NCBI GenBank assembly: GCA_011800155.1
Contig: CM022372.1
Coordinates: 2,790,001-2,854,000 of the forward strand
Direction: 5' to 3'
Origin: Flammulina velutipes
Taxonomy: Eukaryota > Basidiomycota > Agaricomycetes > Agaricales > Physalacriaceae
DNA: 64,000 nt
Shown here: piece by piece, positions 1 to 64,000 of the stretch
Layout of the letters: every line of letters begins with the position of its first letter
How positions within the stretch are numbered: the first letter of the stretch is position 1
Made by a program: the position numbers and the translations under genes
The notes under the pieces: generated by a model
Databases searched by the model: none
Seen by the model: the letters and a program-made list of their open reading frames with translations, nothing else
What the model was told of the DNA's origin: nothing

Positions 1-482
1 AACACTTACATTGGACCGCAGACACCATTGTTGTGCATAGTATGAGCAATGTAACAAGTATACAGAAGTCTCAACCGTCTGGTTGCTCTGTGCGCTACAC
101 GCTGAATCGCGACAGCGATGCACCCGCTTTGTTTTGCGAATTGTCTCTCACTGAAAGTCGTGTCCCAAAAATATTGGCTTTGGAGTTTGTCCACCATCCT
201 TGTTCCCATGTCGCAAACAGTATTCGAATGGTCCACACAACCAACGTAACGTCGCCAGCGACTATGATCAAACCAAATACTGTCTAAACGCTATGCCTGT
301 ACTATCCGTTTCAGGCAGCTATTGTTGTTGCCTCCATCGCCACCATCAATTGTATCGTTTCTTCACTGGATTCCGCCTCTGACTTGCTGTGAACATATGC
401 ACTGCTACCGAGACGGTACAAAAACCTCACCTAACCACGGAAAGCTTCCCTATCACCGTCTACCACCTCTATTCTCTACCAA
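1..482. other. intergenic, left edge of window
   Basis: No convincing gene. Short open frames on both strands overlap each other and lack splice or family support. The last 100 bases are pyrimidine-rich and probably form the promoter and 5' leader of the secreted-protein gene starting at 483. Confidence 0.4.
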
Positions 483-913
483 ATGAGACTTTTCGCTTTC
501 CTCGCTCTATACGTTCTCGCTGTCGCTGCTGCCAGGCCCTTGTCGCGCGTCAGGACGAGCTCTTCATTGGAAAAGAAAAGCGAAGAAGGCACAGAAAAAT
601 GCTCAGACCAATGCATCGACAGGCGTGATCCAAAGGCCAAATGTCACTACGCCATCTTTGACGAGGACACATGCCCTAAGGGCAAGGATCAATCCAACAT
701 GTTCTGCTGTACTCTGACAAACGAGGGAAAATCGAAGTGTGGTATGTACACTTCTGTTTGACCGTAGTCACACGTCTCATTGTCCCCACAGTAAAGGATA
801 AATGCGCAGACAAGAATCAGCTGCACATGTCGGTTGGATATGACGAAGGTCAACAACCGGGAGGCGCAGGGCTAGTACCGGGTGCAGCAGAGGAGCTCGA
901 GAAAGATGACTAG
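483..913 (+). CDS. small secreted cysteine-rich protein
   Basis: Two exons (483-741 and 792-913) separated by a 50 nt GT-AG intron give 126 aa. The first ~18 residues (MRLFAFLALYVLAVAAARP) form a clear signal peptide, so the protein should be secreted. The mature part is charged and holds eight cysteines (CSDQC, KCH, DTC, FCC, SKC, DKC), compatible with four disulfides. The C-terminus is Gly/Pro-rich and ends in acidic residues. I do not recognise a named family. Size, secretion and cysteine count match the generic small-secreted-protein class of fungi, which includes effectors, but no function is shown by sequence. The intron is strongly supported because the open frame continues cleanly across it. 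Confidence 0.75.
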
Positions 914-1491
914 TCCCCACATCGGCTCATTGGCTCAAATCGTTAACATTATCGCCTTCCGTTTCCTTATGTATCGACCATACCTTATTTATAGAATAGA
1001 ATCCATCCTCATCTTTGGCTCATTATCTAACGGTGTCTCACCGGAAGCCTCTTACTACCGGATGACAGTAACACTGGATGACATCGTTTTTACGCCGCCA
1101 CACTCACGATTTCCCAAAACTTGTGCTTCTCATTAAGTACTTGTGCTTTTTCTGGGGCAGACAGTTTGAAGAATGGATGTACAGCATCTAGTTTCTGCCA
1201 CAGGTATGTTTCCACTTACTTACGACTTTCACCGACCACGTCAAGATCGATATGTTCTGTTTCTTGGATCTTCAATCAACTGCGTCTCGAGCTTGCTATG
1301 TAACCTAATGGAGCGTTTGATTTAGGGTGCATACTATGGAAAAGCTTCTACATCAGTACCACTGCCTCTCCCCATAACGACTTGTTGACGTGCAGTCTCG
1401 TGCATAACCCTATAGCTATTACCGACTTCGATTACATATGGCGCCACACATTACATTAAGTTATACAATCTACAGTTCTCATCCCCAAAGC
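914..1491. other. intergenic between convergent genes
   Basis: Holds the 3' ends of the secreted-protein gene and of UFD2, which converge here. Short frames at 882-1136 and 1121-1303 have no family or splice support. Nothing else seen. Confidence 0.5.
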
Positions 1492-4400
1492 TTACACATC
1501 CACCTCCATCTTTGATTCGACGTTCTTCCTTCTCCTCTCCACTAAAAAGTCGTTTATCCGAGTCTTCAGCTCCGTATCTACACATGAACATCAGCAATCA
1601 TGACGAGACTACGACAGGAAAAGCCCATTAACCTGGCACGACATCCTCGATACTCAAAGGCATACGGTTGAAAGGATCGGTCTTATCCGATAGCAAATGG
1701 GACTTGATCGTCGAACGGTCCATAACAGCCTTGGAAGAAGGCAAGATCACAGGGTCCCTCATGACCGTGAACATCAATGGGTCTGCGAGAAAGGTCGAAC
1801 ATCAGCGAGGCAGAACCCGAAATGATCAAAATCTCCATACCCAAGAACTCATCCGGCACATCGCCCAACTCCTCCTCAGCCTCCATAGACGCCTTCACCT
1901 CCTCCACCTTGGTCACAAACCGCCTCAAATGCTCCATATCCGCCTCCGTCTTGATCGTCCTCCCAACCGCGATCTTCTCCGCGTTCGCGAACAACTCCTT
2001 GCTATAACTCCGCCCATCATTAGCAACAGCCTGCACAAACTCCTCCTGGTCGCTCAAGTTGATGAACACCTGCAGGATATCGCCCAGGAGCGCCCGAGGG
2101 TTGAATTTGTACTTTTCCGCATTGCGTACCCGCAGCTCTTGGTACTTTGGGCCAACGAGTGCGACGAGGTTGTAGTCCAGCATGGCCGCGAGACGATCTA
2201 CGATTTCCGGCATCATGAACGGTTTCTTCGTCTCCGCAGTGAATACCTTGAGAAGCTCCACGGTCGAACGTCCAAGACTGATATAACCAGAGGCATGTCG
2301 CTCCAACTGTCGTAGTGTCCCCTCCCGTTCTCGTCGATGTTCCGAAGATTTCGAATTCCACGCTGGGTCTTCCATCTCCATCTGGATGGTATGGATTTGT
2401 GTCAACTCACCCAGAGACTCGTCCATGAGATAGGTGACATCGTTGATCATCAGGTTGATGAATCGAACGAACTTGTCGACGTTCCTGATGTAGGTGTGAA
2501 CTTCCGGGATCGCGATAGCATAGCAGGACCAACGTACCGCGCTTCAGCATTCAGAGCCTCACGATGAGTGGGGTTGTTCCAAACCACCTTGAGAATGGCA
2601 GAGATGCTCCTCCTGCAAGTGCGTCAGTACAGTTAATTCCTCAATCAATGGGAAATCATTGACCTAGCATCTGACAACGGAATAAGTTAGACACTGTCAA
2701 ACACCAAAAAGCATGAACCTACTGAATTTATCATAGAATTGTGAGCTGGCACCAGTCTGTTCGACCTCTAAGAGCTATTAGTCACAGGTACCATAATGTC
2801 GAGGAAGATTTCTAACCAATGTAAAAGTGCATGAGGGTCGGCATGAGGTGTTTCAGTGCCAAAGGATGCGAATTGAGCAAGTAACCCAACAGTCCGTCAC
2901 TCTGCCGCCCATTGTAGTTCCAAATACCCATGAAAAGCACCTGGATTGACAAGATCAGATTACCAGGATCGATCTACAGAAGCAAAGAGAAACGCACATC
3001 GTTTATCTTGGACTTTAGGAAGGGATTCTTGATGTACCACGTCGATGAAAGGAACGTCAACGCAAACACCAGCAACTCAGTCTTGCCCGACAACTCGAAC
3101 TTTTCTGGGGCATGCCTATTACACCATGAGAAATCCAGTTGATGGCTATATCCACCACTTACTGTACCGTGAAGAGGTAGTATTCAATGGCATCTTCGAT
3201 CACGTATTCCGGAAGGACTCTGAATGCCATCGGTACCTCTTGAGGTAATGGTAGCCTATAAAACGTTAATCGCCGCCGTCAAGTCTCGTCAAGCCACCTA
3301 CTCTACTTGAGGATTCGGATGCTTCTTCCTAGGTTCGGCTTGCCGAATCAACCAAGTTGATAGATAGTTCGTGAAGCCGATGTTCCTCACAACGAACTCG
3401 GGATCCAGCAGTTGTGCTTGGTACGCAAACTGCGACGACCGTATCTTCGCTATTTCTCCCTACAGTGACAGTGAGATCTTGTAAGATTGACTTAGGGAAA
3501 GTAGCAGACCTTTACAGTGTTGATGGCAGCCTCGCGTCGACCTTGCATTGGTGTCTAGATACAAATCATGAGTACTTCAACTTTGCAAGGCGAGAATAAG
3601 GATTCACCCCCATCCATGAACCGTCACCATTTAGGTAATCCAGATGTCGCTGGATATCATCTATGTGCTTCGCCAACTCGCCGAACGAATGGATAGTGCG
3701 CTGGTATCCATAGTGGCCCATGGCGATAGTTAGGTAGAAGATGTCAGATATGAAGTTGGGTGCTGGTGCTAGATTGGAAATGCTCAGTGACGCGGAGAAT
3801 CGATCTGGTGGAAACGTACGCAAAGCTTTGTTCTCGTTCGTCCATTCCGTCGCCTCATTGCTCGTCGCCTTGATTCTCGTCTCCTCCGCAAGATTGATTC
3901 TATCAGATTTAGCATAATAGCAGGCGTCGATACGGTCCATCTGTAGCATGTCAGAATGATAACGAAGACAAGCTGGTAAACCGCACCTTGGTATAGTTGG
4001 CATCCATAAACGGCTCTGCGAACTGTAGAAGAACGCATGACAAGTTGAACATGTAGCTGTCGGTTGCAACAGTAGCGGGGTCGACCTGGCACACTTTAGC
4101 AAACTCATAGCATAGCATGGTTGGGAAGTAACTAACCTGCATTCCCGTCCTTTTTTCGTTGAGGGAGATAACTCGAGCGAAATAATTGAGGACCGCTTCT
4201 CTAGATTCGGCTGATGCTCTAACGAGCGTGTTGAAGATGGTGAACAACGAGCTCTGCAAGCTCTTCAAAGTGCCTCTCAAACTCGCATTTGAGCTTTCCA
4301 CGTCCCCTCGCGTCCTCTTTTCGGGATCAGAAAAGTAGGATTTTGCAATGCCAGGCCATTCTCTCGGGAACACTCCGAGACGACATAGCGGACCCATAAG

Positions 4401-5673
4401 CGACATCAATTCGAAGGTAGCCGCTGTCGCTGAGGGGGGATTCCACTGCTCTAATCGCGTGATCATGACAGCAATGGGTTTGACTGCGACCAAGGCTTCC
4501 AGGCCGCTGACAATTCCGCGCCAACCCGCGTCTCCACCACCCAATCCCTCTGGTCTAACGAGTACCGGGTTGAGTAACAATTTGGAAACGACCGGTCCAA
4601 GGATATCATCAAGCTCGTTGTCGGGCTCGAAACGGCGTGCGAGGTCTCCCAGAAATTGGTCAATGTCAGAAGGACCAAGTTTGTTGGGTGACGATGAGGG
4701 ACCAGAAAGAAGGGGAGCCGACAAGGCTGATAGAGACATGAGAGGTTCAACAAGCTCAATAGAGCCTAGCGAGCGACCTGAGGGCTGTGGAAACATCTCT
4801 GGTTCTTGGAGGATGAGACCTGCATAGCTAATAATGAGATCCCGAAGCTTTTCTAGTTTGTCAATTGCAGCTTGTGTTTCTGTTGGGAGGTATCCCTAAG
4901 ACAAATGAGCCCATGCGAGCATAACCTGGAGGTGGACTGACGGACCTTTTTTACGAGCACAGTCTTGGCCGAATTCAGTCGCTTCCAGCAACCAACCAGG
5001 TACTCAAAGACAGTTTGTTTCGGAGGAAGACTGGCAAGGACGGGCATGTATTCTAGATCGTCGGTCATTTCTTCAGGATTTATTTCCAGGCGCGAAATGA
5101 GTAAACGGTCGATCATGGTGTCGTCGATCTGAACTAGCGAACGGGTGAGCTGGATGAGAGATCTAGCGCGGAATACACACCATTTCCACCTTCCTCTGTC
5201 AGTTCTTCAGCCAGAGTTTTCAGCCAAACGAGTTCATAACTGCTCTGTTCCGCTGTTGATTTCTGCAGATAGAAAAGGTATGAGCTGTGGGATGTATGAT
5301 CATGGTAAGCCGACGCACGTCTAGCGTCACTGCTAATATCCGAGATATGTTTTCGTGGGTCCAGGAGGAGAGATCCAGACGCAACGGAGCCTTCTTCTTT
5401 GGCTGTACTGGCGATGGGGCGCTGTATTGGGGGCTGGCTACGACGGGTTTCTTCGCTGGCGGACGTGTTGGAGTGGCGGGCTTGGGCGCGGGCGTCGTAC
5501 TCTGCGATGGCGCCTCCGATGAAGAGCTGCTCGTTGATGAAGCCTGGAGTTTTGCCAATCTCCTCAGGCGAATCTGGATATTATTTGGATCTACAAGTCT
5601 GCTTTGTGAGTTAACGTTGGAGACGTACGCGCTCGGCGTCGTCTTGCGGCGTCGTTAGGATATTCTCGCTCAT
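1492..5673 (-). CDS. UFD2: ubiquitin conjugation factor E4 (UFD2-type U-box ligase)
   Basis: Multi-exon gene for a protein of roughly 1,050-1,100 aa, the usual size of UFD2/UBE4. Family knowledge: it extends ubiquitin chains on substrates together with the Cdc48 machinery. Exon 1 (5629-5673, [15 protein letters not shown]) joins across an intron ending at 5574 to [10 protein letters not shown], the N-terminal signature of fungal UFD2. The middle is the helical UFD2 core. The C-terminal U-box lies in two exons: DEFL joins to [15 protein letters not shown], followed by MDRSTI and [13 protein letters not shown] last short exon follows an intron starting in the triplet after VVP and gives [19 protein letters not shown]; its stop is at 1492-1494. 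An in-frame stop at 1628-1630 lies inside that last intron, so a naive model would end about 30 residues early. Single copy, no sign of decay. Confidence 0.9.
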
Positions 5674-5866
5674 TCAAAGAGATTTTGAAGGACGACAATG
5701 AATTGGAGGAGATGATGGCGGGAAGAGGACAAGGGTGTGTACGCTGTTTGCCGAAAACGGCCTGCGACTCGACGTCAAGCACTTTGATTCAACAATACAA
5801 AACTAGAGCTACACTTCTGGTCTTACAATAGTATATAAGGTAAATGTGGGTATACTGACTCGTCGT

Positions 5867-6769
5867 TCACAGCGCCTCCAGGCAGATCTTCCAGATATTC
5901 GCGTTGTCTGTCGCTGCTAGACCGCGAAATCTCGTGTTCTTGAGCAGGAAATCCACTCGGCGAATACCTTTCTGTTGCTCTGCCTCGCTCTTGCCTGCGA
6001 CGCGTCTTTGAAAAGCGGCCCTTACGCTGCTTCCCGCCTTTACCGTCACCATCTCCTCTTCGGTGACGCGCATCCGCAGAGAACTGTAAAGCGCTATGAT
6101 CACGTCCCTCACTGTCACCATAAAATCTCTGTCCTGAGGGAAAACATGTACTCTCCAAGGAAGATACCTGGACTGGAGCACCATCGTGTGCCTCCCTGGT
6201 GTCGTTGCTACCTCCAGTGGCAGCGAGGCTATGTATCTCTCCGCATCATTGGGATCGCATGCCAGGTTCAAGTCCGAATGTCCATGCAACAGCAGTCTGT
6301 GTAGATCAGTGATAGTGACTGCAGCGCCCTGGTCACCATCCAGCGATGGCAGCTCAATGGGCCGCAGGTTGGGTGTGGGCGGTGGGATCGACGAGAACGA
6401 TGTCGTCGAAGAGCCACTGTCATTTCGCCCGTGTGTCTGTATAGCAATCGCGGTAGGGAATATAGGCTGTGTTCCAGTCTGGATCGGAGGTAGCGACCTG
6501 GCCGTCTGTCTGACGTCGGACGCGTCGTTGGACGGCGGCAGTGTAACAGGAACATACACAGGTGATGGAGTCTCGTTCAGGGAACGCGAGTTGTAGATGT
6601 GGGAAGGCGGCGATGGCGAGTGCTGTAAATTGGAGGATGGGAATGGCGGTGACCTCGCTGACGTCGGTGAAGGAACTCCATCGGAATCGTAGTAATACGA
6701 GGCGTTTGTGGAATCCGCAAAGCGAACTTGCTTTGGGGATTTGGAGCTACTAGACGAAGGAGAGTCCAT
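5867..6769 (-). CDS. DUF6699 domain protein
   Basis: One uninterrupted frame of 300 aa. Residues 1-130 are low-complexity, rich in Ser and Pro, and probably disordered. Residues ~150-300 form the conserved part: a Leu/His-rich helix, then ARYIASLPLEVA-like text, LPWRVHVFPQ, a DVIIALYSSLRMRVTEEE segment and a FRGLA-type end. This pattern matches the DUF6699 family, abundant in Agaricomycetes and of unknown function. There is no signal peptide or membrane segment. It lies head-to-tail with UFD2 on the same strand, 193 bp upstream of its start; no functional link is implied. Confidence 0.7.
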   Translation of the reverse strand: MDSPSSSSSKSPKQVRFADSTNASYYYDSDGVPSPTSARSPPFPSSNLQHSPSPPSHIYNSRSLNETPSPVYVPVTLPPSNDASDVRQTARSLPPIQTGTQPIFPTAIAIQTHGRNDSGSSTTSFSSIPPPTPNLRPIELPSLDGDQGAAVTITDLHRLLLHGHSDLNLACDPNDAERYIASLPLEVATTPGRHTMVLQSRYLPWRVHVFPQDRDFMVTVRDVIIALYSSLRMRVTEEEMVTVKAGSSVRAAFQRRVAGKSEAEQQKGIRRVDFLLKNTRFRGLAATDNANIWKICLEAL

Positions 6770-9069
6770 CGTTAAAGGCTGGTAGGTGGGCTAGGACATG
6801 ATAGTGAGACACAAGATGTACGTCCAACTCAATATATACTAATCCACTTACGTTGGCTGTGCAGACGCGTCAAAGCTTCAAGTGTTGTTGGAGGTCATAG
6901 AACGAGGCGGCTCGTCTTATATACGGCAATCCTATCGATACCCGTACTTGGATGATGCCTCTTGTGTCCCGTTGCGCAGACTTGTGCTTTCATATCGGGC
7001 GGAGTCGTTATATGTGGATTCATGACTCAATTTGACGCCTATGTACAAAGTCGAGATCACGGCGCAGGGCGAACAGCTTTGGCACAAAATCCGCCGCCTT
7101 TGCACTGCTTCGAGTCACTAAATTGATGGAAGGCGCATCATCGATTTCGGACATTGTGGCTGGGAGTCTTACGACGGTCCATATGCTATATCGAGTGCCC
7201 AAGTTGCTTTATGGAGATTTAGGTATCTGGTTTTCGGTGCCGTCTTCTTCAAATTCTTCTTCTAATATCAATTCACATCGCAGTTCACGTTAACTGGGGC
7301 GAAGTTTCTGCGCAATGCGTCTCTCAAAATTTGCGGAATACTTCGGGATGTCCAAACGACCAATCACTGATAATGCACATATCCCTGTCCCACATCAACG
7401 CCAATCTCGATATACCCTATTCCATTAGGACCAGTACACCGTGGCCTGTGTATGATACCGTATCTGGAGCTGCGGAAGTAGCCGAGATGAGTTGAAACGT
7501 AGATTCAGACGTGACTGGATAAACATCTACAGGCACTCCGGATGGGGAGTAAGAACGATGAGTAAAACCCCGCCATTGCTGTTCAATACCGCGTGCTATC
7601 ACCACTAACGTTGATCAGGTTCGCGTCCTCGCTCTGCGTTTTAGCCTTTCAGGACACGTTTAGGTATTTTCCCACGGATGGGTAGTCTTTCGCGCGTCGG
7701 TCCAGGTATTACCCATAGCGTTAAGTACATTTTAAAAGCCCCTACATGGATATTTCGACAGGTTACGACACTACGCGTGATTGCCTGGGGTCTATCGTGG
7801 GAGCTACTACAGTTCCATGACCACGGGCTAAACGGCAGCCATATCAGACTACGACAAGTCCAAGAAGCGTGGACATGTACTTCTTCATCTTGACTCATTA
7901 AATACTGATGCTTTTAATTGATATCATCAATGAGAGACCAATCTACCAGACTAGTTACTGACTATCATTCAAGCTTTCGAGAGGCTGTGTGGCGCAGATA
8001 CCGAGGCTAGCCGCTGGTGGAATATATTGGAACCCTTGGTATATTCATATGATCATTTTGTAATTAGCTGTAAAGCTCTTTTGTTGCAGAACTGTTGTAG
8101 TTGGGTGTTACATTCTCTGCGGCTATCGGAGGATAGACAATTGGTCAACAGCTTCTATCATCATGATGTTCCATTCTCTCTTATTCACCGTGAGCACCGC
8201 GTAATCGCCGTTGGTAAGACCTCCACTGGTGCGCCACAATCAACACCCCACTCAAGGTGCCTCATCTGAAACATTGACTGACATACTTGAGCTACACAAT
8301 CATTGACAGTATTTTGATACTACTGAAAATCGCCTAGTGTCTTTCCTCACTGTAACCTAGGTCACAGATCCGCTTTCGGATAGAACCTGTGGCGCTGACT
8401 GAGCCCATCTCGCAACTACTTAGTGTCAAGCATACATTAATAAACAGCTATATACCTGTACCCGAACACCCCCGGGCCGGCACTCAGCCTCAGGCGCTAC
8501 GTCTGTCCGACTAGAGTCTAGCACAATGCTTCTCGTCCAATATAGCTCTCGGAACTCGGTACTACGAGTTCAATCCGAGTGCGCACTGTCGCCGATTGAG
8601 AGGTTTTTAGCGGAACCCCGAGCGTTAGCTCACACCACGGCTCGGGAGGTACAAACAATCAAAATAGGCGCCACCTATATGCCTAAGCGCTGCACCCCCA
8701 GGGGTAGCATGGCGGTGCGCTATGTTAATTTCCGATACCATGGGATATATAGCATCATTGATGTCCGCACTGAAAACACATCTGGGGGTGGTACCTGGGA
8801 GGGTGCGCCACACCGCCACGAACTCGACTCAAAGTGACCTCGAAATCAGCGAGTACAGCACTACCAGTGCGGACTTTAGATTCCTTTAGACCTCATTCCG
8901 CCTTGGGCTCTAGGCAGATTGGTCTTTGCGTGAGAGTAGGGTTCAGACTCGGAGGTCACTGAATGACCGATATATATTGAGAACAACCGACAGCAAAGTA
9001 CAAGACAAGCATGCGCTAAATATACAAGATGTAACCTATTCAAACAATAATTGTACTAGGAGAAATATA
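6770..9069. other. 2.3 kb gene-poor region
   Basis: No supported gene on either strand; frames are under 140 codons and mutually overlapping. The left end should hold the promoter of the DUF6699 gene. Copies of the 8-mer GTGGCGCA occur at 7989, 8230 (reverse) and 8804 (reverse). At 8692-8789 there is a 9 bp perfect inverted repeat (CACCCCCAG / CTGGGGGTG), and aactcg/cgagtt forms a small palindrome near 8551. This could be remains of a small non-autonomous element, but no terminal repeats could be defined. Confidence 0.4.
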
Positions 9070-10963
9070 TCACTCCAATCCAGGCATCTCATAATCCATC
9101 GGGACGTCTTTCCTCTCCAGCCAAGCCGCATCCGCACCACCCAAATCAACACCCTTCCCACAGTCCAGTCGCCTCCTCGCAGGCAACTCTTTCATCTCCA
9201 CAATACCCTTCTCCGGCCGCACCACGACATGATGCTCCCCATGCCACCCTACGAAATCCACAGTGTCCAAAACCACCGCAACGCTATGCAAAGCCGCATT
9301 CCACGCTTCGGTCTGTATCACGACATCCTTGTCCGATAACAAGTTGGCCTTAGGTCGGTGCTTGCCGGCCGTGTGGAAGTGGATGAAGGCCAAGGACCGG
9401 AAGCAGGAAAAAGAGGAAGCGTATTCGTTGAGGGGTCGGTCCGATACGATGCATGATAATCGAATGGCCACCATATACGGAGAGATACTTCGAACTAGGG
9501 TTTCGATGGCCTGCTGAGAGACATTGGCTATGCGTACGCCGAGTACACGTAGGCCTGGGAGTTGCGGGAGAACGGTAGCGACAAGGTCCCATGGACAGCT
9601 TCCCAGATCAAGCCGCCTCAATCGCGTACGTCTGCGAAGGAATGCCGTTACGCTCTTGTATAACCCAATATCATCCTCGTGGCCCACAAGAACCAGCCTG
9701 AAAACTTCGAGATGTGGAAGGAAGGTGTGTTCGCCATCAATGATGTGGTCACTTCCAAAGACGACCTTTGCAGAAGTAGGCTCTTCAAAAGTTCCATGAA
9801 GCGTCAATGTCTGGAGGTTATGGGCATGAGCGATTCTCGCTAGAACGACATGAGATATCCTGGTATCCACAAGATCCAAGTGCGTGAGGTTTTTGATTGT
9901 CACGCTTTGGAAAGCGCTGTCCCACGAATGAGTCCTTTCGAGGAACGCGCCGAGGACCAGATGCTTCAGCGTATGTTTGTTCACGTCCAGCACGGTCCTG
10001 ACTTCGCCCATGTCCGCAAACCCGTCGTCGTCCTCTGCCCGCAGGGTGAATTTGTGGAGATTCTGGAAAGCGGAGACGCCGACCGCGTCAAAATGCCATC
10101 CTATCAGACCGAGGCCACGTATGTGGGAATGAGTGGCAAGGACGTTCTGAACGATTTCTGCACGCATTTCTGGATATCCAATCCATTCAAAGTCGCGTAG
10201 CTCATTGAATTTGGGAAGGGCTGTCCTTAGAGATCGAGTCATCAAGTCCAATACGTCGCTTTCCTCGTATGCCCAATGTATACGCAAAGACTTGATTTTA
10301 CTGGCAAAGACGGTATCTTCCTTGACGCGGTCCATGAAGTCAAGGCCACGATTGAGATTTTCCTGGTCGTCTCCAAAGTAAAGATCGACGGTATGGAAGA
10401 TGATGCGGACTGCTATCTCTCGGTGGAAAGACGATACGCGCAGCCAAGTGCGCAAGTGGTATCGGGGAATATTGCGAGCAATGCGATCCCAGATTTCTGG
10501 TGGTGCTCGTTGCGAGGCCGGCTCGTCGTGGAAATGAATCTATTCAACTTTAGCGTTAGTACTTGATGCAACGAAAGGACGAACTCGTCGTTCTCGTCGC
10601 AGATGCGCTTGTATCTCTCGGTTTGCCGGGTCCAAGTTCATCGCCGCCTGGAAGTCTAGAGAACATTGAGCGCACGATAGTGGTCAGCACGCCGCACGGA
10701 CCTTGGTGCGCCTTGGCAACTAGCTTTTCGCCTGCCGACTTTCGAGCCTTCCCTCGGGCGAGCAATGCCTTTGATACATTCTCCTTTCTCAAGCCTGGCG
10801 TCTTTAAGTACACCTCAAGATAGCTTTCGACTTGGTCGCCATACTGTCCAGCGTCAATCAGCCCTAGAGCAGTATCCAGCAGAAAGTCGGCCTTTCTCGA
10901 CGACGGTAACGCCTGAATGGCGCCAAAGACAGTGGTCGTCAGTTCATCGGAGAATGAAGGCAT
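9070..10963 (-). CDS. F-box/LRR protein with N-terminal helical module
   Basis: Three exons (10702-10963, 10585-10655, 9070-10539) with 45-46 nt introns give 600 aa. Residues 1-110 resemble a TPR-like helical region (DFLLDTALGLIDAGQY; FQAAMNLDPANREIQAHLR). The F-box follows at ~118-160 (APPEIWDRIARNIPRYHLRTW), then irregular leucine-rich repeats (LTHLDLVDTR, LQTLTLHG, LRRLDLGSC, LRVLGVRI). Family knowledge: F-box proteins recruit substrates to SCF ubiquitin ligases through Skp1, and the LRR part would bind substrate. The intron at 10540-10584 was chosen because it alone keeps the F-box in frame and contains an actaac branch site; two other candidate donors break the frame. Substrate unknown. 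Shares an 85 bp promoter with ADE8. Confidence 0.8.
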
Positions 10964-11048
10964 TGGGAAACATAGTTAGCATAGGTTAGGGTTTCAACAT
11001 TCGTTGTTCCGGAGCTCGGTCCGCCACTCCGTTTCTTTATTCCGCCAC
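10964..11048. promoter_or_regulatory. 85 bp bidirectional promoter (F-box gene / ADE8)
   Basis: Only 85 bases separate the start codons of the divergent F-box gene (10963) and the GAR transformylase gene (11049), so both 5' leaders and core promoters must overlap or extend into coding sequence. Confidence 0.6.
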
Positions 11049-11666
11049 ATGTCCAAGCGTATCGTTGTGCTCATATCTGGCTCTGGCTCCAACTTGCAGG
11101 CCCTCATCGATGCAAAACTGCCAGATGCTACGATATCTCTAGTTTTATCCAACCGAAAAAATGCATATGGCCTTGTCCGCGCACAACAAGCCGCTCCCCC
11201 CATCCCAACCGCTTACCTCGCCCTACAACCATACCTAAAAGCCAACCCAGGGAAAACTCGACCAGACTACGATGTGGAGGTTGCAAAACTTGTGTTGGAG
11301 GCACAACCTGATCTTGTCGTGCTGGCAGGATGGATGCATGTTTTGAGTGAAGGTTTTTTGGACCAACTCAAAGGAGTTGCCGTGATCAACCTACATCCAG
11401 CATTGCCGGGAGAGTTCGACGGCTCGCATGCCATTGATAGGGCGTTTGAGGCATGGAAGAAGGGAGAAATAACGCGATCTGGTGTAATGGTACATCGCGT
11501 CGTAAAGGAGGTTGACCGTGGTGCGCCGGTCTTGGTTAGGGAGATTCCGTTCGAGGAGGGAGACACATTAGAGACTTACGAAGAAAGACTTCATAAGGTC
11601 GAATGGGGTATCATAGTCGAGGCTGTCAAGATTGTACTCGATGACCTAGCGCAATATTCCGTTTGA
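11049..11666 (+). CDS. ADE8: phosphoribosylglycinamide formyltransferase (GART)
   Basis: Single exon, 205 aa, the usual length of a stand-alone GAR transformylase. It transfers the formyl group of 10-formyl-THF to glycinamide ribonucleotide, the third step of de novo purine synthesis. Visible motifs: the N-terminal phosphate-binding loop LISGSGSNLQAL, SNRKNAYGL, VLAGWMHVLS, the catalytic stretch VINLHPALPGEFDG with the conserved N and H, SGVMVHRVVKEVDRGAP, and the C-terminal ETYEERLHKVEW. The frame is open upstream to 11004 but only with a TTG codon, so the first ATG at 11049 is used. Most fungi keep this activity separate from the bifunctional ADE5,7 enzyme, as here. Confidence 0.95.
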   Translation: MSKRIVVLISGSGSNLQALIDAKLPDATISLVLSNRKNAYGLVRAQQAAPPIPTAYLALQPYLKANPGKTRPDYDVEVAKLVLEAQPDLVVLAGWMHVLSEGFLDQLKGVAVINLHPALPGEFDGSHAIDRAFEAWKKGEITRSGVMVHRVVKEVDRGAPVLVREIPFEEGDTLETYEERLHKVEWGIIVEAVKIVLDDLAQYSV

Positions 11667-11796
11667 CCATATTGATCTGGAAATTCATTACTGTATCCTT
11701 GAAACATTGTCTGGCTACTTTACGTGCAAAACGAAGAAGCCATGCTGGGTATCAGGTTACAAAGCTGCCCCACCAACCCCACCTTCCATCGCTTCG

Positions 11797-12855
11797 TCAT
11801 GTCGGCGTGCGTTTGATGATCACAGGAAGGACACCTTGAGGAAACAATTGAGTTACGCATTGAATCGCTCTGGGTTACCTACCGCCCGTAGGGAGAGAAT
11901 ATCGCTCTCTGCCTATAACCTCCAAGAAAGCATTGATGATACCGCCATGTGCGGTTATGCTAATATCTGAACGCGCAGTCAGCGACCATTCAATCAAAAT
12001 AAAAGATAATTACATTCGTCGTCTCCCCATTCTCCTCCAAATACCCGATCCAGCACAGATCTAGCACGCTCCCGGTCATGCTCACGGCTCTCTCTAACAT
12101 CCGCTTCCCACAAAAGGTCTTCCTCAGTAAAGCCTTCTTCGAAGGTTAGACCATCTTCCGGATACTTGGCCGCGATCTCTGACTTGGTCCGGCGCTTGTC
12201 GCACGTGTGTATCCCATATTCCTCACGACAGTTCTCCAAGATGGTAGCGTTGGCATCCAAACCGAGCTCATTAAAGGTGAGAAGGAATGTACTGATAGCC
12301 CGCGACATCGGGCTAACAAGCTTGACAGTCGGGTATATTGATGTGGATTCGCTCAGCCACATTTCGTGCGCAGCTTGGGCTTGAGAGATACCGAGGGGAG
12401 TGAGGTCGGCGTCGGCTTGGAAAGTATTAGGACGGAGGAGGTAAGATTGAGGCGACAGACAACTCACGACCCCAAGTTATCTCGCCGTCTCCATCGAGCA
12501 AGGACCAGTAGCTGTACATCGCGTCCGATCAGCCAGTGAAGCTACATTGCCAGAAAAACACGTACTCGTCCCAAGCTTCAGTACCGTACTTGGACTCGCC
12601 AACATTGTGGAAACCTTGGCCGTGTCTACCTAAAAAGAAGAGCTTATACGACGCGTCCCCCTCCGCGTTTGTGTTGAGTTGGGAGATCTCGGTCTTCAAC
12701 GAATCCCAAGTCCAGGTATCAAGAAGGCCAAAGTGCGGAGGAACAGCTACAGGCGCGTTGACAGGGAAATCCTGTAGAAAGTAGCCTGGAACTGCCTGCA
12801 TACATTATTCTTATAGCCAAAGTCCTTCCTTATTTCATACCTCGTATTTTGACAT
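11797..12855 (-). CDS. histidine phosphatase (fungal phosphoglycerate-mutase-like)
   Basis: Six exons with short introns. Starts MSKYEAVPGYFLQ at 12855; a 45 nt intron separates the first five codons. The catalytic RHG motif is LGRHGQGFHN; further on come WDDYWSLLDGDGEITWG, LTPLGISQA, LVSPMSRAIST, and a second catalytic histidine in SITAHGGIINA. The last exon gives LPVIIKRTPT, stop 11797-11799. This layout is that of the fungal PMU1-like branch of the histidine phosphatase superfamily, cytosolic phosphohydrolases of uncertain substrate. It is not the glycolytic mutase. The last two exons were placed by continuing the frame across introns at 11953-11999 and 11836-11882 (approximate), where the frame would otherwise stop. 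Confidence 0.8.
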
Positions 12856-13018
12856 GGCGGTGGTCAAGAAGATCTCGGGCCGGAGAACCGGACGCTCTTC
12901 CTCAACCACAACAACCTTGATTTGTATCCCCACGGGCGTCGTAGTGCTGGACACTTTGTAGTTTTCTTTGTCTACTTCCCTCGCGCTGGTATTGGTCTTA
13001 CTTCATGCAGCTACTCGA
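12856..13018. promoter_or_regulatory. 163 bp divergent promoter between two histidine phosphatases
   Basis: Start codons of the two oppositely oriented phosphatase genes are 163 bp apart. No motif recognised. Confidence 0.5.
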
Positions 13019-14066
13019 ATGGCAACTTTCACATTTGTGCGTCCCCCTCTTCTATCCTCGATGACAACAATTTAGGCTTTAGCTCCTCAGATCAGACACG
13101 GAGAAACTAGGGACAACATTGTAAGTGCTACCTGAACGCTCTCACCAACACTTGTCGATCTGAATAGCAAGCAGTATGGGCGGGCTGGAAGGACTCACCA
13201 TTGTCAAATCACGGTAACGTCAGAATAATTACCATTGGTTCCACTAGACTCAACTCTATCAAATCCTAGGAATGAATGTCCGTTTTATTTCTCTCTGGCG
13301 TCAATCCTCGCGACTAAAGTCCTATCAGCAAGCTAAAGCAGTCGCAGAACACTTCTCTGCCACCCAATTCACCGCTATCCTCAGCTCAGATCTCAAACGC
13401 GCCTATACGACAGCCGAGACTATCCACGCACGCCAGAAAGACCCACGACCGCCGTTCTCTGCCTCCGAGCTCCTGCGAGAACAGCACTTTGGGACTGCCG
13501 AAGGAAAGTCTTACAAGCGCATCAGCCTTCCGTTGGATCCAGACGCCAAATTCCCTGGAGGTGAAAGCAAGAGCGATCTTCGGAGGAGAGCTGCACGCGT
13601 TGTAGATGAGCTCTTACTACCCTACGTGCTATCTGACGACAAGGAGGAAGAGGTCACAATCGCTGTGGTTAGCCATGGGCTCCTCATCAATGAGATGATA
13701 GCTGCATTGTTCGCTCGAGGGGTGTCCGAGCAGACTGATGGGGAGATGCGGCGAAAGGGCTTGCGAAATACAGCTTGGGCAAGTATGTCAGTTGTAAGCG
13801 CGTCGTTGAACTCTCTATGTACCGTCATGATAATCTAACCCATGCCAAATTAGACCCCAACATCGGATGGAACAACTCAAAGGGTCCGCCTTACTGAATT
13901 CAATTGTCACCCGCATCTGGATAAAGTGGTATGTCGTCGTTTGTCGACGAAGATTTGGAGGCCTGATCATGATCGTTGCCTACAGGTTCGCCAAAAGGGA
14001 GGTATTGGAAGCATCTCACACGATTCAAAGCAGAAGGACATCCGTGCTTTTTTCGCAAAGGGATGA
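13019..14066 (+). CDS. histidine phosphatase (cofactor-independent GpmB/TIGAR-like)
   Basis: Seven exons. Spliced start is MATFTFIRHGETRDN: exon 1 13019-13036, intron 13037-13090, exon 2 from 13091. RHGE is the catalytic signature. Next come AVWAGWKDSPLSNHGMNQAKAVAEHF across introns at 13121-13167, 13214-13269 and 13278-13328, then ILSSDLKRAYTTAE, LREQHFGTAEGKSY, FPGGES and the second histidine in VAVVSHGLLINEM. The C-terminal exons (after introns starting near 13797 and 13928) give a tail with KQKDIRAFFAKG, stop 14064-14066. The tail's KQKDIRAFF resembles a PCNA-interacting box (Q-x-x-I-x-x-F-F), but this is inference. It is a distinct subfamily from the gene next door, so the pair is not a recent duplication. 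Confidence 0.8.
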
Positions 14067-14492
14067 CTAGCTGGGACCCAATGATTGGCTCCTCAGATTG
14101 AGTGTCTATTCCAACCGTATTCTTTCGCCTTCGTGTGCGTTGTGAGAGTCACCGGGTTTCCAGTGGGTTCGATAGAATTATGCACGTAGCTCCCGGGCTG
14201 CCTTACCATGCCCCGCAACGTTCTCTTGGGGAATAGGACCTTCGATATGAACATATCACAATACATCGTAGAGCTCCACCTCAACGAAGTATTACGCCAC
14301 ACTTCAGGTCTGCACATCGGGGCACTTATCTTGATAGAAAGGGAAAAGACTAATTTAAATACACTATCTGGATTGTCCATGTCCAGTACCGCAGACCGAA
14401 TACAGTGTAAGGTAAAGATCAGTAAGCGCCCGCACAGCAGACTATATTGAGAGCGACGAGAGCAAATAAAGGTGAGGGAAGGTCGATAAATA
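14067..14492. other. intergenic between convergent genes
   Basis: 3' flanks of the GpmB-like and aspartic protease genes, which converge here. No supported gene. AT-rich towards 14480, suitable for polyadenylation of the protease transcript. Confidence 0.5.
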
Positions 14493-16561
14493 TTAATATG
14501 CTTTATATCCTCCGTGTTGCTGCTGCTGCTGTTGGTAATGGTCATGCCCGTAGGGACTGTGACTATTGTCTACGAATGGGTTGGGTGATTCCGCGTATTG
14601 CGCTTGGGCATACTGGTTGTGACCGTACTGCTGCTGCTGCTGCTGATGCCCGTAATGGGAGCTCTGGTCACTCCCGAGGTCCTGTCCGTAGGGTGACCCA
14701 TCATGCCCGTATTGCGGGTGCGGGTCGCGCCCAAACTGATCTTGTCCGTACTGCTCCTTCGCATACGGAGAGTCCGAATCGCTGGTATGTTGACTACGCG
14801 CCAATGACACCGTGCTTGCATTTCCGTCTCGATGGTCCTGCATTGGCAAGTACGACGTTGGTCGCTCCTTTCCAAAGAGGCCCTTCTGCTTCTGACCCTT
14901 CTGCCCCTTCTTGTCGCGCCGACAACAGCACCTCCAGATAATCAAGCCAATGATGATGATGACAGCGGCGAGACATCCAACCAGGATGTATGGCCATCGA
15001 CTGAGAACCATCTCCTGGTACTTTTTCTTCTTTTCTTCGTCAGAGACAGGCGAATGTTGCATGTCTTCCGTGGAGAGAAGCGCCCACTTGGCGTCACCTG
15101 TGGTATCGGTACCACCGAGTCGGACGGTAATGAAATCTTGGCTGGCTTGTTTGACGTCGGTAAGAGGGAGCAGTTGGATGTAGGGGTCACTGGTGTCGTC
15201 CTTGTCGTTAGCCCAGCTACCAAAGTCGAGGAGGGTATAGGCATTGCGGACTGAAAGGCAAAATCAGCGAAATGAAAACCTTGAACCCAGCGTCTGCCTG
15301 CTTACGGAAGTTCATGCCCATGATCATATCATAATTTCCTAGCAGACTGAAGGCGGAGGTAATGGGCTGGAAGGATCCTATGCATGCCCGCTGACCTGCA
15401 GAGTTCTTGGTATTGAAATTATCGTCAACGGTGTCTAGGGGATGCACGGGATAGGATATGCCACCAAAGTTAAAGGTGATGTTCAGCATTTGACCGCATG
15501 GCACAGTCCACCACTCGTTCTTCGCATCGTACTCGGCGCCCTGAACACGACCGTAGATGGCGTCGGAGAGCTCTCGTGGTACTTGGGTGAAGGTGAAGCC
15601 AGAATCGAAGACCGAAACGAGTTGACCATCAGGAGCCTTGGGCACGATGGATTTGACGTTTATGATCTCGCCGTCCGGGCCAATGACTCCGTTGTCCTTG
15701 TCGGTAAGGCCCTGCCAATGCTGTTCAGACTGAAGGAGCCTGTGGACCTCTTCGACGTCGATTTTGGGCATGGTAGTGATTTTTTCAAAACCGGGGACGA
15801 TCTCTGAAATGGTCATTTGGCCAGTAAATGTCTGGGAGGGGTCTGCGTCGCGATCGAGGAGAAAGGTGATAAAGTTTGATGTAGATGTTTTCTGGTTGAA
15901 GACGTTGGCGAGCAGGGAGTTGGCAGAGTCGTTATCAATCTCGTCGAAGATGCGGCTGCCCTCGTTAGGGCCAAGGCCAAGAAGTCCATCGTATCCTTGG
16001 GTGTGGATGTCGGTGGAAAATGAGCTTGTGTCCGTTACAAGGACTATGCAATCGTGTCAATTGGATAGAGAAAGGTAGACAGTAGCCACGTACGGAAAGC
16101 CTGCGCGTCGATGGCATAGTCGTAGAACTGGACCTTGGCAGAATGAATATTGCCTAGTTGCCATGAGATTATGAGTGTTGGATAGAGAAGGGTAACGTAC
16201 CTGTGGCTGAGCCTATAGCATAGCTTAGCTTCAAGGACTCTCCCAGATCCTTGGTCTCTGGAACTTTGTCTGGAAAGTTAACCCATAGATCAGAGCTGAA
16301 GCTTGCGGTCAGTTGTGGCCTACGATAGCCGTGCAGGACTCACCTGCCGGTGTCCAGCAGCAGAGCGACCTCTTGGCCGCCAATAGTTACATTCGAAAAG
16401 TACTGCGCATTCCCAAAGTTGCCGACTGGTATCGTTGTGTTTTCGCGCGGACTGAGCCTCCGGGGTACATTCGTCGTTCGTATCTGGACTGGCAGATGGA
16501 CGGCATAGACGCAAGAGTCGAATAGAGTTAAAAGTAAAGAAAGTGGGATTAATGAATGCAT
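14493..16561 (-). CDS. A1 aspartic protease with C-terminal TM and glutamine-rich tail
   Basis: Pepsin-family endopeptidase, about 560 aa in several exons. Signal peptide MHSLIPLSLLLTLFDSCVYA, start 16561. The first active-site Asp is in LLLDTGS, completed across an intron (16299-16342), followed by FSSDLWVN. The second is in VFDSGFTFTQVP. FNFGGISYPVHP and LLGNYDMIMGMNF are typical of the C-terminal lobe. After the protease domain comes a membrane segment (YILVGCLAAVIIIIGLIIW), a basic stop-transfer cluster (CCCRRDKKGQK) and a cytosolic tail with repeated QYG/HYG/PYG units and several polyglutamine runs encoded by CAG repeats (14515-14650). It is therefore probably bound to the plasma membrane or an endomembrane with the protease outside. 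Paralogue of the divergent neighbour. Confidence 0.85.
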
Positions 16562-17103
16562 GGCGTTGAAGCAAAGAGGAAGGAGGATGGTGGTGGTCGG
16601 TGGATGAGCTTGGCCTGGACCCCTGACCAAGCTCGTTCGCTCGCTGGTTACGCGTGGGTGAAACGGAGCGAATATCCGTGCGAGGTGAATATTCAGCAAA
16701 TGTGCGCCACACAGCTGTATTCGACAATTCGGCGGTTGCGCACTGTACTGTGGCGTAGATACAATCTTCAACGCGCAGAATCGCAAGTAGAACGGGAAAT
16801 GCTGGAGATCCAAAACGCTGATCCGGCGATCAAGCACAGCCACCACGGCACAACGCCACATGTCTGTTGGGCCTTAAACCTTGCATGATGTTCTTGCATT
16901 CATCCTTCGAGTATCTCTTTTCGCAATCGACGTACACCAGCTCTTCTGCTCTGCCTTTGCCTTGGGAAAATGTACAGTTACTGGCTATCGCGCCGGCGCT
17001 CCATGAATCAGGGCCATTTCAATATGTTTGAGCAGGAACCGGGCGGTGACATTGACACCCATCGCTATTTTAAACCTGGCGCCTACCTTGTCTCTGTACT
17101 TCC
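16562..17103. promoter_or_regulatory. divergent promoter between two aspartic proteases
   Basis: 542 bp between the two start codons, containing a TGCGCCAC site at 16703-16710 and CACTGTACTGTGG at 16740. The shared position suggests joint control of the pair; this is inferred from layout only. Confidence 0.5.
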
Positions 17104-19169
17104 ATGTTATATGTTCTTCTGCTAGCGATCGCAGTGCTAGCAGAAGACTCCCTCGGCCTGCGCATTGGTGTACAGGGAGTTCGTCGCCAGACGGCCTCTT
17201 TACCCCGGCGCGAGTTCGATCCAACTGCACCTTTGAGAAACTCTGGCGATATCAGCTACTATGCTAGCATTGTACTAGGACAACAATTCTTCTCAGTTCT
17301 TGTTGACACTGGAAGGTATGGATCATCCTACGCGCAAAAAATTGTCCTCATTGCTCTCCAGTTCCGATCTTTGGGTATGCGGTAGCGTTTCCGGGTCTCA
17401 AGATGCAGGAGCATTTTCGGGTGCGAATTACGTTGACGGCTCTGTCAATGGTAGGTCTTTATTGAGACTTATCGGATATTGATCTTGACAATGACCAAGG
17501 TTCAATACAATTGGCGGACTTGTCATTTTCTGGTTATTCCATATCTAATCAGGCATTTAGTACGTTTCCTTCCGGTCAACGCTCGTCTTCTCATTTCGCG
17601 TCTAGTACTTCTCGATCCCGATAACAAACATAATCCTGGATCCGGCTTACTGGGACTGGGACCGCACATTGGCTCAAGAATCTATCAAACACTACAGTCA
17701 GACATTGGCTATCCAGTAATAGACCGTATATTCCAACAAAACACATCTACGCCGAACTACATTACCATGCTCTTAGGGCGACAACAAGGTACACCTACCG
17801 TTATCACATCCGCCCATGATTGTCATTATGTCTAGACCCAACGAGCAAGATTTCTGGCACGATCACCATCGGGGAAATATATGACGGCTACGATACCGTT
17901 CAGGAGCAGCCCAAACTCGAAGTAGCCGCTGCGTCTATGACTGGAGCCGAAGACCACCACTTCCAGATTTTCATGGACGAAAACGGACTAATAGGACCGG
18001 ATGGACGTCCAATTCCCATTCGAACGCATGTCGCTGAAGCCACCCAAAATTCTCACGCCATCGCTGTCGTCGATTCTGGATTCTCGTTGACCCAACTCCC
18101 TCGGTACGTTCACTGTCTCCTTCCTCACCTTCTCCAAGTTCACATTTCTTCAAGGACCGTGGCCGACGCAATATACAGTCGTTTCGAGGGTGCAGAGTTT
18201 CGCCATGTAAACGGGGTGGGCGAGACGTGGATCGTACCGTGCTCTCAGGAGGTCAACATCTCGTTCAATTTCGGAGGTCAAAACTATCCTATACATCCCA
18301 TGGACGCGACATTGTACGTTCTCAGACATTGCCCTCGGATTATTGCTGACCTCGCCCCAGGGACCCTGGGCTATTGGGTATCCATGACCTGACGAACGCT
18401 AAAGGGCAAGCCTACTGTGTTGGAATGGTATGTGGACGTCTAGTCTCTCAAACCGAGTCTGATCTTTGGACGACGTAGTTTCAGCCTATCACTTTTGACT
18501 TGGGGAATGACCCGACCTTCGACATCATCCTCGGGATGTCATTTTGTAAGTGTCGACAGTTACTACAACAACTCGTCCATTCATAAACACGCTCAGTACG
18601 AAACACCTACGCTCTCTTCAACTATGGAACCTTCAATGCCGGTGGCTCCAATGATCCCTACGTCCAATTTCTGTCTATAACAGATCGCGCTGAAGGTAAT
18701 GAGCCAATCACATCTCTCAACTCAACTCAAACAATCTACTCTTTCAGCTCACTTAGATTTCGTCAACGTACGTCTGGACGGCAGCGATTCCACGGGAAAC
18801 CAGACGCTCAATGACGTGCCGAGTCCAAACAATTCGCGTCGAAAAAGCCTCATATACGGACTTTCCATAGGCCTCCCGCTTTTGGCATTTATCGCCCTGG
18901 GCCTCACAGTCTACCTTTATCGTAGACATCGTCGAAAGATAAGCTCGGATCGCCAACTAGGACCACAGTATCGTCCCCTCCCATCTCCCCTCATATTCCT
19001 ACCAGACATGTCACACCTTCCGCTTCTGCGTTCATACTACGTGGCGAACACCGCCGACTCGATGCGTTTGAGTCTTCCCCCGCGCGAAGATTTCTCGCCT
19101 GCTAGTCTATATAGCCCGCCGGCCTCCCCAGGTCCAAGCATTATCGGACCACCACATCTCACACCATAG
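17104..19169 (+). CDS. A1 aspartic protease with C-terminal TM segment
   Basis: Second pepsin-family protease, divergent from the first. Signal peptide MLYVLLLAIAVLAEDSLGL. The first catalytic Asp is in VLVDTGR/S, split by an intron near 17315, followed by SSDLWVCGS; the second is in VVDSGFSLTQLP. Shared features with the neighbour include GLLGLGPHIGSRI, NGLIGPDGRPI, IYSRFEGAEF, NISFNFGGQNYPIHPMD, and a single membrane span (LIYGLSIGLPLLAFIALGLTVYLY) with a basic RRHRRK stop-transfer. The tail is Pro/Ser-rich and lacks the polyglutamine of the paralogue. At least seven introns; the last exon runs from about 18748 to the stop at 19167-19169. Substrates unknown. Confidence 0.85.
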
Positions 19170-19300
19170 CTTGTTTATCTTACTTTACATCTACTGCATG
19201 GACTATATACATCTCATCTCACTTGTACATTAAGTAGCACATTATTTCCATTGACCTAGAGTACAAATAGAATTTCTCTTTATCGTGAGGTGTGTTGGTA

Positions 19301-20207
19301 CTAGGCACTAAGTTGAGAAGAACCTTTCCCACGCTTTTCCAGTTCCTTTATTAGTTTCTCGACAGTAAATTCCTCCCTGATTTCGGCCTTCAACTTACGA
19401 TCAAATTTGTTCATTTTCTCTTGATATATCTCTTGATTCCCCTCCTGCTTATACCTTCCGACGTCAATGACCCCGGCCGCTTCTTGTTTTCCATGTACGG
19501 GAGGAGCCCAGTCTACGGGTATGATAGATGTGAGGTTCTTGTCGACAAAGATATTAGCCATATGGAAATCATAGTAGCTTTCAGACAGACTGGTGAGATT
19601 GAAGTCACAAGGATAAAATAGGCTGACATACAGGAGGTTGTGTTCATTTGCTATCCTCTTTAGTCCTCCACCCACCAATTGCCGCACTTTATATAGGGCA
19701 TCGTGTGCGTCCATCTCTGAGTCCTCGATGTACCACTTGTAAATCGGCTTGAATGGCGGGTCCCTTCTCTCCAGGTCCTCGACAACGAGGTAATATAATC
19801 CGGTGTATGGATCACTGGGTTCTGCGTGCAAGAGCAGCTTCACCTAATGACATGTCACTTGACTACACAGGTGTGGTGGTGACAATACCAACCTTTTCCA
19901 TATACTGTGCTTCTAGAAGAGTAGCACCTTCTTTGTATTTCACGACCTTCAATATACCGAGAGTTGTCCTCTCGTCGTGATGGAACGGTTCCTCTATTCG
20001 GTAGGCCTTTGAGAATCTGCCCTGATCAGCAGGATCAAGGAGTCGGAGTGTATATTGCTTTTTGTTGAGTTTTACAGATTTTTGGGTTGGTATATCCAAT
20101 CTATGAAATAATAGGATTAGTTGTTGGATGTTTGCAGTGATCAGCCGCGTACTGTGCATATGCAGTGTAGAAGAAAAGAAACACAAAGAGGAAAGAGGTA
20201 GGAATCA
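19301..20207 (-). CDS. secreted kinase-fold (APH-like) protein, copy 1
   Basis: Four exons, about 265 aa. Exon 1 is a pure signal peptide (MIPTSFLFVFLFFYTAYAQ) joined by a phase-2 intron to LDIPTQKSVKLNKKQY. The N-lobe has ADQGRFSKAYRI (loop) and LGILKVVKY with the lysine expected for nucleotide binding. A hinge follows (LYYLVVEDLERRDPPF), then SESYYDFHMANIFVD and SIIPVDW. These two blocks match the catalytic loop (HGDxHxxN) and the Mg-binding IDW of aminoglycoside-phosphotransferase-type kinases, with HGD changed to YYD. So the fold and the key D, N and D residues are visible, yet the protein carries an export signal. Substrate unknown, family not named to me. Two more copies lie in the window. 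A GTGGCGCA site is 123 bp upstream. Confidence 0.7.
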
Positions 20208-21304
20208 TTGAGAATTGTTGAGGCTAGCTTGGTAAGTCGTTTAGTAGAGGTTATGCGGTATTTAAGCGTAAATATCTAATTGCATTGCTTGTATGGTATC
20301 ACACAGCTGGCAGTCGAGCTGATAGCATTGTGGCGCATTTACTGTACCGCAAGCTGGAACAGCCCATATTCCTGAAAGTCCGGCAGACCACTTGGTCGCT
20401 TGACTCGCCTGGTGTATGTTTCGGTCCCAAAATGCAGTCACACGTCGCCACACACGCCGCACCGTTTATTAATGTTTCTTTGGTTCAGCTTTCTGAAACG
20501 AAACACCTAATAATCCAGTCCATAGTTACCGTTGCATCCCTACTGTCATTGCTTTCGACCACCATCGCTCTGGGCCGTCGTGTTACCATTTCTTCCAGCT
20601 GGAGACTTCTCCAACTCTTTTCTATGCCTTCAACGACGACTAGGCTGGGCTAGCTTTCTACTCCTCATCCTCTCTGCCCCCGAACTTCGCCCACTTGCAG
20701 TGCCTCTCTCACACCTCGCTCTGCGAGCTCGCCATCCTACAGTTCGCTCATGAGAGGCCATTTTATCTCACATCTTACTGGACTGTCCTCATTGTGGCGC
20801 TGGAAAGGTTGCCAACACTCTTCTAAATATGCCGGCACTCCACCCTCACAATCCTACCATACTCCTCACTGCTTCTCTTCGGATTGTATACTCTCCGCGT
20901 TCCATCATTTCTGTGGCGGTCAGCCAATTGGATCGCATTCTTTGCAACATACCTGTTTGGCAGGCGAGGTACAGTGTTGATGCCTCCTACGGGTCTACTG
21001 GGTGGCGATCATTTGAAGTTTTGAACGAATAGAGGAGCGTTAGGAGCGGTTGACCTCTGTTGAATACTAAGTACCATCTACATATCTGGGGGATTCTTGT
21101 CGGGAATTCCCACGGTCGTTTGACTGCATGCCGAGGAAAGAGAGCGTTAATACTCTCTCTATATACACCACTTATATGACCATAAAATTTGAACAGAATC
21201 AAGCTCCCTCTGCCGCAGCCTCCGCCTCTTCGGCCAAAACCAAAGCTTCATCTTGTCTAATCGAAGTAAAAACTCAGTAACTTTAAGGTACAAAGATCTC
21301 GAAC
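20208..21304. other. 1.1 kb intergenic region
   Basis: Promoter of kinase-like copy 1 at the left; no supported gene in the rest. Frames of 60-120 codons on the plus strand (20285-21032) lack family resemblance or a splicing pattern. Confidence 0.4.
20330..20337 (+). promoter_or_regulatory. GTGGCGCA motif upstream of kinase-like copy 1
   Basis: Exact 8-mer 123 bp upstream of the start codon at 20207. One of twelve exact copies I found in the window. Confidence 0.3.
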
Positions 21305-22108
21305 TCACTCCCTTAATTCCAAACGATGCTTATTCAGTTCCATCTTCAATTTTGTGGCATTGTATCTCGTCCGGATTCGCCTCTTCAGCTCCTCGTTGAA
21401 CTCCGTTGTCTTGGCATCATATTCTCCAGTACTTTTCGATAGTAGATTTTCGACGACACCATCAAAGTTATCTGTTTGTGGGCCCCAATCTATAGGTACA
21501 GCCAGTTTCAGTTCCTTGTCCACGAACACATTGTTCATGTGGTAATCGTAGTAGCTTTCAGACGCGTTGGTGAGGGCGAAAACACAGGATAAATTAGGCT
21601 GACGTACAGTAGTCCATCTCTATGCGCTATCTCGCGTAGTTGGTTTCCCACGGCTCGTCGAACGTCTCTTAGGGCTTTTGCTAGATCCATATCCTTGTCC
21701 ATCTCGTACCATTCATAAAAAGGCCTGTATGGCGGGATGTTTTTCTCCATGTCGCGGACAACGATGTAATCTGCTTCAGGGATTGCCTCGCTGTGTCGTT
21801 CGGAGTGTAACAGTAGTCCATGCTAACACCATGTCAGATTTTGGCCATGGATCGCATTGGATAAAAAACCAACCTTCTTTAAATACTTTACTTCTAGCGC
21901 ATTGTCTACCTGATTTTCACGGGTGCCGTTTGGAACAACTTTCAATATAGCGCCCATGCCGTTGAATTGCCCAACTATTTCATAGGTATCGGAGAAGCTT
22001 CCCTGGTCACTGGATGAAAGGAGTTTGACTTCATACTCTTTTCCTTGGAGTTTTACAGACTTCAACTCCTTAAATTTCATTGGATTTCCAAGCAAGGTGT
22101 TTGCAGGA
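21305..22108 (-). pseudogene. secreted kinase-fold protein copy 2, exons 2-4 (gene split by transposons)
   Basis: Exons 2-4 of a close paralogue of copy 1. Exon 2 starts at 22108 right after an acceptor AG (22109-22110). It reads PANTLLGNPMKFKELKSVKL, then SDQGSFSDTYEI and GAILKVVPNG. A phase-0 intron follows KYLKK, as in copy 1, leading to HGLLLHSE, DYIVVRDMEKNIPPYRPFYEW and the catalytic block SESYYDYHMNNVFVD plus VPIDW. Stop 21305-21307. No stop or frameshift is seen in these exons, but the signal-peptide exon lies 20.5 kb away at 42606-42664, beyond a gypsy element carrying a KDZ element. Expression would need a 20,497 nt intron to be spliced, unlikely in a fungus. Insertion left only CCGC before the acceptor AG. 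Confidence 0.85.
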
Positions 22109-22110
22109 CT

Positions 22111-22114
22111 GCGG
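22111..22114. repeat. target-site duplication of gypsy element, left
   Basis: GCGG directly before the 5' LTR, repeated directly after the 3' LTR at 42553-42556. Four bases is within the 4-6 bp range of LTR elements. Confidence 0.75.
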
Positions 22115-22478
22115 TGTAGATGATCAAGTCCGCTTACGCGCACAGATTAGATGACATTATCGGACCGGTTCTAGACTCGTGTTCTTCCTTTATTCTAACG
22201 CCACCTACGTAGTTGTCTTTGTAGTGTTACGCGCCCATATCCCGCTTCTTTGTACTGTACTGCGCATTAGCGCCCATCTCCCTAGTTCTTTGTAGTCTAC
22301 TGCTCAGCCTGCTCTCCATTATTCTTACGCTTATGGTACTCTTTCATAGTTACTTGTATTTATAGTAGGTTGTCGTACTCTACCGTAGCATAGCTCCCTC
22401 GTATCTATCAGATTCTGCCTCCGTCGTCCGTCTGTCAGTCCGAGTCCGTGCGAAGCAAGAGCCTTCGTCGTACTCACA
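22115..22478 (+). repeat. 5' LTR of gypsy element
   Basis: 364 bp, TG...CA ends (TGTAGATG...GTACTCACA). Compared by eye with the copy at 42189-42552, only one difference was found: C at 22308 versus T at 42382 (LTR position 194). The matching ends, lengths and flanking duplication show that it is the 5' partner of that LTR, not a solo LTR, although 13 kb of unrelated DNA now follows it. Confidence 0.95.
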
Positions 22479-22530
22479 TCTGGAGCCCACCGCATCGAAA
22501 TTTCGCAAGCCTTCAGTTCCGCCCGCCGTA

Positions 22531-22538
22531 ATCATCTC
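22531..22538. repeat. 8 bp target-site duplication of KDZ element, left
   Basis: ATCATCTC, repeated at 35984-35991. In both places it falls in the same codon phase of the gag frame (ATC ATC TCG on the right; GTA ATC ATC on the left), so deleting the insert and one copy rejoins gag. Confidence 0.85.
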
Positions 22539-22565
22539 AGGCCACACTGTAATATTATCCAAAAA

Positions 22566-22672
22566 GCAGTGGTTGGTCCCAGTGAGGCCTTTTGCAAACA
22601 AACTGGATATAAACACTCAAATCCCGTGCCCTGGCATATGCCAAATGCTTTAATCCTCCTTTATTAACCACT
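22566..22672 (+). repeat. left-end palindromic iterons of KDZ element
   Basis: Four degenerate palindromes: GTGGTTGGTCCCAG (22569), CTGGATATAAACACT (22603), TGGCATATGCCA (22632-22643, perfect) and TTATTAACCACT (about 22661). Their centres are about 28-34 bp apart, and the first is about 37 bp from the element end. They resemble the right-end set and are the natural candidates for transposase binding sites. Confidence 0.6.
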
Positions 22673-22744
22673 CGTCATTAACTACCACAAATCCATTAAT
22701 CCATAATCCATAATAACCGTTAAGACCGGGCGTTGCCGGTCAAC

Positions 22745-22781
22745 GCGGCGGCTGTGCCGCCGCGCGCCAGAAAAAAATCCC
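22745..22781 (+). repeat. GC-rich hairpin followed by A-run
   Basis: GCGGCGG-CTGTG-CCGCCGC (22745-22763, perfect 7 bp stem), then CGCGCCAG and seven A. A similar arrangement in reverse, a seven- or eight-T run before GCGCG-CTCCG-CGCGC, is at 35703-35727 near the other end of the element. Role unknown. Confidence 0.4.
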
Positions 22782-22788
22782 AAAACGG

Positions 22789-23268
22789 GCGGGAAATTTA
22801 ATCCGGGAAATGGTTCCTGTACACCACACTGTGCTCGGCGACCACGTATTAGTCTGCGTGTGAAGAGAGGTGCTCTCACGCTAGCACCGAATCATATTAT
22901 ACAAATATGCCGTGTGTGGCGCACACAATTCGTATCCGACCCAAAAGATGCGGGAAACGGGAATAGTCGTAGTTTATTGTAGTACTATAACGAATATACA
23001 CCTCCTTCAATAGTATTTGTCTCTGGGACATTGCTTTCCCACATAATTCATGTGTGGCGTAGCGGTCGGGCGGGCGGGCGGGCATTAGGACCGGGGGGGC
23101 AGGAAATATATTAATGCCGCTCCCGCAGCCACTCATACATCTTTCTTTGAGCGGAGACCACGTGCACACCTGCGGAAGCACGCAAAAATGCGTGTGTGGC
23201 GGGTAGGCGGGGAAAATACTCGTGTGAGCGGGAAAAAAGCTCGGGCAGGCGGGAAATGGAGCGGGAAA
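22789..23268 (+). repeat. cluster of GCGGGAAA repeats
   Basis: Exact copies at 22789, 22950, 23228, 23249 and 23261, plus near copies at 22803 (CCGGGAAA) and 23207 (GCGGGGAAA), all in the same orientation. The stretch also holds four GGGC units at 23065-23083 and repeated GTGTGGCG. It lies between the left end and the 3' end of the first cargo gene. The motif equals the E2F-type consensus on one strand, but here more likely serves the transposon. Confidence 0.6.
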
Positions 23269-23436
23269 AGTCGCATGGTCAGTTGCCGCTGTGGTACCTC
23301 CCAGGCGGTACACAAGGAGCGACACAGCGGCATCACTCTCCAAAACATTCCACGGAATCGGTCGAATAAAACTGGGAACGGAGGCCTGAGGATAGCGCGA
23401 TGCAAAGACAGATTTTATTTATATGGTCTACACTCA

Positions 23437-23992
23437 TCAGAGATGCAGCGCCGTTAAGTCGATATCGCCCTCGCTCGCGGAATAGAAACTTTCCTCGCTG
23501 GCCTCATCATCTTCAGACTCCTCAGACCCAGACACCTCCTTCTCATTCTCCCGCAAGCTGTCCCCCTCCTTTTCCACATCCTCATCTTCGTCTGAAGACA
23601 CGACTGCTGTTAAGGTCAGTGTCGACCGAAAATCAAGACAGACACGCACCGATGTAAACCTCGTCGTTACTTGCCCTCCTGACATAAACCTCGTCGCTAC
23701 CTCCTAGATCGCCCAGCTCGCTCGGTTCCCAATATTCCAGCTCCACGGGGGCCCAGAATCTAATCAACCCCTGTTTGTAGAGGATATGTTCGTTGTGGTT
23801 GAGGCGAACCAACTCCAATTCCCCCGCGCGTCGTTCCAGCCAACAATCTCTTTCTGATAACTCGCGCAGAGCACGTTCTTCCCTCTCCAATCGCTCGGCA
23901 GTCGCATCCAGGGGAGGCGTAGGGAGGCCAATTGTCGCGTTGAGCAAAGGTGAAGGTGGCGGCGATGGATTCGCAGCCGACGAGGTAGCCAT
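23437..23992 (-). CDS. KDZ cargo: small acidic coiled-coil-like protein
   Basis: Two exons; start 23992 (MATSSAANPSPPPSP), stop 23437-23439, about 165 aa. The N-terminus is Ala/Ser/Pro-rich. The middle (ATAERLEREERALRELSER) is a charged helix likely to coil. The join across the intron at about 23607-23649 (DEVYI to AVVSSDEDED) keeps the frame and leads into a Glu/Asp/Ser-rich tail (EESEDDEASEESFYSASEG). I do not recognise a family. Lies 3' of the larger cargo gene on the same strand, separated by 184 bp. Confidence 0.55.
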
Positions 23993-24176
23993 ATTGGACA
24001 GCGACAGACGTTGCAAAGTCCAACATGACGTACGGACACGCCTCGGTATATACATACGTACAAACGACGGGAACCGAAGAGAAAGATAGCGTACAAGAAA
24101 GATATCGTACAAGAAAGGTACCGTACAAAAACTCGGCGTGCAAAAAATAGTTTATATGACAAGAGCAAAAAAGGCC

Positions 24177-26601
24177 TCAAGCGGCAGAGAGACCCGTAAG
24201 GACCCAAGATACGTCCTCAACAGCAGCCATCCACTCACCCAAAGCCAAAACATCATCTCCACATGCGCGCCCCCACCATCCAAGCAGCGCAAGTGTCGTG
24301 AAGTGACCGTTGAGCCCGCGTGTCTGCAAGGCACCCCAGCTGCTACCATCCTTGACAATCGGACGATGACGCTCACGGAGTGGACAATCCTCAGCAGAAA
24401 CGCCACGCCAATCAGGTTGCATTCCTGCCCACCATGCCCAAAATCCGTTGGCGACATCCCTCACCTGGCTGGGCAACTCAGGATCAATCCGACGAGCATT
24501 TTGCAGCCATAGATGGACGAAGGGAGGGCGAGAGCGCGATGGCAGCGGTTTCCCAGCCCAGGTCCCATTTCCCTCCATCTCCAGATATACGTCAATCAGC
24601 GACTCCCAAAGGGGCTCCGCCAGCTGGAAGCCGCGAATGTAGGCCTCGGCGTGAACGAGGAGCTTGGGGGTGATACCAGCAATATCCTTCTTTCCAACAG
24701 TCTTGCGCCCATCCTTCTTTCCCACGGGCAGACCAGCTGAGGCGGTAGCGCCAGAAGGAACAGCGGGAGGAAGGTCCGGGATTTTCGAAGCCGGACTGTC
24801 GCCGAAAGGGTGTTCGGAGTCAAGAGGCCCACACGTCGGGATGACCACTTGCAGCGGCGTAGCAGGCGGGACATCGTCCTCCAGCAAGGCAGGATCAATG
24901 ACAGTGTTGTCGAGCGGGCTTTCCTTGTTGGTAAGGTCTTCCAAAGGGCAGCGTGGAGAAGTGGGGGCAGCCTGCTTGGTACACGTCCGAGTTGGGCGGG
25001 GAGAACACGGAGGACGGACACCGGTGTTTTCGTCGTCACCGTCGTCGTCGCTGTCAGAGGATTCGCTAGCGCTAGATTCTTCATCCGCATCCGCGCCCTT
25101 CTGAGTGTTGCGAGTGCGACGCTTCTTCCGTGGGCTGTCCCGATTTTGGCGCCCTCTCTTCTTCGTGCTCTTGCTGTTCGCGATGATAGTAGGAGACGAA
25201 GCCACTGGCACTCCCAGCGACATCTGGGGCTCTGAACTCAATGTCGCGGAGCCCGCAGAAGGCCCGTTGACCACGAAGTTACTACCAGCAACGTTCCACG
25301 GGTTTTGCTGCCGCATGAACATGGGTAGTGCTGCCGGCATAACGCTGCCCGGAAGGGCGCGTTCCTCTTGTTCTGCGTAGGCTAAGGGTAAGATCAGCAC
25401 AGACCTCGAGTGCGCATCCAGATGACATACAGAAACACTCCATGGCGAACTCGCCAATGCAAGCCTCAGCCATCTTGCGTCGTCGATTGCCACGCTCCCC
25501 TCCTGCCGTGGCGAACGTCTGTGGAATGGCCGATTTATCATTTCCCACATGCAGTCTATCATCAAACGGTCAGAACGAATCCGAGAGTTTATTTTGACCA
25601 ACGTACGAGATAACGTTGACCTGGCCGCCTCTGCGAGGCTCTGGTCCAGCATAAAAGAACGAAACATTCCCTCCCAGAAGATTTGATAAGCCTTCGAGCA
25701 GCGGCTGCATGGTATTGGCCAGACCATCTAACGCCCTAGGTCATGTTAGAAACGAAAGAGAGAACCAAGGCTAGCGACGTACTCTTGCGTTTCCGCGGGC
25801 TCAAGGCGACTGGGCAGAAGACCACCCTCAGCCTTTTCTTTTGCAACCTGAGCAGCATCCTGCTTCGCGCGCAGTGCCCAATACTTTTTCTCGTCGTCCG
25901 GGAGCTCCTCGAATGCCCTCCGCACCTTGTTTGCTGCTTCATCCACGCGTGCAGTCTTCCCACTCTTCCCCGTTTCCGCAAATTCCTGATTAAATTCGTC
26001 GCGAATCGAGGCAAAGGCCTCCGAGGAATACATTTGCTGGGGGGTTCGACCGCGCTGGCGATGGATTTTGACGTCGCTGACTTTCGCCAGCAAGGACGCG
26101 ACAGGATTTTTGGCTATCTGAGCCTTCGTCATCTTGTTAACTGGCTCCGCCTTGTTCCAGCTATTTTCGAAGTAGTTTCGAATCCCCTGCGAAAAAAATT
26201 AACGAGTTACTTGCGAAAGGGGATGGAGTTACGCACGGTAGTCAAACGGGCGATGATGGCAGACTTGAATTCCATGACGCTGGGGGGCAAGGCCGCCTCG
26301 TCGTAGACCACTGCGGGATTCGGTTCGACGTCCATCGCTAACCACCACGGATAGGCCTGGCAGAACGCGTTGAAAACTCCATCCGAGTACTCGCGTCCGA
26401 GATTTTTGCCTTTGGCACGTTTATCTTGGAAGGTGGGTAGGCGTTCTTCGAGGTACAGGCGGCGGGAGCCTTTGAGCCAACCTCTTTTGAATGGACGTAG
26501 GTCTGCAGGCGTTGACGGCCTAACGGAGGTAAGTCAGCGTGTGTGCGAAATCATGATGCTGTAACATACAGGGTCATCATTTCCTCGGTGCTGGCGGTCA
26601 T
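24177..26601 (-). CDS. KDZ cargo: large PWWL-domain protein, mushroom mobile-element family
   Basis: Multi-exon gene, roughly 700 aa. It starts MTASTEEMMTL (26601) and, after an intron, RPFKRGWLKGSRRLYLEERL. Recognisable blocks: the N-terminal AYPWWLAMDVEP; a helical stretch reminiscent of an HMG box (RTPQQMYSSEAFASIRDEF ... AFEELPDDEKKYWALRAK), family not proven; GNVSFFYAGPEPRRGGQVNV; a long basic/acidic low-complexity linker with a nuclear-localisation-like KKRGRQNRDSPRKKRR; and a C-terminal block (FVHLWLQNARR, GFWAWWAGMQPDWR, FTTLALLGWWGRA, EWMAAVEDVSWVL) ending at 24177. Proteins of this layout recur in Agaricomycete genomes, to my knowledge without a known function. Its PWWL block is shared with the two small genes downstream in this element. 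Probably nuclear and DNA-associated; inference. Confidence 0.6.
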
Positions 26602-26812
26602 TTTATATCGCGGCTAGTCGCGTTGAAGTTATCAAGCGCGTAGGTACTAGGACTTGTGGTAAGTACTGGTCCGGGCTGACAGTGAGACGCTGCAAATTTT
26701 TTGACAGCTGAGCGTCACGTGTGCGTAGAACTTCGTAGGCGGTATCGTTATTCGGAACAAGATATATATATATACACCACTCCGTACAAAAGAATTGACT
26801 GGGCGGCGCGTC

Positions 26813-27392
26813 TTATACTTGAAAGACATCTTGAAGAGGCCCTTTAACGTATGCTACAGGGGGGCGCGGGTTGGGTGAGGGATGGACTCCACTGCAATGA
26901 CAGGCATGGTCGGAACTGCAAAATGCCAGGCCAAAAAGGTCTTCAAAGACGCGGATTTGATGGGAAGCGAGACGGTAATTCCAGGCGAACTCCAGGTGGG
27001 CTTCTATCCACTAATGCCAGTAGACATCGTCAGTGATAGCTACAATTCGAACTGAAGAGAAACACACCTGCTGGATGAGGTAACATCTCTCCTCCTTGTG
27101 CTTCGCCATACCGCGTCCTGCTGGTTCTATGTAAGCCTTTCCCTCTTCGGGCTCCAACTCTTCTGGCAACCACCACGGAAACTTCTCCAGGTACAGGAGG
27201 TACACCGCACGTATGTGGGCATCGACGTGGTTGGTCGAATCGGTTTGTTTCTCGCGCAACACGAAATAGACGGTGCAATGTGAGTCAAGGAAGCGTTTAC
27301 GCTCACCCTTGAAGCTGTGGAACAGAGATTAACGCAAAGCAAAAGAACAAGGAAGACAAGACGACGAACTGATAGAACGTATACGGAGGCAT
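26813..27392 (-). CDS. KDZ cargo: PWWLP/DHACxC protein A (tandem paralogue)
   Basis: Three exons, 155 aa. It starts MPPYTFYH at 27392 with an intron inside the eighth codon, then KRFLDSHCTVYF, YLEKFPWWLPEELEP, a second intron, and WIEAHLEFAW, VFEDLFGLAFCSSDHACHC; stop 26813-26815. Intron positions and phases are the same as in gene B next to it, and residues line up along the whole length, so they are tandem duplicates. The FPWWLPE block also matches the N-terminal part of the large cargo protein. The C-terminal C-x3-H-x-C-x-C cluster could bind a metal. No export signal. Function unknown. Confidence 0.65.
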
Positions 27393-27566
27393 AGCTGATG
27401 GTTGAAGCCAACTTGGGTCACACATCAATTTTCGCGAATCACATCAGTCATTTATTTACAGGACGAAAAATGTACAGTATGAACTATACAAAAAAAGGGA
27501 TGTAAAAAAACACTGCGCGAACACGATAGGTACAAGAAATACTGTCCAATCCAGACGGTGGGATAT

Positions 27567-28115
27567 CAGTCATGTTTATGAACGTCCTGTAACGCCTCTG
27601 GCACATAGGTAACGGGAGCCCTTGGATCACCGCAGGCGCACGCGTGGTCTACCTGGCAGAATGCCATCCCAAATTGGTCCTCGAAGGTGCGAACCGCATG
27701 AGCGAGAACACGATGACCCCACGCGTACTCCAGATGAGCTTGAATCCACTATCAAGAAGGGATGAGCCCAACGAAAGATGAACAGAGAAAGACAACGGAC
27801 CCCCTGCACGCGTAACGTCGCCTCTGCTCTCTGCCTTGGCACGTCTGGCCCCGTCGGTTCCACGTAAATCTTGGGGTCCCTGGGCTCAACGCTTTCAGGC
27901 AACCACCACGGAAACGCCTCGAGGAAGACAACGGAGACGGCCTCAACACAGATGCGGGCTTGAGCGTTCTTGGATCTTTGGCGCATGGCGAAATACATGG
28001 CGCATTGACCGTCCAAGAACAATTTCCGCAGGCCAGTGAAACTAAAGATTAATGTTGAAGCAGATGCTTAAAAAGACGGAAGGGGAACGTACTGGTGGTA
28101 GTCATAGACAGGCAT
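27567..28115 (-). CDS. KDZ cargo: PWWLP/DHACxC protein B (tandem paralogue)
   Basis: Three exons, 148 aa, paralogue of gene A. It starts MPVYDYHHFTGLRKLFLD at 28115, then FLEAFPWWLPESVEP, WIQAHLEYAW, RTFEDQFGMAFC and QVDHACACGD; stop 27567-27569. Both introns fall at the same places as in A. The tail after the Cys cluster differs (APVTYVPEALQDVHKHD). Both copies are open, which argues for selection or recent duplication. No known domain recognised. Confidence 0.65.
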
Positions 28116-29738
28116 GGCTAACAGAGCGATGGTAGCAGTGGTGGTTGGTGGAGGTGATGGTTGAAAATTTAGTTAGCTCGAACCGAACAGCGAGCAAAAA
28201 GTCTGACCAAAAACTCCGTCGGCCGTTGGCAACGCCTACATAATAGGCACGTCCTATGACCCGCCGCTGCTACATTGCGCGTGTTTCCAGTTCATGTCTG
28301 TCTTGCCTGCTGGAAGGAAAGTCGGTCTTGCAGCACTACGGCTCGACAGTTGGTCGTGATGGTGGGAGTAAGACAAGGCGGCACCACCATCAAGCGACGC
28401 CATCAAATGTCTCTAAATATAACCTGAACTTCCGTGGTAAGTTTCCCACCGCAGACCAATCGTTCACTCATTCTAGAGCTCACGACAGTCTAATTGCCTG
28501 GTTTGAGGTTGCATAACTCTTTTGTATTGTATGCCAATGCATTTCCGACATTTCCCCAATAACCGGACCACCCACCGAGCGCACCTCGACCAATTACTTA
28601 CTTCATTCTCATCTTGCGTACAGGAATATGAATGCCTTTCGTTCCCATTAGACTTTTATTAGACGCTAACTCGTTAGGGCCAGAAATGATATAATTGTAG
28701 CGGGACGAAGGTCGCAAATAGGTTAGTAACACTCGTTAAGCCCCTGTACTATGAAGGATTGACCACAGGAGCAATGTAGAAAGACTTTTAAATTTCCCAA
28801 ATTTCCAAGGTACTGATCCGGCGATTTCCATCTACTAGACGGCTATTCGTTACTAGACGGCTATTCGTTACTAGACGGCTATTCGTCACTAGATGGCAAC
28901 CCATCAATGGCCAAACCCAGGCCCCACCGAAGACCAAACAAAGCCATCTTAGTATTGCCCACCACTGTCGTCTACTCTCTGAGCACCGACTCCCGCGACT
29001 GGATCCTCAAGTAACGTCTCCTGCTGGTATGTCTTGTATCTTCATATCTTACATATTCCCTTTTTCCCTCGTCTTCGCCGTATGCCTTCATGCCGCCTCT
29101 ACGCGGTTCAACCAGGGACTGCGCTAGAGGACTGTTAGCTGGCATGTCTCGTTCCCGAGGGCGTCTTCTTTCTCTCTTTCTGGGTGTTAGTAGCCTGGCT
29201 CTGACGTGTTTCCAGCCCAGCTATTCTAGGTGTCGATTTCCGCCGGACCAATGTTCTGTCGCCGCCAACGCTGCTTGCCTGTGCTGGAAGGGAAACATGA
29301 GCGGGATGGATGATGCGCAAATGTACTGGCACGTCGCTCAAAGGTATGCCTTCCCTTTAGTCCCTCCATCACCTGAGCTCATTGCCGTCACCAGCGTCTA
29401 CGAATTTTGCGCCAGTCCAAGCGTCGCTGTCGACGCTCACTCAGCTACCTCTACGTCCGAGCATCACTTTTGCTGAAGGTGAAAATAATGCGCCCAAGTC
29501 CGAACTGTATGTGAGTGTCTCTGTCTGGCCAGATATTATCTGACTCTTTCCCTTAGAGATATTATGTCGTCATGTAGCAAGCCAACTGGATAAAGCAATG
29601 GTTTCTCTTTGCATGGATAGAAATAGATAGTATTTGTACGCCTGTAGGACTCGGAGCAAGATCCTTTTCTTCTCACACATGTGACCCGGTTGGATTTGCG
29701 ATCATCGTTTGGCGTCGTCTTTTTCTTTCCGAATTGCC
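28116..29738. other. 1.6 kb non-coding centre of KDZ element
   Basis: Divergent spacer between the minus-strand cargo block and the plus-strand block. Frames at 28256-28516 and 29090-29476 were examined and not accepted. It contains the 18 bp tandem repeat at 28837-28896. Likely holds promoters for both arms. Confidence 0.45.
28837..28896 (+). repeat. 18 bp tandem repeat, three copies
   Basis: AGACGGCTATTCGTTACT at 28837-28854 and 28855-28872, a third copy with one change (TCACT end) at 28873-28890, then a partial AGATGG. Located in the central spacer of the KDZ element. Confidence 0.9.
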
Positions 29739-30413
29739 ATGGGCCGCAAGAAATTGTACAAGGACGAGGATGAACGGCTGGAAGCCGAGCGTGCCCGTAA
29801 ACGGGCTTGGTATCATCGGTGCGATCTCATATCCTCTCATGGTACTGGAAAACTGACTGCGCAGCAGCAATCGCGAGGAGCAACAAGAGAAAATGCGGCG
29901 CTACTATGACAAGAAATCAGGCGGAGATCGAGTCCGTCCCGCAGTCCAGCCTGTCCGAGCAAGCGCCCCCATTCCGTACGTGTGTTTCCATTATGTGACC
30001 TCAGCTCGCTAATTTTGTGCACTAGTATCGTCAACGAAGCTGCCATTCGACGCCATATCCGACGCATTCGCGTGCAAGATGGATGCATGACAGCCACTGT
30101 GGGCCCGTCCCTTTGCAAATACGCCAAAACGCTGCTCGAGCAGTACAAGTCCTTGGACAGAGAGGACGGCCGCCTCCTTTTCATCGACTTTGTCGCCGAA
30201 TACAACACTCTTCTCGCCGCAATCGAGGTCGATTTGGAATGCATCAAAGAGGAGGGCGGGATTCTGCACAATGCCTGGAAGGAGGGAGCGGCCACGCGGG
30301 ACAAATTTGCCCGCATGCTAGAATACGTTGAGGATATGTTAGGGTGGGCGGAGAAACATAAGCTGCGTAACGCCGCCAAAAATAGAGCCTTGTTATTTCA
30401 ACAGTCTTCATAG
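29739..30413 (+). CDS. KDZ cargo: basic MGRKK helical protein
   Basis: Three exons, 191 aa. Start ATG at 29739 (MGRKKLYKDEDERLEAERAR), joined across an intron ending at 29867 to NREEQQEKMRRYYDKK, so residues 1-45 form a basic, highly charged helix of bZIP-like composition. A second intron (29973-30026) leads to IVNEAAIRRHIRRIRVQDG, followed by an all-helical C-terminal part (SLCKYAKTLLEQY, LLFIDFVAEYNTLLAAIE, MLEYVEDMLGWAEKH). Similar MARKK/MGRKK-starting proteins occur beside KDZ transposases in mushrooms in my recollection. DNA binding by the N-terminus is likely but inferred. The next gene begins with the same five residues. Confidence 0.6.
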
Positions 30414-30469
30414 ATCTATCAATATTGTCGCTTCGTCAGCCGCTACACTCAGGATTCTGTACGCGACGA

Positions 30470-30477
30470 TGCGCCAC
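30470..30477 (-). promoter_or_regulatory. GTGGCGCA motif upstream of cargo gene
   Basis: Exact 8-mer (TGCGCCAC on plus) about 160 bp upstream of the ATG at 30633. Confidence 0.25.
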
Positions 30478-30632
30478 ACTTGCACTGCCACCGTGCCACC
30501 GCCACTTACGTGCGTAGAGTGCGCTTCTAAACCTTGATTAGGGTACTGTACAGGAGCAATTCAGACTCCGGTCGACGCTATCGCGTTTGGTACCCTCACA
30601 TTTTACAATCAAGCTCAAGCTTCTGCACATCC

Positions 30633-31767
30633 ATGGGTAGGAAAAAAAGCAAGGTGCTCATCCGCGGACAAGCGTTGCTCTTCACCCCGATTGCTCCCAA
30701 GGTATGCATTCTCTGACCTGTGCATCTTTTTTTAATCTCCCACTTAGGGCCTGTTGGGAGACATGAAATCGTTCTTACTGCCGTACGCCACTGGTTTCGT
30801 TCGTGTACGCGGGAATCCACACCTGGAAATCGGAGGACTTCGGGGATTCCGGAAAAAGCTGTTCACTGCTTTCGATGTCGAATTTCGTCAGGCCCGTGAG
30901 CTGGATGAAGGGGAACTCGCGTTCAAACTTCGTCTTCGCCGCCGCCGTTTGGTGAGGATGTTCCTTGCGTATGCAGGAGATTGGCTAACAATTTTCTAGG
31001 GTCTCATCTGGCCAGGCCTTATGTGGGCTGTAGAAATGCTGAGGTATCGCCGGACCAAGTATGGTCTTTGGCGCCCCATCGATATGTCTAATTTGGAGGC
31101 CAACGATCGCCCAAAAGGCCCGCGCCCGTTGCCAAAGCAAGCAGGAAAGGGCTACACGAGCTCTCGCATGCTCCCTGCCAGGCCGAAGGGTGTCATTATT
31201 CCTGACAGTCCACGCAAGGCGCGAGCCAAACCGAGTCACTCCTCTCCGGTCAAGGGAGAGAACCGCGCTGCATTGCTTCCCAACAGTCCCCGTAAGCCGC
31301 GTGCGACGACGTCGCCGCGCCCGTCCACGACTCCCTCTCCAGCACGTTCGCCCTCCTCCGAGAGGTTGTCGCCCCCTCCTCCTGATGTGTCAATCAAGAG
31401 GGAGAGCTCATCCCCCCAAATCGCAATGGAGAGGGAGCGGTCGTCCTCGCCTATCTATATCAAGAGGGAGCGGTCGTCCTCACCATTGGACTATCCTTCC
31501 TCTCCGTCGTCGTTTTCATCGCTTTCCCCATCCCCTGTCGCGGGCTCTCGTTCAGGCTCTCCTGACAGCGAGGCGTCGTCGTCGTCGTCGTCTGGTCGGT
31601 CACCCCCGAGGTACGACCCCTCCCGTTACCCCGATTTCACTGGGATGACGCCGGGGATGGTCTCTCACACATACGCGAGATATTTGGCCGACCACCCCCG
31701 CGACCCCGAGGATCATATGCTGGTTTGTGGCATTGTACGTGGCTTGATGTCCGGTCCTCCTAGGTAA
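30633..31767 (+). CDS. KDZ cargo: MGRKK protein with Ser/Pro/Arg-rich tail
   Basis: Three exons, about 345 aa. MGRKKSKVLIRGQALLFTPIAPK joins at an intron from 30701 to GLLGDMKSFLLPYATGFVRV, then RGFRKKLFTAFDVEFRQARE. A second intron (30955-31000) leads to GLIWPGLMWAVEMLRYRR. From about residue 120 the chain is disordered: repeated IPDSPRKARAKP / LPNSPRKPRATT units, three repeats around RERSSSP, and a serine run from GTC/TCG triplets near 31580. The end is more ordered (YPDFTGMTPGMVSHTYARYL). SPRK repeats are typical of AT-hook-like or histone-tail-like DNA contact. Function unknown; probably nuclear. Confidence 0.55.
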
Positions 31768-32044
31768 ACATTGGGGTCGGTAGAAATTGTAATAGAGTAT
31801 ATACATAGTAAACCGCATTAAATTTAGTTGTACCGTAGCTTCATTTAGAGTGTCCCGTAAAAATTACAATGTTTTCTCTATCAGCATGCGAACGTAGGCC
31901 ATATCGGCAACGCCGATAAGCCAGCCAAAGGCTGGTGTTGGCCACGGATCGCAGCTGGTTGCGTGGGAACATTCAACAACTGATACTGATGGCGGGTTAG
32001 GGTCTGTTTACAACCTCCTCGTACTTATTCCACGGGTCCTCCTA

Positions 32045-35000
32045 ATGGTTGGTTCCAAACGTGCTCTTCGTGTTGCTCGCGCAGACGATGACGAAGACCA
32101 AGGAACCACATCCCTTTTGGCGCGCAGGCAAGAACTTACTCGCGACCGCAAACGTTTACGCACTTCTATCCCGGAGGTTTGCGCACAGGTGGACGTGGTC
32201 GCTGGAGCCTCCCAACGCGTTGACTGGGCTAGACACTTCGATTCTGCTGTAGCGGATTCGTTCATTCCCCAAGCTCCAACACGTGCTGTAAAGACCGCTC
32301 GCCGTTATGCCAATTCGGTGCGTTTTCCTTGGGACACTAAGGCTTCGTTTATTCACATCACATCTACTACCTAGGACGATACATTGTTGGTTTGGGTGCG
32401 AGAGGGGCGGCAGCAAGAGTTTCTCGATGAGTTTGTGCGCTTGGAAGGTCGAGGGGATGCAGACACGGAACGGTGTGCTTCATGCCCACTGGCGGGTTCA
32501 GAAGTAGTGGCGGGCCCCGCTGTCTTCGCGTGTGAGGACTGTTTTGGATCATTCCTAGAGTGCCACTCGTGCATTCTCCACTCGCACGCCCGTCTTCCGT
32601 TCCATCGAATTAAAGTCAGTCTTTGTTAATCCTGAATCCCTCCTTCCCTCGCTGACTTGGTTATCTAGCTTTGGGAGGATGGGTTTTTCAAGAGAGTCAC
32701 ACTTCAAAACCTGGGACTACGTCTTTCACTCGGACCGCACAGCAGTAGCGGCTGCACCAACCCAGAACCCGGCCGGGACGATTTCACCATCCTGCACGAC
32801 AACGGTATTCATCACGTCAATGTCGATTTCTGCGGCTGCGAACACCGAGTCGCTCGCCGTTTGCAGCTGCTTCGTGCCGAAATTTTTCCATCCACTTATC
32901 GATTCCCGTGGTCTGGCGCCACTTTCCGTCTTCTCGAGTCCTTTGAGAAGCTTGCTACAACAGGAAAACTGTCGCCTTACGAACACTACAATGGCCTGGC
33001 GCGGATGACTGATAATACGGGGGTTGATATTCCCAAGGTACGCTAATTCATTTGACAAAGATTTTGTTCTAATAATCACCATGTTTCAGTCGCGTTACAA
33101 GGCATATCTCCGAATGAACCGCCAGTTTGCGCATCTCAAGATGATGAAGCGAGCGGGCCGCGGAAACGTAGCGGATGGCGTTGCAACGACTGGTCCGGGG
33201 GAACTAGCCATACCTTGCCCTGCGTGCCCACGGGATGGGGTGAACTTGCCATTGGGATGGCAATCCTTACCCGATGCGGAACAGTGAGTTCACTATACTA
33301 TCATTTATTGGGTTCAATTTTGACACCTCCCCTTAGGTACCGTTTCATGCTGATCATTGCCCTCGACGCCAACTTTCGACTGAGTAACCTACGCCGACTG
33401 AGTAATAGGGACCCTGGCCTTCATACCGGGAAGGCCTATTTTGTTGAGAACCGAGATTATTTGGAGCACCTGGCGAAGTACCCGCGTCAGAAGGATGTAA
33501 GTCGCGCTCTTATTCAGGTGAGAACGACATTCTGATGTTTTCCAGGTTAGTTCCTGCAGTGGTTTCAAGACATTGGCCCACGCAGAAACCAAAGCCTCCG
33601 CGGGACTCCAAGCTACCGGCGTAGGGATGTGTATCTGTGCGCGTCACGAAATGATTCGTCCCCGCGGAGTAGGAGATCTCCAGCGAGGAGAACGGTACGT
33701 TTTCTCTTTCATGGGCGCGGGATTTGGCTGATACATTTTTTGTAGGTATTGTAACATGGATTACATCGCGTTTTCCGCGATCCAGATCCAGACGTCAACA
33801 TTGAAGAGGCTCTTCTTCTCTTATGATATCTGGTGTCAGTGGAGCATCCAGTTAATGGAACGAATGCGCAAACTTCCAGAAGCCCTGCGTCTTCCGGACG
33901 ACCTCGTGCCAGAAGGGGGCATACCGAAATGTCATTCGCCAGGCCATAAAATCGCCTGCCAGTGCAAGTATTGTATGAACATACAGAATGGCATAGGGCG
34001 CACTGATGGGGAGGGCATTGAACGTACTTGGTCCGGTATCAACGCGTCTGCTCCTGCAACCAAGGAGATGCTCCCTGGCGGGCGTCATGATATGCTTGAC
34101 CGACGCTTCGGTGCCCATAATTGGGAGAAATTAACACGGCTCGGTGAGTTTTTGCTCTTTTCAGTGAGGTTTGAGCTAATATCGGTTGTAGGAACATTGC
34201 TTCATCAACGCCTGGCGAAGGCGAACATCGCGTGCAGAACCCATACCGAGGCGCACGAAGATTTCACTGCGATTATTCCCAAGGAAGCTATTGCACGGTG
34301 GACAAAGGAGATCGAGGCTTGGGAGAGGGAGACTGGGGAGAAAAAACGCGACCTTCCTAGTCCGTACTACTTTCCTGCGACGTGTATGTCTGCGCTACTC
34401 CTTCCTTTATTTACAAGCTGACGAACCCATTTAGATGCCTCTGAGGCTGTGGTGCGACAGGACTTGGCCGAGGATGAACGTCTCTCTGATCAGGGAACAT
34501 CGCCTATTCACGACACCAGCGCAACCCAGTGCATGTCGCTGGGTCTTCTTATCGAAGATCAACAGTGAGTTTTCTGTTTTCTGATATCGGCATTGCAATT
34601 GACTGGTTTTTTGTCAAAAAGGCGCCGTATCATTCATCTGCTCAACAGTGATGATTCGGAAGCTCCCGCCGTCGTTAAAGACATCCAAGACAAGCGAATT
34701 GCCCTGCAGCGCCATCTACGTCAATTCCGCGAACTGCAAGCCGTCTATATGCCGTGTAGCGTGGCACTTCTGGCCGCGAAATCAGGGTGTCGAGAGGGCG
34801 ATGTGGAGACGGAAATGTTGATCTTGCCCTCTGAGGTGGCAGCTGGGCTGCGAGGATCTGGATGCACGGAAGGCTTTGCTTTGAAGGAGGAAAAATTCCG
34901 AGAGGCGCAGTGCTATGACGCACTCGAAACGATACGTACGATGCAGAGGACACGGCGCTCTCTGAAGGCATTCCGTCGCCGAAACTTGCGCGGACAACGC

Positions 35001-35693
35001 CAGACGGGACGTGCTTTTGCTGCTATCAAGCGCCTGGAGGGGAAGTCAAGCCTTGCAGCTGAGAAGTACCATCGTGCACGAGATGCCCTTCTTGTGTTGC
35101 GTGGGCCCGGGGAATGGGAAAAGGTTCTTCGTATTCTGAAACAAGAGGATATCCGAGCCCTGGACACCGAGATTTTCGATATTGATAATGCCAGGAAGCC
35201 AAGCGCCGGTGTTTCTTTTGGGAGTGGGAGTCATACCCTTTCGTGGATCTGGTTGATGGGTGGGGCGCTGGAGGGGATTGGCAAGGATGATCTTGATGGG
35301 GCCATTCGTGTTGAATGGTTGAAAAGCCGTGCACGGGTCGCACGCTGGCGGGAGGAGACGGTGCTGGGTATGGACGAGCGCACCTACACGCTAGCCTCCC
35401 TGGAGTACGAGGCGTTACAGTGGGAGAGGCGTGAGACGGCGCGAGACGATTTGGATGCTCTAGGCTTGGAGGGAGTCAAAGCGCTCGCGCGGCGCCAGGC
35501 CTATGTCTACCGGAGCATTCGTTCGAGCTTTGTGGCGACATGGGCGAAACCTGCGCGTGTGGGTAGGCAACGTGTCCCTGATCGCGTAGACCTGGAGGTC
35601 GTGGAGGAATCAGATGACGAGCACGAGGCTGAGGAGAGGACTCCGAGTGGTGTGGCTAACAGAGACGACGACGCGGCTACGCGGGACACTTAG
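32045..35693 (+). CDS. KDZ transposase with CxC2-like cysteine cluster
   Basis: Large multi-exon gene, about 1,050 aa. The N-terminal cysteine cluster (ERCASCPL, FACEDCFGSFLECHSC, HARLPFHRIK, then WEDGFFKRVTLQNLGL and IHHVNVDFCGC) matches the CxC2-like KDZ-associated domain. The transposase core follows: IPCPACPRDGVNLP, IIALDANFRLSNLRR (first catalytic Asp), FFSYDIWCQW (second Asp) and GEGIERTWSGINASA (Glu region), with CQCKYCMNIQNGIGR between. The C-terminal third is helical and charged, ending at 35693. Exons join without stops, so the enzyme may be active. Family knowledge: KDZ enzymes are RNase-H-fold DNA transposases common in mushrooms. This is the only recombinase gene inside 22539-35983. 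Confidence 0.88.
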
Positions 35694-35805
35694 ACACGTG
35701 GACTTTTTTTGGGCGCGCTCCGCGCGCTGTATATATATATATTTTGTGGTTTAATGAAAAATTAAACATTTTAGCTGAAATGCGAGAAAATTAATGGTAT
35801 TGCAA

Positions 35806-35955
35806 GGAGTTATACCTCCCGGAGTGGTTGGAAGTGGCAGTAAGCACAGGCTTAGGTGGACCTAGGACTCAGTGGGTATAACCACCGGGGTATTGAGATG
35901 GCCAGTGGTTATATCCACCTGATCCGCAAAATTGCTGAGTGATTATAACCACTGC
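35806..35955 (+). repeat. right-end palindromic iterons of KDZ element
   Basis: GGAGTTATACCTCC (35806-35819), GTGGGTATAACCACC (35872-35886), GTGGTTATATCCAC (35905-35918), GTGATTATAACCAC (35939-35952). Starts are 66, 33 and 34 bp apart, so all fit a 33 bp period (about three helical turns). The last is centred about 38 bp from the element end, mirroring the left end. Confidence 0.7.
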
Positions 35956-35983
35956 AGATCCACCTACCCTGCAGCCATGGTTG

Positions 35984-35991
35984 ATCATCTC
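35984..35991. repeat. 8 bp target-site duplication of KDZ element, right
   Basis: ATCATCTC, second copy of the duplication at 22531-22538. Confidence 0.85.
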
Positions 35992-37711
35992 GCCGTCGTC
36001 TCGTATCCCTGTTCGTCGCGGCTCTAACATCGCCGCGGTGCCGTCCCGCCTGTCTACTCGTTCGCGTCGCGATCCCATTGTCCCTCCTGTGGACGACCCA
36101 GATTCCATCCTTCGTGCCGCCAATTCCTCTCGCGTCAACGTCGCCGCTTCAAGAGAAGGAGGCCATCTCCATCTGCCTGCTAGACTCGGCCGCTTGACGT
36201 TCTCAAACGCGCCGCCACCTGTTCCATCCCCTAACGCACGTCCCCGTTCCCCTTCCCCGTCGTTGCTTTATTCCCCGCGCACTCTACCGTCGCCAGTCCT
36301 CGCCCCGTCGCCAGTAGATCTCCCTCCTGCCGACCTTTTTTCCTCCATCTTTACACCCCTCTCGTCTGTTCCGTCCACTATTCCATCCCTCGTCTCATCA
36401 GCCGCCCCATCCACTTCACCGTCGCCTCCTCTCATCATCTTCCCCATGTCTACTCCTCAAGGGCTCGGCGCGCTTCCGTCTCGCTATGGCGATGACGCGC
36501 CAGCTTTCAAATCCAACCATCCCGAGGAACTCGATGATTTTCTTCTCGAGCTCGATGCTCTTGCAAAAACCTTTGGTGTCAAGGACAACGAGAAGGTCCA
36601 TGCCGCCATTCGATATGCTGATTCCAGTGCCAGAAGCCTCTGGAAGGAAGCTAAAGGCTATGACGACGACATTAGTAAATGCGACTGGCCGAAATTCAAG
36701 AAAGAACTTACCGATGGTTTCTACCCTGTCCTGCGCAAGACCAAGTGCTCCTTGCGTGACCTGGAAGACATAGTCAGGCGCTGGAGAAGGAAGCCATTGA
36801 CTGCCGAGCGGCTAGAGACTTACCATCTCGAGTTTACGCCAGTAGTCCGCAGGTTGGAGAAGAAAGGTCTGGTGACCACTGCAGAAGAACAACGTTGGTT
36901 CTGGAGAGGCATTGAGCGCAGCGCCAGGCAGCGCATTGAGGACCGACTCTGCCAGGTCGACACATCTTGGGATCGCGAGAGTCCTCCTACTATCGACAAT
37001 GTGATGAGTACTGGACGTTGGGTCCTCAAGACACGCACCTATGATGATTCCTTCACTGACGAAGAAGACGAACCCTCTACCCGACGCTCCAAACGTTCAA
37101 AACATCGGCAATCCAAGCGCGTAGTGGAGTCCGATAATTCCTCGAGCGACGACTCGGAAATCGAGGCCCCTCCCAAGCCAGCCAAAGCCTCTGGTGCTGT
37201 TAAAACCCGAGCGCTAACGGTTGATGACCTTTCCGCCGCCTTTGATAAAATGGCAATGCACACGTCTACTGCCATTGACAAAATGTCCACGCAGACAACG
37301 TCCACTCTCCAGACGATGCTGCAACCACTCGTGTCCTATGTCTGCCCTCCCGCTCCCACTGCCCCTGCATACGCCGCAACGACGTACCAGTTCAAGAACC
37401 CCGCATACCAGCCTGGTAACAACACCGGCCCCTCGTTCAACACAAACCGCATCGACGGTTGTTTCTTCTGTGGTGAACCCGGCCACATGATGTCCGCCTG
37501 CCGCTGGATTGCTGCCTATATCGCAGCTCGGCGCATTATACAGGCGGACCGTTTGATTCGTTTCCTCAATGGGACTGCCGTACGTGTTGGCCTGCGTGGT
37601 CTCAAATCCACCATCGACGAGTTCTTCGGTGGCTCTCTCCCTGACCCCGCCAGCCCCAATGCTCCCCAACCCGCCTCGACGTCCAATGCTCCTGCCGCCA
37701 AAAGTTTTTGA
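35984..37711 (+). CDS. gag: gypsy gag (5' part cut off by the KDZ element)
   Basis: Open from the KDZ junction to the TGA at 37709-37711, about 575 codons. Residues ~1-150 are Pro/Ser-rich. The first in-frame ATG is at 36446 (MSTPQGLGALPSRYGDDA), giving 421 aa if used. Retrotransposon-gag-like core: FKSNHPEELDDFLLELDALAK, YADSSARSLWKEA, FKKELTDGFYPVL. One CCHC zinc knuckle near the C-terminus: CFFCGEPGHMMSAC. Left of the KDZ insert the same frame continues through 22479-22538 into the 5' LTR without a stop back to 22369, but also without an ATG, so the natural start is unclear. Confidence 0.8.
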   Translation: MISPSSRIPVRRGSNIAAVPSRLSTRSRRDPIVPPVDDPDSILRAANSSRVNVAASREGGHLHLPARLGRLTFSNAPPPVPSPNARPRSPSPSLLYSPRTLPSPVLAPSPVDLPPADLFSSIFTPLSSVPSTIPSLVSSAAPSTSPSPPLIIFPMSTPQGLGALPSRYGDDAPAFKSNHPEELDDFLLELDALAKTFGVKDNEKVHAAIRYADSSARSLWKEAKGYDDDISKCDWPKFKKELTDGFYPVLRKTKCSLRDLEDIVRRWRRKPLTAERLETYHLEFTPVVRRLEKKGLVTTAEEQRWFWRGIERSARQRIEDRLCQVDTSWDRESPPTIDNVMSTGRWVLKTRTYDDSFTDEEDEPSTRRSKRSKHRQSKRVVESDNSSSDDSEIEAPPKPAKASGAVKTRALTVDDLSAAFDKMAMHTSTAIDKMSTQTTSTLQTMLQPLVSYVCPPAPTAPAYAATTYQFKNPAYQPGNNTGPSFNTNRIDGCFFCGEPGHMMSACRWIAAYIAARRIIQADRLIRFLNGTAVRVGLRGLKSTIDEFFGGSLPDPASPNAPQPASTSNAPAAKSF

Positions 37712-40700
37712 GTCGCACGGCGTTTGACACAGGCCATGTAAGCACCTCTGCTGCAGCCATCGTCGAGGTCGTAGACGAAGAAGAGGTGATGAACATGCCA
37801 GCAGTAGTCGACGAGGTGGTTGTAGATGATCACCCAGCAGCTCAGAAACTGTTGACTGCGGGAGATAGTTCCGATGAAGACGAAACATGGTGGGGATTTT
37901 TGCAGATGGATACTGGTGAGGATGAGAGGGTAGTCGAGGTTGACGCAGCCACGCAGGAGTTAGAGAAACCTGGAGGACCAGCTGCGCCAAACGCTGAGAG
38001 CGCCAGACCACTCTTTACGGAACGACCCTCTAGAGGACAGGATCAGCCAAAACCTGAATCAAAGAAAGAAGATACGCACCGACCAGCTTTCCGTTACCAG
38101 TCCAAGCTAGACGATCCTGCCGCTGCCGCTCGCATTTATCGCCATGTCCTCGACACTCCCATTACCCTTCCCATTGGTGACCTATATGCCATTAGCCCCG
38201 ACCTTCTACAACATGCAGTTGCACACGAACGCACCTCCAGAGTACCAGTCTCACCCATTTCCTCTTCCAATTCTGCCATTCCTGATCCTACTGGTCCACC
38301 TCTCGCTCTCGAGTATAGCACTCCCCTTCGTGTCATTAACGTCGCCATCGCTGGGCACACTGAACAAGCACTGTTAGACGAAGGATCTGAAATAGTGGTC
38401 ATGCGCGCTGACCTTGCAGAAGAAATTGGTGTCGACGTCAACAAGCATCGTGCCATGATTATGGAAACTGCCAATGGAGGAAAAGAACAGCTTCCTGGCT
38501 GCGCCGAGCGCTTGGAGCTCATTGTCAATGGCCTATCCACCTTTGCGCATGCATTCATCGTCCCTACGGCACCATACCGCCTCCTGCTTGGTCGACCATG
38601 GCAACGCGCTGTCCGCCTGCGAAAATGGGAAACCGACACTGGAGTTACGATCCAGATTTGGGGCCAACGCGAGAAGTATTTGGATAGCAGAGTTGTGGTA
38701 ACGCAAGAGAGGAAACGCCCAGCAGCTCAAGCATACGGGATATCGTGCATGATGGACGTGGTCAACGCATGGGAGCACGTTGATCCAACTTCGGTTGTGC
38801 CGGTCCGGAATGCACTCAGCGAAATCAAGTCCGTCTCAGCATTCACTCAATCCCTTCTTAATTCAACCTTTACCTACGACAAAATGGCACGTTGTTTCCT
38901 TTACAAGAGTGTGGACAAGAAGGCCAATCCCGTCCCAGGAATCCTCTCCGAAGACGCCAAAGTAAAACGTCGCTTCCCCGAAGATCCTCTCGCTACTCTC
39001 CCTCTCCTCTCTCCCTTTCCTTCCGACTTCTCCCCGTCCGCGCGTCTCTCAGAGGAGCGCCTCGCATCCCTGCGCATCAACGAAAACAACTTCCTGTGGC
39101 CAGAGGAGCGACGTCTCGCCATCAATGTCCTGATGCTCAACTCTGATGCCATTTCCTTCACCGCCGAAGAACGCGGCACCCTACGCGACGACTACATCTC
39201 TCCTGCCATTATTCCTCTCATCGAACATGTTCCATGGGCACGCAAATCACTTCCCATCCCGCCTGGTATCCGCGACGAGGTCCACCGACAGGTTGAGGAA
39301 AAAGTACGTCTTGGCCTTTGGGAACCTTCAGATAGCTCCTACCGCACGCAATGGTTCTGTGTCGCTAAAAAGGACGGAAAAGTCAGAGTTGTTGTCAATC
39401 CCGACGAAATGAATCGACATACCATTCGTACTACAGGACAGCCTCCTCTCCCAGACCAGTACTGCGAGCACGCTGCAGGTCGCGTCATCTACACGCAGCT
39501 TGATCTCCTGTCCGGATATGATCAGCATCGCCTCGCCGATATTTCGCGAGATCCTACCACTGTCGACACCCATCTTGGCCCCATGCGCCTCTGCACTCTC
39601 CCACAGGGTTGGACTGGATCCGTCAACATCTTCCATAACAATATAGCATTTATCCTCCAGCACGAGACCGACATCGCACCCAATTTTGTCGACGACATCA
39701 ACGTTCTCGGCCCGCGAACGTTCTACCAGCATGCAGACGGCTCCTACGAAACACATCCTCAGAATGGCAAAATTCGAAAGTTTGTATGGGAGCACTTACA
39801 AGACGTCCATCGAGTGCTCCATCGTCTCAAACGAGCAGGTGCTACTATCTCCGCGAAAAAGCTTCGCATTGGCGTTCCCGATGCCATTATCCTAGGCCAA
39901 CTCTGCCATGTCGACGGTCGCCTTCCCGAAGCTATCGCAGTCGATAAAATCAAGTCGTGGCCTCCATGTCGCAACGTCAAACAGGTCCGCGGTTTTCTTG
40001 GCCTCGCTGGTACTGTCCGGATATGGATTAAGGGCTTCGCTGAGCTCTCGCGCCCACTCGTTGCCCTCACCTTGAAGGATGTCGTATTCTCCTGGAAGGT
40101 AGAGCATCAGCGCGCAATGGACGAACTCAAAAACGCGGTGCTTACCTGTCCCGCTATCCGCCCTATCGACTACAAGTCCAGTTGCGACGTCATCCTATCC
40201 GTCGATACCTCCTACATCGCCTGCGGCTATATCCTCCAACAGCTCGACGAAGAATCGCGTCGACGATTTGCACGTTTTGGTTCCATCGCCTGGTCCGATG
40301 TTGAGCAACGATATTCACAGTCGAAACTCGAGCTGCGAGGCCTTTGGCGCGCGCTCCATGCCATGCGGATGTACCTCGTCGGCCTCAACCACTTCATTGT
40401 CGAAATGGATGCCAAATATGTCAAGGGTATGTTAAACAACCCCGACGTTCATCCCAATGCATCTATCAACCGCTGGATTGCGGCCATCCTCATGTTCAAC
40501 TTTACGCTCGTCCATGTTCCAGCAGAGAAGTTCAAAGGACCTGATGGTCTATCAAGACGCGAACGAACAGACGACGCTGGCGACATACCTGATGAAGACG
40601 CCGAAGACTGGATTGACGACGAAGTCCTTGGCTCTACCATTTGGGTCGCCTCCTTCCTCCAGCCAGAAACCTTGTCGACATTGGCTCCACTCAGCAAGAA

Positions 40701-42153
40701 TCAACTAGCATATACTCTATCAGCAAATAAAAACACCGACGAAACAACAATACCTTACCTAGACCAAACCCAAGAACGCGACAAACACCTCGAAGACATC
40801 ATATACTACCTTTCCTACCTCAAATGCCCCCCTTCCTATCCCTCCTCCAAGCTTCATGTCCTCCAACAACGATCCCGTCCCTATTTCGTAGCCGACAACC
40901 AGCTTTTCCGCCGCGACCGACATGGTCGCCACCAGCTCATTATCTTGTATCCAGGACGTCTTCGTGTCCTTCAACTTGCTCACGACGAGCTTGGCCATCG
41001 ACGAGGCTTCTACCCTATTCGACGTCGAATCGCCGACCGCTTCTGGTGGCCAAATATGGACGCCGACATCGTCTGGTATCTTAAAACGTGCCATGAGTGT
41101 CAGCTCGAATCCACCGAGCATGTACGCTTACCTCCCGTCCCCTCCATGCCTGCAGGCCTCTTCCAAAAATTCCACCTCGACACTATGCACCTTCCAAAAG
41201 CTGCGGGATATAAGTACATCATCCAAGGACGTTGCAGTCTCTCTCACTGGCCAGAGTTCCGCATGCTACGATCCGAGACTGGCGAGACTGTCGGCCAGTT
41301 TATTTTCGAGGAGATCCTATGCCGCTGGGGCGGTGTCGCAGAGATTTGTGTCACCGACAATGGACCACCAATCGTCGCAGCGCTGGACTATCTGTCTCGC
41401 AAATACGCCATCCGCCATATTCGCATATCCGCGTACAACTCGCAAGCGAACGGTACTGTTGAGGTTGGCCATCGTCCTATTCGAGACGCGCTGAAGAAGC
41501 TGTGTGAGGGAAACGAAAAGCATTGGCCAAAGAAGGCTCACCTTGCATTCTGGGCGGAACGCGCTACCACGACGCGTCGTACGGGCATGTCTCCCTTCTA
41601 CGCAGCCCATGGCATCGAGCCACTCCTTCCATTCGACCTCCTCTATGCAACATTCCTATTCCCACATTTTTCAGGCAAGCTCTCCGACTCCGACCTTATC
41701 TATATGCGAGCTCGTCAGCTTGAACGACGGGAAGAAGATCTTGCGCACCTTGAACAATGTGTTATCGCTGCCCGCTACCGCTCCATTGCCGACTTTGAAC
41801 GTCGCAACGCCAATACCATCCATGACTATAACTTCCAACCCGGCGCGCTCGTCCTTATCCTCAACAAAAAAATCGAGCCTGGCACGAATAAAAAGTTTCG
41901 GCCCCGCTATTTCGGCCCCATGGTTGTCGTTCGTCGAACCAAAGGCGGCGCGTACTATCTTGCAGAACTCAACGGAGCCGTATCCAGGCTCAAGTTTGCA
42001 GCATTTCGCCTCGTCCCGTATCACCCGCGGTCGTTGAAGAACTTCAAGGTTACGGAATTTGTCGACCCAGCGGATTTGGCAGGCGTTGCCGACGACGGAG
42101 ACGACGATAAAGATGAAGAGTCGAACACGTTTGACGACGACGACGGTCAGTGA
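37708..42153 (+). CDS. pol: gypsy pol polyprotein (PR-RT-RH-IN)
   Basis: One open frame of about 1,480 codons in the -1 frame relative to gag, overlapping its stop. No ATG sits at the overlap, so a gag-pol frameshift or re-initiation is needed; TTT slipping on a T run (TTTTTGA) is possible. Domains in order: retropepsin (ALLDEGSEIVVMRADLA, with D-E-G where D-S/T-G is usual; LLLGRPW), reverse transcriptase (RVVVNPDEMNRHT, YTQLDLLSGYDQ, LPQGWTGS, catalytic FVDDI), RNase H (VILSVDTSYIACGYIL, QSKLELRGLW), integrase zinc finger (HDELGHRRG ... CHECQ) and core (LDTMHLP, VTDNGPP, SAYNSQANGTVE), then an acidic tail. No inactivating change seen. Confidence 0.9.
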   Translation: MSRTAFDTGHVSTSAAAIVEVVDEEEVMNMPAVVDEVVVDDHPAAQKLLTAGDSSDEDETWWGFLQMDTGEDERVVEVDAATQELEKPGGPAAPNAESARPLFTERPSRGQDQPKPESKKEDTHRPAFRYQSKLDDPAAAARIYRHVLDTPITLPIGDLYAISPDLLQHAVAHERTSRVPVSPISSSNSAIPDPTGPPLALEYSTPLRVINVAIAGHTEQALLDEGSEIVVMRADLAEEIGVDVNKHRAMIMETANGGKEQLPGCAERLELIVNGLSTFAHAFIVPTAPYRLLLGRPWQRAVRLRKWETDTGVTIQIWGQREKYLDSRVVVTQERKRPAAQAYGISCMMDVVNAWEHVDPTSVVPVRNALSEIKSVSAFTQSLLNSTFTYDKMARCFLYKSVDKKANPVPGILSEDAKVKRRFPEDPLATLPLLSPFPSDFSPSARLSEERLASLRINENNFLWPEERRLAINVLMLNSDAISFTAEERGTLRDDYISPAIIPLIEHVPWARKSLPIPPGIRDEVHRQVEEKVRLGLWEPSDSSYRTQWFCVAKKDGKVRVVVNPDEMNRHTIRTTGQPPLPDQYCEHAAGRVIYTQLDLLSGYDQHRLADISRDPTTVDTHLGPMRLCTLPQGWTGSVNIFHNNIAFILQHETDIAPNFVDDINVLGPRTFYQHADGSYETHPQNGKIRKFVWEHLQDVHRVLHRLKRAGATISAKKLRIGVPDAIILGQLCHVDGRLPEAIAVDKIKSWPPCRNVKQVRGFLGLAGTVRIWIKGFAELSRPLVALTLKDVVFSWKVEHQRAMDELKNAVLTCPAIRPIDYKSSCDVILSVDTSYIACGYILQQLDEESRRRFARFGSIAWSDVEQRYSQSKLELRGLWRALHAMRMYLVGLNHFIVEMDAKYVKGMLNNPDVHPNASINRWIAAILMFNFTLVHVPAEKFKGPDGLSRRERTDDAGDIPDEDAEDWIDDEVLGSTIWVASFLQPETLSTLAPLSKNQLAYTLSANKNTDETTIPYLDQTQERDKHLEDIIYYLSYLKCPPSYPSSKLHVLQQRSRPYFVADNQLFRRDRHGRHQLIILYPGRLRVLQLAHDELGHRRGFYPIRRRIADRFWWPNMDADIVWYLKTCHECQLESTEHVRLPPVPSMPAGLFQKFHLDTMHLPKAAGYKYIIQGRCSLSHWPEFRMLRSETGETVGQFIFEEILCRWGGVAEICVTDNGPPIVAALDYLSRKYAIRHIRISAYNSQANGTVEVGHRPIRDALKKLCEGNEKHWPKKAHLAFWAERATTTRRTGMSPFYAAHGIEPLLPFDLLYATFLFPHFSGKLSDSDLIYMRARQLERREEDLAHLEQCVIAARYRSIADFERRNANTIHDYNFQPGALVLILNKKIEPGTNKKFRPRYFGPMVVVRRTKGGAYYLAELNGAVSRLKFAAFRLVPYHPRSLKNFKVTEFVDPADLAGVADDGDDDKDEESNTFDDDDGQ

Positions 42154-42188
42154 TCAACCCGGAGGTTGATAAGCAAGTTTGTATGGGA

Positions 42189-42552
42189 TGTAGATGATCA
42201 AGTCCGCTTACGCGCACAGATTAGATGACATTATCGGACCGGTTCTAGACTCGTGTTCTTCCTTTATTCTAACGCCACCTACGTAGTTGTCTTTGTAGTG
42301 TTACGCGCCCATATCCCGCTTCTTTGTACTGTACTGCGCATTAGCGCCCATCTCCCTAGTTCTTTGTAGTCTACTGCTCAGTCTGCTCTCCATTATTCTT
42401 ACGCTTATGGTACTCTTTCATAGTTACTTGTATTTATAGTAGGTTGTCGTACTCTACCGTAGCATAGCTCCCTCGTATCTATCAGATTCTGCCTCCGTCG
42501 TCCGTCTGTCAGTCCGAGTCCGTGCGAAGCAAGAGCCTTCGTCGTACTCACA
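42189..42552 (+). repeat. 3' LTR of gypsy element
   Basis: 364 bp, TG...CA, one difference from the 5' LTR found by eye. Starts 35 bp after the pol stop; the preceding GTATGGGA is a weak polypurine tract. Confidence 0.95.
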
Positions 42553-42556
42553 GCGG
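42553..42556. repeat. target-site duplication of gypsy element, right
   Basis: GCGG, matching 22111-22114. Confidence 0.75.
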
Positions 42557-42605
42557 GGATGATAGAATCAGCTACTGGATGTACTGAAGGGAGCATAGAA
42601 CGTAC

Positions 42606-42664
42606 TGCGAATACGCCCCATGGCAGAAAAGGAGCACGAAGAGGAAGAAGGTAGTTGACAACAT
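42606..42664 (-). pseudogene. secreted kinase-fold protein copy 2, exon 1 (signal peptide)
   Basis: ATG at 42662-42664 opens MLSTTFFLFVLLFCHGAYSQ, a signal peptide very like that of copy 1 (MIPTSFLFVFLFFYTAYAQ). The 59 nt exon ends in phase 2 at a GTACGT donor (42605), the same intron position and phase as in copies 1 and 3. The other exons lie at 21305-22108. Intron length is now 20,497 nt; minus the gypsy element and one 4 bp duplication it is 55 nt, a normal size here. Confidence 0.85.
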
Positions 42665-43454
42665 CGGGTCCGAGGCCAGCTCGGGATGTGGATCTGACCT
42701 ATGCCATAGAAGTACAGCGTCGTATTTATGTGTCAATAGATACGCTGTGTGTACAGTACCACAGCAGCGAGCACAGTTTCAAGTGGCAGTCATGTTGAGC
42801 GTGTACTGTGGCCTAGAATGTCTGCGGTAAGCATTGCCTCTTCGACTGCGACAGTGGTCATCGCCCCGAACATGTAAGAGCATGCATCGTTAGTTTTTAC
42901 CCCCGCTATCGTTTCAGCCTTTCAAAACAAGAAACATTGATCCTATAAGCGCGCGGATGGTTACCATTTGAAGAAATCTGCACATACAAGGTAAGGCAAA
43001 TTATCATGATAATTGTGCGTATTTCGATACAGAGAAGAGGATCAGTAGAAATCCGCTCTACCAGTATGTATCAAAAACGACGCCAGTCGATATATGCCCC
43101 CTTTCCCCTGAAACACCCATTAGATTTGGATGCGCCAGTGGATAGAGGGCAAGAGGGTTTTAGAGATAGCAAGATCTTGAGGTGACGCTGACTTAGACCA
43201 CTCAAGATTAAAGACTAGGCGACTAGAGAAGGATAGATTAAGCTCGGAGCGCGCGTATGTAGCAACGCGACAACATACCAATCGGTTCCAGTAACATTGT
43301 GAGGTATCGTGGCGGGGAAACGGCGAGTGGCAGGCTGCCAGCTGTAGGTAAATAAATCGAGCATAGCACACGCACCTGTGTACACAGCGGTAAAAGAAAC
43401 ATCGTCAAATAAACATTATCCGGTGGATTCATATCGTGATACAATACAGATAGC
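42665..43454. other. intergenic, 790 bp
   Basis: Former promoter of kinase-like copy 2 on the left (minus strand) and 3' flank of the porin gene on the right. CAGTACCACAGC at 42756 and GTACTGTGG at 42801 make a loose inverted repeat. Frames at 43120-43483 overlap each other and are not supported. Confidence 0.4.
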
Positions 43455-44596
43455 CTATGACTCAAAGGTAAAGCTAGCACCAACCTAAAGGAGAGCCGTC
43501 AGCAGAAGAAAGAAAAAAGTATTCTAGGAAACGTACCCTATGTGTAGGCCCAGTACCAGGAGTGAGGTCGTTGAGCTTCTGGGTGTCAAGAGCAAGGCCG
43601 AAAGATGCCTTGAGACCAGGACGGAGGAGCTGACTATAGCCTGCAAACCGATTAGAAGGGAAATATGATGCGATGTCAACTTACCGAGAGCAATAACACC
43701 AGCATTGTTGATCTTGGCCTTCAACGCGGAGCCAGTGGCTTTGTCGAGGACGCTGAAAGGGAATTCAGACTCTCATCTCATGTGCTCTAAAAAGGCTTAC
43801 GTCTTTCCACCAACTTCGAGAGCGACACCACCGTGAGTGGACTTGGGATCGTAGACAGCCTTGGCAGCAGCCTCAACATCGGCACTGACGCGGTGGTAGT
43901 AGCTTGCGGTGAAGCTGTTGAGGTTGTTGCGAGCATGGATGGTGACAGCGTAGTCGGCAGCGTTGTAGCCAACGGCGGCAGCGTACTGGGAGATCTTGCC
44001 ATCGGTAACGTTGTATGCAGCCTCGGCACCAGCAAGGAAACCATCACGTCCGACGACAGCATCGGCGGTAACCGTAGGGCCCTGTAAGGGATCAACGCGT
44101 GCTATCCTGAGAGACAGGGGGTTCATACCTTGTAGACGTCGAGGGCAGCGCGAGTGTGAACACCAGACTGCTTGAAGGCAGCGTTAAGGACGGCGGACTT
44201 GCTGCCCTTGTCAGGCTGAAGAGTGGTGTTCAAATCGAGCTTGAGGCCCTTTGCGAACGAATTTTCGAGCTCAAACGCGGATTTGAGAACGTTGGAAGTG
44301 GTCCAGGTTTGCGTGTAGGTCAGACCGTACGGTTTGTGGGTATACTTGGTCTCTACGTCTCCGGCAATGAAGCCAGACTGGTTGTCCTGGTTGCCGGCGA
44401 CCTTGAAGACGACGCCCGAGGGTGTCTTTGTCTTCACCTCGAGCGCGGTGTTGGTGAACGGGAAATCCTTGCCCAAAAGATCGGTGGAGGACTTTCCGAG
44501 ATCCTATAAAGCAAACACAGTGAGTTCAACAAATAAAACAACGAAGAATGGAATATTTACCTTCCAGGAGGGCGGGACAGGCTGAGGGAGGGACAT
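43455..44596 (-). CDS. POR1: mitochondrial outer-membrane porin (VDAC)
   Basis: Multi-exon gene for a protein near the usual 290 aa. It starts MSLPQPVPPSWK, intron, then DLGKSSTDLLGKDFPF, the fungal VDAC N-terminus with the amphipathic helix. It continues with alternating beta-strand text: ALEVKTKTPSGVVFKV, YGLTYTQTWTTSNVL, LDLNTTLQPDKGSKSAVL, ADAVVGRDGFLAGAEA, YAVTIHARNNLNSFTASY, VALEVGGKT, LRPGLKASFGLALDTQKL. A last short exon (THR to VGASFTFES) ends at the stop 43455-43457. Forms the 19-strand voltage-dependent channel for metabolite exchange across the outer mitochondrial membrane. No decay seen; single copy in the window. Confidence 0.93.
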
Positions 44597-44849
44597 GATG
44601 GTTGTAAAGAGAAAAGAGGTCAGGGAAATTTGCGGAATCGAACGTGTCTTCCGTCCGGCATCACGCGATTTCGTCACATTCTTCGTCACACTCTGCTCAT
44701 TTCCGTCTATCTAGCTCTTATCGTACGTATGAAAGCGATACGCGCGTTACACAAGATGAGCATCCATGCAAGCTCTCAGATACCAAAGTCACTCGCGCAA
44801 GCGTAGCAATACACTGACAACTGTCCATCGAGACAATGCCACTGATCAG
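44597..44849. other. porin promoter region
   Basis: Upstream of the porin start; no motif recognised. Confidence 0.3.
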
Positions 44850-45760
44850 GAAGCGAAGCACTCACGTTCATGTTGTACGCCGCAAACTCGTATTAGTATC
44901 ATATGTACCATCAGCGAGAGGGAGTAGCGCCGCCAGCTCAACAACGATGAGTACGCCCCAAGTATATCTATTCTTCAAGATACAGCCGTCACTGAGAGGC
45001 ACGATTTTGTGCACGATAAGTATATATCGTGCATATGGCTGTGGTCGCAGGTGAAAATCCGTAGTAGAGGAGCCCAAGCTAAGAAGACTCCCGGCATGAG
45101 AACGAATGTACGATCTCGGAAGCCACAGATGTCTTGTATCCAGACGAAGACGACGTTGACACTAGCCAGGCGTCAGTACAGTCAGGAGACACGATATAGC
45201 TCGCCTCAGAAACACTTAGCTAAACACCACGAACTTCCAGCTATTTCTATTGCCCAAGGTCGCCGTATCTAGAGTAATCGCCAGATGGGTCTATGTACGA
45301 ACCATAACACCAGCAGTGGCATGGATTTCGGGAGGCCACAAGATACAGACCTCATAGTCCTCCGAGCTCAGGATATTCGCGAAGATCGTCTCTGCTGTAG
45401 CGCCTTTCTTTACAAAGTTGGCTCGTAGGGACCACCAACTCACAGATAAATGAAGTGTCCCCAGAAGGAACATAAGGACGATAAGGAAGGAGAATATCTT
45501 TGCCCACGTTTGGGACGGCTATTGAAGGAAATAGCAATGCTGCACCTAAGAAATCCGGCTCATAGTAGTTTCCATAGAGTTGAGTATAATATGCAGGCAT
45601 ATATACCTACAACCTCAGCATCGCGTTTAGGGAATGCTTGAATCCAGAAACCCACACTGGCGTAAAATTTCTAGAATGGCAGCCTCGTTGAGATACGAGT
45701 TGCGTCCATGAAAGCAGCAAAACAGCAAGCAGAGAAGAAAGTCCTTTTGAGTGTTAAGAT
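44850..45760 (-). pseudogene. possible decayed multi-TM membrane protein gene
   Basis: Fragments on the minus strand resemble the fungal integral-membrane proteins with ~7 helices, but lie in different frames and contain stops: YYEPDFLGAALLFPSIAV (helix-1-like), FSFLIVLMFLLGTLHLSVSWWSL, then IFANILSSEDYEV, and VNVVFVWIQDICGFRDRTF with VLMPGVFLAWAPL further on. The order is that of a normal gene (FLGAALL; hydrophobic LLFLLSTTH-type helix; FFANL; VYRxxxxW; VLPxxLLAW), but I could not splice them into one frame. Best read as a relic; an intact gene with unusual introns is not excluded. Confidence 0.3.
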
Positions 45761-46548
45761 CTAGTGCCTCCTGGGAGCACTAGCGTAGTAGTAGCATGAG
45801 GCATCTTCTGGAAAACGGAAAGAAGGCCTTCGTCGACACAGATTCACCAGAGACGATCAAAGCAATGACTCGGAATAGACCCAAGTGATCATGCCTGACG
45901 ATGATCTAAGTAGTACCAAATCCTGGTTCTAGTGGTCAAACGTATATCAGAATGACGAGGGAATGTGATACCTTAGCGCATCTATTAGACGTGAAAGAAA
46001 AAACATGCCAGTCGTACAATAGGAACCTCCTCGGTTTTAAGCTTTAACCAGATAAAGATCTTGTGGTTACCAGATACATCACAGGCAGACTTCATAGGTG
46101 TGCTTTGAGAGGAATCACAGAGTCGAGTCGTAAAAGGTCGTAAAGCGATTTGAAAGCGAGAAGGATCGTAGTTGAATGTTGAACGCGGTCACGCCGCGAG
46201 TTAACGCTTACCGGGATGCCGGTCCGAAACTTCCGAATACCGAAGGGAAATTAGAGAATGCAGAATTCTTTCAGACAACTTCAGGATCATCGTTGAGACG
46301 ACAGAGAAGACAATTTCTAAATGCAGGCTTTCGAGACCACTGCGACGCCACCCTTCTGACTGTCCTTGCAATTCATCGGCAAGGCACTGGTCACCATGGA
46401 TGATCGGACCGGTGCTGATTTCCTGTATCCCTTCGTGATCATCGTCAAGTTGCTACACCGGTCTGAGGACGCACAATGGCGGTACATTGGCGATAGACAG
46501 GTAGAGACGTGAATAAAAGCAGGGCTAAAATATTCTCCAGGTGAAAAG
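45761..46548. other. intergenic upstream of kexin gene
   Basis: No supported gene; right part is the promoter and leader of the kexin-like gene. GAATAAAAG at 46510-46518 is TATA-like, about 35 bp before the start codon. Confidence 0.4.
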
Positions 46549-48783
46549 ATGATTATTTGCCTCGTTCTTGCTTTGTTTGTGACGACGACGTCTGCTGCTT
46601 TATACCATCACCAAAACCATGGAACTCACAACTATTATGTTCTACACCACGACCCCGCATACGCCTCCCTATCTGAGGTTGTGGACCTTCTTGGTCTTCA
46701 AATAGTGGAACCTATCGGCGAACTCAAAGATATCTGGCTGGCACGGATACCTAGGAACAATCTCGCTTCAAGGGGGCAACATGGCGAAGCAGAGGTCGAT
46801 GATCCCGTCGTTGAAACATACCGAAGAATGCGGCGACAGACATTGCTGTCACGACGAGGTGAAGATATGTCTTTGGCTCTCAGGCATTTGTCGCGACAAG
46901 TCGCGCCGCAAAAGCGTGTCACACGCGCTCCTCTTTCCGGCGAAACTACTGCCAGCTCACCCGCCAAACGTGCACCCGTGGACATCAAAGACCCTCTCTA
47001 CAATGATCAGTGGTCTCTTAAGTTACTCAACGTGCCCACTGTGTGGGAGAAGGGGTACACCGGAAAGGGCATCGTAGTCGCAGTCATGGACCGTGGTGTC
47101 AGGTCAGACCACAAGGATCTCAATTATGTATGTTTCCATATCATCAGGAGAAGTCTATGGATACCATGTTCACGTCCATATCTTACAGGCTGCAAATCAC
47201 TCATACGACTTTGTCACCGACTCCAAAACTCAACCGACTGACCCTAAAGTGCTCTCCCATGGTACTGCAAGCGCCGGGGTTGTTGCTGCTGCTAGGAATA
47301 ATATCTGTGGTGTGGGTATCGCCTATGACTCGAAAGTAGCTAGTTTACGCGTCTTGGGAGGGACATATCGAAATTCGGATGGAAAATCCCAGGGTCCATA
47401 CACAGAGTACGCAATCAGAGAGGCAATCGCCTTCAATTACCACTACGATTCCATATCGATCTACAGCTGCAGCTATGGAATGGATGACGACGGCAAAACC
47501 ATCGGAGGGCTGGAGTACGTTGGCAAACAAGCTCTGCTAAATGGCGTCAACAAGGGCAGAGATGGAAAGGGGAGCATCTTCGTATTCTCTGCCGGGAATG
47601 GCGGCGACCCAGACGAAGAACACGATGATTGCAACTTCGATAGTTATGTGAATAGGTGAGATTCTATTCATTCTCTTAGTTACAATTCGGGCTGCTCAAT
47701 GTTAACAGTATATACACGATTGCCATCGGCGCTGTAGAGAAATCGGGTCGATCCGCAAGATACTCAGAACAATGTGCGGTAGTCATGGCTAGTGTCTATA
47801 GCAGTGCAGATGACGAATCGTCTTCAATCGCAAGTTTTTAATCTATAAGCTTTGTCTCCCTCCTAACAACATTCGCAGGTCAGTCTCGGAAGTAGCAACG
47901 ATGTTGCATGCAGAAATTATACCTCGACATCTGCTGCTGCTCCAGCTGCTGCGGCCATCTTTGCCTTGGCTTTGGAAGCACGCCCTGATCTTACATGGAG
48001 AGATATACAGCATCTCTGCGTTGAAACTGCCCAATTTCCTCAAAACGTGTATTCGGACTCGTTGGTGAACGGGCGCAAATACAACCCCAAGCTCGGCTTC
48101 GGTGTCCTCGATGCGGCAATCTTCGTTGAGAAAGCAAAGACATGGCCACTCGCCAAACCGCAAGTCTGGATGGAACCACCGTATGTTCAGTTCGAAGGTG
48201 GAGCAGTAAATGACCGGAAAAAGGTGACAGGTGGGGAGCGTCTCGTTGGTGGGAACACTGCGGAAGGCGAGGTAATCGTTACTGAGAGAATGGTACGAGA
48301 AGCCAACTTCGACAAGATTGAACATATTCAAGTCAGGGTGTGGGTCGAGCACGAGAAGCGAGGTGATATTGAGGTCACCCTTTTCAACCCCAAAAAAATT
48401 GTGTGTGCGCTCGCGACGAAACGTCCCCGAGACACTGACACGTCGGGACTCATGGGGTGGACATTTACGACTGTAAAGCATTGGTATGTGCTTGTTTGTT
48501 TCATCTACCCCGAAAGCTAAGTTGTTTTGGCAGGGGTGAGGATCCTGTGGGAAAATGGGAGGTCGTAATAAACGATCAGTCAACAAAAGAGGTTGATAAG
48601 AAGACAGGTAAAGTCCTTAAAAAGAAGACCGGTAAAGCTCTTGGATTCTCTATGACGTTTTGGGGAAACGCTAGGAACGGGGATAACACCAAGCCATATA
48701 CAATGCCTCCGGACGATCTCGACGTGTTTCCACCCCCAAGCGCAGTGTATCAAATTCCAAAACCTCCACTGCCGTTGCTCTAA
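46549..48783 (+). CDS. kexin-like subtilisin (S8B) protease without membrane anchor
   Basis: Five exons. Signal peptide MIICLVLALFVTTTSAA, propeptide with dibasic sites (SPAKRAPVDIKDP marks the mature start). Catalytic domain with Asp in VAVMDRGVRSDHKDL, His in LSHGTASAGVVAA, the oxyanion region SAGNGGDPDEEHDDCNFDSY and Ser in YTSTSAAAPAAAAIFAL. The P domain follows (YVQFEGG, VRVWVEHEKRGDIEVTLFNP, WGEDPVGKWEVVI). Family role: cleaves after KR/RR in the late Golgi. Oddities: DDG is DRG, HGTRCAG is HGTASAG, GTS is STS. The protein ends 50 residues after the P domain (PPLPLL) with no Ser/Thr stalk, TM or cytosolic tail. The third intron (47830-47878) is GC-AG. Probably a secreted or lumenal paralogue of KEX2, not KEX2 itself. 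Confidence 0.85.
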
Positions 48784-49152
48784 GAGTTAACGTCACATAA
48801 TATAATGATAATATACACAATTAGAATTCACACCACTTTATTGCATACTAGCATTTCCTCGTGGCCACGCCACGGAACTGAAATATAAGTGATCACAACC
48901 GTTCATCTAATATTAGAGTCCCGTTGGTCAGTGTTCTATCGTGTTCCCGCTTGGTCAGACTCCGCAGATGTTTCCCGTGTATAGGAAGTGGAACATTGAC
49001 TATTCCTTCTGGGGGAGTGAGTCCCCCCCATCTCCAAAGTACTGATATAGATATGGTATTTTCGAAGATAAATAAATTATAGAGGATGTACATCCAGTGC
49101 TACATATATATCGATATGCGTAGAAATGTCCCATAGATCGGTGTATATATCG
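48784..49152. other. intergenic between convergent genes
   Basis: 3' flanks of the kexin-like and bestrophin-like genes. AT-rich, with ATAATATAATGATAATATAC just after the kexin stop. No gene. Confidence 0.5.
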
Positions 49153-51528
49153 CTAAGCACGTACAGGACTCTGCGTCCTTTTAATCGGGGTGAGAGCGTC
49201 CTCCTCGTCCTCGTCCTCGTCATCACCATCGCTATCGCTATCACCAATGACCGTCGTCTCCGTCAGTGTCATGGACCGATGACGGACGATAGGCAGGTAT
49301 GCGTTCAAACAAGGTGACTTCCTGAGGTGGTCGATGTCCACGTGGATGATCTGTTTGCAGAACATGTCGATGTCAAGGTCGTTCTATACAGTATCAACAG
49401 TCATATCTTGATGCAAGACGTGAGTACTAACCTCGTCGTAACCTACGGAAATAGAGCCAAAATGATCGGTATGGGTAAAGGCCAAAGTGTGAAGTTGACT
49501 AACCGAAAGGCTGTTCAATCTCCTCTCCGGCTGCTAGGAATCCGAGGTATATGAAGGCAGCGATGCAGACTCCGGGAACAGCGAACCATTGGAATTCGGT
49601 GACTAGCTGGAAAGGCAAGAAAAAGAGGTATATCCAAACAGTGCTAATGGACATAAGGATCGATGTTTGTTTGTTAGTCGAGGTAAGAGCACGTACTGTC
49701 TGTGAAACAACCCGAGATGAATATCAGTAGAAAGAGGAGAAGTAGATCCATGCGCACCGAATGTGAACAGAGTAGACGCTGGGAAGGGGGTGAGATATGA
49801 GAAACTTTGAAAGTGAAGATGGCTTACAAAGGCAAAGGAGTCGTGAGGATTTTCTCCATAGCTGAAACGATATGAGCTCATATAAAGTCCAAATCAACCA
49901 ACCTACCTCCCAAGGTGTCTTCCATAGATGAAATGAGACCAATCATCGAGCCCATACTAGTACCTGTCAGATCTAAGTCAGCATTGGCGAGAACTGAAGA
50001 TTTGAAGACTTGCCTGGTACGGTTGCCCTATCCTCTAGAACGCTGAACCATTCACTCAGACATCTCAAGATCTCGAGTGGGAGGTTCTGTCCATCAGCGG
50101 CAATAACAGGTCTATGCTTGTGTGATCCAGAACGAGGATGAACAGGCACAACCCATTGTCTTTGGCTTGCGTTGGAGCTGTAGGGGTTCTTGTTTGGAGG
50201 CTGTCATCATGTCAGCGAGGATATTTCACCAAGGATGATACTCCTTACCGCAGACGTAGGTAACGCCTGATACCCAGTAGAGGCCTTCCTCGTGAAGAGG
50301 TTCCGAATCCACAAGAAGAAGCTGCCGAACGGGACAAGTTCGGTATCCACCTGGTCAATAGCATTGGTCTTGCCAGCGGGCTGGGCATCTGGTTGGAGGG
50401 GAACATGACCGGAATTCATGGATGCGGTGCGTTTGGGCGGTGTAAAGGTTCCATAGGCGTTGATGGGCGGGATAGCGGGGGTGCGCGCGCCACGCGACGA
50501 CTCCGCGGGGCGCGGAGGGGAAGGCGAGGCTTTAGGAAGCGACGAGTTGGAGGAGATACGGTGCGCACGGCCCGGAGGAGGAAGCGCAGTGGACGTTGCA
50601 GCTGCTAACTTCTGTTCTTCCGTATGGTCGTGCTGTGGAGGGTTAGAGGATATTCAAAGGCTTGTAACACAGAGAACGTACGTCGTGAAGCGGCCGGACG
50701 AGGTGGTACAGATCTTCGTAGTAGAGTCCGACTTCGCCTGTACAACTGTCAGCAGATGATTTACACTGAGCGCTGGTAACACACCTCGTATGTGATGCTT
50801 AAGGGCAACGGCAAAGGCCTCAACAAGGTCGAGGGCCATCTGCTTTTCAGCCATGACCTTCATCATTTCCTGCTTGGAGCGGTCTGCGCGCCCAGACGCC
50901 GTTTCTTCGGCGGTCTTGGGAGACAGACGCGGCGGGACATGGAACCAGATGAGTCTGCCCATCGAGCGCGAGTTTTTCATGACATCCGTCCAGCAGGACC
51001 TTCCAAGCCAGTAGCGCTCGTATCTGTATACATCGTTACATTAACAAGTGCAGGCCACGTGAAGAACACGCACCCGCTCATCGCACGATACGATATCACA
51101 AAGCCAATAACGACACCTATCCAGACGTGAGTATAACATCGCGACGGAGATGGACAGTGCGCGCACCCAAGACTGTTAGCATCACGTTGGGAATGCTCAG
51201 AGTTACGTATCCTTCCATCTGTAGGAATACAACAACTGCAAGTCTATCAGAGTACGCAAACGAGCTAGCACTGGGCACGTACGAGCTGCAAACAGCGTAT
51301 GGAACGATACAGCCGGCCATATTCTCCATATCTAGATAGCTTGAGCACCGTATCTCCTCAAAATGAAGTGTGGCGCACCACAGAGCCGCGCCCAAACGTC
51401 CAAGCCACGATAGCGGTTGCTGGTTGGTGTGAATACTCCGAAAGGACAGTGCCGCTTGGTTTGATTGCGGGTAGCAGAGTGTGCCTGCCGGTAAACGACC
51501 GTTTGTTATTGACGTGACCGTTGGCCAT
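49153..51528 (-). CDS. bestrophin-like anion channel protein
   Basis: Many exons, start 51528 (MANGHVNNKRSF), stop 49153-49155. After the first intron come IWRIWPAVSFHTLFAALVVF, VTLSIPNVMLTVLGVVIGFVISY, then ERYWLGRSCWTDVMKNSRSMGRLIWFHVPPR: the N-terminal helices and conserved loop of the bestrophin/UPF0187 family. A long cytosolic insert follows (PPGRAHRISSNSSLPKA, GYQALPTSA), then LEILRCLSEWFSVLED, TTPLPFVYSVHI, LPFQLVTEFQWFAVPGV and FGYDENDLDIDMFCKQII, the typical C-terminal part with the acidic Ca-binding-like DENDLD. Family role: Cl-/HCO3- channels; fungal members are uncharacterised. The join at ISY/ERYW is ambiguous: the usual RTSS-type residues are missing in the best GT-AG model. A GTGGCGCA motif is 80 bp upstream. 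Confidence 0.8.
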
Positions 51529-51607
51529 CGTCGAAATGAAAGTGAAGAAAGAGAAAGTAAAAGGTAAAGACTATTAGTTAGGGGTTCGCCGTGATGATCG
51601 GCAATGT

Positions 51608-51615
51608 GTGGCGCA
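51608..51615 (+). promoter_or_regulatory. GTGGCGCA motif upstream of bestrophin-like gene
   Basis: Exact 8-mer 80 bp upstream of the start at 51528. A second copy (51370-51377) lies in the first intron. Confidence 0.3.
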
Positions 51616-51677
51616 CTGGTTACCATCGATGACATTCTGATTGAATCTATTTATAGACACTACATACTTACTCGTGC

Positions 51678-53173
51678 TCACCCACTCGCTGCACCAGTAC
51701 ACGAAAGGCCGTAGTCTTTGTTGTCAATGTTCGAACATAGGTATTGTGCCGTCCCCGATCCCGCCGTGGTTTTGAAGTTGCTAAAGTAGATGTTGCATGT
51801 CCCAGCCGAAGGGCAGTTGAGACTGGTAATAGTCTATATTCGGGTGAACACGATTGAAGATACACTCTTGGGGAATCGTATCGTATACCTTTCCTGATGT
51901 TTTTCCAGTGAACCCATTGAAATGAACATCGGTGATGCTCGAAGTCGACGGACTGGCCGCGCAGGATGCTGCGTCGTCCGACCCGTAACAGGATTGGATC
52001 TGCGCGGCATACCCACAATTGTCGACGTTGATGTTGTTGTATGTCACGTTCCTCACGGTGGCCACACCGTGGCTCGATCCACCTAGTATTTCTTCACGTC
52101 AGACTTGAATGCATCGACTCAATAACATGCATAGTACCTTGATAAAGCTTAATGCCGACTGCCTTTGTCGAATCCACCATATTGGCCCCGTTGACGACAA
52201 CATTTTGCACTAGGTCCGTGGAGCCTGCGCTCTTTCCCAGGCTACCAACGGAGAGTCCATGCGACCTATACAATATATGAGTATCCCGCAAACCACATAT
52301 CCAAATCTGACATACCCCCTACAAGTGATGTTACTGACGGTGACATAGTTGCAACCCGCCTGGAAGGCGATACAGTCATCCTGGTTACTGACCGTCGTGT
52401 CCTTGACCGTCACGTACGTCGATGCCCCAATGTTGAAGCCGTCAGTGTTTTTCGGAACAGCGCCGCTACTGTCTGCTTGAGCTGCAGTCATTGTTAGCCC
52501 GGAGAAGGTGATCCTGCTAGAGCCGCCCTTGACGCTGTGAAAGACGTTAGGTGGATTCTTGAAGCGAAGGTCTCTGATAGTAACATCAGTCGAACTGCGA
52601 TCAATGTAAGTCAAGGAGGGCCGGTCGTAGGCTGAGTTAGCGGCAAATGCATCCCAGTACGGCTTGAAAAGGTTACGGTTAGAAAATGTGTGATCAAGGA
52701 GAAGAGACGTACTTGGCCATTCCCATCAACAAGTCCAGTTCCAGAGGAAGAGTAAATGGTCAAACCAACTACTCCACTAATGTGGAAGGCAGCAGTGACT
52801 CCATTCCAGTAGTTGACATCGTTTGACATCTTCAACGTCCCTTCAATCTGCAAGGTACAGCCAGCGCAGCCACCTATAATGCTTTGAGTAAGGTGAATGT
52901 GTTTGTCAGATGGATACACCTACTAAATGTCACCGGACTACGTATAGCCCATTGCTTTCCCGCTGGGAAAACAATCGCGCCCCCATTCCCGCATGACTGT
53001 ATGGCGGAGATGATGGCAGGTGAATCATCTGTTCCAGCGTTTCCTGCAGAAGCTGGAGTACAGGTCGCGCGTTTAGCTAGTATTGTTGGCGTAGCATCTT
53101 GGTCGAGCGGAGATGCTGTAATACAGACAGACGTAGTTACGAGGAGCAGCACGCAAGAGAAAGGCCGCCACAT
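51678..53173 (-). CDS. polygalacturonase (GH28)
   Basis: Secreted pectin-degrading glycoside hydrolase, about 415 aa. Signal peptide MWRPFSCVLLLVTTSVCITA, start 53173, then a dibasic AKR before the mature start. Motifs of GH28: NTDGFNIG (catalytic Asp), SNQDDCIAFQAG (catalytic DD), SHGLSVGSLG (catalytic His, completed across an intron) and VGIKLYQGG, the substrate-binding RIK position with G-I-K. The GIK and the CR-G-SHG context fit exo-acting or rhamno/xylogalacturonan-type members better than classical endo-PGs, but the mode cannot be fixed from sequence. The C-terminal exon has the disulfide pair LCSNIDNKDYGLSC. Hydrolyses alpha-1,4 galacturonan outside the cell. Divergent from the pectin methylesterase. 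Confidence 0.88.
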
Positions 53174-53575
53174 CGCAGAGGAAGCTTTGAGAGTAGACCT
53201 TACATCTTACACTCTTATACATGTGGTGCACGCCACGGGGTGTGGTCACAGCAAGAATCAACGGGGGCCCGCACCGCCAGTTCAACCTTGTAATTTTCCG
53301 TACGCGATGAATTAATCCGAGGCTTAGCTTTCAGATCACAGTGAATGTGGCAGTAAGCGTTCAAAGCAATCGTAGACTGGTGGCGCTGGTCATGGTTGCA
53401 GTAAGAACACACGGGTGACGCTATGGGTGATCGGCCCGGACATCGGACCGGGCTTTCAACCGACAAACTCGAGTGTAAACTTGGAATCAACCATGAGGTT
53501 TTCTGTGAACTCGTCCGGTCTTTCTCCATGTCTGATTTATATAGACGCCAACTCGGAACACTATGAAAGGCTCAT
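53174..53575. promoter_or_regulatory. divergent promoter of the pectinase pair
   Basis: 402 bp between the polygalacturonase and pectin methylesterase start codons. CCCGGACATCGGACCGGGC (53431-53449) holds a CCCGG/CCGGG inverted repeat around ACATCGGA. Shared control of the pair is likely from layout. Confidence 0.5.
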
Positions 53576-54796
53576 ATGATGTGGCTTACCCGTGCACTAT
53601 CGTCCTTCGCCTTTGTCGTCGCAATAAACGCGGCCTCTCGCACATCTCCTCCGAATGGCGCTATCGTCGTTCGACAATCTGGCACCCTAAATGGGGAGTA
53701 CAGGCAAGTTAGTAATATATTCTTCTTTCTCTATATTCACCACAAACATGCCCTCCAGTACCATCAGTGCCGCCGTGGCCTCCCTCAAAGGCGGAGAGAC
53801 GGTCTTCGTCTACCCTGGGACATACAAGGAACAAGTTAACGTCCTCGTTCCGAACGTGAACTTGCTATGCTACACCACTGAGTAGGTACATTCCTCTACT
53901 AATTGTTTGTGCGTATGAACAGACCTAACAGCACAGGATCGTACAAATCTAATCAAGTCACCATTACCAACAACCTCAATGCGAGGGACAATGGTGGGAA
54001 TGACGCATGCGCCACTTTACGGGCAGAGAAAGATGGGTTTAATCTGTACAACTGTAACGTCGTGGTAAGATTTCTGGGGTTTGTATTTCATAAGTCTGAA
54101 TCATAACAGAACTCCTATGGGTCCGGAGTGCAAGCTACTGCTGTCGCAGCCAGAGGCACGAAGCAAGGCTTCTACGGTTCCAGCTTCAAAGGCTACCAGG
54201 CAAGTACTGCAACTTCGTTCTTCAGATGGCCAAACATTTACTTTCCATAGGACACCCTTTTCGCCGACGGGGGACACCAATACTACAGCAATTGCTACAT
54301 CGAGGGTGCGGTTGACTACATCTACGGCGATGCCTCTGCATGGTTCGGCGAGTGTACTCTAGCGAGCAATGGCCCCGGCGCCATCACCGCGAACTCGCGC
54401 GAAATTTCTTCAGACCCAAATTGGTATGTTATTGACAGCTCAACCATTGTCCAAGCGTCGTCCGCTACGACGTCCCTAGTCGGAAAGGTTTACCTCTCCC
54501 GCCCTTGGAGAGCTCTCGCTCGCGTAGTCTTCCAGAGGAGTGCACTCCCAAACCTCATCAATGCAGCTGGATACACCACTTTGGCGGCTACGGCGACGCC
54601 GTACGTTTCTCCTTCAATGTTGTCTACATTGTTTATTCAGATATCGAGCAGATATTTTGGTGAGATTGAGAACACTGGAGACGGATCGAATACGTCGCAG
54701 AGGCGTTCGGATTACTATGTCAAGATTGGTTCCAGGATTGACAAATCTACCGTTTTGGGCTCGGATTGGAAAGCTTGGACCGATGATACGTACTGA
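53576..54796 (+). CDS. pectin methylesterase (CE8)
   Basis: Secreted enzyme removing methyl esters from homogalacturonan, making it a substrate for polygalacturonase. Signal peptide MMWLTRALSSFAFVVAINAA; ATG at 53576 or 53579, the former chosen. Five or six exons. CE8 motifs: GTYKEQVNV, then ATAVAARGTKQGFYGSSFKGYQDTLF (the YGxxFxGYQDTL block with catalytic Asp), YIEGAVDYIYGDASAWF (second Asp), and YLSRPWRALARVVFQ (usual YLGRPW). Ends with IGSRIDKSTVLGSDWKAW, stop 54794-54796, near the common length of about 330 aa. The first intron begins GCAAGT (about 53702) and is GC-AG: only this donor keeps GEYSTISAAV in frame. Confidence 0.9.
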
Positions 54797-55057
54797 ACAA
54801 GAGAGCTCGAGGTGATAGATGCCGATGCGGCACGACGGTCTTGCGCATCTAGGAGTATAGTGTTCTTTCGTAAAGGATATCGGCTGCAGCTATTTGGGCC
54901 GGACAGCGGTATACCGCGCGTCGTAGATTGTCATCTTCAATGCCATTTGAGCTACAGCAAACAAAACGACAACTATTAATCAACGCCCATTCTTGTCCTC
55001 GCTGATGAACGGGAAACATTAGCTAACAATTCCATCACTACCCACTGAAACGCGAAC

Positions 55058-56007
55058 TTACTCTCTCAAAGCGCCACCAATTTCAGATAGCGCGGCTTCT
55101 AGCTTCTCGACGGTGTATTGCTCATCGATGGTCTTAGTCGCACCATCAAGAAAAGCTTCGTGGTCAGAGTACTCTTCGACGATGCCCTTGATTATCTTGC
55201 CCTCGGAGTTGGTATATGTCGGAGTATAGTCTACACCATAGGCGATATCGAGAGGTTCGTTGATGAATATAGAACGCAAATGTATGTTTTCATAACTGGT
55301 CAGAACAACGATTAGTATTAGAGAAGAGACGATGAATCAGGAGAACGTACTGCATACCCTTCTCGGTGAAGGTCGTCAAAAACTTTTTGGTAGCTTCTTT
55401 GTGCTTTGCTAAACCCTCCTTTGCCTTCACATTCTTATTGATGAGGTACCACTCCGGGAATGTTCGCAAGGGGGGATCTTCAGCTTTTGGAAATCCATTC
55501 CGAAGGTTTTTCATGAGAAGGTAGTAAGAGACCTCTTCGTTTTCCCATGCACCCATGAGTAAACTGGCCTGATAGGATAGATATATGATCGGATTTGAAA
55601 ATAAATAGAATGGTAGAACGCACCTTTTGTAAAGTTCGTATTTCTTGCTTCATCCGCGCTTGGCTTTCGGTCTTTGCGACGATTTTCATGATATCGGGCT
55701 TGTCTGGGTCTCCTCCGGGGCGTGTGGCGTTGTAAATTTCGGACGTGCTTCCCTGGTATGGTGCAGGCAGGTCAACGAGACTGTATTCTTGCCCACCCAA
55801 TGTAACGTTCTTTTTTGGATTTTTAAGTGCTTCGCCACGGTCAACGATGATTCCTCTGGATTCGAGCGTGTTCCCAATGGACGACGGAGAGGTAGGGCTA
55901 AAAAAGGAGGTCAGAAAGACGCAATAGAGAAGGCTGGGTAGGAGGCCGTACATCGCGTTGCTGAATACAGCCAGGAAGAGGACGAAGAAGATGGTGTTTG
56001 AAAACAT
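55058..56007 (-). CDS. secreted kinase-fold protein copy 3, active site degenerate
   Basis: Paralogue of copies 1 and 2 with the same intron positions. Exon 1 is the signal peptide MFSNTIFFVLFLAVFSNAI. The phase-2 intron leads to PTSPSSIGNTLESRG and KNVTLGGQEYSLVDL, then DIMKIVAKTESQARMKQEI, intron, ASLLMGAWENEEVSYYLLMKNL and PEWYLINKNVKAKEGL. Where copies 1-2 have YYDFHMANIFVD and PVDW, this copy has YENIHLRSIFIN and GVDY: the catalytic Asp is Asn and the metal-binding Asn is Ser. It is therefore probably a pseudokinase. The frame is fully open (about 250 aa, stop 55058-55060), so the loss of residues is not simple gene decay. Function unknown; GTGGCGCA is 133 bp upstream. Confidence 0.7.
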
Positions 56008-56472
56008 TGGTAAAGAAAGCTTACGAGGCCAGCTCGAAATGGAGGACTCAGATATGTGGTCCCATGAGGGTATTATAGCCTGTCGTTAACCCTGAGATTT
56101 CCTGTGCGATCTCTAGTGGAGATTGTCGACACCCTACGTTGCGCCACATCCTTTGATTGTCGCATTCAGCACCGTATATGATTGAATTGACCGTTTTATA
56201 GCAATGGGTTAGGCGTGGAAGGCCCAGAGTTACACAGGTTGTTGTTAAGTGGACGTTGCAGTGAGAGTTGCCTTTGCCGTCGGCATGCCCAACGTTGCCA
56301 GCAACCTCCATCACCACTCCATGACCAAACCAATACACCGACACTGCTGGTGCACTGCCATTCTCAACAGTGTTGACTACTAGGTTGTTCATTGTTATAG
56401 AACTAAGTAATACAAAACAACATACTTATATCAAGGCGCGAGTTCCCCATTCCAGCATTCTCTAGCGATCGT
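56008..56472. other. intergenic, 465 bp
   Basis: Promoter of kinase-like copy 3 (reading left) and 3' flank of the MGRW gene. TGCGCCAC at 56140-56147. The frame at 56048-56392 has no family support. Confidence 0.4.
56140..56147 (-). promoter_or_regulatory. GTGGCGCA motif upstream of kinase-like copy 3
   Basis: Exact 8-mer on the minus strand, 133 bp upstream of the start at 56007. Confidence 0.3.
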
Positions 56473-57332
56473 CTACTTGGAAAGCTGTGGTACTGGCTGC
56501 GGGCTGACTCCGACTTGGCTCCTCCGACCGTGTTGACTGGAGGTCCTCGACCTTCTTCTGGGTACCCTCTCCCCCTCGTGTATGCTATTTGGAGAATTAC
56601 ATAAAGCCTCCGTCCCCGTCCATGGTCCTTCCAAGTCGGCCTCTTCGAAATTTGGTGGCGGCTTCCGGTGAACTGGTCTCTTTTCAGCGTCAAGGCTGGA
56701 AGCTGGTGTAGTCTTGACTCTATGGCTATGAGGTGGGTCGATTTTCTTCTCGTTCCAGGACGCAGCACCGTAGGGCGATGGGGAGATGTTGTTGTTGCTC
56801 CGGAGGAGAGCACGTTTGTCTTCTGGTAAAGGAGAAGAACGGCGGAGTCCGTTGACCATGCCGCTGATTGTAGGCAGGCAGCGCGCGCCGAGGAACCGGG
56901 AGGCGGACGAGGCAGTGGTGGTGCTTGGGGGAGAGCAAGGTTCCGGGGCGGTTAACGCGCTCGGTGGTAGAAAATCTTGGAACGTGAAGGCATTCTGTGC
57001 GGTGGGGCTCTGCTCCGCTATATTTGGATCTTGGAGGATTGTCAATGAGTGGATTGGCGATCCAAGATTTATTACTCACCAGAAAATGCTCCAGGTCGCT
57101 CAGTGGCAACGTCTTTCTCAGTTACACGGCCTGCTATCTCGTATTCTGTGCCGGGTACACCTCTATATTGGCGACCTTTGGAGTCAATGAATGTGTAGGT
57201 CTGGGTATCTGCGTCGTATGCTATACGCCTCAAGCCACTTGTGCGATAGTAATCCTGTTGCATTGTTGGAATCGGAAATGCAATGAAGACATGCTAGCGA
57301 CCTACCTCGTCGAATTGTGTCCAGCGGCCCAT
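56473..57332 (-). CDS. conserved fungal protein with N-terminal MGRW domain
   Basis: Three exons, about 255 aa. MGRWTQFDE (start 57332), intron, DYYRTSGLRRIAYDADTQTYTFIDSKG and QYRGVPGTEYEIAGRV, intron, then a long Ser/Pro-rich disordered part (PPSALTAPEPCSPPSTTTAS, ISGMVNGLRRSSPLPEDKRAL) ending in PRRRSRTSSQHGRR. The first 65 residues, with the MGRW start and YDADTQ-Y-F-D-G-Y-G-PG pattern, recur in Agaricomycete proteins, some of them annotated as carbohydrate-binding or LysM-related; I see no LysM here. No signal peptide. Function unknown. GTGGCGCA lies about 220 bp upstream. Confidence 0.65.
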
Positions 57333-58020
57333 GGTAAATGTGTAGTGAGAGGAACGGGAGATGTATAAAGAGAGTGGAAAAGTGGCGTTCCTTCATTGTT
57401 CATGAAAAGCTTTCATATTAAGCCATACAGCACCGCTTCCCAGCGGAAGCAACATCCACGATCTTGAGAAAAGCGTCTTGGGGGATTCGATGCCGCTGAC
57501 CGGCAACGGAACCAACATCCGTCTCACTTTCATATGCTTCGCGTTTTGTGTGGCGCAACTTTTATATTCGTAGTTGAATAGAGACTATATGAAGCACGGT
57601 ATGAAGACTTCAGCCATACATATATCTTGTCGATAAGCGTTGTATGTAGGTGGTTTTTGCATTATTTTATAGCAGCGGATGTGACTTCCGTGTAAGGGGC
57701 CAAGTGTAATCGGGGCCATTTGTTAAGCTTGGCCTTTAGACTGTTGGATGGCTATGCGATGAGCATTGCGCACGCACCATTCGGTCCATTCCTCCCATAG
57801 TCTCGACCCGGCGTCTATGTATCGTTCCTCCTATCCTGGGGTTTAAATCCCTCCGCTGCGTTTGCCGCTCACGATTGGCTCGCGGGGGAAACGAAGAATC
57901 GGAGTCTAGAGGCAACGATCTTTCAGTTTTTCTTGAAAGGTCAGATACTCATACCTATGGAATACATCTTTTGAATTGGATTGTCTAAAGTACAGTTCCG
58001 AGTCTGATATTGATTCACAT
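57333..58020. other. intergenic, 688 bp
   Basis: Left: promoter of the MGRW gene with GTGGCGCA at 57550-57557. Right: 3' flank of the epimerase gene. No gene seen. Confidence 0.45.
57550..57557 (+). promoter_or_regulatory. GTGGCGCA motif upstream of MGRW gene
   Basis: Exact 8-mer 218 bp upstream of the start at 57332. Confidence 0.25.
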
Positions 58021-59123
58021 TTACAACTTCTGTGACGACCCCGATGTGAGCTCGACAATCTGGTCAAAGCCAGGGTACGATGGTAAATTCAACTCGAATC
58101 TCTCCTCAAGTGATCTAAAGATGCTCATCCATTATACACTCGAAAAAGATACCAAACTGAACGACTTACTTTGGTACAAATCGGCCACCAAGGAAGTGCC
58201 TCCCAGTAAATGAGCGTACTCCTTCTTTGGGTGCCGTTAAGCTGATGAGGACGTCAGACATCAATCCGACACCAGACTCGTTGCCTCGTTCGACGTCCCA
58301 TCCTGAGGGGATGTCTACGGAGACGATGGGAAGGCGGGATTCTGTAAGCAGTGACAAAGCTGCGTCAAACGGTGGACGGACGGGCCCCTTGAAAGAGAAA
58401 CCGAAGATGGCGTCAAGAATGACATCCGAGGAAGATAACGCGCTGCGCAGGGCATCAGTGTCGTTCGAAGGTGCGAGCGTCTTTATTCTCTCGTTGTCGC
58501 ATTGTTGCTGGAGTCGCTAGAGAGACCGATCTAGATGGTTCCGTTACCTAGAATCCGGGTGTCCTCACCTTGTAGATGTCCTTTGACCCGGGCTAAACAA
58601 GGATGGGGCTCCTTCATCGCGTCACGTTAGAAACACAAAAACGAATACTTACCTTGGGCATATAAATCGTAGGCTTATAGCCAAACATACCTACTCGTTG
58701 TTATGAAGGGAGTCCATTCGGGAAGAAGGCAGCTTACTCAGGTGACGAGCAGCAACTAAGCCATCTCCACCTATGCCAACCAACGTAAGCCTTCACAACT
58801 TGTAGGAGACATCAAGAAACATACCCTGATTTCCTGGACCACAGCAGACCAAAACACGACCGTACTTTTCCTTACCATAGACAGTGGCGAGAGTCTGCGC
58901 ACAGGCCAAGCCAGCGAGCTCCATAAGCTGCTCTCCGTCGTTAGCTCAAGCAGAAGCAATGGGTCGGAGGCTTTGTTCATGTGTTACCTGGTCAAGGCTG
59001 AACGCGCCAGCTACGCTCATTAATTCTTCATCGATCTTAACTACAATCAATCATACTGAAGGATGGTTTCTGGATAAAACAGACCTGCTGAGCAACCTTT
59101 GCAGTGAGATAGCGTACAGACAT
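58021..59123 (-). CDS. NAD(P)H-hydrate epimerase (YjeF N-terminal domain)
   Basis: About 245 aa in seven or so exons. [13 protein letters not shown] (start 59123), intron, [34 protein letters not shown], then the nucleotide-binding loop [21 protein letters not shown] split over an intron, [70 protein letters not shown]. The last exon holds [19 protein letters not shown]. The NQGGDG and DIPSGWDV blocks are diagnostic for the epimerase that converts R-NADHX to the S form so the dehydratase can repair it. Only the epimerase domain is present, as usual in eukaryotes. No mitochondrial presequence is evident. Symbol in animals is NAXE; the yeast orthologue is NNR1. Confidence 0.9.
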
Positions 59124-59422
59124 GATGATCGTCGGAGACAAAGTCGCACAAAAGGTCCGTGATGGCACCCTTCATTGAGTGCGTCCGTCTTCTTCCTTCC
59201 ACCAAGTCCGATTCAAAGTTGCGCGTTCATAAAGACGGAATTGACTTCTCTTCCATTCATATTCACTTGTTCCCATGTCACCCGCATCTATCTCGCTTCA
59301 AAAACCTCGCGCTCGCATCCCTGTCTTCATTCGCCTTTCGCTATTGACTTGGTACAGTAGCTTTGGGAGCAGGCTCTCTCGAATTGCTCCCACTTCGTTC
59401 TTTACTGACTTTCATTGCGCCT

Positions 59423-60964
59423 ATGGCCTCTATTCTCACGTTGAGAAGTACGATAAGTGTCTCCCGCCTTATCTTCCGGGGCCTGACACACTAGACAGTT
59501 ACCGCTACGTGCATTCATGGAATCGCACAAATGTGTACCTTCCTGCGTCTTGCGTACCAGACTCGCAACAATCGTCTGTGGCTGGATGACGGTTTCGCAG
59601 CTCTCGCTATGGTGGCGTCGTTTGTCTGGCTGGTCTGCTACTGGATTCAGACGGACTTGCAAGGTTCGTGTCTCTGTCCTGGCCGTCTCTATAACTTCCA
59701 ACCCCCTCATAGACATTGGCCCAGTTGTGCAAACTCACGCAGTTAGGCTTCGCGCGTATTGGGCGGACAGTATAACCTTCCTGGCGATAATTTGGTACAA
59801 GTTCGATTGTCCTGTGTTTGAGAAATAGCTAATCAAACCCAGGTTCACGCGCATCAGTGTCTTAATGTGTACCATTCGTCTGGCCCCCCCAGGACTGCTT
59901 TCCCGACAGATTCCTTTCTTTGCATGCATCGTCTTCTTCCTGATGTGGTTATCCTTGCTTGCTCAGCGTGTTTTCTTCTGCTACAGCGACAGAAGCTGGC
60001 AAACAGCCGAAGAGCCTCAATGTACCAGTATGTTCCCCCTGCGAATGCCCTTTCTATTCAGCTTACCTATACTTACGCAGATCAGACGATGAGAACCACC
60101 GAACTTGCTTGTACGTCTTTCGGCCTTTCTCCGTCCTACCATAAACCGAAACGGCGAATAGTTGAGCTTTTCTCGGGCACAATGCTCTTGGCGTCCCCTC
60201 TCGTCGTCCTTGTTACTGGGGTAGTCACGAGTAGGCAGCACCGACTCCTCCTCATAACATTCCTTTCATCCCTCGTCTTCATCGGCGTCAGTGTCGCCCA
60301 TGCAGTGTATACAATATTTTCCTTTGGGAGCCGCCTCGAACAACTCACTGCGATAATACAGGTAAGCGCGCGATCTCGTTCCATCCCTTGTCACTGACTT
60401 GATCATTAGTCCGGAACGTCACTCCTCTTCACTAACCTCGTGGTCGGAACCATGTTTCTGCACCGCCGTGTAAACCCAGACGTCGAGTATCCGGACGAGC
60501 TTGCGGAGACCTACACCTCTTGGACTCGCCCGAAGAGGCGCTCAATGAAACCTAGGCCTAACATCAGCATCCCGCTGAACACCGTCCGCCTCAAGGGGGA
60601 GGACGCGCGCGAAAGTTTCGGGACGTCGTTTCCGGTTCAACGAGTATACCGCAACTCCACCGATACGCTCACGAACGAGCCCACTAAGCCGGCCGCAGAG
60701 ATAGAGGACAAGCCCAACAAGTCCAACCATCAATCGTACCAATCTTCCATGTCTGGCTACCCCGAGGATAGGCCCAACACGCGCGAAAGCAGCGTGGCGT
60801 CGATGTATCGCATGTTTCTATCAAAGTCCGTGCGATTCACGAACCCCGTGGCGACTGAGCGTGAGCGACTCGATTCGACTCACGACTCGCTATTGTCCGA
60901 AGACGACGATCCGTACCAGATACCGCCGAAGGTGGATGCGAGTCCGGGGTCTGTAAAGTTTTGA
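59423..60964 (+). CDS. rhodopsin-like/Pth11-type seven-TM fungal membrane protein
   Basis: Seven exons, about 400 aa. Start at 59423: MASILTLR; the donor at 59448 and acceptor ending at 59498 give ITATCIHGIAQMCTFLRLAYQTRNNRLWLDDGFAAL, the usual first two helices of this family (here quoted across the join; RLWLDDGFAAL is the key loop). Further helices: SFVWLVCYW, SITFLAIIWFTRISVLMCTIR, IPFFACIVFFLMWLSLLA, ELFSGTMLLASPLVVLV, LLLITFLSSLVFIGVSVAHAV, TSLLFTNLVVGTMFLH. The C-terminal ~150 residues are cytosolic, Ser/Pro/Arg-rich (TWTRPKRRSMKPRPN region; SMSGYPEDRPNTRESS). Such proteins are predicted receptors of unknown ligand in basidiomycetes. An apparent frame break at 59510-59540 disappears with the first intron. 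Confidence 0.75.
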
Positions 60965-61615
60965 ATGGGGACTATACATTGCAAGGTGGCGGACATTTTC
61001 CGGCAATCTATTTATGGATATACAAGGACCATCGTCGTGGACGACGACTAACGTCGTTCTATTGAAGAGTCCAGATATGGCGCGACGGACGTTACACACC
61101 TAAAAACCAAATCTCGATAAAATATACCTTACATTGTCATGTGCGTTCTTTGGTTTCAGAGTTCGAGAGAAGATTAATCTCCTTCGGCATGGGGACAATT
61201 GGACAAAAAAGCAAAGGACTGTAATGGAATAGTCGCGTCAGCTGAGAGCTCAGTTGGATGCACCAACACAGGAACTTTGAATCCTATAAGTACATATTCC
61301 AAAACCTGTTCTCCTTCTGGTCCAACTTATTCAACTTGGTGTTAATATGACGCTCCATTCCAACTACTATTAACTCTGTTTGTACGCAAAAGATACGTCG
61401 GGGCTCGGTGGTAAGCGGGGGTATAACGATCAACATTCAACCATCGCAGCAAAATAATCCAACTGCAAGCTCATTCGCCTCATGAGCTCCCTCGGCTCAG
61501 TGCGGGGGTCTTCTGAGAGTATAAAGTCCACGCCATTCACCAGAGACAGCCCAAGCAAAGCAGCTGGTCTCTTTCCTTCAACTTTCAACTCCAACGCCCG
61601 GCGCGTCACATAATC
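60965..61615. other. intergenic, 651 bp
   Basis: 3' flank of the membrane-protein gene and promoter of the small secreted protein. No supported gene; a 65-codon frame at 61430-61627 on minus overlaps the next gene's start and is a shadow. Confidence 0.45.
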
Positions 61616-62130
61616 ATGTTCTTCCAACGCACTCTCGTCATTGCCACCTTGGCTGTCTTTACCGTATCATCATACGCTGCACCTAGTCCGATCTCCAGGT
61701 AAGCCCACCCCACTCGAAATCTTGAATACCACTGAATATTAACAGCGACTCCGCCCTCGATGCACGAGGCAAAAAGGATTCTTCCCTTCCCTCCATCGAA
61801 ACCGGAGGAACAGAGTCTGCAGGCCTAGGAAAGATTTTAAAAAACATCGTCAAAGCCCTCGAGGACGTCGCCGATGGCGATGAAAAGAAGGCAAAGGCAA
61901 CTTTGAAGAAGACCAAACTGCTGATCAAGGCGTACTCTGACAACGGTGGTGGTGGTGACAGTGGTGACACGAAGCCTACGGCGACGGACCCCGTGGGCGG
62001 GCCCGAAGCGACTGGCGTGGAACCTGCTACGGCTGTCGAGCCTGAAGCTACAGATGTCGCGCCAGCGACGGATGCTGCAGATCCTACTACGACTGCCAAG
62101 GAGACCAAAGCTACTGATGCAGTTGAATAA
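61616..62130 (+). CDS. small secreted Thr/Ala/Glu-rich protein
   Basis: Two exons: MFFQRTLVIATLAVFTVSSYAAP (signal peptide, 23 residues), intron after ISS at about 61700-61744, then ALDARGKKDSSLPSIETGG. A short helical middle follows (LGKILKNIVKALEDVADGDEKKAKATLKKTKLLIKAY). The C-terminal third is a low-complexity TEATDVAPATD-like tail with repeated Pro-Glu-Ala-Thr units and a run of glycines. About 155 aa, no cysteines in the mature part. The Thr-rich tail is probably O-glycosylated. No family recognised. Confidence 0.7.
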
Positions 62131-62424
62131 ATGACGATACCAGTAGAATTTTGGCATACCTATTAGTTTGAAGATCTGCAGGATGAAAATTGCGGTTAGG
62201 ACTTATAAACCCTTGAAATGGCGCAAGCCTTCGCCCTGAACTCCCTAAGCTTAGCGAACCGAAACTATTGCGATGATCAATCTGTTATGTCGGGTTCAGC
62301 AACATAGCAAAACGATAGCGTGATACTCACCTGACCGATTGCGTTCGAAGCAGGGAAGATAAGCATGTCAATACATTGATAAAACACAAACAAGTCCCAA
62401 AAGTACAACATACGAAGCGAAAAA
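62131..62424. other. intergenic between convergent genes
   Basis: 294 bp of 3' flank; the frame at 62277-62609 is a shadow of the MYND gene end. Confidence 0.4.
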
Positions 62425-63624
62425 TCAAGTGGGCCGAGTACATACCCGTCGATGCTCCTTCCAGTCTTTCTTCTGATGGTCAAGCGAGCAGTACTGAACG
62501 AGCTTGCACTTGCTGCAGACCTGTGGGATGACCTTTGGAGGCTCGACGAGACTGCTTTCCGAGCCTTCTGAGCTGCCACTGCTGGTGTTCGCGTAGGTCT
62601 CCTCGTCAAAGCAGACCTGACACTCTATCCAATTGCACATCTGTTTAGGGCGTACGCGTTTGCCAAACTTTCCGCCGCGCTTTATGTTGAGGACGGATGC
62701 TGTATCGAGGCCGCGTCGTGGAAAACGAATCATCTCGCAGTCTTCTGTGCAGCAGGGATTGGGGCAGCCGGTGGGATAGTCAAAGTATATGTCTTCGTCG
62801 GGGACAAAGGAGGAGTGAGTGAAGAGGATTTGTGAATAAGAGGTGGTTTGGTGGGAGAAGAGGACGACGAAGCGCGGTTTCTTCTCGTAGAGAATGGCAC
62901 GGAGGGTGAGGTCGATTTGGGGAAAGCACGGGGTCCGCCGGTGGTGCACGAGCATGTGGGATATTCGCATATCTGGACCAGGGCCCGTCAGGAAAAGACA
63001 AGGCAAAGATGGCTGGAACATACGTTCGTGCTGTATCTGGCGCTGGATACTCTGCTTGCACGTCCGGCCAAAGGTATTCTGGCAGACCAACTTGAAGTAA
63101 TTTGTCACGTCGTCCATCTCCTGGCGCTTCAGATCCGTTACGATGATGAAGATCTCGTCGCAGCCCAGATCATGCATGCCGCGCAGGAGCATCAGTTCTG
63201 GCAGCTGCGTCGTCGCGTTAGATGCAAAGTACGCGTACGATGAGCAGTAACCACGCACCATCGTAAATACTACGTGCATCATGCTCAGATTTCGTTCCTG
63301 CAACGATCTGTGGTGGTACACATGTGTCGTCCATGTCCGGTCGAGAGGGATGAGGCGACCAGTGTCGACGGTGCGACAGAATATGTTTTCTGGCACGAAT
63401 TCGCCTTTCGTCCAGAGCAGCGCCTGTCTTGTCCGCGACTGAGCGTGTTTTCGCTCGCGCACGTCGCGAAACCATTCGTGGTAGGCATCGTGAGGCAGCC
63501 CGCGGTGCTCCAGCCATTTGTCGATGAGCTTGTCCGTCGCGTCGTGGTCCAGCGTCGTCTTGACGAGCTCAGTCATCGACAGACACGGTGGTGAGAACAG
63601 AGAGTAGTATTCCTTGCGCGACAT
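62425..63624 (-). CDS. MYND-type zinc-finger protein
   Basis: Single exon, 399 aa, start MSRKEYYSLF at 63624; the open frame extends to 63669 only through a TTG codon. Residues 1-330 are one conserved block without a named domain (WLEHRGLPHDAYHEWF, LIPLDRTWTTHVYHHRS, LMLLRGMHDLGCDEIFIIVTD, LFSHQTTSYSQILFTHSSF). The C-terminal ~45 residues are a MYND finger with ligands in CQVCFDEE, PQVCSKCKLVQYCSLDHQKKDWKEHRRVC. The first pair (WIECQVC) is separated from the rest by a Ser/Glu-rich insert, longer than in most MYND domains. MYND fingers bind proline-rich peptides in other proteins; the partner is unknown. GTGGCGCA lies 124 bp upstream. Confidence 0.8.
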   Translation of the reverse strand: MSRKEYYSLFSPPCLSMTELVKTTLDHDATDKLIDKWLEHRGLPHDAYHEWFRDVRERKHAQSRTRQALLWTKGEFVPENIFCRTVDTGRLIPLDRTWTTHVYHHRSLQERNLSMMHVVFTMVRGYCSSYAYFASNATTQLPELMLLRGMHDLGCDEIFIIVTDLKRQEMDDVTNYFKLVCQNTFGRTCKQSIQRQIQHERMFQPSLPCLFLTGPGPDMRISHMLVHHRRTPCFPQIDLTLRAILYEKKPRFVVLFSHQTTSYSQILFTHSSFVPDEDIYFDYPTGCPNPCCTEDCEMIRFPRRGLDTASVLNIKRGGKFGKRVRPKQMCNWIECQVCFDEETYANTSSGSSEGSESSLVEPPKVIPQVCSKCKLVQYCSLDHQKKDWKEHRRVCTRPT

Positions 63625-64000
63625 GCTGGTGGTCGCAGATGAAAGAGTATTAAAGACAATCAATGCCAAACATACCGCGGTTCCGGATCTTATCTTATCT
63701 CACCATTGAATTCCATCCGTCAAAGTAGCACATGGATTTGGATGCCCGTGGCGCAATGCGTCGCTGTTCTAAAAGTACATCTTGTTCCCTATCTTTATTT
63801 TAAAACTAATTGGACGTATCATTGGTATGTTCGGTGTGAGCGAACCCGACGCGACAGTTGGTCGTATCGTATTCAGTATAGAACCTCTGGAGGAACGTGA
63901 ATCCATCTGCGATACATTAGTTCGGCTGCGAGGCAGGGAAAGTCAGACGAACCGATGAAATCGAGGCCCTGCCCTCCAATCTCCCCGATGCTAGCAGATA
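63625..64000. other. intergenic, right edge of window
   Basis: Promoter of the MYND gene, with GTGGCGCA at 63748-63755. No supported gene up to the window end. Confidence 0.4.
63748..63755 (+). promoter_or_regulatory. GTGGCGCA motif upstream of MYND gene
   Basis: Exact 8-mer 124 bp upstream of the start at 63624. Confidence 0.3.

What the first reader, a model, noticed from the sequence alone, without database searches (positions are those of the whole stretch)
22531..35991. 13.4 kb KDZ transposon with six cargo genes, exactly bounded by an 8 bp duplication inside gag
Seen: ATCATCTC at 22531-22538 and 35984-35991 sits in the same codon phase of an open frame. Removing 13,453 bp joins ...PSVPPAV to IISPSSRIPV without a stop and gives a normal 6,985 bp gypsy. 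Between them are a KDZ transposase and six genes without known function, all open. Known: 8 bp duplications are reported for Zisupton. Inferred: the whole block moved as one unit and recently, since the gypsy LTRs differ at one site. A precisely delimited cargo-bearing KDZ element is uncommon and could define what such elements carry.
Basis: partly seen in the sequence, partly recalled or inferred. Interest (0 to 1): 0.9.

Follow-up and report, generated by a model that had tools for sequence, protein, structure and literature searches.

The report
Kyakuja DNA transposon with companion genes
A 13.4 kb mushroom DNA transposon, most likely of the known Kyakuja kind, has recently spread to at least three places in this genome, and the genes it carries beside its transposase look like a standing part of such elements rather than picked-up cargo.

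Summary
The block is real and moved as one unit. It spans 22538-35983 (13,446 bp). The genome holds two more copies, on C10 (no difference) and C1 (one 1-bp deletion), each between its own direct repeat; a near-identical gypsy copy on C13 has the empty site. The duplication is 7 bp, not 8, in 6 of 6 elements delimited. 7 bp, CA..TG ends, no clear terminal inverted repeat and a KDZ transposase fit the published Kyakuja description, not Zisupton; a hidden, half-matching inverted repeat of about 100 nt is present. 'Six cargo genes' is not supported: several open frames are exons of one 1,074-aa transposase, and at least three other genes lie in fixed order beside KDZ genes at 25 of 28, 23 of 26 and 13 of 14 of their loci, with constrained codons. 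They look like core genes. 'Inside gag' is not shown: the site is 52 nt past the LTR, 462 nt before the first in-frame ATG. A new member of a known kind; the companion set is the interesting part.

The parts
22531..22537 (.). 7-bp target site duplication, left copy (ATCATCT)
   Evidence: empty site in the C13 gypsy copy
35984..35990 (.). 7-bp target site duplication, right copy (ATCATCT)
22538..35983 (+). Kyakuja-type KDZ DNA transposon, 13,446 bp, ends CAGGCCACACTG...CAGCCATGGTTG
   Evidence: same end points in 3 of 3 copies
22538..22574 (+). conserved left terminus CAGGCCANNCTGTAATATTANCCAAAA, with AGTGGTT after the first 30 nt
   Evidence: 7 genome loci match the 35-base form with up to 3 mismatches, 0 in the reversed-pattern control
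35947..35983 (+). right terminus with AACCACT (inverted AGTGGTT) before the last 30 nt
24177..26567 (-). companion gene 1: modelled 716 aa in 6 exons, HMG-box-like stretch in exon 25783-26186, conserved C-terminal part; first exon uncertain
29739..30413 (+). companion gene 2: modelled 193 aa in 3 exons, basic N-terminus, no Pfam match
30469..31767 (+). companion gene 3: short basic protein; exons 30748-30951 and 31000-31207 better supported, the rest of the model uncertain
32045..35693 (+). transposase, modelled 1,074 aa in 9 exons, CxC2 (residues 183-289) and KDZ (363-587); D369, D489, E554 invariant in 15 of 15 aligned proteins
27014..28067 (-). two further copies of the FPWWLP module found in the N-terminus of companion gene 1; no match at the same place in the C5 relative
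22115..22478 (+). left LTR of the target gypsy element (TG..CA)
42189..42552 (+). right LTR of the target gypsy element, one mismatch to the left LTR

Best explanation
This is a complete, recently mobile, probably Kyakuja-type KDZ transposon of an agaric mushroom. It encodes a transposase with a CxC2 zinc cluster and a KDZ catalytic domain. Most likely the transposase binds subterminal AGTGGTT-like motifs, which sit in inverted orientation at equal distance (30 nt) from both ends, pairs the ends, cuts at the CA..TG termini and inserts at staggered breaks whose fill-in gives 7-bp duplications. Shown: the exact ends, the 7-bp duplications, an empty target site, copies at three loci, an open multi-exon transposase model with an invariant acidic triad. 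Inferred: which motif is bound, cut-and-paste rather than replicative movement, and present activity. The three companion genes are part of the element's own equipment; the HMG-box-like one may bend or pack element DNA during end pairing, or regulate expression (inferred, weak).
For: Three copies with shared ends and different 7-mers, 0 and 1 differences to the window copy over 13,446 bp; their flanks are unrelated (6 of 6 pairwise comparisons without a hit). 7-bp duplications in 6 of 6 elements delimited: ATCATCT, GTAATCG, GGCGCGG, GTACGTC in the C5 relative, GACCTCG and AAACAAC in two C9 copies. Empty gypsy site on C13. Transposase: KDZ E 5.6e-61 and CxC2 E 3.3e-34; 201 homologues at E<=0.001 among 7,991 candidates scored, one Cylindrobasidium protein covering 99% of the model. 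Kyakuja is described as 7-bp TSD, CA..TG, no TIR (PMC12730594, section 3.2 read). The first GTGGTT lies 31 nt in from both ends in 3 of 3 elements read. Companion genes lie in the expected place and orientation beside a KDZ gene at 25 of 28, 23 of 26 and 13 of 14 loci, against random-placement means of 2.54, 2.17 and 0.84. pN/pS against the C5 relative is 0.32, 0.26 and 0.48 for the companions and 0.20 for the transposase, against 0.74-0.93 in 12 frames of two stretches outside the models.
Against: The Kyakuja name rests on ends and TSD; no labelled Kyakuja, Dileera or Zisupton sequences were placed in a tree here. 'No TIR' holds only for a clear repeat: read in register, the two 100-nt ends match inversely at 47, 53 and 56 of 100 positions in the three elements, which 0 of 1000 shuffles reach, so a degenerate inverted repeat exists; my confidence went from 0.88 to 0.86 for this. 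Excision was not seen. The gene models were chosen by similarity to the relative, which biases pN/pS downwards. HMG-box status is weak: best PDB profile hit E 0.0024; in Pfam the best matches of the four exons were Myb_DNA-bind_3 (1 of 4, E 0.0086) and, weaker, HMG_WDHD1 (1 of 4, E 0.15); Foldseek on a pLDDT-64 model found nothing. Searches of the protein collection with companion gene 1 found no homologue, so its spread outside this genome is unknown. 64 of 91 KDZ loci showed no companion gene 1 in the expected place at this sensitivity.
Confidence: 0.86

Rival explanations
1. A cargo-carrying transposon in the sense of Starships: a KDZ transposase that has picked up unrelated host genes which vary from copy to copy.
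For: 13.4 kb is long; the stretch between companion genes 1 and 2 is about 1.3 kb longer than in the C5 relative and holds two extra FPWWLP modules, so part of the block is variable. 64 of 91 KDZ loci show no companion gene 1.
Against: The three companion genes recur with KDZ genes in conserved order at most of their loci and look constrained. No Pfam family other than KDZ and CxC2 passed its cut-off in the 25 open frames of 100 aa or more inside the element and the 6 models and modules scanned.
Confidence: 0.08
2. A Zisupton element with 8-bp duplications.
For: The window copy alone shows an 8-bp match; the ends are a degenerate inverted repeat.
Against: The eighth base fails in both other copies; six of six elements give 7 bp.
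Confidence: 0.04
3. The identical copies arose by segmental duplication or gene conversion rather than transposition.
For: Copies differ at 0-1 positions, as conversion would also give.
Against: Homology stops exactly at the element ends, flanks of 1.15-1.4 kb show no similarity in 6 of 6 pairwise comparisons, each copy has its own 7-mer repeat, and an empty target exists.
Confidence: 0.02

Closest known systems
Kyakuja (KDZ) DNA transposons of Agaricomycetes, e.g. Kyakuja-1_LB and -2_LB (PMC12730594; introduction and section 3.2 read, other passages by search)
   Same: KDZ transposase, 7-bp TSD, CA..TG ends, no clear TIR
   Different: No TET/JBP gene was found: no Tet_JBP match in the element's frames and models and none over cut-off in the genome (3 weak ones). 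A companion set with an HMG-like protein is not mentioned in the main text ('HMG' 0 occurrences). The degenerate inverted repeat is not mentioned in the parts read.
KDZ1-KDZ3 of Cryptococcus neoformans (PMC12810828, passages read)
   Same: KDZ transposase, about 9-11 kb, active
   Different: Those have CxC1 domains, 139-241 bp TIRs and TSDs of 8 bp (KDZ1) or 4-8 bp (KDZ2, KDZ3); this one has CxC2, no clear TIR, 7 bp.
KDZ elements of Pleurotus ostreatus (PMC7641404, passages read)
   Same: Intact copies are preceded by a CxC2 region
   Different: Ends, TSDs and companion genes are not given in the passages read.
KDZ and Plavaka elements of Marasmius oreades (PMC8290104, passages read)
   Same: Abundant KDZ elements in an agaric
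   Different: The paper says it characterised TIR motifs of these groups in a supplementary figure that I did not see; how these relate to the ends here is open.
Zisupton
   Same: Same superfamily (KDZ)
   Different: 8-bp TSD and TIRs; here 7 bp and only a degenerate inverted repeat.

Membership tests
Kyakuja | KDZ transposase domain | tested here: met
   PF18758 E 5.6e-61, residues 363-587
Kyakuja | 7-bp target site duplication | tested here: met
   3 of 3 copies and 6 of 6 elements
Kyakuja | CA..TG termini | tested here: met
   CAGGCC...GGTTG in 6 of 6
Kyakuja | no terminal inverted repeat | tested here: inconclusive
   no clear repeat at the termini by BLAST; but 47, 53 and 56 of 100 inverse matches in register in three elements, 0 of 1000 shuffles
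Kyakuja | transposase falls in the Kyakuja clade | not tested
   no labelled reference sequences at hand; the names listed bear no Kyakuja/Zisupton labels
Kyakuja (TET+ subset) | TET/JBP dioxygenase gene | tested here: not met
   no Tet_JBP match in the element's frames or models and none over cut-off genome-wide; not a requirement for Kyakuja as such (inference)
Zisupton | 8-bp TSD | tested here: not met
   7 bp
Zisupton | terminal inverted repeats | tested here: inconclusive
   no clear repeat, degenerate one in register
Starship-like cargo element | variable captured genes | tested here: not met
   three companion genes conserved in order with KDZ; a 1.3 kb stretch is variable
Starship-like cargo element | DUF3435 tyrosine recombinase captain (recalled) | tested here: not met
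   no such Pfam match in the 25 listed frames of 100 aa or more and 6 models and modules scanned

The most novel reading that the evidence does not exclude
Kyakuja elements of this type are multi-protein transposition systems: beside the transposase they encode their own HMG-box-like DNA-bending protein and two small basic partners, which together bring in ends whose inverted repeat has decayed to a half-matching frame around one fixed motif. The conserved genes would then be transposition or anti-silencing factors kept by selection across many KDZ families.
Probability: 0.25. Interest if true: 0.65.

Novelty: new member of a known kind. Interest (0 to 1): 0.42.

Why it matters
KDZ transposons are abundant in mushrooms, yet few have exact ends. 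This genome gives exact ends, 7-bp duplications, an empty target, a sister family with at least two copies and an apparently intact transposase, so the ends and the companion genes can be tested directly. The recurring companion genes suggest that what looks like cargo is machinery, which changes how 'hypothetical' genes beside KDZ transposases should be annotated.

Tried and rejected
The 8-bp duplication and Zisupton assignment: the duplication was rejected on the other copies. tRNA or Rfam origin of the dispersed 68-bp sequence at 31885-31952: ARAGORN found none in the window or in three other loci, Rfam at E<=1 only one sub-threshold hit elsewhere in the element. Homologues of companion gene 1 in the protein collection: none at E<=0.001, whole (7,995 candidates scored) or residues 95-325 (2,008 candidates); companion genes 2 and 3 were not searched there. 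Foldseek on the HMG-like exon: 32 matches at E<=10, none at E<=0.001. The C-terminal domain model had pLDDT 45.5 and was not searched. Iyer et al. 2014, which named KDZ, is not held; what it says about companion genes I have not seen. Text searches: KDZ+HMG+transposase+basidiomycet 0 papers; KDZ+cargo+transposon+fung 3 papers, passages of two read, none of these passages describing KDZ cargo. Novelty of the companion set is thus not established.

Counts behind: KDZ matches typed in were the 150 listed of 166; companion gene 1 82 of 82; gene 2 26 of 32 and gene 3 14 of 18 (the dropped rows were further exons of loci already counted). The first random control used guessed lengths for some contigs; one search repeats it with the true lengths (highest of 1000 draws 9, 8 and 4). 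Exceptions: gene 1 at C14:6552, C21:3550 and C21:61054; gene 2 at C14:4746, C19:143595 and C21:2161; gene 3 at C19:144842. All but C21:61054 lie within 9 kb of a contig end; beside C21:61054 a KDZ gene lies in the wrong orientation. In the reversed-orientation control, without the three copies, 5 of 25, 1 of 23 and 0 of 11 loci had a KDZ gene.
Full report
What was checked. The window lies at C5:2790001-2854000 of a 38.1 Mb genome in 23 contigs. A search with each boundary found two further copies of the element, on C10 and C1, and a gypsy copy on C13 without it. Against the window copy the C10 copy has no difference over 13,446 bp and the C1 copy one 1-bp deletion in a G run near 26039-26044, which falls in an exon of companion gene 1; a sequencing error in the run cannot be excluded.

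Ends and duplication. Homology stops at the element ends, and flanks of 1.15-1.4 kb show no BLAST hit in 6 of 6 pairwise comparisons. Flanking repeats are ATCATCT (window), GTAATCG (C10) and GGCGCGG (C1), so the duplication is 7 bp and the element begins with C at 22538. The C13 gypsy copy reads GTAATCATCTCGCCG without interruption and is 99.5, 99.7 and 99.8% identical to the window's gypsy over the three pieces compared. A 65-69% relative at C5:2351874-2364266 (12,393 bp) is flanked by GTACGTC. Two C9 elements at 1739836-1751433 (11,598 bp) and 1713524-1725122 are flanked by GACCTCG and AAACAAC; of the second only two end portions (about 4.4 and 1.1 kb) were compared with the first. So 6 of 6 elements delimited have 7-bp duplications. 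The conserved left end was found at 7 places of the genome with up to 3 mismatches, none for the reversed pattern: the six above and C19:108079, whose right end was not sought.

Inverted structure of the ends. No clear terminal inverted repeat was found by BLAST between the two 400-bp ends. Compared in register, however, the first 100 nt and the inverse of the last 100 nt match at 47 (window element), 53 (C5 relative) and 56 (C9 element) positions, against shuffle means near 25 and 0 of 1000 shuffles reaching it; over the outer 12 or 30 nt the signal is weak. The first GTGGTT lies 31 nt in from both ends in 3 of 3 elements. AGTGGTT or its inverse occurs 5 times in the two 200-bp ends of the window element and once in the 13,046 bp between. 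I read this as a decayed inverted repeat built round a protein-binding motif (inference).

Insertion site. The gypsy LTRs are 364 bp with one mismatch. The site lies 52 nt past the left LTR. The frame through it is open in the C13 copy, but its first in-frame ATG is 462 nt downstream of the site, so a place in the leader is as possible as one in gag. The C10 copy lies beside, probably in the 5' part of, another KDZ transposase gene: tblastn with this transposase matches the right flank from 407 bp outward, beginning at the zinc-cluster part.

Genes. With the C5 relative as guide a splice-aware search gave: a transposase of 1,074 aa in 9 exons at 32045-35693; a 716-aa protein in 6 exons on the minus strand at 24177-26567; a 193-aa protein in 3 exons at 29739-30413; and a less certain basic protein at 30469-31767. 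The transposase has CxC2 and KDZ domains, matches 201 proteins at E<=0.001 among 7,991 candidates scored (120 listed), the best from Hymenopellis radicata, Cylindrobasidium and Armillaria, and D369, D489 and E554 are invariant in 15 of 15 aligned sequences (that these form the catalytic triad is recalled). The host is therefore probably an agaric related to the Physalacriaceae (inference). All 25 open frames of at least 100 aa that one search lists inside the element were scanned against Pfam: only the KDZ frame at 33756-34421 passed a cut-off; the frame at 33215-33535 matched KDZ just below it.

Companion genes are not cargo. Translated searches with the three other genes and Pfam KDZ were merged into loci: 91 KDZ loci, 28, 26 and 14 companion loci. 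At 25 of 28, 23 of 26 and 13 of 14 a KDZ gene lies in the expected place and orientation; without the three copies of this element 22 of 25, 20 of 23 and 10 of 11; random placement gives means of 2.54, 2.17 and 0.84. Only 27 of 91 KDZ loci show companion gene 1 and 25 companion gene 2 at this sensitivity, so the set may mark a subgroup. Against the C5 relative pN/pS is 0.32, 0.26 and 0.48, and 0.20 for the transposase, against 0.74-0.93 in 12 frames of two stretches outside the models. Synonymous sites are near saturation, and the models favour conserved codons, so only the contrast counts. The relative's transposase has stops at 3 aligned codons, so that copy may be dead.

What companion gene 1 might be. 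Exon 25783-26186 and its counterparts in three relatives give a profile with 10 PDB matches at E<=1: WDHD1's HMG box (E 0.0024) and nine chains of mitochondrial transcription factor A (that the latter holds HMG boxes is recalled). The single-sequence model has three helices at pLDDT about 70-82 in that part, but Foldseek finds no match, and Pfam gives only weak and mixed matches, Myb_DNA-bind_3 E 0.0086 and HMG_WDHD1 E 0.15, each in 1 of 4 exons. I call it HMG-box-like, not an HMG box.

Comparison. Kojima 2025 (PMC12730594; introduction and section 3.2 read, other passages by search) describes Kyakuja as having 7-bp TSDs, CA..TG termini and no TIRs, and Zisupton 8-bp TSDs. Cryptococcus KDZ1-3 have CxC1, TIRs of 139-241 bp and TSDs of 8 or 4-8 bp (PMC12810828, passages). 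A Marasmius oreades paper speaks of TIR motifs of KDZ or Plavaka elements in a figure I did not see (PMC8290104, passages). TSD and termini fit Kyakuja; 'no TIR' fits only in the sense of no clear repeat; the transposase tree was not made. No TET/JBP gene was found in the element, and the genome has none over the Pfam cut-off.

Verdict. A well-delimited, recently mobile KDZ family, most likely Kyakuja.

Noticed in passing
window 31885-31952: A 68-bp sequence able to form two hairpins, 80-92% alike at 15 other places listed on C8, C12, C1, C11, C7, C3 and C13, twice as a pair 360 bp apart on C8; no match at that place in the C5 relative; no tRNA or Rfam match.
   Followed up: partly
window 27014-28067 (-): Two extra copies of the FPWWLP module of companion gene 1; the C9 element has one extra copy too.
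   Followed up: partly
C1:3686193-3695225 and C1:3713096-3722128: Two copies of another KDZ element with companion genes in opposite orientation with equal internal spacing, as in a large inverted duplication.
   Followed up: no
C10:2217445-2219274: The C10 copy lies beside, probably inside the 5' part of, another KDZ transposase gene, a nested KDZ in KDZ.
   Followed up: partly
C14, C19, C20, C21: Several KDZ elements with companion genes lie on short contigs (24-147 kb) or near contig ends.
   Followed up: no
window 22538-22637 and 35884-35983: The ends form a degenerate inverted repeat in register (47 of 100 positions; 53 and 56 in two relatives).
   Followed up: partly
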